NCBI GenBank assembly: GCA_016281495.1
Contig: JAEEIU010000046.1
Span: 62,001-126,000, forward strand
Direction: 5' to 3'
DNA length: 64,000 bases
Source: Treponema sp.
GTDB lineage: Bacteria; Spirochaetota; Spirochaetia; Treponematales; Treponemataceae
The translations under genes and the position numbers were made by a program. This document shows positions 1 through 64,000 of this stretch, piece after piece (position 1 is the first letter of the stretch; each line of letters starts with the position of its first letter). The notes beneath the pieces are model-generated. The model saw nothing but the letters and a program-made list of their open reading frames with translations, did no database searches and had not been told where the DNA came from.

Positions 1-1
1 T

Positions 2-184
2 GACGGACAAAGCCAGGATGAAGATGCCTTGATCCAGAGAATCCAGCACAACAGCCACCGCTATGCTAAAAAGCAGTACACATACATGAACGGTATCTCA
101 GGGACAGAAGTTCATGCAGACGACTTGAATGCAGTAGAAAACATAATCAGCGATTTTACAGCCGCAAACAAATCCATCCTATAA
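2..184 (+). CDS. miaA: tRNA dimethylallyltransferase, C-terminal part (truncated by window start)
   Basis: Frame 2 reads DGQSQDEDALIQRIQHNSHRYAKKQYTYMNGISGTEVHADDLNAVENIISDFTAANKSIL*; the RYAKKQ.T... segment resembles the MiaA C-terminus. Not in the ORF track because it lacks a start in the window. Confidence 0.7.
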   Translation, partial: DGQSQDEDALIQRIQHNSHRYAKKQYTYMNGISGTEVHADDLNAVENIISDFTAANKSIL

Positions 185-1561
185 CCTGTTTTCCAGCGGG
201 ATGGTGATGATGAACGAGGAACCTTTTCCCAATTCAGATTCTACATCAATTTTCCAGCCGTGGGCATCGATGACAGTCTTTACAACAGAAAGGCCTATTC
301 CCATTCCCTGCTCCCTTCTTGAATTGCTTGCACGGTAAAAGAGGTCAAATATCCTCTGCAAGTCCTTTTCCGCCATACCGATTCCCGTATCGCAGACGCA
401 AACCTTTACAGAGTCCTTCTCCTGCATGCAGCTTATACTTATTGTATCACCGTCCTTTGTATAACGCAGGGCGTTGCTGAACAGGTTTTCAAGAACGCGG
501 TTTACAAGATTCCTGTCCATCGGAACCATCAGGTTTTCGTCCACGTCAATCTCTATGACTATATTCCGCTTATAAACCTCTGCCGTAGATTTTGAGGAGG
601 AGGCAAAATTTTCCAGCAGAGGCTTAAGGGAAATTGGTTCAAGTGTCTGCAGCCAGTCGGCATTATTCAGCTTAACATAATTGATAAGGTCGTTTATCAT
701 GAATTCAAGCTGATCGGCCTTTGTTTCCACTATGCCGAGTGATTTTTTTATCTCGTCCATGTCGTTGACAACACCGTCCGTGATTGCTTCCGAATAACCT
801 TTTATCAGTGCAACGGGTGTCCTTAAGTCATGGCTTATTCCCATTATGAATTTATTGCGTCTTTCCTGATCATCCTTTAACGAAATCCTCATGCGCTCAA
901 GGCTTTCTGTAAGGGAAGTGATCTCATTGCTCTTTCCTCTGTGCCTGGGCTGCTCCAACCTTGTATCAAGGGCTCCGTCCGCGATTTTCTGGGTATTCTG
1001 CTGCAGTAGCGTTATGGATGATGATATTGTCCTTGACAGCCTGATTATGAGGGTGATGCAGAATACCTCAAAGACAAGGATTCCTATAAAAATCGGGAAA
1101 ATAAATCGGTCCAGCTTTTTGTTGTGGTTCCCCTTTACCCTTGAGCGGCTTATGACAATCAGTTCCGGCTCAAAGGCATCGAAAAAAGACCTTCTTTCAG
1201 GCCTGGGAGACTGCATCTGGTAGTCATATTCTGAATTGGTAGTTATGATCAGGCTCCATATCTCACCGGGAGCGACATGAGTGCCCGCCTTGAGTTCCGG
1301 TATGTTTGAAATCAATATGCTGTAGTCATAATAGATTGCAATCTGGACTGAGGGAGGAATGTTCTTTATCTCATTTCGGATCATCTCCCAGTCATCCTCA
1401 CTCAAGTCGTATTCTTCCATGCGCCTGATTTCTTTGTACCCCTTTAAGAGCCTCCTTTCACTGGACGTTGCATAGTGATAAACAGGCAGCGCTATAATCG
1501 ATACAAGAGGAATGAGAATTATGCCTAGAATCAGAATGTTAAGCTGTGTCCGTATCTTCAT
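179..1561 (-). CDS. Two-component sensor histidine kinase with HAMP domain
   Basis: N-terminal TM, second TM, HisKA motif GISHDLRTPVALIKGYSEAI, HATPase N/G boxes (NLFSNALRYT, DTGIGMAEKDL, GIGLSVVKTVI). Confidence 0.93.
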   Translation of the reverse strand: MKIRTQLNILILGIILIPLVSIIALPVYHYATSSERRLLKGYKEIRRMEEYDLSEDDWEMIRNEIKNIPPSVQIAIYYDYSILISNIPELKAGTHVAPGEIWSLIITTNSEYDYQMQSPRPERRSFFDAFEPELIVISRSRVKGNHNKKLDRFIFPIFIGILVFEVFCITLIIRLSRTISSSITLLQQNTQKIADGALDTRLEQPRHRGKSNEITSLTESLERMRISLKDDQERRNKFIMGISHDLRTPVALIKGYSEAITDGVVNDMDEIKKSLGIVETKADQLEFMINDLINYVKLNNADWLQTLEPISLKPLLENFASSSKSTAEVYKRNIVIEIDVDENLMVPMDRNLVNRVLENLFSNALRYTKDGDTISISCMQEKDSVKVCVCDTGIGMAEKDLQRIFDLFYRASNSRREQGMGIGLSVVKTVIDAHGWKIDVESELGKGSSFIITIPLENRL

Positions 1562-1597
1562 GGCTGGTGGAAAAACCTCCTTTTGTTTTATGCCGGG

Positions 1598-2284
1598 TTA
1601 TTTTTCAAACTTATAGCCCATTCCAAATAGCGTCGTTATGAACTTTGGATGGGACGGATCATCCTCGATTTTTTTCCTGAGCCTCTGGATGTAAACCGCA
1701 ACCGCAGTTATGTCACCGTACTGGCTTTTCCATACATGATTGTATATGACCTCCGGTGTAAGCGACTGGCCCGCGCTTCTTACAAGGAATTCAAGAACCT
1801 CATACTCCTTGGTGGAAAGGGGTATCTTCTCCGAGCCTTTTTTAAGCACGCAGCTGTTGCAGTAAAGGGTAAAGTCACCGAATGTGATTGTCTCCTCTAC
1901 GGAAGCCTCAGTTGCAGAAAGACGGTTCAGCTTTGCCTGTACCCTGGCCACAAGAACCCTGGGGCTAAAAGGTTTTGTAACAAACTCATCTGCACCATAA
2001 CCCAAACCGGATATGATGTCCTCATCAGCATCACGCGCAGAGACAATTATCACGGGAATCGTAGCCTTGTACTCGGCACGAAACTTCTTAAGGAAATCAA
2101 GACCACTCATACCGGGCAGGTTCAAGTCCAAAAGAACAAGATCCGGCGCATAACCTTTCTGAAGTTCTTCCAGCGCCATCTCGGCAGTCTCACATGCGGA
2201 ACACGTAAAGCCTGCTTTTTCCATATACATGGTTACCAGTTGTGCCATCTCGGGCACGTCTTCTACTACAAGTATTTTGCTCAT
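1598..2284 (-). CDS. OmpR/PhoB-family response regulator
   Basis: Receiver ILVVEDVPEMAQ...LVLLDLNLPGMSGLDF...KPFSPRVL plus winged-helix C-terminus (YIQRLRKKIEDDPSHPKFITTLFGMGYKF). Start set at the ATG inside MIMSK. Confidence 0.94.
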   Translation of the reverse strand: MSKILVVEDVPEMAQLVTMYMEKAGFTCSACETAEMALEELQKGYAPDLVLLDLNLPGMSGLDFLKKFRAEYKATIPVIIVSARDADEDIISGLGYGADEFVTKPFSPRVLVARVQAKLNRLSATEASVEETITFGDFTLYCNSCVLKKGSEKIPLSTKEYEVLEFLVRSAGQSLTPEVIYNHVWKSQYGDITAVAVYIQRLRKKIEDDPSHPKFITTLFGMGYKFEK

Positions 2285-2417
2285 AATCAAAAGAATAAAC
2301 CATGTTTAAAAATATTGCCATATAATTGTTGTTATAAATTCAAAAAGACAGGAAAATAACGGAATATTATCCTGCATCACGATTCCTGCCGCTTCTTTTT
2401 TATGCGATGTCCCCATA

Positions 2418-2446
2418 TTGATTGTATGTATCCTAATCGCTAAAAT
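2418..2446 (+). promoter_or_regulatory. Sigma70-type promoter of recO, -10 only 8 nt from the ATG
   Basis: TTGATT (2418-2423), 17-nt spacer, TAAAAT (2441-2446), gatgacat, ATG 2455. Confidence 0.65.
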
Positions 2447-2454
2447 GATGACAT

Positions 2455-3249
2455 ATGGGTGAAAGGAACAAAACTACCGACGCAATAATACTCAATCTTT
2501 CAAGACAGGGGGAAAACAACTGGACGGCAACCCTGATTTCTCCTGATTCTGGAATTTTTTATGCCACTGTTTACGGAGGCCCCAAAAGCAAACTGCGATC
2601 ACTTGTTCAGAAATTCAACATCGGAAAACTGTATTATTACGATGACAGCCAAAGGAACCTGAGGAAAATATCCGACTTTGACGTTGCAAACTACCACCAG
2701 ACCTTCAGCACCGACATATATAAGGTATGGGCTGCAAATCTTGGGGCAGAACTGATCATAAAGACAAAAGCGGCCGGAGACTACAGGAACACATTTACGC
2801 TGTTGAGTGCCTTCCTGAATGGAATAGATGCATGCGATGAAAAGGGTGCAAGACTCGGAACATTACGTTTTCTATGGCGTTACCTTAAACTTCTTGGGGT
2901 TCAGCCGGACATATCATATTGTGTTTCCTGCTCATCACCTGTTTTCTCGGAAGGGAATGAAGAGGAAATCAATCCAGTCCATTATTTTCCAAGCATGAAC
3001 GGTTTCCTTTGCACAGACTGTCTTGCATCATACCTTCAGTCAAAGGAGAACATGAACCAGGCACTTCCCCTCTCCAAAAACGCAGCTGAATACCTTATGG
3101 CCATCAACATGCTGTCACCGGGGAAAGTCAGGGCAATGACGATCTCTGCCGATGACGCATACGACATCAAGCGCCTTGTCTACATACTCGCAGAACAGGC
3201 TGCCGGATGCAAGCTCAAGACCCTGGAAAGCGGAGCCTTAATCCTCTAG
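2455..3249 (+). CDS. recO: DNA repair protein RecO
   Basis: N-terminal OB-like start (TDAIILNLSRQGENNWTATLISPDSGIFYATVYGGPKSK) and Cys cluster YCVSCSSPV...CTDC. Confidence 0.88.
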   Translation: MGERNKTTDAIILNLSRQGENNWTATLISPDSGIFYATVYGGPKSKLRSLVQKFNIGKLYYYDDSQRNLRKISDFDVANYHQTFSTDIYKVWAANLGAELIIKTKAAGDYRNTFTLLSAFLNGIDACDEKGARLGTLRFLWRYLKLLGVQPDISYCVSCSSPVFSEGNEEEINPVHYFPSMNGFLCTDCLASYLQSKENMNQALPLSKNAAEYLMAINMLSPGKVRAMTISADDAYDIKRLVYILAEQAAGCKLKTLESGALIL

Positions 3250-4248
3250 TCACTCATCATCCTCAAAGGCAAAATCAACAGTAAAAAAATCAGGGCTCAC
3301 GGCTTCCATATTAAGCCTGATTTCCCAATGCAGGTGTGGACCTGTTGCAAGTCCAGTTGAACCGCTTTTTGCAATCAGCGAACCTTCCTCCACAATGTCA
3401 CCGGGTTTCACAAGCATCTCGCTCAAATGATAGTAAAGGCTGTAAAGTCCTGGGAGATGCTCTATTACTATGCTCCATCCGGTTGAATTGCGCCATCCCG
3501 CAAGAGCCACCCTTCCTTTTGCACATGCAAAGACATCATTTCCCTCAGGAGAACGGAAATCAATTCCGTAATGAAGGGACGTTGATGAGCCACCGCTTGA
3601 ATAGGCATAAATGCGGCGGTCTCCAAAGAATGAAGTACGGTAAGTTGAGTTTACAGGCTTTATGTATTTTTCCGTCTGATATACGGCATCTTCGTTTATC
3701 GTTGCAAGAATCTCATTCAGGTTTTGGATCTGATCCATGCGCTGCTTTGAGTTGTCCGTCTTAATGCTGGTGTTCCTGTCATCAAGCTCAATTGTCTCTG
3801 ACACAAATGTTTTGTTCATCAGGACAAAGGGAAGCTTTTGAACGTCGCTGTTCTTTCCGTCAACTGAATATGAAAGCTCAAGATAGTATGAAGACTCATT
3901 CGTCCACCATGTGGAAAGGGGAATGCCGGTAAGCATGGTTATGGAACTTGAAGGAAGATCTTTGTTTGTTGTGGGGATCTGATAAAAATCTGATTTTCTG
4001 GAAGATTTCCCGTCAATAAAAAGTGTAAGCTTAGCCTTGGGCTTTAAATCCTTTTTCAGGGCAACAGAGGCAGGACTTATCTCCAGACGCATGAATACTG
4101 CATCTCCACTGTAGGCGATGTCATTGTATTGAATGCGCATCCGGTAATCCTGGTTATAAAGAGTCATCTCCTCTGCAAAAAAAGTAAATGCCGAAAAAAC
4201 AAACGCAAGTAAAAACACAATCTTTTTGATTGAACGTGTCAAATACAT
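3250..4248 (-). CDS. M23 family metallopeptidase, catalytic residues present
   Basis: HYGIDFRSPEGNDVFA, YYHLSEMLVKPGD, TGPHLHWEIR: all M23 zinc/catalytic motifs; N-terminal signal-like segment. Confidence 0.93.
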   Translation of the reverse strand: MYLTRSIKKIVFLLAFVFSAFTFFAEEMTLYNQDYRMRIQYNDIAYSGDAVFMRLEISPASVALKKDLKPKAKLTLFIDGKSSRKSDFYQIPTTNKDLPSSSITMLTGIPLSTWWTNESSYYLELSYSVDGKNSDVQKLPFVLMNKTFVSETIELDDRNTSIKTDNSKQRMDQIQNLNEILATINEDAVYQTEKYIKPVNSTYRTSFFGDRRIYAYSSGGSSTSLHYGIDFRSPEGNDVFACAKGRVALAGWRNSTGWSIVIEHLPGLYSLYYHLSEMLVKPGDIVEEGSLIAKSGSTGLATGPHLHWEIRLNMEAVSPDFFTVDFAFEDDE

Positions 4249-4258
4249 CATAATGACC

Positions 4259-6394
4259 TCATTTTGATTTCCTTATATCCGTCAACACCAGCTGGGCTGT
4301 TTCCATTCCGTTATAGACATTCCTCTCCACATGAAAAAGAATGTCTATGTCATCTCCAACCTCAAAATCCCGATGCAACCTCTCGCCCTCATTCCAGAAA
4401 AGACAGGGCCACTTATGCTTACCTGTATCAACCATAACTTTAAGATGCTGCTTTTCCCCCTTGCCCATTATCATCGCGTCAACAGCAGGCAGATTACGGG
4501 ACATGAACAGAAGCTGCTCGTTCTTTTCTCCAAACGGCTCAAAAAGATCCTCAACGCTAAGAAGATCGGGTGTCAGGAACTGCAACGGTATCTCTGCATC
4601 AACATCAAAGATTCCGTCCCTTGAGTTCTCCAGCTGAATGTCCGGTGAAAGCTGCTTAAGCCTTGCCTCGAAATCAGGAAGCATTTCCCTCTTAAAACTG
4701 AAGCCCGCCGCCGCATCGTGTCCGCCATGATTCAAGAACAGATCCTCCATACGGTCCAGGAAAGCAGTAGCAGAGAAACCACGGCAAGAACGCATTGAGC
4801 CTACTGCAACATCATCCACAAAAGTAACGACTATTGCAGGAACATGATATGATGTCTCAAGACGACCAGCAAGGATACCTGTTACACCGCGGTTAATTCT
4901 TTCATCAATAACGACACAAAGTTTTCCGTCATGATTTGATATTGAGTTCTTTGCCTGAATGACTCCATAATCCATTGCATCCGCAGAAAGCTGTTTTCTC
5001 TGCATGTTAAGCTCGACTATCTTACGTGCAACCTCTTCCCTCTGCTTCTGGTCCCTGCTCAAAAACAGCTCAGCCGCAAGTGTCGGTTGTCCCAGCCGTC
5101 CCGCCGCATTCAGATTTGAAATCAACACCCAGCTTAAGTCAGTTGAATTAACCCTTTTACCAAGCAGATTCACATCCGCCATAAGCTCAAGAAGTCCTGG
5201 CCTTATTTTTCCTGAATTGATTGATTCAAGAGCCTTGGACACGAAGATGCGGTTTTCGTTTTTCATCGGCATGATGTCCGCAAGGGCCGCGAGTGCAACA
5301 AGCTGAAGGTCTTTTTCCTCAAGGGAAACTATCTCAGGATTATCACGCTTTTGACTTTGGCTGACATAACTTACAAAAATATTATAAAGGCCTCCGATTT
5401 CTGTGGCCTCATGGTCTCCGTACTTTGCAAGCTTTGACCTCTTTTTCAGGGACGAAAGGGGAAGGTTTGCAACACCTGGAATCAACTGGGCAAGCTCCGG
5501 CCTTATGTCCATGCAGTTGAACTGGGCTGAACTTCCGAATGTTTTTTCAAGAATCGAGGTGACGTTTTTTTCATCCCAGACAAGAATCATCTGTCCCTGC
5601 AGGTACGAGGGCAACCTTGTGTCCATTATTCCTCTTTCTCCGGGAACCACGACTTCATCCAGACGGCTCACGGGAACAAGATTCCTCACCTTGATGCATT
5701 CAATTACAGTCTCGCCATCTGCCTCACGTGCATTCAAAAGGCATAATTCCATCTTGTACCATTTTGTACTGCTGAACCTCAGGGCGCTTACAGTCTTATA
5801 TGCCACGGCACAGCCAGAGATGTCAACAAATGGATATCCGGAATCAGGAAGCTTTGCATCGACAATTATTGCAGGAGAAGGAAGCTCTGCAGGCGGATTG
5901 TGGTGGTCAAGTACAATGACGTCCATACCAAGTTCCGCGGCATGTGCTATCTCCTGAACATTGCTTATTCCGCAGTCAACTGTTATGATGAGGGAACCGT
6001 ACTCTTTTGCAAAATCATCAACTGCATTCATGGAAAGACCATATCCGTCATCACCAAGGGGAAGCCTGTACCTTACATCTGCCCCAAGTGACTCAAGCCC
6101 CTCATAAAGAACAGTCGTGGCTGTAACACCGTCAACATCACGGTCGCCGAAAATCAGGATCTTTTCCTTTTCCTCAACTGCCTGAAGAATCCGGTCAACT
6201 GCATCCTCCATAGAATTGAACAAAAAAGGATTATGCTGGAAACGCAAATCATCCTCCAGATAATAAAGCATGTCCCGGCCGCTTTTTATTCCACGGCGCA
6301 CGAAAATGCTTGCGACAAGAGGATTAATGTCAAAACGTTTGCTAAGCTCTGAAACTTCACTTTTTGAAATCTCTTTTTTCACCCACTCGGACAC
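4259..6394 (-). CDS. recJ: Single-stranded-DNA-specific exonuclease RecJ
   Basis: DHH-family motifs FGDRDVDGVTATTVLYE, ITVDCGISN, VLDHHNPP, and NHGGHDAAAGFSF (DHHA1). Confidence 0.95.
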   Translation of the reverse strand: MSEWVKKEISKSEVSELSKRFDINPLVASIFVRRGIKSGRDMLYYLEDDLRFQHNPFLFNSMEDAVDRILQAVEEKEKILIFGDRDVDGVTATTVLYEGLESLGADVRYRLPLGDDGYGLSMNAVDDFAKEYGSLIITVDCGISNVQEIAHAAELGMDVIVLDHHNPPAELPSPAIIVDAKLPDSGYPFVDISGCAVAYKTVSALRFSSTKWYKMELCLLNAREADGETVIECIKVRNLVPVSRLDEVVVPGERGIMDTRLPSYLQGQMILVWDEKNVTSILEKTFGSSAQFNCMDIRPELAQLIPGVANLPLSSLKKRSKLAKYGDHEATEIGGLYNIFVSYVSQSQKRDNPEIVSLEEKDLQLVALAALADIMPMKNENRIFVSKALESINSGKIRPGLLELMADVNLLGKRVNSTDLSWVLISNLNAAGRLGQPTLAAELFLSRDQKQREEVARKIVELNMQRKQLSADAMDYGVIQAKNSISNHDGKLCVVIDERINRGVTGILAGRLETSYHVPAIVVTFVDDVAVGSMRSCRGFSATAFLDRMEDLFLNHGGHDAAAGFSFKREMLPDFEARLKQLSPDIQLENSRDGIFDVDAEIPLQFLTPDLLSVEDLFEPFGEKNEQLLFMSRNLPAVDAMIMGKGEKQHLKVMVDTGKHKWPCLFWNEGERLHRDFEVGDDIDILFHVERNVYNGMETAQLVLTDIRKSK

Positions 6395-7725
6395 TATTTT
6401 ATTTCCTTCAAAATTAATTTTTTCTCCTGGAGCTTTTCATCTGAATATGCAACGGCATCAGAAATGGCAGCCATTCCTGCGTCCAGAGATTTTTTATCCC
6501 TGGCATACACATCCATTATTACCTCTCCCTTTTTGACAAAGTCTCCCTGCTTTTTTGCAAATATGATTCCTGAATCAGGATCAACCGCATCGGAAGTTTT
6601 GTTCCGTCCAACTCCAAGATGAATACATGAGATGCCGATTTTATATGCGTCAATCAGGACATAGCCGTCTTTTTCCACCTTGAATTCAGCATGATATTCT
6701 GAACGTCTTTTTCCCAGATTTGCCATGAGGGAATCAGGATCAGCACCCTGCTCCCTTACGTTCTCAAGAAATACCTCAAGTGCCTTTCCTGAGTCAACCG
6801 CATTCTTACAAAGGGACATGCCTTCCTCAACAGAAGAGGCTTTTCCTCCAAGAACAAGCATACGGCTTCCAAGGGCATAGGTGAGCTCCATTACATCATC
6901 AGGTCCATTTCCCTGAAGGCATTCAACGGTTTCCTCAACCTCAAGATAATTTCCGGTTTTGTTTCCCAGAGGACTCTCCATATTCGTAAGAAGCGCAACT
7001 GCTTTTTTGCCAAGCTCCTGGGAAGTCCTTACAAGAGAAAGGGCAAGCTTTTCCGCCTCCTCCTCGTTTTTCATGAACGCACCTTTGCCGAACTTGACGT
7101 CAAACACAAGGGCATCTGAACCTTCCGCAACTTTCTTGGACAAAATAGAGGCTGTGATAAGGGGAATGCTTTCCACAGTTCCCGTTACATCGCGCAGGGC
7201 ATACATTTTCCTGTCTGCCGGAGCAATATGCTCTGTCTGCCCCATCATGGCATATCCATTTTTTGAAATATGTTCTGCAAATGTGGCAGGATCAAGATGA
7301 ACATCATAACCGGAAAGGGATTCAAGCTTGTCCAGGGTACCGCCGGTATGTCCCAGTCCACGTCCGCTCATCATTGGAACCTGAAGTCCGCATGCGGCAA
7401 CAATCGGAGCAAGGGGCAGGCTTATCTTATCACCTACGCCTCCGGTGGAATGCTTGTCAACAAATGGTCCTGTAAGACCGTCAATCCCAAAAGAATAAAG
7501 GTCAATCACATCCCCGGAATGAAGCATGCAGTCAGTAAGATATGACGTTTCCTGAAAAGTCATGCCGTTGAAATAGACCGCCATCATAAATGCAGACATC
7601 TGATAATCCGGAATCGAACCGTCGGTATAGCCGTTCACCATAAAAGCTATCTCTTCCCTGCTGAGCTCCTGCGGCAAGGTTGACGTGCTGCCTCTTTTCT
7701 TGACAATGATATCAGCTGCCCTCAT
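6394..7725 (-). CDS. Thymidine/pyrimidine-nucleoside phosphorylase
   Basis: DKHSTGGVGDKISLPLAPIVAACG signature and the overall family pattern; SD AAGGAGG before ATG. Confidence 0.93.
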   Translation of the reverse strand: MRAADIIVKKRGSTSTLPQELSREEIAFMVNGYTDGSIPDYQMSAFMMAVYFNGMTFQETSYLTDCMLHSGDVIDLYSFGIDGLTGPFVDKHSTGGVGDKISLPLAPIVAACGLQVPMMSGRGLGHTGGTLDKLESLSGYDVHLDPATFAEHISKNGYAMMGQTEHIAPADRKMYALRDVTGTVESIPLITASILSKKVAEGSDALVFDVKFGKGAFMKNEEEAEKLALSLVRTSQELGKKAVALLTNMESPLGNKTGNYLEVEETVECLQGNGPDDVMELTYALGSRMLVLGGKASSVEEGMSLCKNAVDSGKALEVFLENVREQGADPDSLMANLGKRRSEYHAEFKVEKDGYVLIDAYKIGISCIHLGVGRNKTSDAVDPDSGIIFAKKQGDFVKKGEVIMDVYARDKKSLDAGMAAISDAVAYSDEKLQEKKLILKEIK

Positions 7726-7906
7726 CTATGAATCCTCCTTGGATAATTTGAAATAATAGTTTTAACAAAGTATAACCCATCGTTTTTTATAATTCAACTC
7801 TTTTTTTGTCCCTGATATTTATATGGCACCGGATATTGCATTTTAAACAATTTTTTAAATAAATTTTTAAATAAAAATTCACAAATTCATGAATTGCCTC
7901 AGGTAG

Positions 7907-7935
7907 TTGACAAATCTCTGTAAAATCATTATAAA
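7907..7935 (+). promoter_or_regulatory. Sigma70 promoter P1 of the TPR-greA operon
   Basis: TTGACA (7907-7912), 17 nt, TATAAA (7930-7935). Confidence 0.7.
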
Positions 7936-7963
7936 ATATGCCCGTTTTTAAAAAAAAGACTCA

Positions 7964-7992
7964 TTGACTAATTCTTGCATTTTTTCTATAAT
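7964..7992 (+). promoter_or_regulatory. Sigma70 promoter P2 of the TPR-greA operon, near-leaderless geometry
   Basis: TTGACT (7964-7969), 17 nt, TATAAT (7987-7992), 7 nt, ATG at 8000. Confidence 0.7.
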
Positions 7993-7999
7993 ATTTATC

Positions 8000-8950
8000 A
8001 TGGATTCTCAGTCAGTACAGGCGTTAGCAAAAGCCCAGGCCCTTATCGAGCAGGGAGATTGTGTACAGGCAAAAATAGTTTTAGAAGACGCTCTTCCCGC
8101 TGATCTTGACAACGAGGATCTTAGTACTGCAATCAGTTTTTGTGCTTTTTGGATTGAAAATTTAGAAAACATGGAAAAATTGACTGCAATCGAGCAGGGA
8201 GAACTCCTTATAAGCCAGTGGAACCGTTTCATTGTGCTTATAAAACAGTTCTTAAATCCCAGCGAGCTTACTCTGTATGCCTTCAAGAAGGGAATCTATA
8301 CAAAAGCACTGGACAAATTCCTTGAGGCAGATGATGAGAACGACCCTAAAATGAGGGCGGAACTGTGCAGGAAGACTGGTCTTTGTAAAAAACGGCTCGG
8401 AGACTATGAGGAAGCGCTTGAGCTGTTGAACAAGGCTAATTCAGAATTTCCGGGACAGGCCGTAATACTTGCTGAGAGGGCAGACTGCTACGATTTATGC
8501 GGAGAGACAAAACTGGCAAAGATACTGTTCAGGGAGGCTTTTTTTCAGGATTCAGAAAGCATAGAGCTTGATAATCTTGATTCACCCCTGATCAGAGGTC
8601 TTATCGACCGTGTTCAGCAGCAGGGATATACAGGCAGGCCTCTACATGAATGGATCGGGGCATACGGCATTCTTATGGGTGTGTTCAACATAAAAAGGCC
8701 GCTCCGTTCCCAGGAAATCGGAAGGCTTAAACAGGACATTTATGCAAAGGAAAGCGAGTATAAGGACCCTTCCAACGACAGTGAGCTTATAGTTCCAAGG
8801 TTATTGAATCTTTATCTCTGGCTGTTGGATTACTATTTACTTTCAAAAGAAAGCATAAACAAGATCAATGAGCTTCTCTTAAAAATCAAGCTTTTGGATC
8901 CGGCTATCTACAAAGAGTATTTTAGTTTTAACGAGCAAAAAGGACGCTAA
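8000..8950 (+). CDS. TPR-like hypothetical protein upstream of greA
   Basis: Start placed at ATG 8000 (MDSQSVQALAKAQALIEQG); helical repeats such as LGDYEEALELLNKANSEFPGQAVILAERADCYDLCGETKLAKILFREAF. Confidence 0.75.
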   Translation: MDSQSVQALAKAQALIEQGDCVQAKIVLEDALPADLDNEDLSTAISFCAFWIENLENMEKLTAIEQGELLISQWNRFIVLIKQFLNPSELTLYAFKKGIYTKALDKFLEADDENDPKMRAELCRKTGLCKKRLGDYEEALELLNKANSEFPGQAVILAERADCYDLCGETKLAKILFREAFFQDSESIELDNLDSPLIRGLIDRVQQQGYTGRPLHEWIGAYGILMGVFNIKRPLRSQEIGRLKQDIYAKESEYKDPSNDSELIVPRLLNLYLWLLDYYLLSKESINKINELLLKIKLLDPAIYKEYFSFNEQKGR

Positions 8951-9020
8951 GATTTTTTAGCGTATAAAATAATAATAAGGCAGAAACAGTGGAGACTGCC
9001 ATAAATCATAGGAGTTTTTT

Positions 9021-11750
9021 ATGTCTGAAGAACTTGAGAATTCAGTGCGGGAGATGCTGAAAGAGGAAACATGGACTCGTGTTGGAATTAGCGGTTTTAC
9101 CAAGAACAACCTGACGGAGTTGTCTCAGATTCTTGAGCGTACCCATAAAGAAAACTGGGAAAAGCAGATAAAGGACATCTGTGACGAGCAGCTGGTAAAT
9201 ACAAAGAACAGCATTGTCGCCCTCTATCTTTCTGGTATGATTGCCCTCAAATCAGGCTCTCTGGACAACAGCTCCCTGGTTACTCTTGTTGACATCTTTG
9301 AGAAGAATCACAAGGAACAGTTGATTGAGCTCCTGTGCAACTCCATTCTGGACGAAGATCCCCAGAACCTCTTTGCATTAAGAAAGCTTGCCGAATATTA
9401 CAAGAATAACAATGACGACAAGGTTTGGGAACTGTACGAGAAAATCGTAAAGAATGACTTTGAGGAAGCGGACATTGCAAAGGTGCTTGCAGAACGCTAT
9501 GAGGCTCAGCAGAACGAGAACGCAGCCATCAGCTTCTACAAAAAAGCAATACTCAGGTTTATATCCGCAAAAAATTTCGCAGCGGTAAAGGAAATATGGT
9601 CAAAGCTCATTACACTTTGTTCTGACAACCTTGCACGTGAGAACGACTTCTTCTTCTCCACACAGAAAAAGATTGCAAAAACAATCAGCGAAGACAAGTC
9701 AATTGTCCTGATGCAGGAACTTTATCAGCATTACAGGAATTCAAGCGACTGGAACACAGCCATAAAAATACTCAAGCTCATCCTTGAGATTGACAGCAAG
9801 GACGCATGGGCAAGAAAAGAGCTTGTCGAATGCTACCGTGAGAAATACGCAGACCGCAGCCACCTTGAGGATTACATCAAGTCATCAAACTTGAACCAGT
9901 CATTCCGCAACGTATTCGAGGCCATCAACGATTTCGAAAAGCACATTGCATTTGATGCAGGAAACTTCGTATATCACAGGACCTGGGGTGTTGGAAAAAT
10001 CGACAGCGTTCAGGGTGACATACTCAAGATCAACTTTGGTAAAAAGACAGGCAAAAAGGACATCAGCCTTAAGATGGCGGTAACAGCCCTTCAGCCGCTT
10101 CCAAAGAACCACATCTGGGTAATCAAGGCCACACATACAAGGGAAGACCTTAATCAGCGCGTAAAGGCAGACGTAACGGGAACACTCAAGACCATCATCA
10201 AGAGTTTTGACAATGCCTGTGACGAAAAGAAAATCAAGCAGGAACTTGTACCGGCAATCCTCACCCCTGGTGAATGGACTAGCTGGCATTCAAAGGCACA
10301 GAACATCCTTGAGACGGATTACACATTCGCAGTCACACCAACAAACATCAACCAGTACATGGTTCGTGACCACGAGCTTACTCCGGAAGAAAGGCTCAGC
10401 AATGAGTTCAAGGCAGAAAAGCAGTTCTATCCTCGCATTGACATCCTCTTAAGATATACGGCTAACGATGAGGTTGATTCTAACGACGAGATTTTTGCAG
10501 AAATGTTCAACTACTTCTGCAGCTTCTTGAAGACAATCAACACGGACGACGACCAGGTTGTTTCATCATATCTTGTAACACGCTATATCTCAGAGCAGCC
10601 AAGATTCAAGGATTACTCATGCCCCGCCAAATTCACTTTTGCAGAATTCTATGAGGACATTGAGGATCCTCGTGAGATGTATACAAAGATTAAGAACAAG
10701 CAGTTGAAGGAACTTTACCTCAGATACATCAAGGAAAATGTACCGAACTGGCAGGAACAGTATGTACGCCTGTTCCCGACTGCACTTAAAAAAGAAATCC
10801 TTGATACGCTCATTAAAGACGGAAAACAGGACATGCTGGAAAAACTTGTTCAGAAGAGCTTTAACGAGTACAGGAACAACCGTGATGCCGCCATTTACTT
10901 CTTTGCAGACTACCGTGATGCAGAATGGTTCAAGAATGCAGACATTCCATATGAAAAGCAGCTTGTAACACTGATCAACATCATCTCGCTCTGCAACCGC
11001 GAAGTTGAAAACCACGTTCACACTACCGACAACAAGAAGACCATAAAGCAGGCGAACACACTTTTGTTTGAGGAAAAATCAGACAAGGAGACAAAGAACA
11101 ATGTGCTTGACTACATCATCGACAAGGATGAAGAGACAATCACAAGAATGTACACGCTTGTAAACGATAACCTTGGAATTGACCAGTCACACAAAAATGA
11201 CCTCAAGAGGGAAATCCACAACAAGTATCCTGACTTCAAGTTCCAGGAAGCAGAAATCAAGCAGGAAGTTCAAAAGGGTCTTATGGTTACAGCCAAGATG
11301 CTCGATGCAAAGAAAGCTCAGGCTGAAAAACTTGAAAAGGAAACCCTGCCACAGATTGCAAGGGAAGTCAGCGAGGCTAGAGAAAAAGGCGACTTGAGCG
11401 AAAACGCAGAATATGATGAGGCAAAGAAAGCACAGCGCCTTGCAAACGATGAGCTTAACCGCCTTAAGAATGACCTGTCACAGGCCATCACCTTTGATCC
11501 TGCAACAGTGGACACACATGCCGTTTCTTTTGGCACAACAGTAACCTTCAGAGACAACATTGCAAACAAGGACGTAACATATACAATCCTTGGACCTTGG
11601 GAATCAGATCCAAACCAGGGAATCATTTCTTACCTGTCTCCGCTTGGCGAGCATTTGCTTGATGCTGCTGTTGGTGAAAACCGCACATTCAACATCAACG
11701 CAAACAGCTACAACCTTACAGTTGTTTCAATTGTTCCGGCAAAACTTTAA
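9021..11750 (+). CDS. greA: Transcription elongation factor GreA with large N-terminal TPR-like extension (spirochete-type fusion)
   Basis: C-terminus has GreA coiled coil and globular domain (KETLPQIAREVSEAREKGDLSENAEYDEAKKAQRLANDELNRLKNDL...SYLSPLGEHLLDAAVGE); about 750 aa precede it. SD AGGAG. Confidence 0.92.
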   Translation: MSEELENSVREMLKEETWTRVGISGFTKNNLTELSQILERTHKENWEKQIKDICDEQLVNTKNSIVALYLSGMIALKSGSLDNSSLVTLVDIFEKNHKEQLIELLCNSILDEDPQNLFALRKLAEYYKNNNDDKVWELYEKIVKNDFEEADIAKVLAERYEAQQNENAAISFYKKAILRFISAKNFAAVKEIWSKLITLCSDNLARENDFFFSTQKKIAKTISEDKSIVLMQELYQHYRNSSDWNTAIKILKLILEIDSKDAWARKELVECYREKYADRSHLEDYIKSSNLNQSFRNVFEAINDFEKHIAFDAGNFVYHRTWGVGKIDSVQGDILKINFGKKTGKKDISLKMAVTALQPLPKNHIWVIKATHTREDLNQRVKADVTGTLKTIIKSFDNACDEKKIKQELVPAILTPGEWTSWHSKAQNILETDYTFAVTPTNINQYMVRDHELTPEERLSNEFKAEKQFYPRIDILLRYTANDEVDSNDEIFAEMFNYFCSFLKTINTDDDQVVSSYLVTRYISEQPRFKDYSCPAKFTFAEFYEDIEDPREMYTKIKNKQLKELYLRYIKENVPNWQEQYVRLFPTALKKEILDTLIKDGKQDMLEKLVQKSFNEYRNNRDAAIYFFADYRDAEWFKNADIPYEKQLVTLINIISLCNREVENHVHTTDNKKTIKQANTLLFEEKSDKETKNNVLDYIIDKDEETITRMYTLVNDNLGIDQSHKNDLKREIHNKYPDFKFQEAEIKQEVQKGLMVTAKMLDAKKAQAEKLEKETLPQIAREVSEAREKGDLSENAEYDEAKKAQRLANDELNRLKNDLSQAITFDPATVDTHAVSFGTTVTFRDNIANKDVTYTILGPWESDPNQGIISYLSPLGEHLLDAAVGENRTFNINANSYNLTVVSIVPAKL

Positions 11751-11787
11751 TCAAGAGACAATGCGGGCAGCATGAAAAACTGCCCGT

Positions 11788-12753
11788 ATGGCCAGCAGGG
11801 AAACCATGGGTATAAGTCCGAGCTCTTTTTCTAAACTATCTGAACACATAGGCTATTTCTCTCACAGGACTAATGTTGGCTTGATTAATGCAGATGACGG
11901 CGTTTATATAATCGATTCCGGTGATTCCGAACAGGACGGCAAAGACATTGTTGACTCATGCAGAGAACTTTTTCCTGAAAAAAAAATAAAGGCGATACTC
12001 AACACGCATTCACACCAGGATCATTCGGGCGGAAACCATTACATAACACAAAGCACAGGTGCTGAAACCTGGACAAGCAAAAAAGAAGCTGACATACTGT
12101 CCAACCCAGATTTTATGAGCGTCATCTACTGGGGCGCAATATGCTTTGATGACCTGAGGGCACAAGGCTTTGTACCTGAATATTCCAATACAGTACAGAA
12201 AACCTTAAGTGAAGAAACAATTCAAATCAGCAGCAACATATCGGTTAAATGCATTTCACTTCCGGGACATTATTTTGGACAGATGGGGTACCTTGTCTCC
12301 GATAAAACTGACGGGAAATCCGTTTTTTTTCTTGGTGACTCATGTTTTGGAAGCCAGATGCTGAAAAAATACTGGATTCCTTACATGCTTGATCCTCTGA
12401 TGTTCAGGAAATCAATAGAGAAAATCGAGGCGCAGGATGCAGACTTCTACGTTCCAAGTCATGGTGAGCTGTGCGATAAAAAAAGAATCCATGCCATAAC
12501 CGAATTGAATTCTCTAGTAACATTTGAAACGGAATGCCTTTTGCTGAACATATTAAAGCAAGGACCTGCCACACACGAAGCCATATTAAAGAAAGCAGCA
12601 GACTTTGCGGGACTAAACCTAAAGCTAAGCCAGTTCGTATTGATTGGAACCACATTCCGCTCATACCTTTCAAGTATGGCAGACAGAGGCCTTGTAAGCT
12701 ACATTATGAAAGACAACCAGATGCTTTGGTGCCTTAAAGACAGTTCAAATTAA
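11788..12753 (+). CDS. MBL-fold metallo-hydrolase
   Basis: HxHxDH motif in NTHSHQDHSGGNHYI, downstream SLPGHYFGQMGY and FLGDSCFG. An alternative start at ATG 11806 has a better SD. Confidence 0.88.
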   Translation: MASRETMGISPSSFSKLSEHIGYFSHRTNVGLINADDGVYIIDSGDSEQDGKDIVDSCRELFPEKKIKAILNTHSHQDHSGGNHYITQSTGAETWTSKKEADILSNPDFMSVIYWGAICFDDLRAQGFVPEYSNTVQKTLSEETIQISSNISVKCISLPGHYFGQMGYLVSDKTDGKSVFFLGDSCFGSQMLKKYWIPYMLDPLMFRKSIEKIEAQDADFYVPSHGELCDKKRIHAITELNSLVTFETECLLLNILKQGPATHEAILKKAADFAGLNLKLSQFVLIGTTFRSYLSSMADRGLVSYIMKDNQMLWCLKDSSN

Positions 12754-12754
12754 A

Positions 12755-13465
12755 TTACAGTCCGTCTACTATCTGAACACCGGCAGAAGCGCCTATTCGG
12801 CTTGCACCGCATTCAATCAATTCAAGAGCTTCTTTTGTTGAATGTATTCCTCCGCTTGCCTTTACCCCCATATCAGGACCAACAGTTTTCCTCATAAGAC
12901 TTACGGCATGAGCTGTGGCTCCATTTGGAAGAAGGACACCTCCCTCCCCTTTTACAATTGCAAATCCAGTAGAAGTCTTTACAAAATCAAATTCTGCTTT
13001 TTTTGCACAAAGGGAACTTTGAACTATTTCCTCATCATCAAGCAGGCATGTTTCAAGAATCAACTTGGTAATGATTTTTTCTCCGTTGATTGATTTGGAA
13101 AGCCCGTTGACATAATTTTGTAAATCTGCAAGTTCTTTTTCCAGTTCCGTCCATTTATGTGCCTTTACAAGTGACATGTCTATCACAAAATCAAGTTCTC
13201 GAGCACCGTCATTTACAGTAATCCTTGACTGTTCTTTTTTTGACTCTATTCCACCAGCACCAAAAGGAAAATCAATTACCGTGCAAACTTTTGTTTTTGT
13301 CTCTGATAAAATTGAATATGCGGTCTTTACATGAACCGGGTTCACGCATACAGAGGCAAAACCATATTGTTCTGCCGTAATGCAGAAATCCTTTATCTGT
13401 TTTTCAGTGGCAGTCTGAGACAACAATGTCTGGTCAATCATTCCGGCAAGTTCATTTTTATTCAT
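12755..13465 (-). CDS. deoC: Deoxyribose-phosphate aldolase
   Basis: IDQTLLSQTATEKQIKDFC, FASVCVNPVHV, DFVKTSTGFA, GVKASGGIHSTKEALELIECGASRIGAS. Confidence 0.95.
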   Translation of the reverse strand: MNKNELAGMIDQTLLSQTATEKQIKDFCITAEQYGFASVCVNPVHVKTAYSILSETKTKVCTVIDFPFGAGGIESKKEQSRITVNDGARELDFVIDMSLVKAHKWTELEKELADLQNYVNGLSKSINGEKIITKLILETCLLDDEEIVQSSLCAKKAEFDFVKTSTGFAIVKGEGGVLLPNGATAHAVSLMRKTVGPDMGVKASGGIHSTKEALELIECGASRIGASAGVQIVDGL

Positions 13466-13468
13466 AGA

Positions 13469-14857
13469 CTAAAAAACCTCTTTGCTTTTTGTAAAATCAG
13501 CACCGATTGAATTCATCACCTCAAAAAAGCGGGGAAAGCTTACGGCACAACATTCGGCATTTTTTACTATTACAGTCATTCCCTTTGGAAGACCAAGTCC
13601 AAGACATGCAAGGCTCATTGCAACACGATGATCATTATAGCTTTCCACCTCACCACCATGAAGTACAAAATCAGGATTATCCTTTCCATCAGCAAGATAA
13701 GGAGAATGGCCGTGAATCACCATGAAGTCTTCCCCCTCCTCCACAACGGCACCAAGTTTTTCAAGCTCACATTTCAAAACCTTTATGCGGTCGGTTTCCT
13801 TTCTCCTGCACACGGCGATGTCTTCAATGCTTACAGTTCCTTCTGTAAAGCATGCGGCAACTGCAAGCGCACATATGGCATCCGGATAACCAGAAAGATT
13901 TACATGAAGAACCCCTCCTTCAAGCCTTTCCGTAGTCAAACGATTTTTACCAGTCACGGTAATCTGATTTTTTCCTTTATCCCAGTTTATGTCTGCGCCA
14001 ATAGATTTTAGGACATCAACTATGGCATCATCCCCCTGAGTACCGCTGCCGTCGATATTCTCTATGCAGACATTGCCTCCAGAGATCAGGGCCGCAACAA
14101 GGGGAAATGCAACGGCCTCCCAGTCACTTGGAACCGTACATTCAAATGATTCAATTTTTGAAGGAGCCTGTACCTTAATGTGCTTGAAGTCTGATGACAT
14201 CTCCACTTTTGCCCCGATTTTTTCAAGCCACTTTTGGGTCATCACAAGATACGGTGTTTCCTTTGGGTCGCTCAAGTTGATTTCAAGGGGCCTGTCCATC
14301 CTCAAGGCCGCCATCATCAAACCGGAAATATACTGACTTGAGGCAGTTCCATCAGTGTTCACCGTACATCCCGATTTTACAGGTCCCTGGATTATAAGGG
14401 GACAATTCTTGCTTCCAGGAATTGCGGTAAACGCATTTGCACCCATCTGACATAAAACGTCGGCAACATGAGCTACAGGCCGTTTCCTAATGCTCTCATC
14501 TCCGGTAAAAATAGACCAGCCTTCAAAAGTTGAAGCTATTGGTGATAAAAAATACAGGAGTGAACCAGAGTTTCCTACATTCACCACATCATCCGGCAAA
14601 TGAATGTTTTTACCTGCCCCCTGTACGAACCAGTCACTTCCCGGCTCGCCTTCGGTAGTAAGGTTTAATTCCACCTCTGCTCCAATGAGAGAAAGGGCAC
14701 CTGCCGTACTAAGACAGTCTGCACTTGGAAGCGGATTATGGATTTTAGACACTCCTTCTGCAAGAGAAGCAAGAATGAGCGCACGTATGGTATGAGATTT
14801 AGATCCCGGCACAGTAATTGAACCGGAAAGGCTGTGTTTGCTTGAACAGATATTCAT
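13469..14857 (-). CDS. aroA: 3-phosphoshikimate 1-carboxyvinyltransferase (EPSP synthase)
   Basis: PGSKSHTIRALILASLAEG, VGNSGSLLYFL, YNDHRVAMSLACLGL. Confidence 0.94.
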   Translation of the reverse strand: MNICSSKHSLSGSITVPGSKSHTIRALILASLAEGVSKIHNPLPSADCLSTAGALSLIGAEVELNLTTEGEPGSDWFVQGAGKNIHLPDDVVNVGNSGSLLYFLSPIASTFEGWSIFTGDESIRKRPVAHVADVLCQMGANAFTAIPGSKNCPLIIQGPVKSGCTVNTDGTASSQYISGLMMAALRMDRPLEINLSDPKETPYLVMTQKWLEKIGAKVEMSSDFKHIKVQAPSKIESFECTVPSDWEAVAFPLVAALISGGNVCIENIDGSGTQGDDAIVDVLKSIGADINWDKGKNQITVTGKNRLTTERLEGGVLHVNLSGYPDAICALAVAACFTEGTVSIEDIAVCRRKETDRIKVLKCELEKLGAVVEEGEDFMVIHGHSPYLADGKDNPDFVLHGGEVESYNDHRVAMSLACLGLGLPKGMTVIVKNAECCAVSFPRFFEVMNSIGADFTKSKEVF

Positions 14858-14863
14858 GCAGGC

Positions 14864-14892
14864 ATTTTAGCACAAACTAGGGAACATTACAA
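14864..14892 (-). promoter_or_regulatory. Putative aroA promoter, leaderless geometry
   Basis: Minus strand TTGTAA (14892-14887), 17 nt, TAAAAT (14869-14864), gcctgc, ATG 14857. Confidence 0.6.
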
Positions 14893-14934
14893 CAAGGGAT
14901 GATGGTTCAGGTTTAAACTCTTGTGTATTTATTC

Positions 14935-16203
14935 CTACTCCAGTTTGTTTGGGACGATGATGCAGTGGATTGCTACATCCTTGTCCTTTGCCAGTGTCAT
15001 TACTGTGTCCTGGGTGATCTTTTTTGTTCCTTTGGGGAGCGGGTGCGGTTCGGCATCTCCTATCAATACAATGCATTTTTCAGCATCTGAACGCCATGGA
15101 TAATACTCAAGGCCCGCGTAGAGTGCTTCATAAACTGCTTCGGGAACATCTCCACCCTCGTTGCCATGAATCGCAACGGAATTCAAATTGGAGCTGAACT
15201 CGTCTACATCTTCCGTAAAGTCAAAGTATTTTACGGGAAGTCCGTTTGTGTAATAATCGTCATTGTAGTCACGGTATAAAAGAAGGCCCATTCTAGCACT
15301 TCCGAATTCTTCAAGTTGAAGCACAAGTTTTGGAATCCATACTTTTTGAAGTGCTTCCAGGTCATCCTTCATGCTTCCAGTGGTGTCCAGGGCAAAAACA
15401 ACGTCCACCTTCATCTTTGATTTTACGCTGTCCAAAAGATTCTGCAAATCAAAGGGAAGAGTCTTTGGTCCTCTTGAATAAACCATTTTACCGTTGCCCT
15501 TTTTTGCAATTTCCTTAAACTGTTCGGTTGCCATGGGACTGTATTCATCGGTCAGCTCAACAACGAGTTCTTCCTCTGTTACATCCTCTTCATCTTCAAT
15601 AATATCATCTGTGTAATCCACATTTGTTTCATTTTGATATATAAAATCAAACATGAATGGATTGTCCTGCCATTTTCCTGTGTAGTCTGCATATTTTTTT
15701 TCAAAAGTACGGATGTTGATGAAAGTTCCCTTTGCAATTTCTACGGTTCCGTTTCTGCTCCAAGAATAACCGTAAACCATTTTCCGTGGAATATAAACCA
15801 GGAAACAGTCACCCAACCTGTCTGTATGTACGACAGTAGAAGAAATCAAACTGTATCTTGAGGAATCAGAATCCAGTTTTTTGCCATTCAGAAGGCGGAC
15901 TTCATCACCGTTCAAGGAATTGTATTTTTCCGCCCTGTAGGCATAATTTGTTTCTTTTCCCAGAGGATCCTTTGTGGTCTCTACCAAAAGCACAGACTGC
16001 ACCCCGCTCTTTTTCCTTATGTAGAGGTTAAAGCCGTCTGTAGATGTTCCAATAGATCTGCCGGAGTTTCTTTCGATAAACACATCATCTGATGTAAGGC
16101 TTAAATCCAAAGCCGGATTCTTTGCACTTGCTTTTTGAGCCATTGAGAATTCTGAAAATAAAAGTGAAAATAAGACAAACAAAAAGAAAGTTTTTCTCTG
16201 CAT
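14935..16203 (-). CDS. von Willebrand factor A domain protein, exported
   Basis: Signal peptide MQRKTFFLFVLFSLLFSEFSMAQ; MIDAS VVFALDTTGSMKDD. Start chosen at the ATG with SD GGGAGG. Confidence 0.85.
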   Translation of the reverse strand: MQRKTFFLFVLFSLLFSEFSMAQKASAKNPALDLSLTSDDVFIERNSGRSIGTSTDGFNLYIRKKSGVQSVLLVETTKDPLGKETNYAYRAEKYNSLNGDEVRLLNGKKLDSDSSRYSLISSTVVHTDRLGDCFLVYIPRKMVYGYSWSRNGTVEIAKGTFINIRTFEKKYADYTGKWQDNPFMFDFIYQNETNVDYTDDIIEDEEDVTEEELVVELTDEYSPMATEQFKEIAKKGNGKMVYSRGPKTLPFDLQNLLDSVKSKMKVDVVFALDTTGSMKDDLEALQKVWIPKLVLQLEEFGSARMGLLLYRDYNDDYYTNGLPVKYFDFTEDVDEFSSNLNSVAIHGNEGGDVPEAVYEALYAGLEYYPWRSDAEKCIVLIGDAEPHPLPKGTKKITQDTVMTLAKDKDVAIHCIIVPNKLE

Positions 16204-16260
16204 ATATTTCCTCCCACAAAAATATATCACGGTTTCATTAATTATCGGAATAAACCAAGA

Positions 16261-17145
16261 TTATTCTGAATGAACCTGTTTTGTCATCAATGAATAATAA
16301 ATTGGTCCGCTTCCCTGAGTCTTATGCGGCAAAAGATGAAATCCATATTCTGTTTTAACAGAATTATCGTATATCTCCTGAACACCCGATATTCCAGGGC
16401 ATTTTTCTTGAAGTACCCGCAGGTTTTGACTGAAAGTTGAATTCATGTCATCTTGCGAAACTATGCTCACGTCATCAAATTTTTTAACAAGACGTGAAAT
16501 AACCTTATCATTTTCGTCAGAGGACAATGCGCATGTTGAATAAAGCAAATATCCTCCGCTTCTTAAAAGCCTCCATGCACATGACAGGAGGGCCCATTGT
16601 TCCATTGAAAGTGTCTTGATCCTTGCGGGTGACCATTGATCCAGATAATGCTTGTCTTTAAGGACATGTCGCTCGCTAGAGCACGGTGCATCCAATAAAA
16701 TCGAATCAAAACAATCTGTTTCCCTTTTGCACCATGTTGATCCATCGCTACATTTTACCTCTATCCTTTTGGAAACCGACGGAGGAAGTGATTCTGATAT
16801 GACCTTGCTTAAACGTGCTTTTCTATCCGGAGAACGTTCATTGGATATCATAGTTGCATTGGATTGAATATTTGAAGCAAGAATAATTGATTTACCGCCT
16901 GGTGCCGCACACAAATCAAGAACTGCCTCGGCATTTGAAACAGGAAGACAAAGTGCTGCACAAACACTTGCGGCATCCATAAAATATGGCCTGCAGTCCT
17001 GATATTCAACCTGGACATATTTTGGTTCCTGAAGCAGTGATTTTTTTAACTCTTCCCATTCATCTTCAAAAAGTGCGGAGTAATAATTTTCAAATCCGAG
17101 TGATCCTCTTTTGTTATCAATTTCCTTTTTTTTACTCAAGATCAA
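16261..17145 (-). CDS. RsmB/NOP2-family RNA (cytosine-5) methyltransferase
   Basis: VLDLCAAPGGKSIILAS, ILLDAPCSSERHVLKD, GYLLYSTCALSSDENDKVI. Confidence 0.92.
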   Translation of the reverse strand: MILSKKKEIDNKRGSLGFENYYSALFEDEWEELKKSLLQEPKYVQVEYQDCRPYFMDAASVCAALCLPVSNAEAVLDLCAAPGGKSIILASNIQSNATMISNERSPDRKARLSKVISESLPPSVSKRIEVKCSDGSTWCKRETDCFDSILLDAPCSSERHVLKDKHYLDQWSPARIKTLSMEQWALLSCAWRLLRSGGYLLYSTCALSSDENDKVISRLVKKFDDVSIVSQDDMNSTFSQNLRVLQEKCPGISGVQEIYDNSVKTEYGFHLLPHKTQGSGPIYYSLMTKQVHSE

Positions 17146-18392
17146 TTTCCTTGTATAAAATACTTTTTATAAAAATCCATTCCTTCTTTATTTGCCCTTT
17201 TGAATTGCTCGATTCTTTTTTCAACTGGACCAAGCTGTTCTTCCATTGTAGCAGGAACTATTTTTTTCTTTCCATCCTTTTCAATTATTTTTAGGATGCC
17301 TGCATACAGTTTGTATTCAAGAACTTTTTTCTCTGCATTGCGAAGGTTCATATAAAAGTTTTTGTCTTTTGCGGCATGATCCATAAGATTCTCTGCAACT
17401 TTTCCAAACAGTTTTTCGCTAAGCATGATTACGTGAACGCCTGCTTCTATTGCCTGGATTGCGGCTTTTTCAGGGGGATAACCGTTGTCTGCAAGTGCCC
17501 CCATGAATATGTCATCACTTATTACAAGACCGTCAAACCCTAGTTGGGTTTTAAGCTTGTCGGTCACCCATACTCGGCTTAAGCATGCAGGAGATGAATC
17601 AACAGAAGGTACCCTTGCATGAGACATGAGCACGCTGGAAGGCTTTGAAGAGAGGATGAAATAAAATGGAATAAGGAATTCATATTCAATTCTGCTTTCA
17701 TCATAATCAATCTCCGGTAAACCTGTATGTGGATCCACGCTTGTGTTTCCGGGGAAATGTTTTAATACCGCATTTATTCCGTTTGACTGATATGCATTTA
17801 CTGCCGCCATCGCATATACTATTGAATGCGGAATATCACCATAAGAACGAGTATCAAGAAAATCCTTGTTTTCTTCGCTTAATGATTCCGCCACTGGTGC
17901 AAGGTTCATGTCAAAGCCAATTGCCCTCATTTGTCTGGCTTGAATTGAATAAAGTTTGGCTGCCTGTGCTGGTGTCAACATTTCACTTATTTTTTGTGCA
18001 GAAGGAAGTGTACTTGAAAGCGACCTAAGGCGGTTAACAAGACCTCCCTCCTGATCAACTGCAAGATATGGACGTAAAAGTGAATTGTCAATACAATATT
18101 TTTCGATTGAAGATACAAATGAAACGGTATCTTCTATTGTTTCCCCAAGATTATATGCAAAAAACAATGCTCCGCCCGGAACAAGAGGTTTACCGTCTGC
18201 ATTCCATTCAACCGCAGAATATTTTTCGTTTCCCTGAATGTTCACAAGAAAAATCTGAGATATTGCCTGTTCAGGTGGAAGAGAATCCAGATATTCCTCC
18301 AGGCATGCATCAAGGTCATTTTCCTGAGAATTGATATACGCGAATGGAGAATAGAATAAAATACAAAATATAAAACAAAATACTTTTTTCAT
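17142..18392 (-). CDS. Glycoside hydrolase family 3 (beta-N-acetylhexosaminidase-like)
   Basis: PYLAVDQEGGLVNRL, DMNLAPVAE, VLKHFPG(N), DGLVISDDIFMGAL; signal peptide. Confidence 0.9.
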   Translation of the reverse strand: MKKVFCFIFCILFYSPFAYINSQENDLDACLEEYLDSLPPEQAISQIFLVNIQGNEKYSAVEWNADGKPLVPGGALFFAYNLGETIEDTVSFVSSIEKYCIDNSLLRPYLAVDQEGGLVNRLRSLSSTLPSAQKISEMLTPAQAAKLYSIQARQMRAIGFDMNLAPVAESLSEENKDFLDTRSYGDIPHSIVYAMAAVNAYQSNGINAVLKHFPGNTSVDPHTGLPEIDYDESRIEYEFLIPFYFILSSKPSSVLMSHARVPSVDSSPACLSRVWVTDKLKTQLGFDGLVISDDIFMGALADNGYPPEKAAIQAIEAGVHVIMLSEKLFGKVAENLMDHAAKDKNFYMNLRNAEKKVLEYKLYAGILKIIEKDGKKKIVPATMEEQLGPVEKRIEQFKRANKEGMDFYKKYFIQGN

Positions 18393-18398
18393 ATAACT

Positions 18399-18857
18399 TT
18401 ACGATGATATCTGAGGCTCTTTGTCCAGGATTTTCTTATAGTTCTGAGAAGTTACAACATCATCAACTTCCAATTCCTCCTGCTTTTGGAATTCCTGTTT
18501 CCATGCCTCGTATTTCTTTTCTTTTAGTTTTTCCAGGACTTTCACTTTTTTCATTGCCTCGCGTACAACTTCACGCTTTTGTTCTGCTATCATTTCAAGT
18601 TGAGCCAGTTCACCAAGCAGGGCGTCTTTCTTCTGGTCAAGATAAATGAAAAAATCCTGTGTCTGTACATGAAGTGAAAAATCATTGGCTGCATCAGCAT
18701 CTCGCGTGGCATTAAACTTATGAATGGCAACTGTCTTAAGCTGATTGTTAACGTTTGCAATCTGTGCATTTACTTTTCCAAGCTCCATCTGGGCCTGGTC
18801 AAGTTCAAAATTGCGGAGGTCAAGTATTTTTTGCAGTGAGAAGGAAAACTTTTTCAC
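18399..18857 (-). CDS. fliJ: Flagellar export protein FliJ
   Basis: Coiled-coil protein beginning KKFSFSLQKILDLRNFELDQAQMELG, directly after fliI. Confidence 0.85.
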   Translation of the reverse strand: MKKFSFSLQKILDLRNFELDQAQMELGKVNAQIANVNNQLKTVAIHKFNATRDADAANDFSLHVQTQDFFIYLDQKKDALLGELAQLEMIAEQKREVVREAMKKVKVLEKLKEKKYEAWKQEFQKQEELEVDDVVTSQNYKKILDKEPQISS

Positions 18858-18868
18858 CGCTCACCACC

Positions 18869-20251
18869 TTACTTTGCCAGAATATCAAACGTCGGATGAG
18901 CATTGGCAGGGCTTTCCACGTATTCCTCTTTTGGTATTGCAATTCCAGTAAGTTCAGAAAGCTTGTTCAATGTATCTTCCATTGTCAGGTGTTCTTCCGG
19001 TTCCTGACACAAGAATTCTTCTATCTCTTCATGCTTGTCAATGGCTTCATCAATTTCCGGTGAATTGCCTTTTTGATAAACGCCTGCAAGAATCATTTCT
19101 TCCTGCTGAGAATAATCTGCAATCCATTTCTTTACTTTGGTAACAGCCTTTAAGGTTTCAGGTCCTGATACCCTGCGGCTTAAACGTGAGATGCTTGCCA
19201 ATATGTCAATTGCGGGATAATGCTGTTTTGCCTGAAGTGCTCGGCTAAGGATAATGTGACCATCTAGAGTTCCGCGGACTTTATCTGTAATTGGTTCGTT
19301 AAAATCATCTCCATCAACAAGAACAGTATAAAATGCGGTGATTGTTCCCTTTGCATTTGATCCTGTGCGTTCAAGCAATTTTGGAATCATGTCAAATACA
19401 GAAGGCGGATATCCACGTTGTGCGGGAGGCTCACCTGTTGCAAGACCGATTTCCCTCTGGGCATGTGCAAAACGTGTCACATTATCAAACATCATCATGA
19501 CATCTTTGCCCTGATCTCGGAAGTATTCTGCTACTGCAGTACATACATATGCGGCCCTAAGCCTTGCTATTGAAGGAGAATCACCAGTTGCAACAATTAC
19601 AACAGAGCGCTTGAGTCCTTCTTTTCCAAGGTCTCTTTCTATAAAGTCATTTACTTCGCGTCCACGTTCGCCAACCAGTCCGATTACGTTTATATCGGCG
19701 TTTGTGTTGCGGGCAATTGTTCCTAAAAGTGTACTCTTACCGATTCCAGAACCTGCAAACAAGCCGATGCGCTGACCTTTTCCAACAGTCAAAAGTGCGT
19801 CTATTGCACGTACACCGGTTGTAATTCTTCTGTTTATAGGTTTTCTTTCAAGTGGATTTGGTGCAGATGCAATTGCGGGGTACATGGCCCTTGGAAGAAT
19901 GTCTCCCTTTCCGTCAAATGGACGACCAGTAGCATCTATAACGCGTCCAAGCAAGCCTTCCCCGACGGGAACTTCCAGAACATGTCCTGAGGCCGTTACC
20001 TGTGCACCGACTTCGATTCCGTTTGTATCACCATAAGCCATGAGTCTTACAGTAGTATCCTCAAGGCCAATTACTTCTGCGGTTACAGATGTTTTTTCGC
20101 TAGGTACATCGATTCTACATATTTCGCCAACAACACAACGGGGACCGTTGCTTTCTATCATCAGTCCCTTTACTGCAGTAACTGCACCTGTGTATTTGAT
20201 TGTGTCGGTTGAACGAACAGCGTTTATATATTTGTCAAAAAAAGATTCCAT
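18869..20251 (-). CDS. fliI: Flagellum-specific ATP synthase FliI
   Basis: Walker A GLFAGSGIGKSTLLG; VGERGREVNDFIERDLG; flagellar synteny. Confidence 0.96.
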   Translation of the reverse strand: MESFFDKYINAVRSTDTIKYTGAVTAVKGLMIESNGPRCVVGEICRIDVPSEKTSVTAEVIGLEDTTVRLMAYGDTNGIEVGAQVTASGHVLEVPVGEGLLGRVIDATGRPFDGKGDILPRAMYPAIASAPNPLERKPINRRITTGVRAIDALLTVGKGQRIGLFAGSGIGKSTLLGTIARNTNADINVIGLVGERGREVNDFIERDLGKEGLKRSVVIVATGDSPSIARLRAAYVCTAVAEYFRDQGKDVMMMFDNVTRFAHAQREIGLATGEPPAQRGYPPSVFDMIPKLLERTGSNAKGTITAFYTVLVDGDDFNEPITDKVRGTLDGHIILSRALQAKQHYPAIDILASISRLSRRVSGPETLKAVTKVKKWIADYSQQEEMILAGVYQKGNSPEIDEAIDKHEEIEEFLCQEPEEHLTMEDTLNKLSELTGIAIPKEEYVESPANAHPTFDILAK

Positions 20252-20272
20252 ACCCCACCCTCACGTTATGGA

Positions 20273-21205
20273 TTATAAATCAGGATTCGGCACCTCTGAT
20301 TTGTTGACTGACTTGATTGGTGATATGCCAAGAATCTTAGTCTCAAGCTCACCAAGCTGGCTGGAGATACGTGCATCGATGGCACCGAAATCTGTCTCGA
20401 TGATACATCCACCGCGATCAACAGAGCTGTCTTCAACAACAGAAATGTTTCGGATATTTTCAACCTGACTGATAAAGTCTTTGATATGGTCGGTTGTAAG
20501 TTTGACGTCTGCCATGTTGACACGGATAATAACATCTCCACGGCCTTTAACTTTCTTAAGAGCCTGTACAACGTTGGCCATAATGACGCTCTTCTGATTG
20601 TCACTCATGATCTTTACAACCTTGCGTGTCATCAGGAGAACAAGGTCAACAATCTGGCCCTCTGTCTGATTAAGGATGTCCTGTCTTTTGTCCTGAACAG
20701 CCTCAATCATTTTATGAAGCCTTTCTACAAGACGTTCTGCTTCCTGATTTCCAACCTGATATCCTTCTTCGTGACCTTTGTCAAAACCGTCTTTTTGTGC
20801 CTTGTCAAAGATACGCTGTTCTTCATCATGGGCTGTCTTTAGAATCTGTTCCGCTTCTGCCTGAGCTTTGGCAACAACATCGCTTGCTTCCTTTTCGGCA
20901 TTGTTCTTTATAACCTGTGCCTGATCGCTCTGCTTTTTAACTTCATTGAATGCAGCGCTTTCGGCATTCTTTATAATGCTGTCGGCATCAGACTGGGCCT
21001 TTGCAAGCATCTGGAGTTTTTCCTGCTCCCACTTCTTGGTAAACTCTTCTGCTTCTTTACGCAATTGGTCTGCGGTTGGACCCGTGTATTCAGGAACTTC
21101 CTCCACTACTTCTTCAACAGGTGTAACAAACTCCTTTGTAAGCTGGAGAGGTATTGTTTCGTTCTTTAAGTTTATCTGGTTTGGTCTGAATACTGTCTGT
21201 GCCAT
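20273..21205 (-). CDS. fliH: Flagellar assembly protein FliH
   Basis: Long coiled coil plus C-terminal FliH/V-ATPase E-like region; located between fliG and fliI. Confidence 0.9.
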   Translation of the reverse strand: MAQTVFRPNQINLKNETIPLQLTKEFVTPVEEVVEEVPEYTGPTADQLRKEAEEFTKKWEQEKLQMLAKAQSDADSIIKNAESAAFNEVKKQSDQAQVIKNNAEKEASDVVAKAQAEAEQILKTAHDEEQRIFDKAQKDGFDKGHEEGYQVGNQEAERLVERLHKMIEAVQDKRQDILNQTEGQIVDLVLLMTRKVVKIMSDNQKSVIMANVVQALKKVKGRGDVIIRVNMADVKLTTDHIKDFISQVENIRNISVVEDSSVDRGGCIIETDFGAIDARISSQLGELETKILGISPIKSVNKSEVPNPDL

Positions 21206-21231
21206 AACTAACTCCTATTAAAACTCTTGCT

Positions 21232-22329
21232 TTAGTTGATGTACTCGTCACCGTCACCACGTGCGATAACAATTTCACCGGAATCTTCAAGACGGCGGAT
21301 TACGCTAACAACCTTCTGCTGAGCTTCTTCAACATCTTTGAGACGTACAGGTCCCATGTATTCCATATCTTCCTTAAGCATGCTTGCCTGGCGCTTTGAC
21401 ATATTGCGGAAGATCTTGTCCTGAACTTCTGTATCAACAGACTTAAGTGCCTTAGCCAACTGCTGGCCGTCAACTTCACGCAGCACTTTCTGAATGTCGC
21501 GGTCGCCGATCATGACAATATCTTCGAATACGAACATGCGCTTCTTGATTTCTTCTGCAAGTTCCGGATCGTCTTCTTCCAAAGTTTCGATGATTGCCTT
21601 TTCGGAAGAACGGTCTACAAGGTTCAAGATTTCTACGATGCTGTCTACACCACCAGCTGCCGTATAGTCTTCGCTTGACAATGTTGAAAGTTTCTTTTCA
21701 AGAACGCGTTCAACTTCACGAAGAACATCAGGGGATGTACGGTCCATTGTGGCAAGACGTTTTGATACCTCTGGCTGAATTTCATCAGGCAGGTTCTGCA
21801 GGATGATGGCGGCCTTAGGAGGTTCAAGATATGCAAGAATAAGAGCGATTGTCTGCGGATATTCCTGCTGTACGAAGTTCAACAAGTGTGCAGGGTCTGT
21901 ACGGCGGATAAAGTCGAACGGACGTACCTGGAGTGAACTTGTCAAACGGTTGATGATGTCTATAGCCTTCTGGCTTCCCAAAGATTTTTCGAGCAATTCA
22001 CGGGCATAATCGATACCACCAGTGGTGATAAAGTTCTGTGCCTGCATGAGTTCCTGGAATTCCTCAAGAACCTGTTCCTTGAAGTCTGCATCAATGGTTT
22101 CAAGACGTGCGATTTCAAAAGTAAGTGTTTCTACTTCATCTTCACGAAGATGCTTCATTACTTCTGATGAAACATCACTACCCAATGCAACTAAGAAAAT
22201 AGCAGCCTTCTGTCTTCCCGTAAGATTCTTATAGTCTCTGGTACTGCCCTTCTTTTTGGGAGAAGAACTGTTCAACTGCTTAAGCGGTTGCTTGATGCTT
22301 GATGATGACTTGCCTTCTTCTTCTGCCAT
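21232..22329 (-). CDS. fliG: Flagellar motor switch protein FliG
   Basis: LTGRQKAAIFLVALGSDVSSEVMKHL..., QQEYPQTIALILAYL, MFVFEDIVMIGDRDIQKVLREVD. Confidence 0.97.
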   Translation of the reverse strand: MAEEEGKSSSSIKQPLKQLNSSSPKKKGSTRDYKNLTGRQKAAIFLVALGSDVSSEVMKHLREDEVETLTFEIARLETIDADFKEQVLEEFQELMQAQNFITTGGIDYARELLEKSLGSQKAIDIINRLTSSLQVRPFDFIRRTDPAHLLNFVQQEYPQTIALILAYLEPPKAAIILQNLPDEIQPEVSKRLATMDRTSPDVLREVERVLEKKLSTLSSEDYTAAGGVDSIVEILNLVDRSSEKAIIETLEEDDPELAEEIKKRMFVFEDIVMIGDRDIQKVLREVDGQQLAKALKSVDTEVQDKIFRNMSKRQASMLKEDMEYMGPVRLKDVEEAQQKVVSVIRRLEDSGEIVIARGDGDEYIN

Positions 22330-22332
22330 ATA

Positions 22333-24042
22333 CTACTCCTCCATAAGCCAGGTGCGGATAAGCATTGCCACGTCTTCCGGATGTTCCTTTGCCATGGCGA
22401 TTGCATTTTCCTGCAGCTCTGCACGTCTTCTCTCTTCCACAGACAGGGTAACTTCCATGCCCTGTTCCTTGGCATCCCAAAGAGCCTGTTCCCTTTCCTG
22501 CTGCTGACGGCGCAAAAGCTCTTCTTCGCGGAGTCTCTTGCGTCTTTCGATTTCCTTTGAAATAAGGCGGAATACGATGAACAGCACCAGAACAATTGCA
22601 ATACCGATAAGGACGAACATTACCGTGCGTCTTGTATTCTCTGATTTGATAAGTCTGGCATCCTCTTCACGGAACTGCTCAGTCCTGTCAAACTGAATGT
22701 TTGTTACTTCAACAGAGTCACCACGGGAAGCATCATAACCGACGGCATTCCTTACAAGGCGTTCTACCTTGCCCAATTCCTCTTCGCTGATAGGAACATA
22801 ATTTCTTTCGTAGCCACCACTGATTGAACGGCGGATCTTTCCATTTTCGTCGTACAAAGGATAATCCCATGTACCGTCGATGTTGACGGAAACTGTTACA
22901 CGGTCAATTGTAGGACTCTTAGTCTCTGTATAGTTTTCTTCGTTAAGGGCGTAGTTAATCTTTGCACCCTCTTCTTCAGTCTTTCCTATGACATTTGACA
23001 TGTCGCTGTATACAGGAGGATTCTGGCCTTCAATTCCGGCAGGTCCCTCAGGGTTATATCCCGTACCAGTCTGGGACTTCTTTACAGTTTCCTCTGACAG
23101 CTTGAGGCTTTCTACCGTAATACTGTCATCATATACTGTATTTGGATTGTCTTCCTTGATGTTGATACCAGTGTATTTTTTTCCGGTACTTTCCCTTTCA
23201 GACATATCCATGTCAATCTTCATGTTTGCGATTCTTACACGGTTGTCACCGAAGGTATACTGCAAAGACTTAAGTACAGCCGCTGAATATTCTGATTCAA
23301 GCTTGCGGATGAGTTTCTGCTGCTTGTCCAGGTTGTTGATCTTATCTGCTGCTTCCAGACTGTCAAAGTCGTTGATTTCCTCGTTGGTGTCACCGTTCAG
23401 GATTGTGATGTTATCAGCTGTGAGGCCTTCTACAGAAAGCTCAACAAGATGCTGGATTCCCTGAACCTTGCTTCTGGATGTAAGTACATCACTTCCCTGT
23501 TTCGGGAAAAGAACTACAGATGCTGTTGTCGGATTCTGGTCGTTTGCAAAAGCGGTTTCTTCCGGCAAAGTAAGGATAACAGATGCCAGACGGATTCCAT
23601 CCAATTGTTCAAGATGCTGAGCCACCTGTGCCTCAGTTGCCCTCTTCCAGTTTACCTTGTCGTCAAAAGAGGTTCTTGACCACTTCTGTGTGTCAAAAAG
23701 ACTCCACGGGTCAGTATCCTTTGGCAGATAACCCTCAGAAACAAGCTGACTGCGGTACTTTTTGGCGATGTCATTGTTTTCTACAGTGACATAACCTTCG
23801 CTGTCAACATCGGCATTAATGCCATCCCTCTGCAAGCGACTTATAATAGTCCTCTGCTGGGACGCTTCCACCGGAGAATTAAACAGACGGACAGAGGCTT
23901 TGTTGGATGAAACAGAAAGCAAAATAATGATGGCCGCAATAACCACCACAATAACGCCTATCAGAATGATTTTCTGAACAAGGCTCCACTTTCCCCACTT
24001 TTCTTTTATGGTTCCAAACGTTTTTTTAAACCATTCGTTCAT
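22333..24042 (-). CDS. fliF: Flagellar M-ring protein FliF
   Basis: Two TM segments flanking secretin-like domain; ASVILTLPEETAF; synteny. Confidence 0.96.
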   Translation of the reverse strand: MNEWFKKTFGTIKEKWGKWSLVQKIILIGVIVVVIAAIIILLSVSSNKASVRLFNSPVEASQQRTIISRLQRDGINADVDSEGYVTVENNDIAKKYRSQLVSEGYLPKDTDPWSLFDTQKWSRTSFDDKVNWKRATEAQVAQHLEQLDGIRLASVILTLPEETAFANDQNPTTASVVLFPKQGSDVLTSRSKVQGIQHLVELSVEGLTADNITILNGDTNEEINDFDSLEAADKINNLDKQQKLIRKLESEYSAAVLKSLQYTFGDNRVRIANMKIDMDMSERESTGKKYTGINIKEDNPNTVYDDSITVESLKLSEETVKKSQTGTGYNPEGPAGIEGQNPPVYSDMSNVIGKTEEEGAKINYALNEENYTETKSPTIDRVTVSVNIDGTWDYPLYDENGKIRRSISGGYERNYVPISEEELGKVERLVRNAVGYDASRGDSVEVTNIQFDRTEQFREEDARLIKSENTRRTVMFVLIGIAIVLVLFIVFRLISKEIERRKRLREEELLRRQQQEREQALWDAKEQGMEVTLSVEERRRAELQENAIAMAKEHPEDVAMLIRTWLMEE

Positions 24043-24180
24043 TTTCCCCTCCCGTGAACGAACTCAAATTCTTTGACTATCATAGCATTTCCCACTCACT
24101 ATGTTGTTAGCCATAGTAAGATTATAACATACAATTTAATTATTGAAAAGTGGTAAATCACCACTTTACAACAAAAAATG

Positions 24181-24546
24181 CTACCTGTTCTGTGAAAGTT
24201 CGTTCCAACCAGAGATTAATCTATCAATAACGGTCTGGGCAAGACTCAAGGACATCTGTGCCTTGGCCATGGCAGTCGTTACCTCTTCTATATTCACGCT
24301 GTCAGGATCAGTTACTACCTTTTCCTGAATAGCGGTCAATTGCACCTGCTGATCATTCATCTCGGAAACTGCATCAATCAGGTATGACTCAAAGGATTTC
24401 TTTACCTTTCCAACCTGAGGCTCGCTGTCGGATACATTTCCAAAGCTGTCCATCTGGAGTTTTTTTGAAGTATCAATCAGAGCCCTAGTTCCCACGTGAG
24501 CAGGATTAGTTCTGTTCAACTCCAAGGTTCCTATCGTAATATCCAT
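24181..24546 (-). CDS. fliE: Flagellar hook-basal body complex protein FliE
   Basis: Size, C-terminal VTTAMAKAQMSLSLAQTVIDRLISGWNEL, synteny. Confidence 0.93.
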   Translation of the reverse strand: MDITIGTLELNRTNPAHVGTRALIDTSKKLQMDSFGNVSDSEPQVGKVKKSFESYLIDAVSEMNDQQVQLTAIQEKVVTDPDSVNIEEVTTAMAKAQMSLSLAQTVIDRLISGWNELSQNR

Positions 24547-24596
24547 AAAATCCTCCCTTTACTCCCTTTTTCCAATTATTCCATCATTCAAGACAA

Positions 24597-25055
24597 TCAG
24601 CTGCCGATTTCAAGTGCAGCCGCAAACATTTCCTTGCTGCCCTGGATTACAGAGCTGTTTGCCTCGTAAGCACGGTTGGCAGAAATCATGTCAACCATTT
24701 CGTTTACGATGTTTACGTTAGGATATTCAACATATCCCTTGTTCGGGCCTGACTGAATTGCATCTGGATGTGTCGGGTCGTAAACCATGCGTCCCTGAGT
24801 CGTATCCTTTACGATTTCACGTACACGCACGCCTTTTCCTGGACCGTTATCCTGATCTGCACTAACAAAAGGGCTTCTCCAAACCGGATGATCCGAAGCT
24901 ATGGGCTCAAAAATAACTGTCTGCTTGCGGTATGCACCACCCTCCTGGGTCCTGGTTGTGGTAGCATTTGCAATATTGTTGCTGATTACATCTGAGCGCA
25001 AGCGTTCCGCACTCATTCCTGTTGCCGCAATGTTAATCGTTGTATAAAGTCCCAT
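24597..25055 (-). CDS. flgC: Flagellar basal-body rod protein FlgC
   Basis: INIAATGMSAERLRSDVISNNIANATTTRT; YVEYPNVNIVNEMVDMISANRAYEANSSVI. Confidence 0.97.
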   Translation of the reverse strand: MGLYTTINIAATGMSAERLRSDVISNNIANATTTRTQEGGAYRKQTVIFEPIASDHPVWRSPFVSADQDNGPGKGVRVREIVKDTTQGRMVYDPTHPDAIQSGPNKGYVEYPNVNIVNEMVDMISANRAYEANSSVIQGSKEMFAAALEIGS

Positions 25056-25078
25056 ATTTATCTCCTTTTAATCAACGC

Positions 25079-25504
25079 CTAAATCTTCTTCATGGCAATA
25101 TCAAGCTGCTTGAACTCAAAGTTCTCAAGCCTGCTCAAAATCTGATACTGCATCTGGATCTGCAGAATCTTCATTGCTTCTTCTTCTGCATCCACATTGT
25201 TACCGTTTGCGTTTGATGTGCTTACCCAGTCAGTTACACGACGAGGCTCAACATCACGCCAGTCACGAGGAGTCTCACTCTGAATATGACGCGGATCGCT
25301 TGTAATCATGTGAAAAGAATTGTGCTCATTGTCACGAGATTCAAATGCCCGCTTCAGCTCGCTTTCAAAGTTGACATACTGTTTCTTGTAGTTCGGTACC
25401 TCGGCATTAGCAATATTGTTAGCCGTAACCTGATAACGCAGGTTCTGTACCGCCATAGCGCGTTGCAATAAATCAACTGAATTTACAAAATCATTCATTC
25501 CCAT
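25079..25504 (-). CDS. flgB: Flagellar basal-body rod protein FlgB
   Basis: RYQVTANNIANAEVPNYKKQYVNFESELKRAF; synteny. A downstream ATG at 25498 is an alternative start. Confidence 0.95.
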   Translation of the reverse strand: MGMNDFVNSVDLLQRAMAVQNLRYQVTANNIANAEVPNYKKQYVNFESELKRAFESRDNEHNSFHMITSDPRHIQSETPRDWRDVEPRRVTDWVSTSNANGNNVDAEEEAMKILQIQMQYQILSRLENFEFKQLDIAMKKI

Positions 25505-25511
25505 ACTCTGT

Positions 25512-25538
25512 TAATCGGCATTTAAAATAAATTGTTAA
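25512..25538 (-). promoter_or_regulatory. Sigma28-like promoter upstream of flgB
   Basis: Minus strand TTAACAAT-N11-GCCGATTA (consensus TAAAGTTT-N11-GCCGATAA): 7/8 in the -10 box, 4/8 in the -35 box. Confidence 0.45.
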
Positions 25539-25578
25539 GCAGAAAGTTTTTAAAAGATCCATATGGAGGGAAAGTTAC

Positions 25579-25613
25579 AAAAAAAAGACCGGTCTGAAAT
25601 GAATCAAACCGGC
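25579..25613 (-). terminator. Rho-independent terminator between the small TM ORF and flgB
   Basis: Minus strand GCCGGTTTGA TTCATT TCAGACCGGT then CTTTTTTTT: about 10-bp stem with G:U pairs. Confidence 0.8.
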
Positions 25614-25621
25614 TAAAACAA

Positions 25622-25765
25622 TCATATCGGGTATTCTGACAGCTGAACCGTCAGAACCAGAATGATTGCAACTGCTGCAAGGGCTAATGTTGCCTTGATG
25701 CACCAACGTACGATACTGAGTTTTTTTTTGTCAGCATCAGTCGCATTTGTTAAAGACTGGCTCAT
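25622..25765 (-). CDS. 47-aa single-TM small protein between hslU and flgB (not in ORF track)
   Basis: ATG..TGA: MSQSLTNATDADKKKLSIVRWCIKATLALAAVAIILVLTVQLSEYPI*; SD AGAGGGG 5 nt upstream; own terminator downstream. Confidence 0.7.
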   Translation of the reverse strand: MSQSLTNATDADKKKLSIVRWCIKATLALAAVAIILVLTVQLSEYPI

Positions 25766-25843
25766 TTTTTCCCCTCTTAAAAGTCTGTGGGTTAACCCAC
25801 TTGATTAGAATATCGGAAAACAGTATCAGTCTTTTACGTTATT

Positions 25844-27382
25844 TTACAAAATATAACGTTCCAGATTCTGGTTCTGCATGATGCCGTTGAGCCTGTCGTC
25901 CACATAGTTGCGGTCAATGGTGATTGTCTCTCCAGCATGCTTGTCCGCGTTAAAGCTCAGGTCTTCCAGAACGGTTTCCATGATAGTATGCAGGCGCCGT
26001 GCACCTATATTGTCGGAATGTGAGTTTACGTCCTCGGCTATGAATGCCATGCGCTCAATTGCCTCGTCGGTAAACAAAAGCTCAACACCCTCTGTTGCAA
26101 GCAAAGCCTCATACTGCTTGATAAGTGCATTTTTTGGCTCCGTAAGGATACGCTTGAAGTCTTCCTTGGTCAAAGCCTCCAGCTCAACACGAAGAGGGAA
26201 ACGTCCCTGCAATTCAGGAATAAGGTCGCTTGGGGCTGATACAGAGAATGCACCCGCTCCGATAAACAGGATGTGGGTTGTATTTACCACTCCCCATTTT
26301 GTGTTTACGTTGCTGCCTTCTACTATAGGAAGAATGTCACGCTGAACGCCCTCACGGCTTACTGACTGCCTGTCTCCTTCCCCGCCCTTTGTGGCGATTT
26401 TGTCTATTTCATCGATGAAAATGATTCCGCTCTGTTCAACACGCTGCTTTGCCTCATCGGCAACCTTGTCGCTGTCCGTAATCCTGTCCAGTGTGTCTGC
26501 CATAAGAATTTGACGTGCCTCACGGATTGTCACGGTCTTTTTCTGGGTCCTTCCGCCGGTAAACATCTCCTGCAGGCCGCTCAAGCCTTCTTCCAGGTCT
26601 GCCGGATTTCCGCCGCTGAACATTTCCATTCCTACGTGCGGCTGATGATGAACCACAATGTCAACCTGACGGTCCTCCAAAAGGCCATCACGGAGCATTT
26701 TCCGGAATTTCTCGCGGGTTTCACTCATGTCGTTTGTATTGTTCTCCGGCTCACTGGGACTTTCCTCAACATTTTCCGCCGGTATTTCCTGATTTTTGGG
26801 CATGTCGATGCGTATCACACTTCCCTGAACAGGTGTTGATTCACCAAAAATGTTCCCCAGGATGCGGACATTCGGTTTTGGAGCTGTTTTCTTTTCCTTT
26901 TTGCTTGAACTGCCGGGAAGCAGAAGATCAAGAATCTGATCCTCCACCATGGGACCTGCCTTTGCCCTAAGGGTTTCCTGAACCTCTGCCTTGACCATGT
27001 TGTATCCCACGGCCATAAGGTCACGTACCATGCTTTCCACGTCACGGCCGACATAACCTACCTCGGTATACTTTGTGGCCTCAACCTTCAGGAAAGGGGC
27101 ACCACAGAGCTTTGCAAGACGGCGAGCGATTTCGGTTTTACCGACACCAGTAGGTCCAATCATCAGGATGTTCTTTGGGGCAACTTCCTCGCGTATGTCT
27201 TCTGGGAGCTTGATTCTCCTCTGCCTGTTTCTTAGGGCAACCGCCACAAAACGCTTGGCCTTGTTCTGTCCGATTATGTATGTGTCAAGCCTGGATACAA
27301 TCTCTGCTGGAGTAAGCCCGTCCGGAGCCTCAAATTCCTTTTTTTCACCTGCCTCAGCAAGCTGCTGTGTCTTTTCTTCCAT
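25844..27382 (-). CDS. hslU: ATP-dependent protease ATPase subunit HslU (ClpY)
   Basis: TPAEIVSRLDTYIIGQNKAKRFVAVALRNRQRR, Walker A GPTGVGKTEIARRLA, GARRLHTIMETVLEDLSF. Confidence 0.97.
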   Translation of the reverse strand: MEEKTQQLAEAGEKKEFEAPDGLTPAEIVSRLDTYIIGQNKAKRFVAVALRNRQRRIKLPEDIREEVAPKNILMIGPTGVGKTEIARRLAKLCGAPFLKVEATKYTEVGYVGRDVESMVRDLMAVGYNMVKAEVQETLRAKAGPMVEDQILDLLLPGSSSKKEKKTAPKPNVRILGNIFGESTPVQGSVIRIDMPKNQEIPAENVEESPSEPENNTNDMSETREKFRKMLRDGLLEDRQVDIVVHHQPHVGMEMFSGGNPADLEEGLSGLQEMFTGGRTQKKTVTIREARQILMADTLDRITDSDKVADEAKQRVEQSGIIFIDEIDKIATKGGEGDRQSVSREGVQRDILPIVEGSNVNTKWGVVNTTHILFIGAGAFSVSAPSDLIPELQGRFPLRVELEALTKEDFKRILTEPKNALIKQYEALLATEGVELLFTDEAIERMAFIAEDVNSHSDNIGARRLHTIMETVLEDLSFNADKHAGETITIDRNYVDDRLNGIMQNQNLERYIL

Positions 27383-27388
27383 AAAAAA

Positions 27389-27931
27389 TCAAAGCTCCTC
27401 TACCGTAACGTTGTTGTTTGTATAAATGCAGATTTGACCTGCGATTCCAAGGGATTTTTCTGCTATTTCCCGTGCAGTGTAAGAACTTGACTCAAGATAT
27501 GCAAGGGCCGCGGCATAGGCATAGTTTCCGCCCGAACCTATGGCAATGATGTCATTTTCCGGCTCAATCACATTTCCGTCTCCTGAAACAAGAAGTATCT
27601 TGTTAATGTCGGCAACAAGAAGCATGGCATCCAGCTTGCTCATAGAACGCTCTGTACGCCAGAGTTTGGCAAGCTCAACCGCAGAACGTGTCAGATCTCC
27701 GTTATATTCCTTAAGTTTTTCCTCAAATTTGTCAAAAAGGGTAAAGGCATCCGCTACAGATCCTGCAAATCCAGTTAAAACCTTGCCGTCATAAATGCGC
27801 CTTACCTTGCGTGCATTTCCCTTTACAACCGTATTTCCGGCCGTAACCTGACCGTCACCAGCCATAGCGACATGTCCGTTGCGTTTTACAGCCACTACAG
27901 TGGTACTTCTTATCTTGTTCTCGTCAGACAT
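27389..27931 (-). CDS. hslV: ATP-dependent protease peptidase subunit HslV (ClpQ)
   Basis: [37 protein letters not shown]; adjacent to hslU. Confidence 0.97.
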
Positions 27932-28007
27932 ATATATTACCTCATAACAACTAATATTATAAATTACTAAATCTTCATGCCTAATGGCAAGTATATTTGA
28001 AAAAAAA

Positions 28008-30239
28008 CTACATCAGCCCCGCAAAAACCTGCCTGAGCCTGTCGTCAAACTCAGTTGTTGCAGCCTTAAGGTCCTTTAGGAACACGGAATCATTAATCGT
28101 GCCCAAAACGGCTTCCATTTCCTCCTTGTTCCTGAATGTGATTGAACGGAAGAAGTCGGTATAATCCTTTTCCCTTGAGCTGAACGAAGAAGATAGCATG
28201 CGGTCGCTGACATAGAGCACGTCTTCCATTATGTCCCGGTAGACTTCCGCATCAAATTCCTGTATGGGCCTTGAATAGAGGAATTCCAGAAGATGAACGG
28301 CATATCGGGCCTTGAAAGAAACATATTCATTCTGGCATTCGTCATAATAGGCATGAACCTGTTCCCAGCTGTCTATCGTACGGTCCTTGATCTTTTCAAA
28401 AAGTTCCTGGATTTTTGCATTCGGAATAACCTGTCCGCCCACATTTGACCATTCAGCATAAAGAGGAATCTGAAGTACCTTTGACAAAAGCTCCGGATTA
28501 AGGTCCCTGCACTTGTTTTCGTCCGCCCATGCAATAAGGGAACTTGCCGCAAAATATTTGACTATACGGCGGTATTCCGTGTACCCCTGGGCTGTCTTGT
28601 AAATCACTGCCCCGAACTTTTTCTGGCACCGGTCGTCAGTCACCATGAATTTTGATTCCTTGTTCTGATGGAGGTAATCCTTTGCGGTCTGGAAAAGCTC
28701 ATCCTCAGACTTAGCCTCCTGGGCCTTCTTCTTATACTGCAGGAGAAGTTCCGGTTTGGGATTGGATTCAGTCATCTTCTTCTGTTCATCATCGTTCATC
28801 TTGAGGTATCTGGAAGTAAGCTCTATGAGGCGTGTGATTGCCCCTTCAACTTCCTGAATTGAATCAGGTGCAAGGGGGTCCGTCTCTATGTGCTGGACCT
28901 TTACAAAGCGTTTGTCCCTTGACTTGAACTTGTACTTGTTTCTGACTATGGCATACATGTTGTAAAGGAACCAATAGCCGGGAATGATGTGTACAGCCCC
29001 ACCCTCATCGCTGGCCGGAGCCAAAAGTGAAAATGGATATGTAACGTTAAGCTCGTTCTGATAGCTGCCCTTTGCCGCAAGGACAAAAGATGCAAAACGA
29101 GAGTCAAACTTGAAGTCAGAGCAGAGTCCCGGCCAGAAACCGCGGCCTGCAAGCATTTCTCCATCGGGGGACCTTGAGTTGTGGTTGGAACCTATTGTTG
29201 CCGCCGATGCAATGTTGCTCTGCCCCATCACAGTTGAAGCGATTAAAAACGATGAATTGTGGTGCTGCTCGTGGAACGGGAAAATCAGGTTGTTCAAAAG
29301 CTCACAGCATGATACCGTGGAATTGTCGCCCAAAACAGAGTTCAACAGCCTTGCCCCGTACTTTAGCTGACAGTTGCGTCCTATTACAAAGCGAACCGCC
29401 ACCGCCTGATAGAACACATGGCTTCCATATCCCATGATTCCGTTTACAAGCTCCACACCCTCGCCAATCTGGGAAGGCTCATCCGGAGAAGAAAGCATGT
29501 TTATGTTCTTTAGCTTGAAGGCACCCTTGATGTAGGCACATTGACCTATCTTAGCGTCCTTTAACAGAGTACAGTTCTTGATTACGGCATCATCCTCGAC
29601 TATGCCATAGGTATTGTTAAGTCCGTCGTTATCCTTTTCCGTAAGCTCAACAAAGCGGCTCAAAAGCTCCTTGTCCTCACGGTATCTTGACCAAAGGTAT
29701 GCGTCCGCAGGAATCATCTGAGGGAAAGGCAGAACCCCACGCTCACCGTTTTCGTTTCCTACGCCAATCCAGATGCGGTGGGATTCAGGCTCACCCTGCT
29801 TTAGGATTCCGGAACCGAATTTCGAATGGTCCGTACAGCTCATTTCCTGAATGTTGAACAGCATGACGCGGTTTCCGATTCTGTAATTGCTAAGGTAACT
29901 TACGTTGTGGATTACGCAGTCATCCTGTGTAAGTACATTCCGTAAAACTGAACGATAGATGCCAGTCTTTAGCTCAAGATCATGGTAACGGAGCATTGCG
30001 GGGCGTACGGCACCAAGAACAACCCATCCAGAGAATTCAGACTGGACAATCTGCTCAGGATTAAACTCCCCTGGGGCAGCGCTTACATACACATTCTGCC
30101 AGTCCGGATCAGATGATATATTTCGGTTCTGGATAAGGACATAGACTTCCTTTGCCGTAAGATGACGTTTCCCGTCCAAAAGCTCCTTCGGCACTTCTCC
30201 AGATATATTCAGTTCATTTAAATACCTTACTTTGGGCAT
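28008..30239 (-). CDS. DUF4954-like protein with hexapeptide-type repeats
   Basis: Start moved to ATG 30239 ([10 protein letters not shown]..., SD AAGGGG). Repeated short beta-type segments ([17 protein letters not shown]..., [15 protein letters not shown]). Confidence 0.75.
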
Positions 30240-30326
30240 ACTGTTCCCCTTGAAATTGAATAATAGAAAGTGGATTCCATTATAGTATACTTTTTCTTTT
30301 AGTGCAATTTGTGCTATAATAAGTGC

Positions 30327-33170
30327 ATGAAAAAGACAAGAATCTTGAAAGGCTTTCTGTGCCTCATTTTGGCTGCCACCCTTCAGGCCCAGACAAACTA
30401 CGTTCTGGAACAGGATGTCGGAAAAGTTCACATCATGACCATGCCCAACGGCTTTACCGTTTTTGTACGCGAAGACAGTTCCAGCGCCATACTTCATGCC
30501 GAATTCCTCTGCAGGGCCGGATATTCAAGCCAGACTCCATCCAACGCAGGATTCTTTCCCCTTTACGCACAGCTTTTCCTGAGCTCATACCCTCTTGAAG
30601 AAATAGACGTATACCCCTCATGCAACAACGACAGCTCAACCTTTACGGCAGACATCAGTCCCGACAGGCTTTCCGACTTCCTTAAGGCAATGAGTTACTG
30701 TGCCAGAAACCCTAACTTCAGCGACAGGGACATTCAAAAACAGTACTCGCTCATAAAGGCGGCCTCAGAGTCACAGTCAAAGGATGCATCTTCGTTCATC
30801 AACTGTGCCATAGACAGCCGCGTATTTGAGGAAGCTCCGTGGAAAACAGAAAGCGGAGTGTATCCCGCATTATTTTCAGGCTATACTGTTCCGGAAGTCC
30901 GCACAATACTCTCTGACATAGGGAAACGCTTTTACACCCCGGACAACTGTGCCCTTTTCATTACGGGAAACATTAACGCAAATGAAGCATACAAAATGGC
31001 ATATTCATTATTCGGTTCATGGGACAATAAAAGTTCTGGAACATCAATAAGGACATCAGATGCCCTAAAGAATGAGCTTAGTTCCACCGGAAGGAAATAC
31101 GTCCTGGCCGACAATGAGTTTTCAAAGGATCTTACACAAATTGTAATCCAATACACTTCATTATCTTCAGTTCAGGCAGACATTCTTGGAGCCGCATTCA
31201 GTTCTGCAGACTCTGATTTTGTAAGGCTTATGACGACAGATCCCATGCTTGGAATACGGTCCAGGGACTATGTTGATGCTGAAAGCGTACAGAGGGGAAA
31301 TTCCTCACGTCTTGTGATTCAGTCTCTTTTGGAGCAGCCATATTCGTTTGCAGAAAAACTTGCAGGACAGCCCGAAGCCAAAAACGTAACCCCCGCAATG
31401 CAGGTTGAAGCCTTTGCATCACACATCAAGGAAGCTGCAAGTCTGAACGCCAGGCAGTTCTCCAAGGCAAAGAACACGGTGGAGGCAAGATACAGGGCAA
31501 AAATCGGAAGTGCTGTTTCCGGCATGCAGATACTGGCTGACTACTGGGCGGCCAACCCCACGCAGTCAGATGACGGATACTACCAGAAATACCTGACACT
31601 TCCAAAACTACCTTCAAAACAGGATGCAAATGAGATGGCCAAGGCGGTGGCATCTGAATCCCCGTACATTTTCGCGCTAGTGAACACCGAGGTATGGAAC
31701 AAGAACAAAAAGGCATTTGAGGCACTCGGCTACACCCTCCTTACACGAGAGAATGCCTCATGGTACCACAACGAGATAGCCGTAAAGGAAGCCCTGGACG
31801 CGGAGAATAAAGCGGAAAGAGAACAAAGGGAAACCATTTTACCCGGCAGCAGTGAGGTAAACCTTTCGGGGCCCATGACATTCTATTATGAGAATGCAAG
31901 CAGGATTTATGACTATGTGCTGGACAACGGAATACCACTTTATGTAAAGGAGAACAAGCATTCCCAGACTGTGGCGGTGTCGCTGGCAATTGCGGGCGGT
32001 GAAACTGTGTCTCCCAAAGGCGAGGGACTTTTGAGGACTGTTCTGGTAAACACCTATGCACGTGTCCTTCAGGATGAAATAACCAAGCTCCGTACCGCAG
32101 GAAAACTATTCGGCAATGTACAGATTCAGTCAAGGACAGACATGACGATGAGTTATGTTGAAGTTGAATGCGTAAAGACCGACATCACCCAGGTTTTAAG
32201 CGCCATGGTTCATGCCCTGATCTACAACGACATTTCTCCTGTTACCGCAGACCGTCTTGTAAATGAACAGAAGGCACAGAGGGCATCCACACTTGTGATT
32301 CTTGACAACCAGATGGAATACGACACCCTGCACACACTCTACAAGGGAACCGCATTTGAATCTTTCTACGACCAGAATGCAGATGTCCTAAAAACCACGG
32401 ACCTTCACAGCCTTGAGCAGTCATACACTGATTTTCTTGATGCCTCATTATATTCAATTGCAATATCCGGAGACGTGAACTGCGAATATATTCATGTGCT
32501 TGTATCAGAAACTTTTGGAGTGCTCCGTGAACAAAGCCAACGGAAAGACCTTGAACAGGCAAATCCTACTTTCTCTGCAAAAACAAGACGCATAAAGCTG
32601 CACCATTATTACACCTCCAACCTTACAAAGGAAGATGCAGGGGATGAGGTTCCAATTCTTGTTCCAACTTCAGAGTATTACGACCCTGTCCAGTATTATT
32701 TCAGGGCACCGGAGGATCCGCACGAGCTTAACATCTACAACTGCCTGCTTGCCGAATTGAGGGACCGCATCCAGCCTCTTTTGCCATCCGATACGAAATG
32801 CATGATAAAGGGTGCCACAACGCAGATTAAAACCGGCTCAATAAGGATAAACGGAATACTCTATCCTTCCACATTCATGAACGCATACAAGAAAGCCAGG
32901 ACATCACTTGTTCAGGACCTTAAGGACAACCCGGACAAGATAGTGGAGCGCCTGAAATCAAAATGGATACAGGAAACGATGATTCAAACCCAGACCAATA
33001 CCGGAACCGTAAAACTGATGCAGCAGGGACTTAGGGAAAAAAGGCCGTTCCTTTATCTGGAGAACTATCTTTCCATGTACAATGCACTTCCTGTTGAATT
33101 TTCACTTGTGCTTGAGAAATACATAACGGAGACACCAGACCTTACGGTTACATCGGCTGACTCAAAATAA
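30327..33170 (+). CDS. M16 (insulinase-like) peptidase-family protein, exported, apparently lacking HxxEH
   Basis: Signal-like N-terminus MKKTRILKGFLCLILAATLQAQ; M16-like start VHIMTMPNGFTVFVREDSSSAILHAEFLCRAGYSSQTPSNAGFF; second copy begins YDYVLDNGIPLYVKEN. Confidence 0.8.
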   Translation: MKKTRILKGFLCLILAATLQAQTNYVLEQDVGKVHIMTMPNGFTVFVREDSSSAILHAEFLCRAGYSSQTPSNAGFFPLYAQLFLSSYPLEEIDVYPSCNNDSSTFTADISPDRLSDFLKAMSYCARNPNFSDRDIQKQYSLIKAASESQSKDASSFINCAIDSRVFEEAPWKTESGVYPALFSGYTVPEVRTILSDIGKRFYTPDNCALFITGNINANEAYKMAYSLFGSWDNKSSGTSIRTSDALKNELSSTGRKYVLADNEFSKDLTQIVIQYTSLSSVQADILGAAFSSADSDFVRLMTTDPMLGIRSRDYVDAESVQRGNSSRLVIQSLLEQPYSFAEKLAGQPEAKNVTPAMQVEAFASHIKEAASLNARQFSKAKNTVEARYRAKIGSAVSGMQILADYWAANPTQSDDGYYQKYLTLPKLPSKQDANEMAKAVASESPYIFALVNTEVWNKNKKAFEALGYTLLTRENASWYHNEIAVKEALDAENKAEREQRETILPGSSEVNLSGPMTFYYENASRIYDYVLDNGIPLYVKENKHSQTVAVSLAIAGGETVSPKGEGLLRTVLVNTYARVLQDEITKLRTAGKLFGNVQIQSRTDMTMSYVEVECVKTDITQVLSAMVHALIYNDISPVTADRLVNEQKAQRASTLVILDNQMEYDTLHTLYKGTAFESFYDQNADVLKTTDLHSLEQSYTDFLDASLYSIAISGDVNCEYIHVLVSETFGVLREQSQRKDLEQANPTFSAKTRRIKLHHYYTSNLTKEDAGDEVPILVPTSEYYDPVQYYFRAPEDPHELNIYNCLLAELRDRIQPLLPSDTKCMIKGATTQIKTGSIRINGILYPSTFMNAYKKARTSLVQDLKDNPDKIVERLKSKWIQETMIQTQTNTGTVKLMQQGLREKRPFLYLENYLSMYNALPVEFSLVLEKYITETPDLTVTSADSK

Positions 33171-33752
33171 TCAGGCGTATATCACTGAGTCTATTTTAAT
33201 GTCATGCTCTTCCTGTGGAACATCATCCACAAGCTGGCATGAAAAGCAGATGCCTAGCGTAAAGAGATTTATTCCACAGATTTTTTTCATGCGCGAAATG
33301 TAGGCGTCGTAATACCCAGCTCCGTGTCCAAGCCTGTCTCCATTCAAGCTGAAGGCTACACCCGGTACAATGAGAAGGACCTTTTTTCCAGAAAGCTTTT
33401 CCAATTCAACTGAGGGAAGGCCTATCTTGGGTTCCATGATTCCCCACATGCCTTTTTCAATCTGGGATTCAAGGGGAATGTCGTTTCTTATGCAATGGAA
33501 TTCCATTTGATTTGAATTTGGAATGCACCTTGGAAGAGCTAGAGTCTTACCTGACATTAGGGCCGTTTGGCTTACATGCATGGGATCAATTTCATTTTTC
33601 ATCGCCATGTAGGATAAAACCACGTCGGCCTCAAGGAATTCTTTTTTTTGAATAAGTTCAAGGGAGCATTTTTGTGATGCCGTTTCTTTTTCCAGATCGG
33701 AAAGGAGGCTTATTCGATTTTTTACAAGTTTACGCAGTTCGCTTTTGGTCAT
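33171..33752 (-). CDS. 5-formyltetrahydrofolate cyclo-ligase family protein
   Basis: TKSELRKLVKNRISLL, ALPRCI, PGVAFSLNGDRLGHGAGYYDAYI. The ORF track start at 33767 uses TTG; ATG 33752 is an alternative. Confidence 0.92.
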   Translation of the reverse strand: MTKSELRKLVKNRISLLSDLEKETASQKCSLELIQKKEFLEADVVLSYMAMKNEIDPMHVSQTALMSGKTLALPRCIPNSNQMEFHCIRNDIPLESQIEKGMWGIMEPKIGLPSVELEKLSGKKVLLIVPGVAFSLNGDRLGHGAGYYDAYISRMKKICGINLFTLGICFSCQLVDDVPQEEHDIKIDSVIYA

Positions 33753-33786
33753 GGACTTTAACTTCAATCTGATTTATAATTAAAGC

Positions 33787-35055
33787 ATGAAAGATTCTTT
33801 TGCACAAGTACGCATGGACGAAAAAAATCCAAAATGGATGCAGGCGATTAAACGCGAAAACTCACTCTACAACCGCGGAAACGGTATACGCAGCGAATTT
33901 GACAGGGACTATACCAGGATCCTGCACTGCGAGTCATACAGGAGGCTAAAGCACAAGACCCAGGTTTTCTACGCCCCGCAGAACGACCACATATGCACGC
34001 GCATGGAACACGTAGGCCACGTTGCAAGCGTAAGTTCCACAATTGCAAAACATCTTGGATTGAACCAGGAGCTTACACAGGCAATCGCACTCGGACACGA
34101 CATGGGACACGCACCATTCGGCCACACGGGTGAAACCATACTCAACTCGCTGATGAGCCAGAAGGAAGGAGAAAACGCCCCAAAGAAATTCTGGCACGAA
34201 AGGAACTCCCTCTTTTTTGCCGACTACATCGACACCCTTCAGGACCCGGAGGGAAACGAAAAGAATCTTGATTTGACATATGCCGTAAGGGACGGACTTA
34301 TATGCCACTGCGGAGAAATTGACCAGCAGGGATTAAGCCCCAGAACGGAAGCGATGGACCTGTACAACATAAAGAGGCCGGGACTGATAGCCCCCTACAC
34401 TTGGGAAGGATGCATCGTAAAGGTAAGCGACAAGATTGCGTTTCTTGGACGTGACCTGGAGGATGCAAGGACCTACCACATTCTTGACATGACAAGCTAC
34501 AGGCAGATTCACGAAATTGTAGTGAGCACGCTTGGAGCAAGGGGAAAGAATCAGGTCGACAAAAACGGCAACAGAAGCGGAAGGGCCGTAAACACAACGG
34601 TTTTAATCAACGACATGGTTGTAGACTTGTGCGAAAACAGCAGCGTGGAAAAAGGCCTCTGTTTCAGCGACCAGTATTTTAAGTTCATCACAGAGCTAAA
34701 GAAATTCAGCTTTGCGAACATCTACAACAACTGGCGGCTTTTGGAATTCCAGAAATATGCGGACACAATTTTGCGCTGCATCTACAATACCCTGATGAAA
34801 ACCCGAATCTACGCGGAAAACCACAGGATAGAACAGTGCATGCGCTATGCCCCAAGGCTCTGCTCCACATTCAGCGACTGGCTTGTAAAATACACGAACT
34901 ACGACCCCACAAAGAAAAAGGTCCTGCACTACCAGACCAAGGAAGTGTTCAACGTGTTTGACGAGGAAAGCTACGAAAAGTGCGTAATCGAATACATGAG
35001 CGGCATGACCGACCAGTTTGCAATTGCCGTCTTTGAGGAGATAATCAGCTTCTGA
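33787..35055 (+). CDS. dgt: dGTPase-family deoxynucleoside triphosphate triphosphohydrolase
   Basis: HD-domain motifs YRRLKHKTQVFYAPQNDHICTRMEHVGHVASVS, ALGHDMGHAPFGHTGE. Confidence 0.93.
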   Translation: MKDSFAQVRMDEKNPKWMQAIKRENSLYNRGNGIRSEFDRDYTRILHCESYRRLKHKTQVFYAPQNDHICTRMEHVGHVASVSSTIAKHLGLNQELTQAIALGHDMGHAPFGHTGETILNSLMSQKEGENAPKKFWHERNSLFFADYIDTLQDPEGNEKNLDLTYAVRDGLICHCGEIDQQGLSPRTEAMDLYNIKRPGLIAPYTWEGCIVKVSDKIAFLGRDLEDARTYHILDMTSYRQIHEIVVSTLGARGKNQVDKNGNRSGRAVNTTVLINDMVVDLCENSSVEKGLCFSDQYFKFITELKKFSFANIYNNWRLLEFQKYADTILRCIYNTLMKTRIYAENHRIEQCMRYAPRLCSTFSDWLVKYTNYDPTKKKVLHYQTKEVFNVFDEESYEKCVIEYMSGMTDQFAIAVFEEIISF

Positions 35056-35098
35056 TGTTTTGTTTTTTAAGTGCCATGAAGTGATGTCACACGGATTC

Positions 35099-35120
35099 GA
35101 AACGACTAACGTCGTTTCTT
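35099..35120 (+). terminator. Hairpin downstream of dgt
   Basis: GAAACGAC TAAC GTCGTTTC TTT: perfect 8-bp stem, short U tract. Confidence 0.55.
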
Positions 35121-35217
35121 TAAATAATAATTCTTTTCAATGCTATGATGAAGTACATTGGTAAACTGAAAGACTTCCAAACCAGTTCTGGAACTGTTCC
35201 TAAAAACAATGCATAAT

Positions 35218-35316
35218 AAGGGAGTTTTTACTACACAAATGCAGTTTTTCAAGGGAGTTTCATCAATTAGGATAAACTTTTTCAAGGGAGTTTTCAACAC
35301 ATTTTTCAATATTTTG
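35218..35316. repeat. 33-bp-period array 1 (3 units)
   Basis: AAGGGAGTTT starts at 35218, 35251 and 35284; spacing exactly 33 and 33. Units 2 and 3 are preceded by TTTTTC. Confidence 0.85.
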
Positions 35317-35340
35317 AGAGTTTTTTTTCGTCACACAGTC

Positions 35341-35395
35341 ATAATTCATAATTCATAATTCTTAATTCTTAATTCTTAATTCTGCATTCTGCATT
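35341..35395. repeat. AATTC-type short tandem repeat
   Basis: ataattcataattcataattcttaattcttaattcttaattctgcattctgcattcc. Confidence 0.85.
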
Positions 35396-35557
35396 CCTAT
35401 ACATAACTTTCTTCGTCTTGTTCTTTTGCCGAACATTTCACATAACAGAAATCGGAAGTTGAACTGTCTGAGAATCCAATATCTCTATATACATTGCTTT
35501 TTTTTCCTTAAGTAAATTCGAATAGCTGCAAGTATTTATAATGAAGCAAGAAGTTTA

Positions 35558-35770
35558 TCAGCTTTGTCCAGATACAAATTCTTCTGCAAGTGCAAATACG
35601 GCGTAATGTGGAATTGTTAAAATATCTTGTTCTGAATTATAGCCAAAATTATTTGCCGAAATTTTTATTGCGGTACATTTTCCGTTTAATTCACGGAACT
35701 CTTGAAGTGAACCTAAGCTTCCCTTTTTCTTTTTAACATCTATTGGATAAAGCTTCCCTAACTCACCTCA
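35558..35770 (-). pseudogene. C-terminal remnant of an AAA/DUF4143-type ATPase
   Basis: Minus strand GELGKLYPIDVKKKKGSLGSLQEFRELNGKCTAIKISANNFGYNSEQDILTIPHYAVFALAEEFVSGQS*, preceded in frame by TGA; no P-loop domain upstream. Confidence 0.75.
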
Positions 35771-35780
35771 ACTCTTATAA

Positions 35781-35863
35781 TACAAGTTTTATAATGAATT
35801 TGCAACCTTTTTTTACAAGTTTTATAATGATTTTTAGATAATGATTTACAAGTTTTACAAAAT
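35781..35863. repeat. 33-bp-period array 2 (3 units)
   Basis: TACAAGTTTTATAATGA at 35781 and 35814 (identical), diverged copy TACAAGTTTTACAAAAT at 35847; intervening 16 nt; spacing exactly 33 and 33. Confidence 0.88.
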
Positions 35864-36043
35864 CACGTTCCTTTTTGTACTCGTCATTGTTAAGCGGATT
35901 GATTATCGAAGGCATCGGAATGCTTACTCCATAGGGGGCATTTTTGCCGGGGGCAAAAACCGGGCTTTTCGTGGTTCCGCGTCAGAGCGCTCCATTCCTC
36001 CGGAACGCCTCCGGCGGTGCTCCAATCCCTTGCCCTTAAAAAC

Positions 36044-37096
36044 TTATTCCTCTAATTCAAAATAATCTGAATCAACATAATCAGAAAGAAGCAAATGATC
36101 AGTTGTGTTTTCCATATATCTGATTAGCTCAACATTCCTTTTTTCTATCTCATTAAAATCTGATTCTGAGAAATTCGGGTTTATTTCATACCCAAAAAAG
36201 TTCTCTGTAAAATATTTAATCCATTTTACCGTTTTGAAACCATAACCGTGAGCAGCATAAATAGAATTACGCAATGTTGCCAATTGATTCATCGATAAAA
36301 AATATAAATTTTTTATTGTTAACAAATCAGTATGATAATCTATACTTTCATCATAACTCCGAAAATCAATGGTAGAATCAATTAAATCTAAGTTATACTC
36401 ATCCAAACAAAAGATAATAAATTCCAAGTCATTAGGAACAATAAATTTCCAATAAACAGTATCATTATCTTTTATCCTAGATGCATCACAACATTCAATA
36501 TTGTTGTCTGTTTGTTTATATAAGACCTTATAAATCAACGTATCTTCATTTGTATTTTCAAAGAATATTTCTTTTTTACTTGTATCAGTTACAAAACGAA
36601 AATTCATATAAACATATCGTTGTCCATAATTCAAGACATCAGAAGAATAACTTCTATTAAACAAATTTATCTTAAGCTTAGTATTTACCATCAATTTTAC
36701 AGTGAATTTAATCTCTGACTTTAAATATCCTTTTGTTTTTCTGGCATCTTCCTTACTATACTTTTTATTGTCATACAAAACATAAAAATTTAGGGGCTTG
36801 TCATCGAAAAATATTTCCAATCCATAAGGAATCAACATATCTGTATATGAACGACCATACCCTTTAGGCTCACAAACAATCGTACAAACGATCTCATCTT
36901 GCTTTTTATTCAGAGGAGAAAGCTCCATTTCTATTTCAGTCATAAAGTCATGAATCTTTACTTTTTCAGAAACAACATTAACCTTTTTATCAAATTGCAC
37001 AGGATACAGCTCAAAAGATTCAACTAAACCAAAATCAAATGCAAAACAATAACAAGAGCCAATCATCAAAAACAAAAACAAGCATATTCTTTTCAT
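36044..37096 (-). CDS. YARHG domain-containing exported protein (copy A)
   Basis: Signal-like N-terminus; C-terminal LRNSIYAAHGYGFKTVKWIKYF...NPNFSESDFNEIEKRNVELI; SD GGAGG. Confidence 0.8.
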   Translation of the reverse strand: MKRICLFLFLMIGSCYCFAFDFGLVESFELYPVQFDKKVNVVSEKVKIHDFMTEIEMELSPLNKKQDEIVCTIVCEPKGYGRSYTDMLIPYGLEIFFDDKPLNFYVLYDNKKYSKEDARKTKGYLKSEIKFTVKLMVNTKLKINLFNRSYSSDVLNYGQRYVYMNFRFVTDTSKKEIFFENTNEDTLIYKVLYKQTDNNIECCDASRIKDNDTVYWKFIVPNDLEFIIFCLDEYNLDLIDSTIDFRSYDESIDYHTDLLTIKNLYFLSMNQLATLRNSIYAAHGYGFKTVKWIKYFTENFFGYEINPNFSESDFNEIEKRNVELIRYMENTTDHLLLSDYVDSDYFELEE

Positions 37097-37239
37097 ACCA
37101 ATCTATCCTCCAAAGATAAATTCTATTCTTGCTTAGCATGCGGTCAGAAAAGCGGCCTTTTCATGTTTCCGCCCGCCTCGCCACCTCCATTGCTACGCAA
37201 CGGCCAACGCAAATACTCCATTCCCAAGACCTTAAAAAC

Positions 37240-38256
37240 TTATTCCTCTAATTCAAAATAATCTGAATCAACATAATCAGAAAGAAGCAGTGGCTCAGTT
37301 GTATTTTCCATATATCTGATTAACTCAATATTCTTTTTTTCTACCTCATTAAAATCTGACTCCGAGAAATTCGGGTTTATTTCATAACCAAGAAAGTTCT
37401 CCGTAAAATATTTAATCCATTTTACAGTTTTGAAACCATAACCATGAACGGCATAAATAGAATTACGCAATGTTGCCAATTGTTCTTTTGCAAGGAAAAA
37501 AAGCTCGTATTTTGAAACTGGTTTTGAAACATATTTATTTTCAATGTCTAGATAATAAGTATTAACGGTAAATGTTTGAATCAAATACAAAATCTTATCT
37601 ATTCCGCTTTCCAACTCACAGCTCCAATTAATTGCATCATTCTTATAAGCACGCGATAAGTCAACAATTTTTTTAACATCATTTTTTGAGACAAAACATT
37701 TACACAAGAAAGAATCACTGCCACTAGCTTCAATGTACTCAAATTTTTTATTACTTGTTTTACTTGCAAAGACATAAAACACCATACATTGATTATTTAA
37801 TTTTTCTATGTATGGTTCTTCCCTAAATGAATAATTTTGATATGAAATTTCCAAAGAGTTCAGCTGATCTTTTTTTACTTTTAAAGTAAATGTAATTATC
37901 GATTTTTTATCAGCCTGAATATTTCCGGCAGTTTCTGCATTGATTTTCTTACCATCATACAAAACTTCATAATCAATTGGTATATTATTACATTTAACCT
38001 TTAAATCCATAGGAATTGCGGCTAATGTATAGGAACGACCATTTCCATTAGGCCTACATTCAATGGAACATTCAATATTTTCTTCGACTGTTTTAAATTC
38101 TGTTTTAGCACGTATCAAAGTTTCACTTGCAGTAACTGTTTCATTAACAATTTGAACATCCTTTAAAAATCTCAATTGAGATATATCAAAGGATTCTAAA
38201 GAAAAAAGAGAAAATTCATTAAACAAAAATAATATCAATAATAAAATTTTTTTCAT
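37240..38256 (-). CDS. YARHG domain-containing exported protein (copy B)
   Basis: Start chosen at MKKILLLILFLFNEFSLFSL; C-terminus LRNSIYAVHGYGFKTVKWIKYF...NPNFSESDFNEVEKKNIELI. Confidence 0.78.
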   Translation of the reverse strand: MKKILLLILFLFNEFSLFSLESFDISQLRFLKDVQIVNETVTASETLIRAKTEFKTVEENIECSIECRPNGNGRSYTLAAIPMDLKVKCNNIPIDYEVLYDGKKINAETAGNIQADKKSIITFTLKVKKDQLNSLEISYQNYSFREEPYIEKLNNQCMVFYVFASKTSNKKFEYIEASGSDSFLCKCFVSKNDVKKIVDLSRAYKNDAINWSCELESGIDKILYLIQTFTVNTYYLDIENKYVSKPVSKYELFFLAKEQLATLRNSIYAVHGYGFKTVKWIKYFTENFLGYEINPNFSESDFNEVEKKNIELIRYMENTTEPLLLSDYVDSDYFELEE

Positions 38257-38421
38257 ACTAATTCCATAAATAAACTTTTGAAAATTTTTCACCTTCCGTA
38301 TACCAATGATATAATAAACCTGATATAGTTTTTCTAAAAAAGCATATTTTTTAGTCAGCCCTTCATAAGGTAACATTTTCAGCCCTTCATAATTCATAAT
38401 TCTTAATCCTGCATTCTTAAT

Positions 38422-38616
38422 TCAGAATTCATCATAACCATCATAATCCCCTCGTTCATCCCTTTTGGCGCTCCACGATGATGTTTTTTCCTGAAGCATT
38501 TCCGCATCCTCACGGCCCTGAAAGCTCCTCCACTTTCCGTAATCTCGAATCGCCCTGTCACGATCCTTTTTGGAGTCCAGATTCTTTTCCTCAAGGTCTT
38601 CCATTCCGTCTGCCAT
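38422..38616 (-). CDS. 64-aa charged hypothetical protein
   Basis: MADGMEDLEEKNLDSKKDRDRAIRDYGKWRSFQGREDAEMLQEKTSSWSAKRDERGDYDGYDEF with SD AAGGAG. Confidence 0.55.
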   Translation of the reverse strand: MADGMEDLEEKNLDSKKDRDRAIRDYGKWRSFQGREDAEMLQEKTSSWSAKRDERGDYDGYDEF

Positions 38617-38627
38617 GATTATCTCCT

Positions 38628-38670
38628 TGTAAAAAAATAATCGGCAATCACCAGATGGCAATTGCCGATT
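38628..38670 (-). terminator. Rho-independent terminator downstream of transketolase
   Basis: Minus strand AATCGGCAAT-TGCCATCTGGTG-ATTGCCGATT followed by ATTTTTTT: perfect 10-bp stem. Confidence 0.85.
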
Positions 38671-38703
38671 AATAATTCTTCATCATGAATTATGCATTAT
38701 GAA

Positions 38704-40665
38704 TTATCTAGAAAGTACTTTGGCGAAATCTGCGGCGGTAAAGTGGAAGAACTCCGCTACCTTTGCTGCAGGTCCTGACTCACCAAAGTTGTCAAGAGTG
38801 AACAAGTCTTCTTTCTTGGCATAGCCTTCCCATCCATAGCGGCAACCGGCTTCTGCTACGACGATGCGTGGTGAACTTCCGATGATGCTTGAACGGAATG
38901 ACTCGTCCTGCTTTTCGAACAGGGTCTTGTCGATGACGGAAACTACGCGGACATTCTTTCCTGAAATCTTTGCGGCTTCAAGTGCCATGCCGACTTCTGA
39001 ACCTGTTGCAAGAACCGTAATCTCCGGCTTTGCTCCACCGTCCTGTACGACATAGGCTCCCTTGAGGGCTGTCTTCTTCCAGTCCTTGTCTGCCTTTGGA
39101 TATACTGCAAGTCCCTGGCGGCTGAATGCCATACATACAGGATGATCCTTGCTTGCGGCGGCCATTTCCCATGCCAGCTGTGATTCTTCTGCATCACCTG
39201 GGCGGATGACCTGAACGTTTGGAATGCAGCGGAGTGCGGCGAGGGTTTCAATCGGCTGGTGTGTAGGTCCGTCTTCTCCAACATAAATTGAATCGTGTGT
39301 AAACACATAGATGTTGGGGAGCTTGCTGAGTGCAGCAACACGGAGTGACGGGCGCAGGTAGTCGCTGAATACGAGGAATGTTGCGCCAAATGCACGGAGG
39401 CCACCATGCAGGTTGATTCCTGACATGACCTGGCTCATTGCAAATTCGCGGATACCGTATTCGATTGTACGTCCCATGCGGTTTTCTGCACTGTATGTTC
39501 CGTCGTCGTTCTTTACCTTTGTCTTGTTTGGTCCCTGGAGGTCTGCTGAACCACCAACGAGCCACTGGTAGCGGTCTGCGATGTAGTTCAGGCTCTTTCC
39601 AGAAGCATCACGTGTTGCAAGGCTGTCACCAACATTGTATGTCGGAGCAGTTGCATCTCCTGTTGCCTCTCCGGCCCAGAATGCATCCCACTTCTTGCGG
39701 AGGTCCGGGTTTTCCTTGCTCCATGCGTCAAATTCTGCCTGCCAGTCTGCCTGTGCCTTTGCACATTCCTTGCGGTATTCCTCGAAATATGAATATGCCT
39801 CAGGAACAACATAGAACTGCTTGTCTTCGGGAAGTCCGAGAGCCTTCTTAGCCTCTACACAGCCTTCTTCACCAAGAGGAGCACCGTGTACATCGGCTGT
39901 GCCCTGCTTTGGAGCGCCCTTACCGATGATTGACTTGAGGATGATGAGGGTCGGCTTGTCCTGATTCTTTGCAATGTTTACAAGATCAGCGATTTCCTTC
40001 ATGTTGTACATTGAGCCGCGGAGGACGAACCATCCGTATGATTCATAGCGCTTCTGAATGTCTTCTGCAAAAGTGATGTCGGTGTTACCGTCAATTGAAA
40101 TCTTGTTTTCATCATAGAATACGATGAGCTTGTTCAGCTTTAATGTACCGGCCAGAGAACATGCCTCGGAAGAAACGCCTTCCTCAAGACAGCCTTCTCC
40201 AACCAAAGAATATGTGTAGTGGTCAACAATCTTGCGTGATGCAGTATTGAACCTTGCGGCAAGCATAGACTCAGCAATTGCCATACCTACTGCAAGTGCG
40301 ACACCCTGACCCAGAGGACCTGATGTATTTTCAACACCGTCTGTGATTCCCTTTTCAGGATGTCCCGGACACTTAGAACCAACCTGGCGGAATGTCTTTA
40401 TGTCGTCCATGGAAACCTTGTAACCGGCAATGTGCAAGATGGAATAAAGCAGCATTGAACCGTGGCCTGCGGAAAGGACAAAGCGGTCCCTGTCTACCCA
40501 AGAAGAATCGGCAGGATTGTGCTTCATGATTTCACCGTAAAGCACGGCTGCAAGTTCTGCGGCTCCCAGAGGAAGTCCTGGGTGGCCTGATTTTGCCTTT
40601 TGAATGGCATCCATTGAAAGACTGCGTACGGAAAGCGCGGTGGCTTCAAGACCATTGATATTCAT
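38704..40665 (-). CDS. tkt: Transketolase
   Basis: KSGHPGLPLGAAELAAVLYGEIMKHNP, SAGHGSMLLYSILH, THDSIYVGEDGPTHQPIETLAALR. Start ATG 40665 (SD AAGGAG). Confidence 0.97.
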   Translation of the reverse strand: MNINGLEATALSVRSLSMDAIQKAKSGHPGLPLGAAELAAVLYGEIMKHNPADSSWVDRDRFVLSAGHGSMLLYSILHIAGYKVSMDDIKTFRQVGSKCPGHPEKGITDGVENTSGPLGQGVALAVGMAIAESMLAARFNTASRKIVDHYTYSLVGEGCLEEGVSSEACSLAGTLKLNKLIVFYDENKISIDGNTDITFAEDIQKRYESYGWFVLRGSMYNMKEIADLVNIAKNQDKPTLIILKSIIGKGAPKQGTADVHGAPLGEEGCVEAKKALGLPEDKQFYVVPEAYSYFEEYRKECAKAQADWQAEFDAWSKENPDLRKKWDAFWAGEATGDATAPTYNVGDSLATRDASGKSLNYIADRYQWLVGGSADLQGPNKTKVKNDDGTYSAENRMGRTIEYGIREFAMSQVMSGINLHGGLRAFGATFLVFSDYLRPSLRVAALSKLPNIYVFTHDSIYVGEDGPTHQPIETLAALRCIPNVQVIRPGDAEESQLAWEMAAASKDHPVCMAFSRQGLAVYPKADKDWKKTALKGAYVVQDGGAKPEITVLATGSEVGMALEAAKISGKNVRVVSVIDKTLFEKQDESFRSSIIGSSPRIVVAEAGCRYGWEGYAKKEDLFTLDNFGESGPAAKVAEFFHFTAADFAKVLSR

Positions 40666-40681
40666 ATTTTTACTCCTTAAC

Positions 40682-41149
40682 TCAGACAACCATTGAATTG
40701 ATTTTTTCTACAAGGCTGTCCATATTTGGTTTAGTATCCAAAAACTTTCTAAAATCTTCCTGGTGAATCAGTTTTGCAAGATCGGAAAGAATCTGCAGGT
40801 GGAACTGTGTTGACTTTGTAAGCAGGATGAACATGACAGAAACCTTGCGTTCATCCGGAGAAGACATATCTATCGGTTTTTTAAGATAACAGACGATGAG
40901 GCGCTGGTCAGAGTCTTCCTGAACCATGGATTTTCTTGGATGAGGGATGGCAATTCCGTTTCCTACAGCTGTGCTCAAAATCTTTTCACGCTCAACAAGC
41001 TCTGTAATCAAAGCTTCCCTGTCAAAACCTTCCGGAAAAACAACTTCACGGCAAACTTTATTGAATATTTCCTCCGGTGTCTTTCCCTCAACATCAGCGA
41101 AAACACCACCGTTCCTTATCAACCCGCCAAGGGTATTTTCCATAAGCAT
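40682..41149 (-). CDS. PTS sugar transporter EIIA component (fructose/Ntr type)
   Basis: AVGNGIAIPHPRKSMVQED active-site His region, FILLTKSTQFHLQILSDLAKLI. Confidence 0.9.
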   Translation of the reverse strand: MLMENTLGGLIRNGGVFADVEGKTPEEIFNKVCREVVFPEGFDREALITELVEREKILSTAVGNGIAIPHPRKSMVQEDSDQRLIVCYLKKPIDMSSPDERKVSVMFILLTKSTQFHLQILSDLAKLIHQEDFRKFLDTKPNMDSLVEKINSMVV

Positions 41150-41166
41150 TTATCGTTCCTCCATAT

Positions 41167-42636
41167 CTATTTCACCACTTTAAATCTGTTGCGCCTCTGG
41201 GATTCAACCGCTGCCTCCAGAGGCCCCCTTATGTCTTCAAAATTCCAGTCCATTCCGTCAAGAGAAAGCAAAAGCGCATCAGCATCCCTCTCCAGACTCT
41301 CGATGTCGTTGAAAGATTGAAGTATCCGGTAAAGATGACTGTACAGCTGAGTAAGTATGACAAGCTCCTGCTGAGGAAACTGCTTTATCGACTCGGATGA
41401 ACAGTCCACCTCATAAACAAGCGCATTCACCTTGGTAAAAAGTTCAAGCGCTTCCCTTCTGACGGGACCGGCCTTCTGATCCGCAAACCAGTTGTACTCC
41501 TTGCCTATATAATCATCAATATCCTTTATCTGCCATAGTATATAAGATTTTTCATCTTTATGGAATACATAATCCTGAGGATACATTTTTTCCATAAGTT
41601 TATTATAGTCAACGGCACGGTTAAAATGCATGTCCACGACATACTGCTCCATCACATCTGCGGGTATGGAGAATGGTATAAGAACCTTGTCGGGGGTATA
41701 GCGTCTTTTTTCCATGAAATCAAGGTCGTTTACATTCCAGGGACCTACAGCAGGAACATCCTTTCCCTTGTACCACAGGCGTGTCTCCACTCCAAAATGC
41801 TCAAGGCCCACAGCTTTAGCGTAACGGTTAAGATATTCCTCAAAAGAGCCGCACAAAGGCTGGCACAGGGTATCCATATTCTCAAAGAACACATTCGCCA
41901 GCTGTTCCTCAAGAGAACCGCATGGTCCTAGACGTTCAAAGCTTTCCAAAAGTGACTCTTCCAGCACCCGATACCAGTTGAGTCTTGCGCTTCCGTCAAA
42001 ACCGCGGTCAAAGGTATTGTCTCCGTCGTGCAGTATGACTACATTTATATGTCCCAGATCCCAGTCTGCCACAGAGCACAATAGCCTGTCTCCTTTCTGA
42101 AGGTTCTGTTTTTCAATAAGCGGGGTCAAGTCAACACCTGTAAGATGAACGGTATTGGGAAGCTCAAAATCGCGGGAAACCATGTCTATTGATTCATTTG
42201 CGGGATCCGCAGCTATATACTGGGGTGCATATTCCTCCCCATACATTATGAACATGTCTATTGCTAGGTCACTGTCAAATACACCGGTCTTATGCCTTAG
42301 CTTCTTGCCGTTAGAATAAAAGACCAGGGATGAAGAAAGCATCTCACTGTCAACAAAAGGAATGCACCTGGAACCGGGAATCATAACCCCCTGCTCATAT
42401 TCCTCTGTAGTGGGCTTTATGCTGAACACCTCACCCGTAAAGGCACCTGCCTTGGTCATGTACATTCCGTCCTCAAGGGCAAAAACCCAGGGACAATTCT
42501 CCAGATATTCGGCACTTTCCCTGTCGTTGAATGAAACACCTATGCTGTGGAAGAATTTAGCCATATCGTGTGCAGTAAAACGATTGCAGCAGGATCTGAG
42601 GAATTTGTCTATCAGGGCTTGAATTTTAGTGTTCAT
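41167..42636 (-). CDS. Conserved hypothetical protein, adjacent to PTS EIIA
   Basis: 489-aa uninterrupted ORF; no family recognised. Confidence 0.7.
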   Translation of the reverse strand: MNTKIQALIDKFLRSCCNRFTAHDMAKFFHSIGVSFNDRESAEYLENCPWVFALEDGMYMTKAGAFTGEVFSIKPTTEEYEQGVMIPGSRCIPFVDSEMLSSSLVFYSNGKKLRHKTGVFDSDLAIDMFIMYGEEYAPQYIAADPANESIDMVSRDFELPNTVHLTGVDLTPLIEKQNLQKGDRLLCSVADWDLGHINVVILHDGDNTFDRGFDGSARLNWYRVLEESLLESFERLGPCGSLEEQLANVFFENMDTLCQPLCGSFEEYLNRYAKAVGLEHFGVETRLWYKGKDVPAVGPWNVNDLDFMEKRRYTPDKVLIPFSIPADVMEQYVVDMHFNRAVDYNKLMEKMYPQDYVFHKDEKSYILWQIKDIDDYIGKEYNWFADQKAGPVRREALELFTKVNALVYEVDCSSESIKQFPQQELVILTQLYSHLYRILQSFNDIESLERDADALLLSLDGMDWNFEDIRGPLEAAVESQRRNRFKVVK

Positions 42637-42721
42637 CTATAATGTATAAGATAATGCAAATTTTGGATTTTGCAAAGACTTTTAGCAATTTTTATGAAAA
42701 AGACGTAAAAGACTTGAAAAT

Positions 42722-43663
42722 CTAGTCTTTTTTTCCAGAATGAGGGAAAGCCTGTGCGTAAACTTCCTTTAGCCTTGCTGTCGTGACATGGGTATAACGC
42801 TGTGTCGTGCTTATGGATGAATGTCCCAGCATCTCCTGAACGCTCCTTATGTCTGCCCCGTTTGAAAGCATGGCGGTTGCAAAAGTATGACGGAAGGCGT
42901 GTGGGGAAAGATGTCGTCCGCTTCCCTCTGCGCCCGTATAGCGGCTCACTATGTACCAGATTCCATGTTCGGTAAGTGGAAGACCCTTTTGATTCAGGAA
43001 AACCTGTTCCACTGTGGCCCCACCCCTCAAAGATGCTTCAGGGAAACGCTCGTCACGGTCCTTGAGGTATAAATCCAGGGCTTTTCTTGCGTCTTCCTCA
43101 AAATAGACACGGCGGGATTTCTGGCCTTTACCCGTCACTATGGCAGAAGAATGGTCACTTGTCAGATCAGAGATGCACAGGCCTGCAATTTCTCCCACAC
43201 GGCAGCCAGACGAATAGAGCATCTCAAAAAGGGCCTTATCCCTGGTTTCCCATAAAAGCTCATTTGTCTCAGGCTCACGGCACAAATCGTCAACCTCGGC
43301 CTGCGTCATGAATTTTGGAAGGTGTTTCGGAGTCTTTAAGGTCTTGAGTTCCAGGCTCACATTGCTCTGTACATACCCGAATTTCTTGCAATAGGCAAAA
43401 AGGCCCCTGCACGCCGCTATGAAACGGTTTATGGATGTAACTGAATACTTTTTACGGCTCATCTTTGCAATGCAGTTCCTGAGCATCAGGATGTCCACAT
43501 CAGTTATCGGGGTTTCCTCCGGTACTACTGCAAACAGATGCTTGAAATCCTCGGAATAGCCTGTAACGGTATTTGCGGAATAAGCGCGGACAGTTTGAAT
43601 GTAGAGAATATACTCACTTACGGCATCCTTCAAGGACAGGACTTCATTTTCTTCCAGAGCCAT
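42722..43663 (-). CDS. xerC: Tyrosine recombinase, XerC-like
   Basis: SSGCRVGEIAGL, HLSPHAFRHTFATAMLSNGADIRSVQEMLGHSSISTTQRYTHV; adjacent to topA and dprA. Confidence 0.92.
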   Translation of the reverse strand: MALEENEVLSLKDAVSEYILYIQTVRAYSANTVTGYSEDFKHLFAVVPEETPITDVDILMLRNCIAKMSRKKYSVTSINRFIAACRGLFAYCKKFGYVQSNVSLELKTLKTPKHLPKFMTQAEVDDLCREPETNELLWETRDKALFEMLYSSGCRVGEIAGLCISDLTSDHSSAIVTGKGQKSRRVYFEEDARKALDLYLKDRDERFPEASLRGGATVEQVFLNQKGLPLTEHGIWYIVSRYTGAEGSGRHLSPHAFRHTFATAMLSNGADIRSVQEMLGHSSISTTQRYTHVTTARLKEVYAQAFPHSGKKD

Positions 43664-43725
43664 TTTAGCCTCCGGAATTATTATCGGCTAAAGACCGTAT
43701 TTAAAAAAGCGGTTTAATGAACCCC

Positions 43726-45858
43726 TTATTTGTCCTCTGCCTCTCCATCAGCGGAATGCAGGTAATCGCAGTCTGGATTGATGCAGCTCTTGTAGGCTCC
43801 GTTCTTCTTGTCGAATTTTTCAACCATGAACCAGCCGCATTTTGGACAATAGACGTCAATCGGCTTAAAGTGAGTGATAAAGTCACAGGTCGGATAATTT
43901 GTGCATCCGTAGAATTCCTTTCCCCTGCCCTTTGTCTTTCTTGCAACAATCTCACCGTTGCAGCCTGGACGAGGACACTTTGCCAGAGGAATGCTTCTTG
44001 TATTGTGGCATTCCGGAAATCCTGAGCATGCAAGGAAGTAACCGAAACGGCCTAGCTTCTTTACCATCGGCTTTCCGCATTTTTCACACACCTTGTCAGT
44101 CTGTTCATCAAGAGAACCCTTCAAGCTTTCCTGAGTGTCCATCACTTTGTCAACCTGGGCGATGAACGGCTCATAGAAATCGGCTATCATGCTGTTCCAC
44201 ACAAGGCTGTTCTGCTCAACCTTATCTAGATTATCCTCAACCTCGGAGGTAAACTGCTCGTTTATGACATCGGGGAATGATTCAACCAGGATACGGCAGA
44301 TTATTTTTCCAAGCTGAGTCGGTACAAGCTGCCTGTTTACGCGGGTCACATAATACCTGTCCAAAAGCACGGAAATGATCGGTGCATAGGTTGAAGGACG
44401 GCCGATTCCCTTTTCTTCCAGCGTCTTGACTATGGATGCGTCGGTATATCTTGCGGGACCCTGGGTAAAATGCTGTTCCGGATAAAAATCTGAGCTTTCC
44501 AGTTTTTCACCAATCTTTAGTGCAGGAAGATTTCCGCTTACATCCTCTTTTGATGACAAGGTTTTCATTACGCAATAGAAGCCCTTCTCGGAGAGCTTTG
44601 AGGCAGAAGCACGGAAAACCGCATCCCCGGCCTGAATGTCAACAGAGGTTGTCTTTGTGCGGGCATTGTTCATCTGGCTTGATACAAAGCGTTCCCAGAT
44701 GATTGAATAAAGACGTAGCTGATCGCGGCTAAGATATTCCTTTACGCTGTCGGGAGTGTATTTAACATAGGTCGGACGAATCGCTTCGTGGGCATCCTGC
44801 GCCTGCTTTCCAACGGAATATTCGATTTTTTCTGGCGGAAGCTGATCAGGATAATTCTTTTCTATCCAGCCCCTAACGTCATCAATGGCAGTCTGTGAAA
44901 TGCGCACTGAGTCTGTACGCATGTAGGTAATCAGACCCACGCGTGTTGAACCGATCTGGATGCCTTCGTAAAGCTGCTGGGCTATCTGCATTGTCTTTTT
45001 TGAGGTGAATCCCAGACGGTTGGCGGCTGCCTGCTGGAGTTTTGATGTGGTGAACGGGGCCTTTGGACGCACGGTCTTTTCGGTCTCCTTTTTGTCAACG
45101 ACCACACATTCGCTTCCCTGGATTTCCCTGATTATGTCCTGAACTGATTTTTCGTTCTTCAGGTCACTCTTGTTTTCCTTGTATTGGATGAGCTGAGCCG
45201 TAAACTTTGTCTTGCCCTTTACAAAATCGGCATCAAGAGTCCAGTATTCCTCCGGGATAAAATCCTCAACTTCCTTTTCCCTCTCGCAGATAAGGCGCAA
45301 TGCAACAGACTGAACGCGTCCCGCACTGAGGCCGTTCTTGACTTTCTTCCACAAAAGGGGACTAAGGTTGTATCCCACAAGGCGGTCAAGTACACGGCGT
45401 GCCTTCTGGGCATTAACCTTTGCCTCATCTATGTCACGCGGATGCTTTACGGCTTCCTTGATTGCTCCGGGTGTAATTTCGTTAAATACAATGCGCTGAA
45501 TCGGACTGGTGCTTTTTTCCGAAAGGGCATTGTTCAAGTGCCAGGCAATTGCCTCTCCCTCACGGTCGTTATCAGATGCGAGCAGGATCTGGGTTGAATT
45601 CTTGGCATCCTTCTGGAGCTCCTTTAATAGCTTTGCCCTTCCCCGCACAGTTATGTATTCCGGCTGAAAATGATCTTTCACGTCTATTGCAAGACGGCTT
45701 TTAGGCAAATCTATAAGATGACCCATAGACGCCCTTACTGTGTAACCTGAGCCCAAATAGTGTTCAATTGTCTTGGCCTTTGCAGGAGACTCCACTATTA
45801 CGAGAACCCTCTTTGCTTTTGCCTTGGTTTTTGTTTTTGCAGCACTTTTCTCAGCCAT
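43726..45858 (-). CDS. topA: DNA topoisomerase I
   Basis: Toprim VLVIVESPAKAKTIEHYLG, GLITYMRTDSVRIS, C-terminal Zn ribbons (CEKCGKPMVKKLGRFGYFLACSGFPEC). Confidence 0.97.
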   Translation of the reverse strand: MAEKSAAKTKTKAKAKRVLVIVESPAKAKTIEHYLGSGYTVRASMGHLIDLPKSRLAIDVKDHFQPEYITVRGRAKLLKELQKDAKNSTQILLASDNDREGEAIAWHLNNALSEKSTSPIQRIVFNEITPGAIKEAVKHPRDIDEAKVNAQKARRVLDRLVGYNLSPLLWKKVKNGLSAGRVQSVALRLICEREKEVEDFIPEEYWTLDADFVKGKTKFTAQLIQYKENKSDLKNEKSVQDIIREIQGSECVVVDKKETEKTVRPKAPFTTSKLQQAAANRLGFTSKKTMQIAQQLYEGIQIGSTRVGLITYMRTDSVRISQTAIDDVRGWIEKNYPDQLPPEKIEYSVGKQAQDAHEAIRPTYVKYTPDSVKEYLSRDQLRLYSIIWERFVSSQMNNARTKTTSVDIQAGDAVFRASASKLSEKGFYCVMKTLSSKEDVSGNLPALKIGEKLESSDFYPEQHFTQGPARYTDASIVKTLEEKGIGRPSTYAPIISVLLDRYYVTRVNRQLVPTQLGKIICRILVESFPDVINEQFTSEVEDNLDKVEQNSLVWNSMIADFYEPFIAQVDKVMDTQESLKGSLDEQTDKVCEKCGKPMVKKLGRFGYFLACSGFPECHNTRSIPLAKCPRPGCNGEIVARKTKGRGKEFYGCTNYPTCDFITHFKPIDVYCPKCGWFMVEKFDKKNGAYKSCINPDCDYLHSADGEAEDK

Positions 45859-45867
45859 TCTCTTACC

Positions 45868-46875
45868 TCAATTTTTCTCTTGGTCAAACAGCTCCATCTG
45901 AGGCTGTTTTATCTGAGTACCCTGCCCGTTTTCCAGAGCAAGGACAAAATCTTCATAATTCTTTATTACAGCCGCCCCTTCAGCAACATAAGAATCTGCT
46001 GAATGAGACAGTTTGTTCTGAGCGCTCTTGGTCTTTTGTGCCATGAGCCGTTCAGACTGCCGTTTGGATAACTCCACCGCATCATTACAGAAGCATGACT
46101 CGTGAAAATACAGCTCCCGGTTGTAATCCAAAGCAAAGGAAGCCGTTATCAATGCCCCGCTTCCGGGAGGTGCCTGCATCACGACAGTTGCCGGAGAAAG
46201 TGAAGCTATAAGCCTGTTCCTCTGGACAAAACGCCATGGTTCTGCCCCAACCCCAGGAAGATACTCGCTTAAAAGCACGCCTCCGTTTTTGATTATTGCC
46301 TCAGCTATTTTCCGGTTGCCATAGGGAACCACGCTGTCAATACCGCAAGGAAGAACCGCCGCAGTAACCTGAGACATCCCTTTCCCGCCTGCAAGAAGAG
46401 CTCCTTTGTGAGCCCACGCGTCAACCCCATACGCAAGGCCGCTTACAACAAGCCTTCCGTCAAGAGCCGCATCCCGACAAAAATCCCTGGTGCTTTCTGC
46501 AGCTTCTGCACATATATGCCTAGTTCCTACTACAGAAACCGAGAGTTTGTCAAGACATTCAGGATTACCCCGAAAAAAGAGCATGTACGGCGGATCATAC
46601 ATTTCCCTTAACATGGCAGGAAAAGTACTGTCCCGATGAACGCAGGCCGTAATTCCAAAACTGTCCATTATCTTCTGGGCCGCCTTGGCAAGCCTTACGC
46701 ATTCCTTTACGTTCCATGACGCAGACTTTATCGGATGTCCTACAATGGAAGAAATATCCTCTATAGAAGTTACAGCAAGAGCGTCCAAACTGTCAAGATT
46801 ATTTTTTAAAAGATTTTTTTCCCTAAGAGACAAAAATGTGATTGATGCAAGCGCTAAATCAAGGCTATCCCACAT
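45868..46875 (-). CDS. dprA: DNA-processing protein DprA/Smf
   Basis: SVVGTRHICAEAAEST...VVSGLAYGVDAWAHKGALLAGG, VLPCGIDSVVPYGNR. Confidence 0.94.
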   Translation of the reverse strand: MWDSLDLALASITFLSLREKNLLKNNLDSLDALAVTSIEDISSIVGHPIKSASWNVKECVRLAKAAQKIMDSFGITACVHRDSTFPAMLREMYDPPYMLFFRGNPECLDKLSVSVVGTRHICAEAAESTRDFCRDAALDGRLVVSGLAYGVDAWAHKGALLAGGKGMSQVTAAVLPCGIDSVVPYGNRKIAEAIIKNGGVLLSEYLPGVGAEPWRFVQRNRLIASLSPATVVMQAPPGSGALITASFALDYNRELYFHESCFCNDAVELSKRQSERLMAQKTKSAQNKLSHSADSYVAEGAAVIKNYEDFVLALENGQGTQIKQPQMELFDQEKN

Positions 46876-46884
46876 ATAAAACCG

Positions 46885-47628
46885 CTAATTTGAGTACAAG
46901 GCATCGGTTACGATTTTTTTATTAGCCTCGGCATCCGCGACTTTCTGGGCGCTTGGTTTTAGCTCGATTATCCTGTCATACACGGCTATGGCCTTCTCAT
47001 AGAGCATCGTGTCGTAATATGCACGTGCAAGAACAAACATTCCGTCCGTATCCTTTGTCTGAACTGACAGGAAATTCTCAAGATAAGGAATGGCCTTGTC
47101 GCTTTCTTCCAGGGCAAAGACATAAAGGACACCGATTCCGTACATGGCCCTGTAATACTTGGGATCTATGGCAAGAGCCCTCTGATATGACTCCTCTGAT
47201 ACACGCAGATAACGGAGCTTTATCTCCTGAGTTGTTCCCTGGGCATCCACATTCCAGTCTATGGTGCTGTTGGCGATATAACCTGCACAAACGGCCAGAT
47301 AAAAATAGAGGTTTGCGTTGTCGGGATAATATGAGACAGCCTTCTGGAAGCATTCGTAGGCCTGGGAGTACATTTCCTCGTCAAGATAGCGGGTTCCCAG
47401 GATTTTCCACCAGATTCCCTCCTGAGCCTGGGTTGTAACCAAGTCTATTGCCCGCCTGTCATATTTTTCTATGGCTTCCTTGAGTTCTTCCTTGGTTGTG
47501 GGAGAAGACACACCTTCCTCCATCTGCTGCATGCGTTTGATTGATTTATAGGTATCCCCGCAAGAAAGCAAAGTCATCGACATCATAATTGCCGAAACAA
47601 AAAAAACAATTGAAAGGCTCTTTTTCAT
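46885..47628 (-). CDS. TPR-repeat lipoprotein
   Basis: Lipobox-like MSMTLLSCGD; TPR units YSQAYECFQKAVSYYPDNANLYFYLAVC and SYQRALAIDPKYYRAMYGIGVLYV. Confidence 0.85.
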   Translation of the reverse strand: MKKSLSIVFFVSAIMMSMTLLSCGDTYKSIKRMQQMEEGVSSPTTKEELKEAIEKYDRRAIDLVTTQAQEGIWWKILGTRYLDEEMYSQAYECFQKAVSYYPDNANLYFYLAVCAGYIANSTIDWNVDAQGTTQEIKLRYLRVSEESYQRALAIDPKYYRAMYGIGVLYVFALEESDKAIPYLENFLSVQTKDTDGMFVLARAYYDTMLYEKAIAVYDRIIELKPSAQKVADAEANKKIVTDALYSN

Positions 47629-48545
47629 TTTTCTTCTCCTGAATGCCTGCTGTTATTCATATGCCCCGGGAAATAACCCCTGTGATATTCCCTGAGCTGC
47701 TCGTTGTCTATATGTGTGTAGATCTGTGTGGTTGACAGATCCGAATGTCCCAAAAGCTCCTGAACAGAACGCAAATCAGCACCGCCAGACAAAAGATGCG
47801 TAGCAAACGAATGCCTGAGCGTATGAACCTTGGCATGAACACCGCTTTTCTGTTCCAATGCCTGGAAGTTTTTCCATATTCCCTTTCTGGAAAGCATTTC
47901 ACCGCGGCAATTTACAAACACATAGGAAATCTGTCTTGATCCCACGATGTTCGGCCTCACCTCCGTAAGCCACTTCCTTAACCAGAATGACGCTTCCTCC
48001 CCAAATGGAACGATACGCTCCTTGTCTCCTTTTCCATGCACCATCAATATCCTCTCGTCAAAATGCACGTTGGAGACCAAAAGCCCGGATGCCTCGCTTA
48101 TACGAAGCCCACAGCTGTATATGAGCTCAAAAAGGGCCCTGTCCCTTATGCCAAGAGGCTTTGTCACGTCGATTACAGCCAAAAGCGAATCAACCTCGTC
48201 CACCGACAGGACAGAAGGTAAAATGCGAGATGCCTTTGGACGGTCCAGTTCAAGTGACAGGTTCTCCTGCCAGATTCCCTGACGCTTCAGGTATGCTCCA
48301 AAAGCCCTAAGAGCTGAAATGTCCTTCGCAAGGGTCTGTGAAGATGATCCGTTTTCTTTCCTCCATGCAAGGAAATAAATCATATTCTGCACCTGAACGT
48401 CAGATACATCAATTTCCTTGCTTTCAAGCCAGGACAAGAATTCCCTGCAGGAAATGCAGTAGGTCTCGGCGGAAAGTTCGGCTCGTCGTTCAACCAATAC
48501 AAGGTCATTGTAAAAACCCTGGATCAATTCAGGCATGGACTGCAA
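47625..48545 (-). CDS. xerD: Tyrosine recombinase, XerD-like
   Basis: SCGLRISEASGLL, VHTLRHSFATHLLSGGADLRSVQELLGHSDLSTTQIYTHI. Confidence 0.9.
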   Translation of the reverse strand: MQSMPELIQGFYNDLVLVERRAELSAETYCISCREFLSWLESKEIDVSDVQVQNMIYFLAWRKENGSSSQTLAKDISALRAFGAYLKRQGIWQENLSLELDRPKASRILPSVLSVDEVDSLLAVIDVTKPLGIRDRALFELIYSCGLRISEASGLLVSNVHFDERILMVHGKGDKERIVPFGEEASFWLRKWLTEVRPNIVGSRQISYVFVNCRGEMLSRKGIWKNFQALEQKSGVHAKVHTLRHSFATHLLSGGADLRSVQELLGHSDLSTTQIYTHIDNEQLREYHRGYFPGHMNNSRHSGEEK

Positions 48546-48555
48546 AACACACTTC

Positions 48556-49947
48556 CTAGTCGTCTAAAGTCAAGTCTATGTTACGCTTGAGTTCACCCAT
48601 CTTGTTGCGCCATACCGCAGGCTGAGTCAAATCATTCGGGTCACGTGTAAATGATGACGGCGGTTCATTTTTCATCCTGCGCTGACTGTTCATTGCATGC
48701 TTGAGTGAATCACCCAGAGAAACCTCTTCCTCCGGGGTTGTACCCATATCTGACAAAAGGGAGTCCGTATCACTATCATTGGCAAAAAGGGAATCTGTAT
48801 CAACAGAAACAGTGCTGAATTTACCGGTCAGCTCACTCTTCTCTTCTTTTGGTTCTGCTGGAGTTCCGTTTACAAGGCGCTCAAAATCATTGTATGACAT
48901 TACATTGCTTCTGGCCTTTCTTTCGTTTTCCTCTCTGGCCATGCGTGCCCTGTCTTCTTCCGTCGGCTCAAAACCTGTTGCAATAACCGTAACCGAAATC
49001 TTGTCTCCCATGCTTGGATCAAGAACCTGACCCCAGAACAGCTTGAGCCTTTCGTTGGCAGATGCCGTAATGTTCCGTATGATTTCCTCAACCTCAACCA
49101 TTCCAAGATCTTCTGCTGAGGTAATGTTGACGAGGATGTTGCTTGCACCGTCAATGTGGCGGTTTTCAAGCATAGGATTGGTGATTGCCTTCTGGGCGGC
49201 CTCGACTGCACGGTTTTCTCCCTCTGCAATACCGACACCAAGAATCGCGTCTCCCTGGTTTTTCATGACTGTCTTTACATCTGCAAAGTCGCAGTTTACT
49301 TCTCCAGGCTTTGTGATTATCTCCGTTATGCCCTGTACACCCTGACAAAGGACGTCATCTGCAAGCCTGAAAGACTGCCTGTAAGAAAGCTTTTTATCGT
49401 TGCCGACTATCTTCATTATCTGCTGATTGGGAATTATGATAAGGCTGTCCACGTGCTCGCGGAGTTTTTTAAGGCCATTCTTTGCGTATTCCATGCGGAT
49501 TGCGGCCTCAAATTCAAAAGGAGTGGTAACAACGGCTACCGTCAAAGCTCCCTGATCATGCGCTATCTGAGCGACAATAGGGGCAGAACCTGTTCCCGTA
49601 CCACCACCCATACCGGCCGTGATGATGACCATGTCTGCACCATTGACAACTTCTGCAATTTTATCTGAATCTTCCTTTGCGGCATTTTCTCCAACCTCAG
49701 GATTACCGCCTGCTCCAAGACCGCCTGTAAGCTGCTGACCTATCGGTATCCTGGTTTGAGCCTTGGACACTTGAAGAGCCTGCATATCTGTGTTCAAAAC
49801 GACAAATTCCACATCGCTGACACCGGCTTCCACCATTCTGTTGACGGCAGAAGAACCACCACCGCCACATCCGATGATTTTTATAACGGTTGGACTAGGT
49901 GCATGCAAAGCCGTTCCCGCATTTTTCTCCACAGACAATTCAATCAT
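48556..49947 (-). CDS. ftsZ: Cell division protein FtsZ
   Basis: [40 protein letters not shown]-terminal FtsA-binding-like [12 protein letters not shown]. Confidence 0.98.
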
Positions 49948-49983
49948 ATTTCCTCCCAATCTTTATCCCATTTTTATAATTTA

Positions 49984-51255
49984 TCAAAAGAATTTCTTAA
50001 AGAAAGTCTTGAGCTTTGTTCCGATGCCTTCCGCAATCGAATTCTCATCATCTTTCTTGACCCTTACGCGCCGAGTTCTTTCCTTGCTTGCATTTTTCTT
50101 GTTGGCAAGCATAAGTCCCGTAACTGTAGCAAAATCACAGCTGCGGTAAAAATAACTGTTTGTATCCGGAAGACGGCCCATATCAGGACATTCACCGACC
50201 CTAACGGATGTGGTCCTCCATACATTCTGGGCAAGCTGAACGATGCCTGGCATCAGGGCTCCACCACCCGTCAGGACAATGCTTCCGTTAAGCTGCTTTA
50301 ATCCTGAATGCTTTACAACCGCACGCTTTACCATGGTCATGATTTCCTCCATGCGCGGCTGTATTATCTCGCAAAGTTCATATCGTGTGGTCTGCTCGGC
50401 CGGACGTGCTCCAATCTCGCGGATAATGACTTCCTCATCGGCTTCATTGCCTTCTATCCAGCAGCATCCTGAATTCACCTTGATCTGCTCTGCATCAGCA
50501 AAAGGAATGCCCTTAACCTGAACAATATCATTAGTGACAAAATTTCCGCCAACTGGAATTGAAGTGATATATGTCGGTGAGCCCTTGAAAATCACCATTA
50601 CATCAGTTGAATCCGCCCCCAAATCAATGAGGATGGATCCAAGTTCCATTTCCTCCTCATGAAGTGTTGCGATTGAAGCGGCAAGGGTCTTTAGCATTAC
50701 TCCATCAAGATTAAGGCCTGCCCTTTTTACGCAAAGATCAAGGTTTGAGCAGGCTGTTGTAGAAGCTGTAACTATATAAACTGAGACATCAAGTCGAACG
50801 CCAAGGCTTCCAACCGGTTCCTTGTAGCCAGGCAGTTCATCAATCTTATATTCCTGGGGAATTACATGAAGAGTCTGTTTTCCAAGCGGAATGACGATGG
50901 CACGGGCTGACTCAATCGCCCTGTCTTTTGTGTCCTCGGATATTTCCATCCGCCTGTTATGTCTTGTGGTATCTACTGCAACACCGGAAGAAGAGCTCCG
51001 CCCCTCTACCTGGGAACCTCCGATAGCTGTAAAAACAGAGGTTACTATTACACCCGCCATGAGTTCAGCGGCTTCGAGGGTTTCTTTGATTGCGGAGACT
51101 GCGGCGTCAATGTTGACAATAACCCCGTTGCGAAGTCCCTTAGACGGCTTTTTTGCCGCACCTATGACCTGCATACGGTTTTCTTCGTCAAGCTGCCCGA
51201 TCACACACCTTATAAAACTGGTGCCGATATCAAGCCCCACAACAATATTACTCAA
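49984..51255 (-). CDS. ftsA: Cell division protein FtsA
   Basis: VGLDIGTSFIRCVIGQ, LIDLGADSTDVMVIFKG, amphipathic C-terminus GIGTKLKTFFKKFF. Confidence 0.97.
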   Translation of the reverse strand: MSNIVVGLDIGTSFIRCVIGQLDEENRMQVIGAAKKPSKGLRNGVIVNIDAAVSAIKETLEAAELMAGVIVTSVFTAIGGSQVEGRSSSSGVAVDTTRHNRRMEISEDTKDRAIESARAIVIPLGKQTLHVIPQEYKIDELPGYKEPVGSLGVRLDVSVYIVTASTTACSNLDLCVKRAGLNLDGVMLKTLAASIATLHEEEMELGSILIDLGADSTDVMVIFKGSPTYITSIPVGGNFVTNDIVQVKGIPFADAEQIKVNSGCCWIEGNEADEEVIIREIGARPAEQTTRYELCEIIQPRMEEIMTMVKRAVVKHSGLKQLNGSIVLTGGGALMPGIVQLAQNVWRTTSVRVGECPDMGRLPDTNSYFYRSCDFATVTGLMLANKKNASKERTRRVRVKKDDENSIAEGIGTKLKTFFKKFF

Positions 51256-51268
51256 TTTATCCCCCGTT

Positions 51269-52120
51269 CTACTGCTTTCTGTATGAAACCGAACCGTAAC
51301 GCAAATCTATCTCGTAAACGTCAGGTTCAATCGAATTAACAACATCAAGCACCACCATCATATACTTTAATGCGTCTTCGTTCAAGGTGTTGTCAACCAA
51401 AACACGGACATGAGTATGAATCGGGTAAACGATAAGCTCATAATTGCCGAATTCCTTTGGAACCACCTGAATTTCTGAAATTGCCGCAAAATATTTCTGC
51501 GGAAGACGTCTGATTTCCGCAACATGCTCCATCAAGGTACGATAAACCGACGGAAGCCTCATTCCCTCCTGAATATTGTCGATCGGAAGGCCAGAAATAA
51601 GCGGGATGCTTGTGTCACGGACAACAGAAACAGTCTCTGACGTAAATAATACTCCATTTTGGTCAATTTGAACAGTCACTGGATGTCCTTCACTGTACAA
51701 AATCGTCTTTGCAACAGCTTCCCTTTCCTTTATGTCTATGGTTACCCTGTCCGGGAAATGCTTGTCCACTGTCACACGCTCAACCTCAGGCATGGAACCC
51801 ACGACAGAAACAGCCTTTGCAGTGTCAAACTGAATCCATGTGCTCCCGCCAAACTCGTTGACTTTTGCCTCAAGTTTTTCCATAGGTATCTTTCTTACAC
51901 CCGTAAACTGAATGTGAACGGTTGTAAAACCAGGTACAATTACCGTCATCACAAAAAGCTCCGCAAGAAGGAGGAATCCGATTACAATGACAAATACCTT
52001 CAGTATGGTAACTTTTTTGTCTTTCTTCACTTTGGTTTTCTTTGCTTTCACTTCCTTAGACCGCCTTGAAAAATCATCATATGCCGAAAAAGGAATATCC
52101 GTATACACTGCATCAGTCAT
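51269..52120 (-). CDS. ftsQ: Cell division protein FtsQ/DivIB (POTRA)
   Basis: Single TM plus POTRA-like VHIQFTGVRKIPMEKLEAKVNEFGGSTWIQFD..., VTIDIKEREAVAKT; synteny. Confidence 0.88.
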   Translation of the reverse strand: MTDAVYTDIPFSAYDDFSRRSKEVKAKKTKVKKDKKVTILKVFVIVIGFLLLAELFVMTVIVPGFTTVHIQFTGVRKIPMEKLEAKVNEFGGSTWIQFDTAKAVSVVGSMPEVERVTVDKHFPDRVTIDIKEREAVAKTILYSEGHPVTVQIDQNGVLFTSETVSVVRDTSIPLISGLPIDNIQEGMRLPSVYRTLMEHVAEIRRLPQKYFAAISEIQVVPKEFGNYELIVYPIHTHVRVLVDNTLNEDALKYMMVVLDVVNSIEPDVYEIDLRYGSVSYRKQ

Positions 52121-53339
52121 AGTTTTCTACCACCACTCCACCAATAGTCTCGAATTTTGAATTAGTTTTAGTATTATCTTCATATTCTGAAGTTATCTCA
52201 CCTTCATCTTCCGACGTATGCGAACAGTTCAAGATGAAACCGCACATGGCCATGGTCACCATAAGCGAAGTACCTCCCGAAGAAAAGAACGGAAGGGGAA
52301 TACCTGTTGTCGGCAGGAAACCGCATACAACCCCAATGTTGATGATTGACTGCAAGAGAATCATTGTCGTACATCCGAACGAACCGTAGCAGCAGAATCT
52401 GTTTGGAGTAGAAAAAGCGATTGAATAACCGCGCCATGAAAAGAACACAAGCAGTGCCAGATATACGCCCACACCAAGAAGTCCCATGGCATTGCACCAA
52501 CCGGCAAAAATATAGTCAGTCTGAATTTCCGGAATATGAATTGAAGTCAGGCCGCTTCCCATACCGTTGCCCCACAGGCCTCCGTTAACAATGGCACGTG
52601 CGGCAGCATTTCTCTGATATCCTATTGTAAGCTCATATTCATCAGGATGCAGATGGGAAATCAGGCGTTCGATTCGGTAAGGTTCCATTGCAATCAAAAG
52701 AAGCACACAGGGGATTGCAAGAATCACAAGCGGAACAAACCAGTTCATCTTTGCTCCGGAAACAAAAAACATGACTACACCGACAACAAAGATAAACAAG
52801 CCGGTAGAAAAATCCTTCTGTAGGAAAACCACTATGACAAAGGCAAAAAGCCCCAAGAGCGGATAAAGAAAATTCTTTTCCTCTTTATGAGTTCCGCCTA
52901 GATATTTTTCAAAAAGATTTGCCAGATAAAGGACGACTGCAAACTTGGCAAACTCAGACGGCTGGAATCCACCCACATGAGGAATTATTACCCAACGGGA
53001 TGCTCCGTGGCTTGTTGTACCGATTTTTGGAATAAGAGGGAAAAAGCACAAAATGAAAGTTCCCAAAACAAATACCGGAAGAATCTTCCTTATGAACTTT
53101 AATGGAACGATTGCAAAAAAGATAAGGCCTACAAAACTCACTGCTGAAAAAATAAGCTGTCTTGTGACAAAATAATACTTGTTTACAAAAAGACGTTCCG
53201 CAGTAGAAGGCGTGCAGACAAAAAGAGTAAAGATGCCCAAACCCCACAAAAGCAATACGGAAATCAAGAAGAACATGCTGTTTTTTTCATGGCTTTCTCC
53301 GGACAGACCGGGCTTGATCCTGAAGTTTGACATCAGCAT
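52113..53339 (-). CDS. ftsW: Cell division protein FtsW (SEDS family)
   Basis: Multi-TM; GGFQPSEFAKFAVVLYLA, GLWGNGMGSG, TDYIFAGWCNAMGLLG, TGIPLPFFSSGGTSL. Confidence 0.96.
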   Translation of the reverse strand: MLMSNFRIKPGLSGESHEKNSMFFLISVLLLWGLGIFTLFVCTPSTAERLFVNKYYFVTRQLIFSAVSFVGLIFFAIVPLKFIRKILPVFVLGTFILCFFPLIPKIGTTSHGASRWVIIPHVGGFQPSEFAKFAVVLYLANLFEKYLGGTHKEEKNFLYPLLGLFAFVIVVFLQKDFSTGLFIFVVGVVMFFVSGAKMNWFVPLVILAIPCVLLLIAMEPYRIERLISHLHPDEYELTIGYQRNAAARAIVNGGLWGNGMGSGLTSIHIPEIQTDYIFAGWCNAMGLLGVGVYLALLVFFSWRGYSIAFSTPNRFCCYGSFGCTTMILLQSIINIGVVCGFLPTTGIPLPFFSSGGTSLMVTMAMCGFILNCSHTSEDEGEITSEYEDNTKTNSKFETIGGVVVENYD

Positions 53340-54763
53340 TCCTCCTGAAGCAAAGGAGTAAGCCGTTCAAGCCTCATTCCACGTGAACCCTTGACGAGCA
53401 CACAAGTTGAATCAGGCATTGTCCTGCGTATGTCAGCGGCAACCTGGCTTACAGATTCATCACTTGAATCAGGATAATGTTTTGCATTAGCAGACGGATT
53501 TACAGAAACCAGCCGGTCATATGCGGCCTTCATTTCCGCACCAATAAAATAAAATGCATCGGCACCGGATTTTCCGCAAAGGGCTCCCGCACTACTATGG
53601 GCCTCAAAAGAAGCATCTCCCAATTCAAGCATGTCTCCAAGAACGAAAACCTTTTTCTCTTTTGTCTCAAGAGAAGAAATCAACTCTATGGCTTTTTCCA
53701 TTGAATCGGGATTGGCATTATAGCAGTCCTGAACAACAGTGTATTTTCCGTGCAAGACCTCACTGCGGCCGAATGCACCTTCCATTTTTTCAAGGCCAAC
53801 CTTTATCTCCATGGCGCTCACCCCAAGAAGGCGTGCTACAGCTACTGCACCAAGGGCATTTTTATAATTGTATGATCCCGGAAGCTTTATGCGGCATGCA
53901 ACACCGTCAACAGAGAACTCAGTCCCCTCAAGACCGTCATCCTTAATGAACTTGACATTCTTATCCATGCCCTCACCGTAGAACACGACATTACCGTCAA
54001 CTGAATCTGCAAGAAAATCAGCAAAGTCATCATCACGGGGAATAAAGGCTGTTCCAAAGCTGTTAAAATAATCGAAAACATGAGCCTTTTCCTCTGCTAT
54101 GGCCTGTCTGCTTCCAAGTATGCCGATATGGGCAGTTCCGATATTGGTTACCAGGGCAAAACGAGGCTTGAGCACAGACGCAATCTCTGCCATCTCATTC
54201 CTTCTGTTCATGCCCATTTCAAACAAACCGACCTTATGTCCTTCACGGATGGCAAAAACAGAAAGAGGAAGTCCAGTCTCGCTGTTAAGGTTTCCAGGAT
54301 TTGTAATTACATTGTATTTTTGTGCAAGAATTGAAGCGAGAATCTCTTTTGCTGTGGTTTTACCGGATGAACCAGTAACACCGATACGGATTAAGTCAGG
54401 AAAATGCTCTACATATCTTGCGGCGGCTTTCTGAAGTGCATGCATCGTATTTTCAACGGCAATAAAAAAAACGTTTGGATTTGATTTTGAAATCTCAGTA
54501 AAGAAATCTGGCCTCTTTTCCCAGGAAGACATGGCGATGAATACGGAAGACGCTCCTTTTTCCAGAGCCTGCGGTATGTAATCATGACCATCCTGCTTTT
54601 CTCCAAGAAGAGGAACAAAGAGAGTACCGGCTGTCACATTACGGCTGTCCGTCTGAACTCCCGTAAAGCAGAACTCTCCGGCACCAAGAACATGAACTCC
54701 TCCAGTTGACTCTAATACCTCTTCTAAAGTCAGCAATGACTTCCCACCATTATCCCCACTCAT
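53333..54763 (-). CDS. murF: UDP-MurNAc-pentapeptide ligase MurF
   Basis: TGSSGKTTAKEILASILAQKYNVITNPGNLNSETGLPLS, DCYNANPDSMEKAIE. Confidence 0.96.
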   Translation of the reverse strand: MSGDNGGKSLLTLEEVLESTGGVHVLGAGEFCFTGVQTDSRNVTAGTLFVPLLGEKQDGHDYIPQALEKGASSVFIAMSSWEKRPDFFTEISKSNPNVFFIAVENTMHALQKAAARYVEHFPDLIRIGVTGSSGKTTAKEILASILAQKYNVITNPGNLNSETGLPLSVFAIREGHKVGLFEMGMNRRNEMAEIASVLKPRFALVTNIGTAHIGILGSRQAIAEEKAHVFDYFNSFGTAFIPRDDDFADFLADSVDGNVVFYGEGMDKNVKFIKDDGLEGTEFSVDGVACRIKLPGSYNYKNALGAVAVARLLGVSAMEIKVGLEKMEGAFGRSEVLHGKYTVVQDCYNANPDSMEKAIELISSLETKEKKVFVLGDMLELGDASFEAHSSAGALCGKSGADAFYFIGAEMKAAYDRLVSVNPSANAKHYPDSSDESVSQVAADIRRTMPDSTCVLVKGSRGMRLERLTPLLQEEC

Positions 54764-55059
54764 TTGACCGTATCCTTCATTTCAACACGAATTATCTCAT
54801 CAGTCTCCGCTTTTCTCATTCCAAGTTCCTCCGAGGCAAGACGCTCAATCCTGTCTGCAGAAGAAAGCAGGCTTATGTCAGTTATAAGTTTTTTGTTCTC
54901 TTCTATCAATTCAGACTGTTTTTCCTCAAGGTCGATTACCTGATTCTTTAAGTCTGTATATTTACGGGCCTGAACTGCATCAATCATGAGCATGGCCGGG
55001 ATAGAAATGGCGGCAAGGCACACAAAGACAATTCTTACAATAAATCCCACTTTTGACAT
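54760..55059 (-). CDS. ftsL: FtsL-like septum protein
   Basis: N-terminal TM then short coiled coil (LKNQVIDLEEKQSELIEENKKL) and RIERLASEELGMRKAE; between rsmH and murF. Confidence 0.8.
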   Translation of the reverse strand: MSKVGFIVRIVFVCLAAISIPAMLMIDAVQARKYTDLKNQVIDLEEKQSELIEENKKLITDISLLSSADRIERLASEELGMRKAETDEIIRVEMKDTVK

Positions 55060-56045
55060 TACATCCCCTCCACACCCAAAAGGCGCATTTTGTCAGCATC
55101 CCGAATTTTTTTTACCACACGAAGTTTTGCGCTACGTGACGGCGAATTCTGCTTTACCTCATCCTCAGATGGCAGCACCGCTTTACGGGTTAAAATCTGT
55201 GCACATGGCGTTCCCCCACATTTACATACAGGAGCTTCAGGGGGGCAGACACATTGTTTTCCAAGGTTACGAAAATAATTCTTTACGATTCTGTCTTCCA
55301 GCGAATGGAACGTAATCACGCCCATTTTTCCGCCCTCTGCAAGCACATTAAAGGCATTGTGCAAGGCATCCGGCAGCCTCTTCAACTCAGAGTTAACCCT
55401 AATCCGAAGAGCCTGAAAAGTTCTGGTAGCGGGGTGTATTGGCCCGTACCTGTACTTTGACGGAACAGCATCGTAAATGATGTCTGCTAATGCTTTTGTA
55501 GAACTGATTTTGCCCGTACTGCGTGCTGAACAAATAGCCGACGCAATCCTGCGGGAGAATTTTTCATCCGAGTACAAGTAAATCATGTTCGAAAGTTCTT
55601 CTTCCGGCATGGTATTTACAACATCCCCGGCGCTTTCTCCCGCAGTTGGATTGAGCCGCATATCAAGTGCTTCATCATGTCGAAAAGAGAATCCCCTCCC
55701 ACTTCGCTCATAGTGAAATACACTAATACCTAAGTCAAACAAAATGAGGTCAGGACGTCGTTTTTCAGCTGGATATTCACGATAAAAATCATCGAACCAT
55801 CCGCTGTAAAAATCCATCCGGCTCCCAAATTGTGCAAGCCGTTCCCGGGCCCGTGCCTGAATGACGGGATCTGCATCTATACCTGTTACATGCAGACCTG
55901 AGTATTTGGAAAGAAAATTGAAAGAATGCCCACCCTCTCCCAGCGTTGAATCAACCATGAACGCATCTTTCTCATACGGCTCCCCAACCGGAGAAAGATA
56001 TTCAAGACATTCATTAAGCAACACTGGTGTATGAACGATTTCCAC
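55059..56045 (-). CDS. rsmH: 16S rRNA (cytosine-1402-N4) methyltransferase
   Basis: HTPVLLNECLEYL, VDSTLGEGGHSF, LILFDLGISVFHYERSGRGFSFRHDEALDMRL, VITFHSLEDRIVKNYFR. Confidence 0.97.
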   Translation of the reverse strand: MEIVHTPVLLNECLEYLSPVGEPYEKDAFMVDSTLGEGGHSFNFLSKYSGLHVTGIDADPVIQARARERLAQFGSRMDFYSGWFDDFYREYPAEKRRPDLILFDLGISVFHYERSGRGFSFRHDEALDMRLNPTAGESAGDVVNTMPEEELSNMIYLYSDEKFSRRIASAICSARSTGKISSTKALADIIYDAVPSKYRYGPIHPATRTFQALRIRVNSELKRLPDALHNAFNVLAEGGKMGVITFHSLEDRIVKNYFRNLGKQCVCPPEAPVCKCGGTPCAQILTRKAVLPSEDEVKQNSPSRSAKLRVVKKIRDADKMRLLGVEGM

Positions 56046-56157
56046 TCACTTCTCCCACCACTTTTAACGGCACTAGACCCCGACGGCCGTAAATTTTTTG
56101 CAACGTATCCCTGCGCTGCATCATTCTGTTCTCCCACCCAGACTCCTGGCAACAGAA

Positions 56158-56607
56158 TTACAAAAGTATGTCACGCATACTTTCAATTGCCTCCTGGACC
56201 GATGAAGCAGATTCTTCATCAAACTTCCTGAATACGGCAGCATCCCAGAGTTCCATATATTTGTTCATGCCAAATATAATGCACTCACCGCCGCATGACA
56301 GGGAAGCATAGTCCCGGAGAGTTTGAGGAATAGAAATTCGTCCTGACTTATCAAATTCAATTTTCTGAGCAGGTGCAATAAAGCGACGCATGACCAGACG
56401 TTTTTGATTATCAAAGATAGAAGCGGAACCCATTATCTTGTCGGTAAGGGCAGCCCATTCCTCGGTTGTAAAAAGCATGAGACAGTGATCAAGGCCCTGC
56501 GTAATGATGAGTTCATTCTGCTGCAAAACAGAACGCAACTTTGACGGAAAGGAACATCTGCCCTTGTCATCCAAAGTGTTGTTATACTCACCAATCAGCA
56601 TGTCCAT
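56158..56607 (-). CDS. mraZ: Transcriptional regulator MraZ
   Basis: MLIGEYNNTLDDKGRCSFPSKLR, AQKIEFDKSGRISIPQTLRDYASL. Start at 56607 or 56601. Confidence 0.93.
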   Translation of the reverse strand: MDMLIGEYNNTLDDKGRCSFPSKLRSVLQQNELIITQGLDHCLMLFTTEEWAALTDKIMGSASIFDNQKRLVMRRFIAPAQKIEFDKSGRISIPQTLRDYASLSCGGECIIFGMNKYMELWDAAVFRKFDEESASSVQEAIESMRDILL

Positions 56608-56643
56608 GCCACTACTCACCACTTTTCCCCACTATTTCCCACT
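56605..56643 (-). promoter_or_regulatory. MraZ-box: TGGN direct repeats with 10-bp period
   Basis: Minus strand TGGGAaatagTGGGGaaaagTGGTGagtagTGGCA immediately before/over the mraZ start. Confidence 0.75.
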
Positions 56644-56651
56644 TATCTATC

Positions 56652-56679
56652 ATTTTACCCCTTTTTTAGATTAAGTCAA
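56652..56679 (-). promoter_or_regulatory. Promoter of the mraZ-dcw operon
   Basis: Minus strand TTGACT (56679-56674), 16 nt, TAAAAT (56657-56652). Confidence 0.6.
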
Positions 56680-56718
56680 TAAAAAAATTTACCGATAATA
56701 AATTTTTTTCAAAACTTC

Positions 56719-56747
56719 TTGATTTTTTACCTCTAAAATTGTATAGT
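56719..56747 (+). promoter_or_regulatory. Promoter of the 56754 ORF, leaderless geometry
   Basis: TTGATT, 17 nt, TATAGT (56742-56747), taaatt, ATG 56754. Confidence 0.65.
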
Positions 56748-56753
56748 TAAATT

Positions 56754-57500
56754 ATGATAAACACCCTGAATGAAAGTCACCTGCACAAAAGCCTCAAAAC
56801 CCTCTATTTAATTGAAAATGAGGGAAGTAAGGCAGAGGCCAAGGCTGGAAAATATATCGCGGATGTACTGACAAAAGAAGGGAACGTCATCGAGATTCAA
56901 ACAGGAAGCCTTTCACATCTGCTTTCCAAATGCATGTTCTATATTTCAGAGAAAAGAAAGGTAACGGTGGTTTATCCCATAGCAGTTACGAAAACAATAA
57001 AAACCTTTGATCAGAACGGGCATGAGCTTTCCAGCAGAAAAAGCCCAAGGAAACAGAACTTATTCAGCATCTTCCGGGAGCTTACTGCATTGTGTCCCGT
57101 ACTGCTTGACAAAAACTTTACGCTTGAAGTCCTAGAGGTTAAAATAACAGAGGAAAGGGTCAAAACAACAGAAGCCGTTCAATCCAAAAACAACAGGAGG
57201 CGTTTTCCCAAACAATGGCAGAAAAAGGACAAGCGTTTGGAAGAAATAATCAAAAAGCACATATTCCACGGAAAAAAAAGTTACAAGAGCCTGATTCCAA
57301 AGAATCTTCCGGAACCTTTTTTATTCAGTGATTTTTACGACGGCCTTTCCCATGATGTAAAGGTAAAAAAGGATGATGCCAGGCTCATGCTATGGGTTTA
57401 CACGCACATGGGGCTTGTGGAATACCTTGGAAAACAAGGCAGATTCAACACTTATTCAATTAAAAGAAAAAAAACTCCGCAGAAATCTCCACGGAGTTAA
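56754..57500 (+). CDS. Hypothetical protein, possibly PD-(D/E)XK-nuclease-like N-terminus
   Basis: Uninterrupted 248 aa; IENEGSKAEAKAGKYIADVLTKEGNVIEIQTGSLSHLLSKCMFYISEKRKVTVVYPI. Confidence 0.7.
   Translation: MINTLNESHLHKSLKTLYLIENEGSKAEAKAGKYIADVLTKEGNVIEIQTGSLSHLLSKCMFYISEKRKVTVVYPIAVTKTIKTFDQNGHELSSRKSPRKQNLFSIFRELTALCPVLLDKNFTLEVLEVKITEERVKTTEAVQSKNNRRRFPKQWQKKDKRLEEIIKKHIFHGKKSYKSLIPKNLPEPFLFSDFYDGLSHDVKVKKDDARLMLWVYTHMGLVEYLGKQGRFNTYSIKRKKTPQKSPRS
57463..57500 (-). terminator. Terminator of the flaA operon, inside the 3' end of the convergent ORF
   Basis: Minus strand AACTCCG-tggagatttctg-CGGAGTT followed by TTTTTTTCTTTT. Confidence 0.8.
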
Positions 57501-57526
57501 TTCAAGGTTAATACATTACCGGCTTA

Positions 57527-58243
57527 TCACCAGGCATCATCCATATCATCTGGATCCCTGTTTTCTACATCGTACAAGTCAGTAACTGCACGGATGTCAT
57601 CAAAGTAGATATAGTATGAACCCTGTGCTTCCATCGGGTTGCAGTCTACACGGAATCCGACAATGCGAAGACCAGGCTTGTTGCCATAGTATACGCTGGA
57701 CTGAATGATACCGTGAACTCCATCCGGTGTCGGTGGAATGGCACAAGTCATCTTCTTCCAACCAGAGAACTCAAGGTCACCCATCCAGATCTCAAAGTTG
57801 TTTCCATTGTAATCCTGAACCAACAGCCACAACTGATGTCCCATGTTGCGTCCACAAACCCAAACAGACACAGTCTTTGTAATTCCTTCAATCGGAATCG
57901 GGCGTGCTGATGTGATATAGAAAGAGTTTACACCACGGCGGAAGAACTCTGTTTTAACACCGAATACCATTGTATCCTGAGCTTCCTGGCTCTGTGGGTC
58001 ATCCAACGGCTCTTTTGCAGCTGGACTTCCTTCAAACAAGCGGGCAGAAATTACACCGTAGTCTGGAGAAATGTGAACAGTCCATGAACCTTCACGTTCA
58101 AAACGTTCTACACTTACTTCACGAAGTGCCTGGCGAGCACTGTCATTTCCGATTTTTGAAGCATCAGGATCTGAAATGCTCTGGGCAAATGCACCGGCAG
58201 CAACCATTGCCACTGCCATTATTGCTACATATAGTTTTTTCAT
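57527..58243 (-). CDS. Flagellar filament outer layer protein FlaA (paralogue 2)
   Basis: Signal peptide MKKLYVAIMAVAMVAAGAFA; SVWVCGRNMGHQLWLLVQDYNGNNFEIWMGDLEFSGWKKMTCAIP; SYYIYFDDIRAVTDLYD. Confidence 0.88.
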   Translation of the reverse strand: MKKLYVAIMAVAMVAAGAFAQSISDPDASKIGNDSARQALREVSVERFEREGSWTVHISPDYGVISARLFEGSPAAKEPLDDPQSQEAQDTMVFGVKTEFFRRGVNSFYITSARPIPIEGITKTVSVWVCGRNMGHQLWLLVQDYNGNNFEIWMGDLEFSGWKKMTCAIPPTPDGVHGIIQSSVYYGNKPGLRIVGFRVDCNPMEAQGSYYIYFDDIRAVTDLYDVENRDPDDMDDAW

Positions 58244-58262
58244 ATTATACCGCCTCTCTTAC

Positions 58263-58970
58263 TTAGTTTTTATCACCGAAGTCAGCATCTTTCAAGTCAT
58301 AACCATCATATACATTTGAAAGTGTATTTGTGGTGTACTTGAGCTGATCGAAATAAATTACATAATCATCAACGGCTTCGTTTGCATCTGTCCTGATCCT
58401 GAATCCAACAAAAGTAAGATTCGGGCGTCCTGAACGCAAGCGTGAATGCTGGCGGATATAAGTCGGTACGTTGATTACGATGTTTCTCCATCCCTGGAAC
58501 ATAAGGTTTCCGGCTGGAAGAACATGTACACGGCCATCTGCATCGCGGACCAACACTTCAAGACGATAGTTGTAATTTGCACCCCATACCCAGAAATCAA
58601 TCTGTGTTACGGTTCCAACAAACGGGATTTCCTGAACCTCGCCTTCTCCAGCCTGTGGGAAGACTTCAAACCAGTTCTCTCCCTTGCGGTCAAATGCAGC
58701 CTTTACACCAAGTACTTGAGCCGTCGGGTCGGTATCTTTGTGATAAGGACGGAGAGAATTAGGAATTCCCTCAAATGATTTTACAATAGGATATCCGTCG
58801 GCAACAAAGCGGCTGCCCTGGACTCCCCACGTCCAATCCATCTCATCTGGTGTATCGAAATTATCGATAACAATTGTTTCTACAGCCTTTGCACTTGGCT
58901 GGGCAACTGCAGGCAAGCAGAATGCAAGCGCAAGAATAAGGCTTCCTAAAATGACTACGCCCTTTTTCAT
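58263..58970 (-). CDS. Flagellar filament outer layer protein FlaA (paralogue 1)
   Basis: Signal peptide; IDFWVWGANYNYRLEVLVRDADGRVHVLPAGNLMFQGWRNIVINVP; DYVIYFDQLKYTT. Confidence 0.88.
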   Translation of the reverse strand: MKKGVVILGSLILALAFCLPAVAQPSAKAVETIVIDNFDTPDEMDWTWGVQGSRFVADGYPIVKSFEGIPNSLRPYHKDTDPTAQVLGVKAAFDRKGENWFEVFPQAGEGEVQEIPFVGTVTQIDFWVWGANYNYRLEVLVRDADGRVHVLPAGNLMFQGWRNIVINVPTYIRQHSRLRSGRPNLTFVGFRIRTDANEAVDDYVIYFDQLKYTTNTLSNVYDGYDLKDADFGDKN

Positions 58971-59031
58971 TCAATTCTCCTTGAATTGTAAATTTCCTAG
59001 TTTTTATAGTACACGGAAACTATTTATTAGA

Positions 59032-59059
59032 TTATCGGCAGAAAAACACCAAAACTTTA
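59032..59059 (-). promoter_or_regulatory. Sigma28 (FliA) promoter of the flaA operon
   Basis: Minus strand TAAAGTTT (59059-59052)-N12-GCCGATAA (59039-59032): both boxes match the FliA consensus exactly, spacer 12 rather than 11. Confidence 0.82.
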
Positions 59060-59193
59060 GTAATTAAAACTTACAGAAAGCAAGACATTTTTGCCTTAAC
59101 ATGCACAGTTGAAAAACCGCACATGCCATTTTTATATTATATTTCCATGAGGCTTGTTTGTCAAACTATTTAAAGCGTTGAATTGAAAATTTT

Positions 59194-60123
59194 TTACCCC
59201 CGGGGGGCTTTTGCGGGGTCTATCGGGCTGTTTTTCTGGTATACAATCAGGCAAATCTGGCTTGAACCCGTAATGGCATCAGTTCCTGCCGTGCCTATGC
59301 TGTCGCCGAACTTAACCGAATCCCCTTTTTGGACCTTTATGGTTGAAAGTCCCGCATAGACGTACATGTAGCCCGTTTTTGACACTACAAGAACAACCTG
59401 ACCGTAACCCCGGTAAGTTCCCGTAAACATTACGGTTCCCTCGTGAATCACCGTTACACTTTCATTCTTTGCCGCACTCAGCTGAACACCACCGACCTTT
59501 CCCGCCATATAGGTCACAGTCGGCTTTTTTACGGGCCACTGCAATGACGAGTCACCCTTTTTGTCACTGTAGGAGCGAGGATCCTCATATGTCAGTTCAG
59601 GAAGATCCGGCAATATGGCCGCAGCCTGCTCTGGAGTAGGTATTTTAAGTACCTGCCCTACCTTTAACACTGAATCCTGCTTGAGTTTGTTGTAAGAAAT
59701 AAGGTCATCCACGCTGATTCCGTTGTTCTTTGCAATCCTGTAAAAAGTATCGCCTTTCTGAACGGTGTATTCCCTGGGAGTACTTACCTTGACCTGAGTG
59801 GCAGTCCCTGAATTTGAAGATGATGAACTGCCTGAGGAACCTGTTGAAGAGTTTGTCTTGGCCGGAATGGTGAGCTTTTGCCCCACCTTTATCATGGAAT
59901 CCTTTCCCAAACCGTTGGAAGCGCTAATCTGGTCCACAGAAACGCCGTATTTCCTGCTGATTCCGTAAAGGGTCTCCCCTTTTTCTACAACATGAACGAT
60001 GGAACCCGACTGAGCCGACACAGCCCACAAAGTTCCTCCCAAATTGGAAAAAGCCAATGTTAAAGCCAAAAGAGACATTGTGCAATATTTATTAATCCTT
60101 CCACCAAAAAAACAAGTTCCCAT
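59194..60123 (-). CDS. Two-LysM protein with degenerate M23 (LytM) domain
   Basis: LysM HVVEKGETLYGISRKYGVSVDQISASNGL and YTVQKGDTFYRIAKNNGISVDDLISYNKL; M23-like GTVMFTGTYRGYGQVVLVVSKTGYMYVYAGLSTIKVQKGDSVKFGDSIGTAG. Confidence 0.85.
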   Translation of the reverse strand: MGTCFFGGRINKYCTMSLLALTLAFSNLGGTLWAVSAQSGSIVHVVEKGETLYGISRKYGVSVDQISASNGLGKDSMIKVGQKLTIPAKTNSSTGSSGSSSSSNSGTATQVKVSTPREYTVQKGDTFYRIAKNNGISVDDLISYNKLKQDSVLKVGQVLKIPTPEQAAAILPDLPELTYEDPRSYSDKKGDSSLQWPVKKPTVTYMAGKVGGVQLSAAKNESVTVIHEGTVMFTGTYRGYGQVVLVVSKTGYMYVYAGLSTIKVQKGDSVKFGDSIGTAGTDAITGSSQICLIVYQKNSPIDPAKAPRG

Positions 60124-60187
60124 ACTCTACATCTTCGGAAAAAGAAAGGCAGTTCATTAGATAATGCGTTGTGAGTAATTCGTAATT

Positions 60188-60229
60188 CGTAATGCGTAAT
60201 TCTTAATTCGTAATGCGTAATTCTTAATT
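60188..60229. repeat. 21-bp perfect tandem repeat x2 of the AATTC-type family
   Basis: cgtaatgcgtaattcttaatt at 60188-60208 and 60209-60229, within a longer degenerate repeat tract. Confidence 0.9.
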
Positions 60230-60422
60230 CGGAATTGGGCTTGTCTGGCTGGTTGGTGTTTTCATATTGCTTCTGGATAAAAGAAATCATTGCTTACAAG
60301 CAACAGCTTAAACCAGAAGATTTCCAAGAATAACAGAAACAAACAAAAATCCTTTAAATATTTTGCGTAGGCAAAATCGAATCCGCGTGACATTCCTCTC
60401 CATCAACTTTCCGTCCAACAAA

Positions 60423-60451
60423 TTGACAAACCCAATCTTAGGATTTACAAT
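60423..60451 (+). promoter_or_regulatory. Sigma70 promoter of apt
   Basis: TTGACA (60423-60428), 17 nt, TACAAT (60446-60451). Confidence 0.7.
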
Positions 60452-60470
60452 TGTTTTCAAGAGGTACTGT

Positions 60471-61013
60471 ATGAACAAGGATTTTGAGACGCTGGACAGG
60501 GTAATCGGCAAGATTCCGGACTTTCCGAAGCCTGGAGTTTTATTTTACGACATCACCGGCATTTTACGGCATCCGGAGGCATTCCGCTATTGTATTGAAC
60601 GCATGGTGGAAATCTATTCGAATAAAAAGATTGATGCTGTAGCCGCCATAGAATCACGCGGTTTTATTTTTGCCGCACCCTTTGCAGAAAAAATGGGCAT
60701 TCCGCTCATACTCATACGCAAAAAGGGAAAGCTCCCGGGCAAAACCTATACCTGCGCCTATAACCTTGAATATGGCTCTGCGGAGGTGGAGGTTCACTGC
60801 GCTGACATTCAAAAGGGCCAGCAGATTCTTCTTGTGGACGACCTGATTGCAACCGGTGGAACCCTTACCGCAAGCAAAAAGCTCGTGGAAATGGGTGGAG
60901 CGGCCGTCACCGATGTGTTCGGGGTCATAGGCCTACCCTTCCTGAATTACAAGAAGACTCTGGAAGGCCTTGACGTAACCACTTTAATCGAATACTCCAC
61001 GGAGACCATGTAA
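60471..61013 (+). CDS. apt: Adenine phosphoribosyltransferase
   Basis: Start ATG 60471; IPDFPKPGVLFYDITGIL, AAIESRGFIFAAPFAEKMGIPLILIRKKGKLPGKT, ILLVDDLIATGGTLTASKKLVE. Confidence 0.95.
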   Translation: MNKDFETLDRVIGKIPDFPKPGVLFYDITGILRHPEAFRYCIERMVEIYSNKKIDAVAAIESRGFIFAAPFAEKMGIPLILIRKKGKLPGKTYTCAYNLEYGSAEVEVHCADIQKGQQILLVDDLIATGGTLTASKKLVEMGGAAVTDVFGVIGLPFLNYKKTLEGLDVTTLIEYSTETM

Positions 61014-61016
61014 GCT

Positions 61017-61898
61017 TCAGCGGCATGCCATCGCTATGCGTTTAGCCCTGACTTCCTCAAGATAGGACTTCATGTCTTCTGCGTTGGAGGTGGCAATGTC
61101 ATTCTTCAGGACAGCAAGGGCCTTTTCAAAATTGTCTATGTGCTGGACAAGCTTTTCCCTGTTGCTGATAAAAAGCTCAGTCCACAAAGGTGCGTTTATC
61201 ATCGCTATGCGGGTCAAATCTTCAAAACTACCGCCGCCAAAAGCCGTAATATCCGGACCGTCGGCACTTTGAACCAGGGCGCTTGCAATAACGTGGCACA
61301 GCTGGCTTGTAAATCCGATTTTCCAGTCGTGTGTATCACATGATGTTTCTGTTATCCGGGAGAACCCCATCTCGCCAATCAGGTTTTTAAAAAGCAGGAC
61401 ATTCTCCTCCTTGTTTTCTTTTCTTGGACAAAGAATGTAATTGTGGTTTATGAAATATTTTGCGTTAGATGCGGCATAACCTTCTTTTTCTCCGCCGGCC
61501 ATTGGATGCCCGATTATAAAGTCAACATCATCACGAACCAGGGATTCACCCTCGTCTATGAAGATCCCCTTGACACCGCTTATATCAGTAATGATTGAAC
61601 CCGACTTGAAGCTATCCCTGTGCTGCTTTAGGAAGTCAACAGTGGCATGAGGATAAAGACATACGAAAACAATGTCACAGTCACCGAGCATCTGGTCCAC
61701 CTGATCGGAGGTAAAGGTTTTGTCGGTGATTCCTTCCTGCATGGCAAGGTTAAGGCATGCAGTACTTCGGTTGCAGGCATAGATCTTTCCGCTAGAGCTT
61801 GAACGGTTCAGGATGTTCTGCCTGATTGATTTGGCAAAAGAACCTCCCATGATTCCAAGCCCCACAATTCCGTATGTCAATTCATCAAGTCGCTTCAT
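61017..61898 (-). CDS. tyrA: Prephenate dehydrogenase
   Basis: YGIVGLGIMGGSFAKSIRQN, CDIVFVCLYPHATVDFL, ITDISGVKG, FIIGHPMAGGEKEGYAAS. Confidence 0.92.
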   Translation of the reverse strand: MKRLDELTYGIVGLGIMGGSFAKSIRQNILNRSSSSGKIYACNRSTACLNLAMQEGITDKTFTSDQVDQMLGDCDIVFVCLYPHATVDFLKQHRDSFKSGSIITDISGVKGIFIDEGESLVRDDVDFIIGHPMAGGEKEGYAASNAKYFINHNYILCPRKENKEENVLLFKNLIGEMGFSRITETSCDTHDWKIGFTSQLCHVIASALVQSADGPDITAFGGGSFEDLTRIAMINAPLWTELFISNREKLVQHIDNFEKALAVLKNDIATSNAEDMKSYLEEVRAKRIAMACR

Positions 61899-61910
61899 CT
61901 TTTTCTCCGC

Positions 61911-62945
61911 TTACATCGTCTTGTCATCAACGGCTGCAATCTTGTTTAGCTTTTGCATCAATTCCTCGAACATGACAGGTGTAAGCTGCTGGGATGCATC
62001 ACTCAATGCCTTTTCAGGATTACAGTGGACTTCAATTTCAAGACTGTCGGCACCGATTGCAACAGCCGCCTTTGCAAGATCACCTACCATCCATCTTAGA
62101 CCACAGGCATGACTCGGATCGATTACAACCGGAAGATGGCTCACCTTGTGAAGGTATGGAACTGCGCTCAAGTCAAGGCAGTTGCGGGTGTAGTTGTCAT
62201 AGTAACGGATTCCGCGCTCACAGAGGATGACATTTTCATTTCCGTTTGCCATGATGTATTCAGCAGACATCAAGAGTTCTGTAAGGGTTCCGGACAAGCC
62301 CCTCTTTAGAAGAATTGGTTTTCCGCATTTTCCAAGTTCCTTAAGAAGATCAAAGTTCTGGAAATTGCGTGCCCCAATTTGAATCAAGTCAACATCATTA
62401 AAAAAGCCAAGTTCAGAGATGGACATAAGCTCAGTGCAGATTGGAAGTCCTGTTTCTTTTTTTGCCATGGAAAGGAGTTTGAGGCCTTTGACACCAAGCC
62501 CCTGGAAACTGTACGGGGAAGTACGGGGTTTGTATGCTCCACCGCGAAGTATGCGTGCACCCGCCTTTTTTACAGCATTAGCCGCATCCATTATCTGTTC
62601 CTCAGATTCAACAGAACATGGACCTGCAATCACCGGAATTGTCTTTCCGTCTCCGATGGTACATGAAACGACTCCGCTCTGACCGCCTCCAACAGTTACA
62701 ACAGTATTCTGCGGATGGAATGAACGGCTTGCCATCTTGTAAGGTGCAGAAACACGTTCAGCTGACTCAACTATATCGTTTGCAAGGAAATCCTCAGGAT
62801 CAAGCTTTGAAGTATCTCCCAAAAGCCCGATAAGCGTTTTGTTCACACCAGTAGAAAGGTGAACGCCCAGCCCCTTTTCCTTTACGCTCTCGATAAACTT
62901 GTCAACGGCACTTTTATCCGTTCCCTGCTTCAATACAATAATCAT
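61911..62945 (-). CDS. aroF: 3-deoxy-7-phosphoheptulonate synthase
   Basis: IPVIAGPCSVESEEQIMDAA, GARILRGGAYKPRTSPYSFQGLG, VIDPSHACGLRWMVGDLAKAAVAIGADSLEIEVH. Confidence 0.95.
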   Translation of the reverse strand: MIIVLKQGTDKSAVDKFIESVKEKGLGVHLSTGVNKTLIGLLGDTSKLDPEDFLANDIVESAERVSAPYKMASRSFHPQNTVVTVGGGQSGVVSCTIGDGKTIPVIAGPCSVESEEQIMDAANAVKKAGARILRGGAYKPRTSPYSFQGLGVKGLKLLSMAKKETGLPICTELMSISELGFFNDVDLIQIGARNFQNFDLLKELGKCGKPILLKRGLSGTLTELLMSAEYIMANGNENVILCERGIRYYDNYTRNCLDLSAVPYLHKVSHLPVVIDPSHACGLRWMVGDLAKAAVAIGADSLEIEVHCNPEKALSDASQQLTPVMFEELMQKLNKIAAVDDKTM

Positions 62946-62974
62946 TTTCTTTTCTCCTTGTCAGATATATATGC

Positions 62975-63007
62975 AAAAAAAAGGACCCTCCTTTGCGGAA
63001 GGTCCCT
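62975..63007 (-). terminator. Attenuator terminator upstream of aroF
   Basis: Minus strand AGGGACCTTCC-GCAAA-GGAGGGTCC followed by TTTTTTTTT: 9-bp stem with one G:U pair. Confidence 0.85.
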
Positions 63008-63035
63008 GTATTTACCGGTATCACAACACACACCG

Positions 63036-63143
63036 TTATACGGCAAAACTTCCGCGCGCAGATGAGGAATAATAAAAGCCAAAATAAAAGTAGGCCAACA
63101 ATGAGGAATAGATTTTCTGCGCCCAACGGGTTGTGTTTTTCAT
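63036..63143 (-). CDS. Putative aromatic leader peptide (35 aa) of aroF-tyrA
   Basis: Minus-strand ATG..TAA: MKNTTRWAQKIYSSLLAYFYFGFYYSSSARGSFAV*; 7 of 8 residues in YFYFGFYY are Phe/Tyr; followed by terminator then aroF. Not in the ORF track. Confidence 0.75.
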   Translation of the reverse strand: MKNTTRWAQKIYSSLLAYFYFGFYYSSSARGSFAV

Positions 63144-63152
63144 AGTGGCTTT

Positions 63153-63181
63153 AAACTAGCATATTAAGGGAAAGATGTCAA
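63153..63181 (-). promoter_or_regulatory. Promoter of the aro leader
   Basis: Minus strand TTGACA (63181-63176), 17 nt, TAGTTT (63158-63153). Confidence 0.6.
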
Positions 63182-63205
63182 CATGGATTTTTAATGAAAC
63201 AAAGC

Positions 63206-64000
63206 CTAGTCCGAAAAGATGAAGCCTATGCATGAAGGTGTCTTCCGGTAGGTTGAATATGAAAGTCCGCTTTTATTCCCCAATCGCAATGCAGTTGTCG
63301 TACCGCCGTCAAGTTCAAGAGCATCCGTACATCCAAGCCTTTTGAAGATTCGGGCACACTGGGCATAAGAAAGTCCCCTGCTCTGTTCGGGGAACTCCCC
63401 TTCTGCTGCAAGAACATAGAGGGTCTTTCCACCGTCTGCAATTCCCACCGCCATCCTGGAATCGTATGTATGACGTGAAAACTTCACTTCCACGCCATTT
63501 TCAAGAACGGAATAAAATCCTCCAAAAACATACTGATGCTTTTCAACTGACTTTGCATCCTGATCAGGCAAAACAAAGGCCTCGTATCCGCCATCGGTTT
63601 TGTCAAACGCAAGGGCCGCATGATTTTTTACCGGAGCAAAAACAGTTTCACCCTGCACCTTATGTACCCCGACTATCTTTGTGCGTGAATCAATTACAGA
63701 TTCAAACGGACTTGAGTTGAACGAAACGGCACATGAATTTTCTTTGGAAAAATCAGAAAGATGAATGCGCAAAACCTTATCGTCCTTAACATCGTCCGGC
63801 ATCGGGTAGCAGACAAGGCTCAAATCAGGCGCGGAAAGATCCACACGGACAAGGGTATACAAGATGGGAAAACGGCTGTTATGGTATCTGGCATGGCTCA
63901 GCCCCGGACGCACTTGAATCCACTCATATTCTTCCGGGATATAGAGGGCCTCTGACTCCAAAATCTGTTCATCTGTAAGCGAATATGAAAGAGAAAGGCA
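63206..64000 (-). CDS. Phosphodiester glycosidase (NAGPA-like) family protein, N-terminus beyond window
   Basis: RMAVGIADGGKTLYVLAAEGEFPEQSRGLSYAQCARIFKRLGCTDALELDGGTTTALRL; frame stays open upstream to base 64000 (CLSLSYSLTDEQILESEALY...), so the listed TTG start is probably not real. Confidence 0.82.
   Translation of the reverse strand, partial: CLSLSYSLTDEQILESEALYIPEEYEWIQVRPGLSHARYHNSRFPILYTLVRVDLSAPDLSLVCYPMPDDVKDDKVLRIHLSDFSKENSCAVSFNSSPFESVIDSRTKIVGVHKVQGETVFAPVKNHAALAFDKTDGGYEAFVLPDQDAKSVEKHQYVFGGFYSVLENGVEVKFSRHTYDSRMAVGIADGGKTLYVLAAEGEFPEQSRGLSYAQCARIFKRLGCTDALELDGGTTTALRLGNKSGLSYSTYRKTPSCIGFIFSD

Follow-up and report, generated by a model that had tools for sequence, protein, structure and literature searches.

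Known attenuators of aromatic biosynthesis

The attenuators of the enteric trp, phe and his operons (the Yanofsky type) combine control codons in a leader peptide with a terminator, an alternative antiterminator and masking of strand 2 by a ribosome at the stop codon; in the trp attenuator, segment 1 contains the control codons. The principle has also been recognized in front of aroF. In Corynebacterium glutamicum, according to PMC11802643, citing Neshat et al. 2014, the aroR-aroF attenuator relies on a leader peptide with Phe-Tyr-Phe to control aroF. The uORFC-13-1 motif, reported only from Acholeplasma and environmental sequences, includes a candidate aroF uORF with an RBS (PMC8632094). Leader peptides can also be leaderless in attenuators, as with trpL of Sinorhizobium meliloti (PMC7298713) and leuL1 and leuL2 of Streptomyces lividans (PMC8079986). 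For spirochaetes, the Leptospira ilvB motif, with only seven representatives, is a candidate BCAA uORF (PMC10272879), and a 2005 list of putative attenuators before tyrA operons includes no spirochaetes in the covered part of its table (PMC1173090).

The locus presented here, in front of aroF-tyrA of a Treponema, is with high confidence a real attenuator that joins this known kind, with an apparently leaderless start and a 5' helix that are unusual. It shares with the enteric systems the control codons, the terminator, the alternative antiterminator and the predicted masking of strand 2 by a ribosome at the stop codon, and differs from them in a leader that lacks a Shine-Dalgarno sequence. As with AroR of C. 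glutamicum, as described in the source cited above, a leader peptide with aromatic codons stands before an operon with a DAHP synthase gene; on comparison of peptides and operons, the phylum is another one, the Treponema run is longer and richer in Tyr, and the operon is aroF-tyrA. The uORFC-13-1 motif likewise places a promoter, a candidate uORF with Phe codons and a terminator before aroF, and it too has an extra base-paired substructure (PMC8632094); its description sets it apart, however, in that the Acholeplasma motif has an RBS whereas the Treponema leaders do not. The S. meliloti and S. lividans peptides are read from transcripts that start at their own start codon, as we infer for Treponema, but they serve other amino acids in other phyla, and their starts have been mapped. 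The Leptospira motif resembles the present locus as candidate leader-peptide attenuation in a spirochaete and differs in amino acids and gene. An initial sequence-only reading of the locus knew of no described treponeme example, and none was found in the searchable literature, which did not include the survey of Lopatovskaya et al. 2010; the principle of such control at aroF is nonetheless familiar from Corynebacterium and Acholeplasma.

The leader region of aroF-tyrA

The stretch of DNA analysed (the window) comprises 64,000 nucleotides of a Treponema sp. contig (JAEEIU010000046.1, positions 62,001 to 126,000), from a genome of 3.2 Mb; in the named collection, its close relatives are Treponema sp. 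known mostly from rumen or gut metagenome assemblies. Inspection of the minus strand from 63181 to 62945, on which all features below lie, identifies a promoter, a 35-codon ORF and a strong terminator, followed by aroF-tyrA. The promoter (63153-63181) consists of TTGACA (63181-63176), a 17-nt spacer and TAGTTT (63158-63153), with 9 nt between the end of this -10 box and the leader ATG at 63143. The leader ORF (63036-63143; MKNTTRWAQKIYSSLLAYFYFGFYYSSSARGSFAV) is apparently leaderless and holds its putative control codons, YFYFGFYY, at codons 18-25 (63069-63092).

Comparative tests (see “Covariation of the terminator and antiterminator” and “A second long-range helix”) assign the RNA segments. 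Segment 1 (codons 2-8, 63120-63138) is the 5' half of a long-range helix with segment X (63024-63045), which ends 16 nt before the terminator. Segment 2, the 5' strand of the antiterminator, is the GCGGAAG within the leader ORF (63049-63055), and it is complementary to segment 3, CTTCCGC (63001-62995). The intrinsic terminator hairpin (62981-63007) has a 5' arm at 63007-62997, the loop GCAAA, a 3' arm at 62991-62981 and an energy of -19.0 kcal/mol, and is followed by a T run reaching 62975. Downstream lie the Shine-Dalgarno sequence AAGGAG (62954-62959), then aroF (61911-62945, ATG at 62945), encoding a 3-deoxy-7-phosphoheptulonate (DAHP) synthase with PF00793 and an N-terminal PF18152 domain, and tyrA (61017-61898), of the prephenate dehydrogenase family (PF02153, PF20463), which usually adjoins the 3' side of aroF in relatives.

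The promoter, ORF, hairpin, Shine-Dalgarno sequence and aroF all lie where the sequence-only reading had placed them. Its hairpin stands, with a T run of 8 in place of the 9 it had counted; its complementarity of GCGGAAG in the ORF to CTTCCGC in the terminator 5' arm also holds, with the frame over the element corrected to GCG CGC GGA AGT. It had included neither the apparently leaderless nature of the ORF nor the pairing of its 5' end with a segment just before the terminator.

In our view, this region very probably attenuates transcription of aroF-tyrA by a ribosome-mediated mechanism in which the charging of tRNA-Tyr and tRNA-Phe is the signal. What the sequence establishes is the set of parts, how they are conserved and covary, and the switch between folds in the model; from these we infer the start site, translation of the leader, the response to amino acids and the role of helix 1:X. 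Transcription would begin at, or no more than about 3 nt from, the leader ATG, and a ribosome would load on the 5' end without a Shine-Dalgarno sequence. With charged Tyr and Phe tRNAs, it would reach the stop codon and mask segment 2, whereupon the 3:4 terminator would form and transcription would stop before aroF. With low charging, the ribosome would wait at YFYFGFYY, leaving segment 2 free to pair with segment 3; this 2:3 pairing would block the terminator and allow aroF-tyrA to be transcribed. Once the first ribosome has gone, 1:X would most likely shut the leader, favouring termination and hiding the leaderless start.

Conservation of the leader across the order

Leaders of this form are widespread in the Treponematales. 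Upstream regions of aroF were scanned for an ORF of 12-65 codons with an ATG start and at least 5 of 10 residues Phe, Tyr or Trp, preceded by a promoter that agrees in 9 or more of 12 positions and ends 4-11 nt before the ATG. Of 114 distinct regions of the order, 73 have such an aromatic-rich short ORF immediately downstream of a promoter; the antisense strand gave 0 and ten shuffles gave 0-1, which excludes chance. When the promoter rule is relaxed slightly, 73 of 89 regions qualify in the window's family and 5 of 25 in a second family; the scan was empty in the other 16 and 20 regions, respectively, and the second family has a few further aromatic ORFs with other promoters. Conservation of the ORF and its Phe/Tyr run, which the sequence-only reading had proposed as a check, extends to about 80% of aroF upstream regions in the window's family.

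Loci of other arrangement were also seen. In one (L038), the promoter and terminator are kept and the aromatic leader ORF is lost, likely a decayed copy; in four (L024, L027, L034, L035), aroF directly follows another gene and has no leader; and in two (L015, L020), aroF is apparently transcribed without one.

Among 43 close aroF relatives, most upstream regions contain a recognizable homologue of the leader, with a consensus near MKNTTRWAQIINFSSLAYFYFSFYWFS..., and the closest species share a well-conserved peptide, RWAQKIN-SSLAYFYFSFYW. Across the order the peptide diverges until it is nearly unrecognizable, while the aromatic run persists (for example MKNITYAYYYYWYSHNACRVLAK and MNMSAEKKGFSYYYYFYYYPLPAENGPA). 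The 78 leaders analysed contain 13.7% Tyr, 9.7% Phe and 2.1% Trp, a Tyr/Phe-rich composition that matches an operon containing tyrA; in most leader-bearing loci, tyrA lies just 3' of aroF.

This pattern bears on the alternative that survives best, in which the nascent aromatic peptide itself arrests the ribosome in response to a small molecule or drug, the same hairpins relay the arrest, and the signal is something other than amino-acid supply. The switch would then look identical, and the good conservation of the peptide among the closest species is in keeping with such a role. Order-wide turnover of the peptide around a constant Tyr/Phe run, however, is what codon sensing predicts and a specific arrest peptide does not, and the controlled gene makes the very amino acids that the run requires. 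We regard peptide arrest as very unlikely, and sensing of charged tRNA-Tyr and tRNA-Phe by codon reading as the preferred explanation.

Covariation of the terminator and antiterminator

A terminator lies behind the leader ORF in all 78 leaders. For each, the antiterminator strand was taken as the best complement of the terminator 5' arm plus loop, and in 77 of 78 this strand starts inside the leader ORF. The duplex formed with a leader's own terminator averages -15.2 kcal/mol, as against -10.9 kcal/mol when partners are swapped between species; the own pairing is the stronger one in 76 of 78 leaders (Wilcoxon p=2.6e-14). The leaders are related, so p-values of this kind count lineages repeatedly, and the safer figure is that of a reduced set with one leader per peptide prefix, where the own duplex is better in 50 of 53. 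Dinucleotide shuffles are beaten at p<=0.05 in 59 of 78 leaders. For the window alone, the same comparison gives p of about 0.1, and its single-sequence fold has only a slight advantage over shuffles (z -1.7); support for the antiterminator is comparative. Column-based counting of pairs was dropped in favour of this alignment-free own-versus-swapped test, as MAFFT placed the antiterminator strand wrongly for several species.

The exchanges themselves are plain. GCGGAAG:CTTCCGC of the window is replaced by CAGAGTTC:GAACTCTG in the group with YAYYYYWY and by AAGGAGT:ACTCCTT in T. porcinum; the covariation that the sequence-only reading had proposed as a check is seen in divergent relatives as other complementary pairs. 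Its expectation of mutually exclusive folds is likewise borne out in a partition-function model, in which the position of the ribosome flips the RNA between antiterminator and terminator. With a ribosome at the first aromatic codon, the predicted antiterminator probability exceeds 0.5 in 70 of 78 leaders; for a ribosome at the stop codon, that of the terminator exceeds 0.8 in 75 of 78. All RNA upstream of the leading edge of the ribosome is counted as unavailable in this model, and a minority of leaders have segment 2 so far upstream, at more than 24 nt from the end of the stop codon, that a ribosome at stop would give partial cover. When the RNA is folded at equilibrium with no ribosome present, the antiterminator is predicted in the window (0.91) and in 47 of 78 leaders, so default termination in untranslated RNA is unsupported there. 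Overall, comparison across relatives strongly supports the reading of the locus as a ribosome-mediated attenuator.

Two further explanations have to be weighed against these results. In the first, a T-box or a protein-binding (TRAP-like) attenuator acts on aroF, and the ORF is incidental. In Firmicutes, T-boxes and other attenuators do regulate aromatic genes. The part of the 2005 list noted above also has putative attenuators in front of tyrA operons (PMC1173090). A scan of the window from 62500 to 63500 finds no Rfam family near threshold, T-box RF00230 included; moreover, an incidental ORF is at odds with an antiterminator strand that starts inside it in nearly every leader and with the retention of both the ORF and its aromatic run, and we give this explanation hardly any credence. 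Equally improbable is that the ORF is simply a small-protein gene that ends in a terminator of its own, with aroF transcribed independently from a second promoter: the ORF does have a promoter of its own and two relatives (L015, L020) apparently transcribe aroF without a leader, but such a gene offers no reason for species-specific complementarity between the 3' part of the ORF and the terminator arm. Further points against it are the unconserved peptide, the composition and the association with aroF throughout the order.

A probable leaderless start

In the ribosome-mediated attenuator favoured here, the ribosome would have to begin without the usual signal. In every one of the 78 leaders, 6-11 nt separate the end of the -10 box from the ATG (4-11 nt being permitted in the scan), a spacing that places the probable transcription start near the ATG. 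No Shine-Dalgarno sequence is apparent at the leader starts by anti-Shine-Dalgarno duplex energy, which is -0.8 kcal/mol (shuffled, -1.4) versus -8.7 kcal/mol at aroF starts; all 43 aroF starts tested fall below -5 kcal/mol and have a strong Shine-Dalgarno sequence. A pyrimidine occupies position -1 of the leader ATG in 71 of 78, which fits an initiator at the A of the start codon. Promoter geometry and the missing Shine-Dalgarno sequence agree in suggesting that the leader ORF is likely leaderless.

A similar arrangement is seen elsewhere in the window genome. A promoter followed within 5-10 nt by ATG occurs 48 times, as compared with 22 for a promoter-GTA control, and many of the ORFs behind this pattern are long. 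From this excess and the length of the ORFs, leaderless mRNAs are probably common in this Treponema. One example (L112, minus strand, in the region of G000:C36:173578-173615) is an ORF rich in Thr and Cys, MKFNFTTGTNKTLTNTTTNTCGRTCLCPGCKV, likewise leaderless, with a terminator and then a methyltransferase-like ORF behind it.

A second long-range helix

Codons 2-8 of the leader (segment 1) pair with segment X, which is located 3' of the antiterminator strand. The helix starts within the first 8 nt and X lies 12-20 nt before the terminator in 69% of 52 non-redundant leaders, as against 19% of shuffles (p=2e-15). A leader's own 1:X pairs are better than swapped ones in 60 of 78 (p=2.8e-8), and RNAalifold recovers 1:X independently. 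The helix and the terminator can form together, nested, but its pairing crosses that of the antiterminator.

It is in this element that the Treponema leaders depart from the enteric architecture to which the sequence-only reading had likened them. The parts of the switch correspond; the 5' element usually lies outside the cover of the stalled ribosome, unlike the textbook trp arrangement; when a ribosome stalls at the first aromatic codon, its footprint does not reach segment 1 in 30 of 36 leaders. The role that we prefer is that 1:X would most likely close the start codon behind the pioneer ribosome. We do not claim that 1:X enforces termination by default, since the antiterminator is still the favoured fold of ribosome-free RNA in 47 of 78 leaders.

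More tentatively, and with less confidence than doubt, these features may represent a distinct attenuator design for leaderless messages. Once X has been made, the start codon would be locked, such that only a pioneer ribosome coupled to RNA polymerase could read the leader; in the antitermination state, 1:X might persist alongside the antiterminator, the two forming a pseudoknot about the stalled ribosome, and the design might serve other pathways, such as leuA, across the Treponematales.

Leaders at other genes

Related observations at other loci fall within and outside the order. In the window genome, a leuA-like gene (L225, G000:C36, minus strand) is preceded by a leaderless leucine-rich leader, MNRTLLLLELNASSGCRN, behind TTGACT-17-TATAAA, and among Treponema leuA loci (L225-L254) 23 of 30 have a leaderless leucine-rich leader and then a conserved terminator. 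Covariation of the antiterminator in the leuA set is not significant (p=0.08); the leader and terminator suggest attenuation at Treponema leuA. No leaders were seen upstream of hisG, two ilvB-like genes or a second leuA-like gene, nor upstream of trpE in the window genome. A second DAHP synthase encoded there (L082, G000:C9:10634), a 636-aa protein, carries a fused prephenate dehydratase domain, and no leader peptide lies upstream of it.

Many of the related aroF genes of Firmicutes and others (L044-L080) have unrelated aromatic-rich leaders, mostly led by a Shine-Dalgarno sequence, with a terminator and antiterminator. For 24 such loci the antiterminator is again better with its own partner (-14.7 versus -10.0 kcal/mol swapped, p=5.6e-5), and no T-box was found at most of the Firmicutes and other aroF loci scanned.

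Implications for the Treponematales

Amino-acid attenuation, strongly supported here, is extended to the Treponematales, for which no earlier description was found. A single pathway has retained its switch while the sequence of the peptide has turned over almost entirely. The leaders also suggest that Treponema uses leaderless mRNAs, and that attenuation can operate with the ribosome loading on a bare AUG. Coupling between the first ribosome and RNA polymerase thereby becomes testable in a simple system, in which sequestration of the start codon is a possible form of one-shot control.
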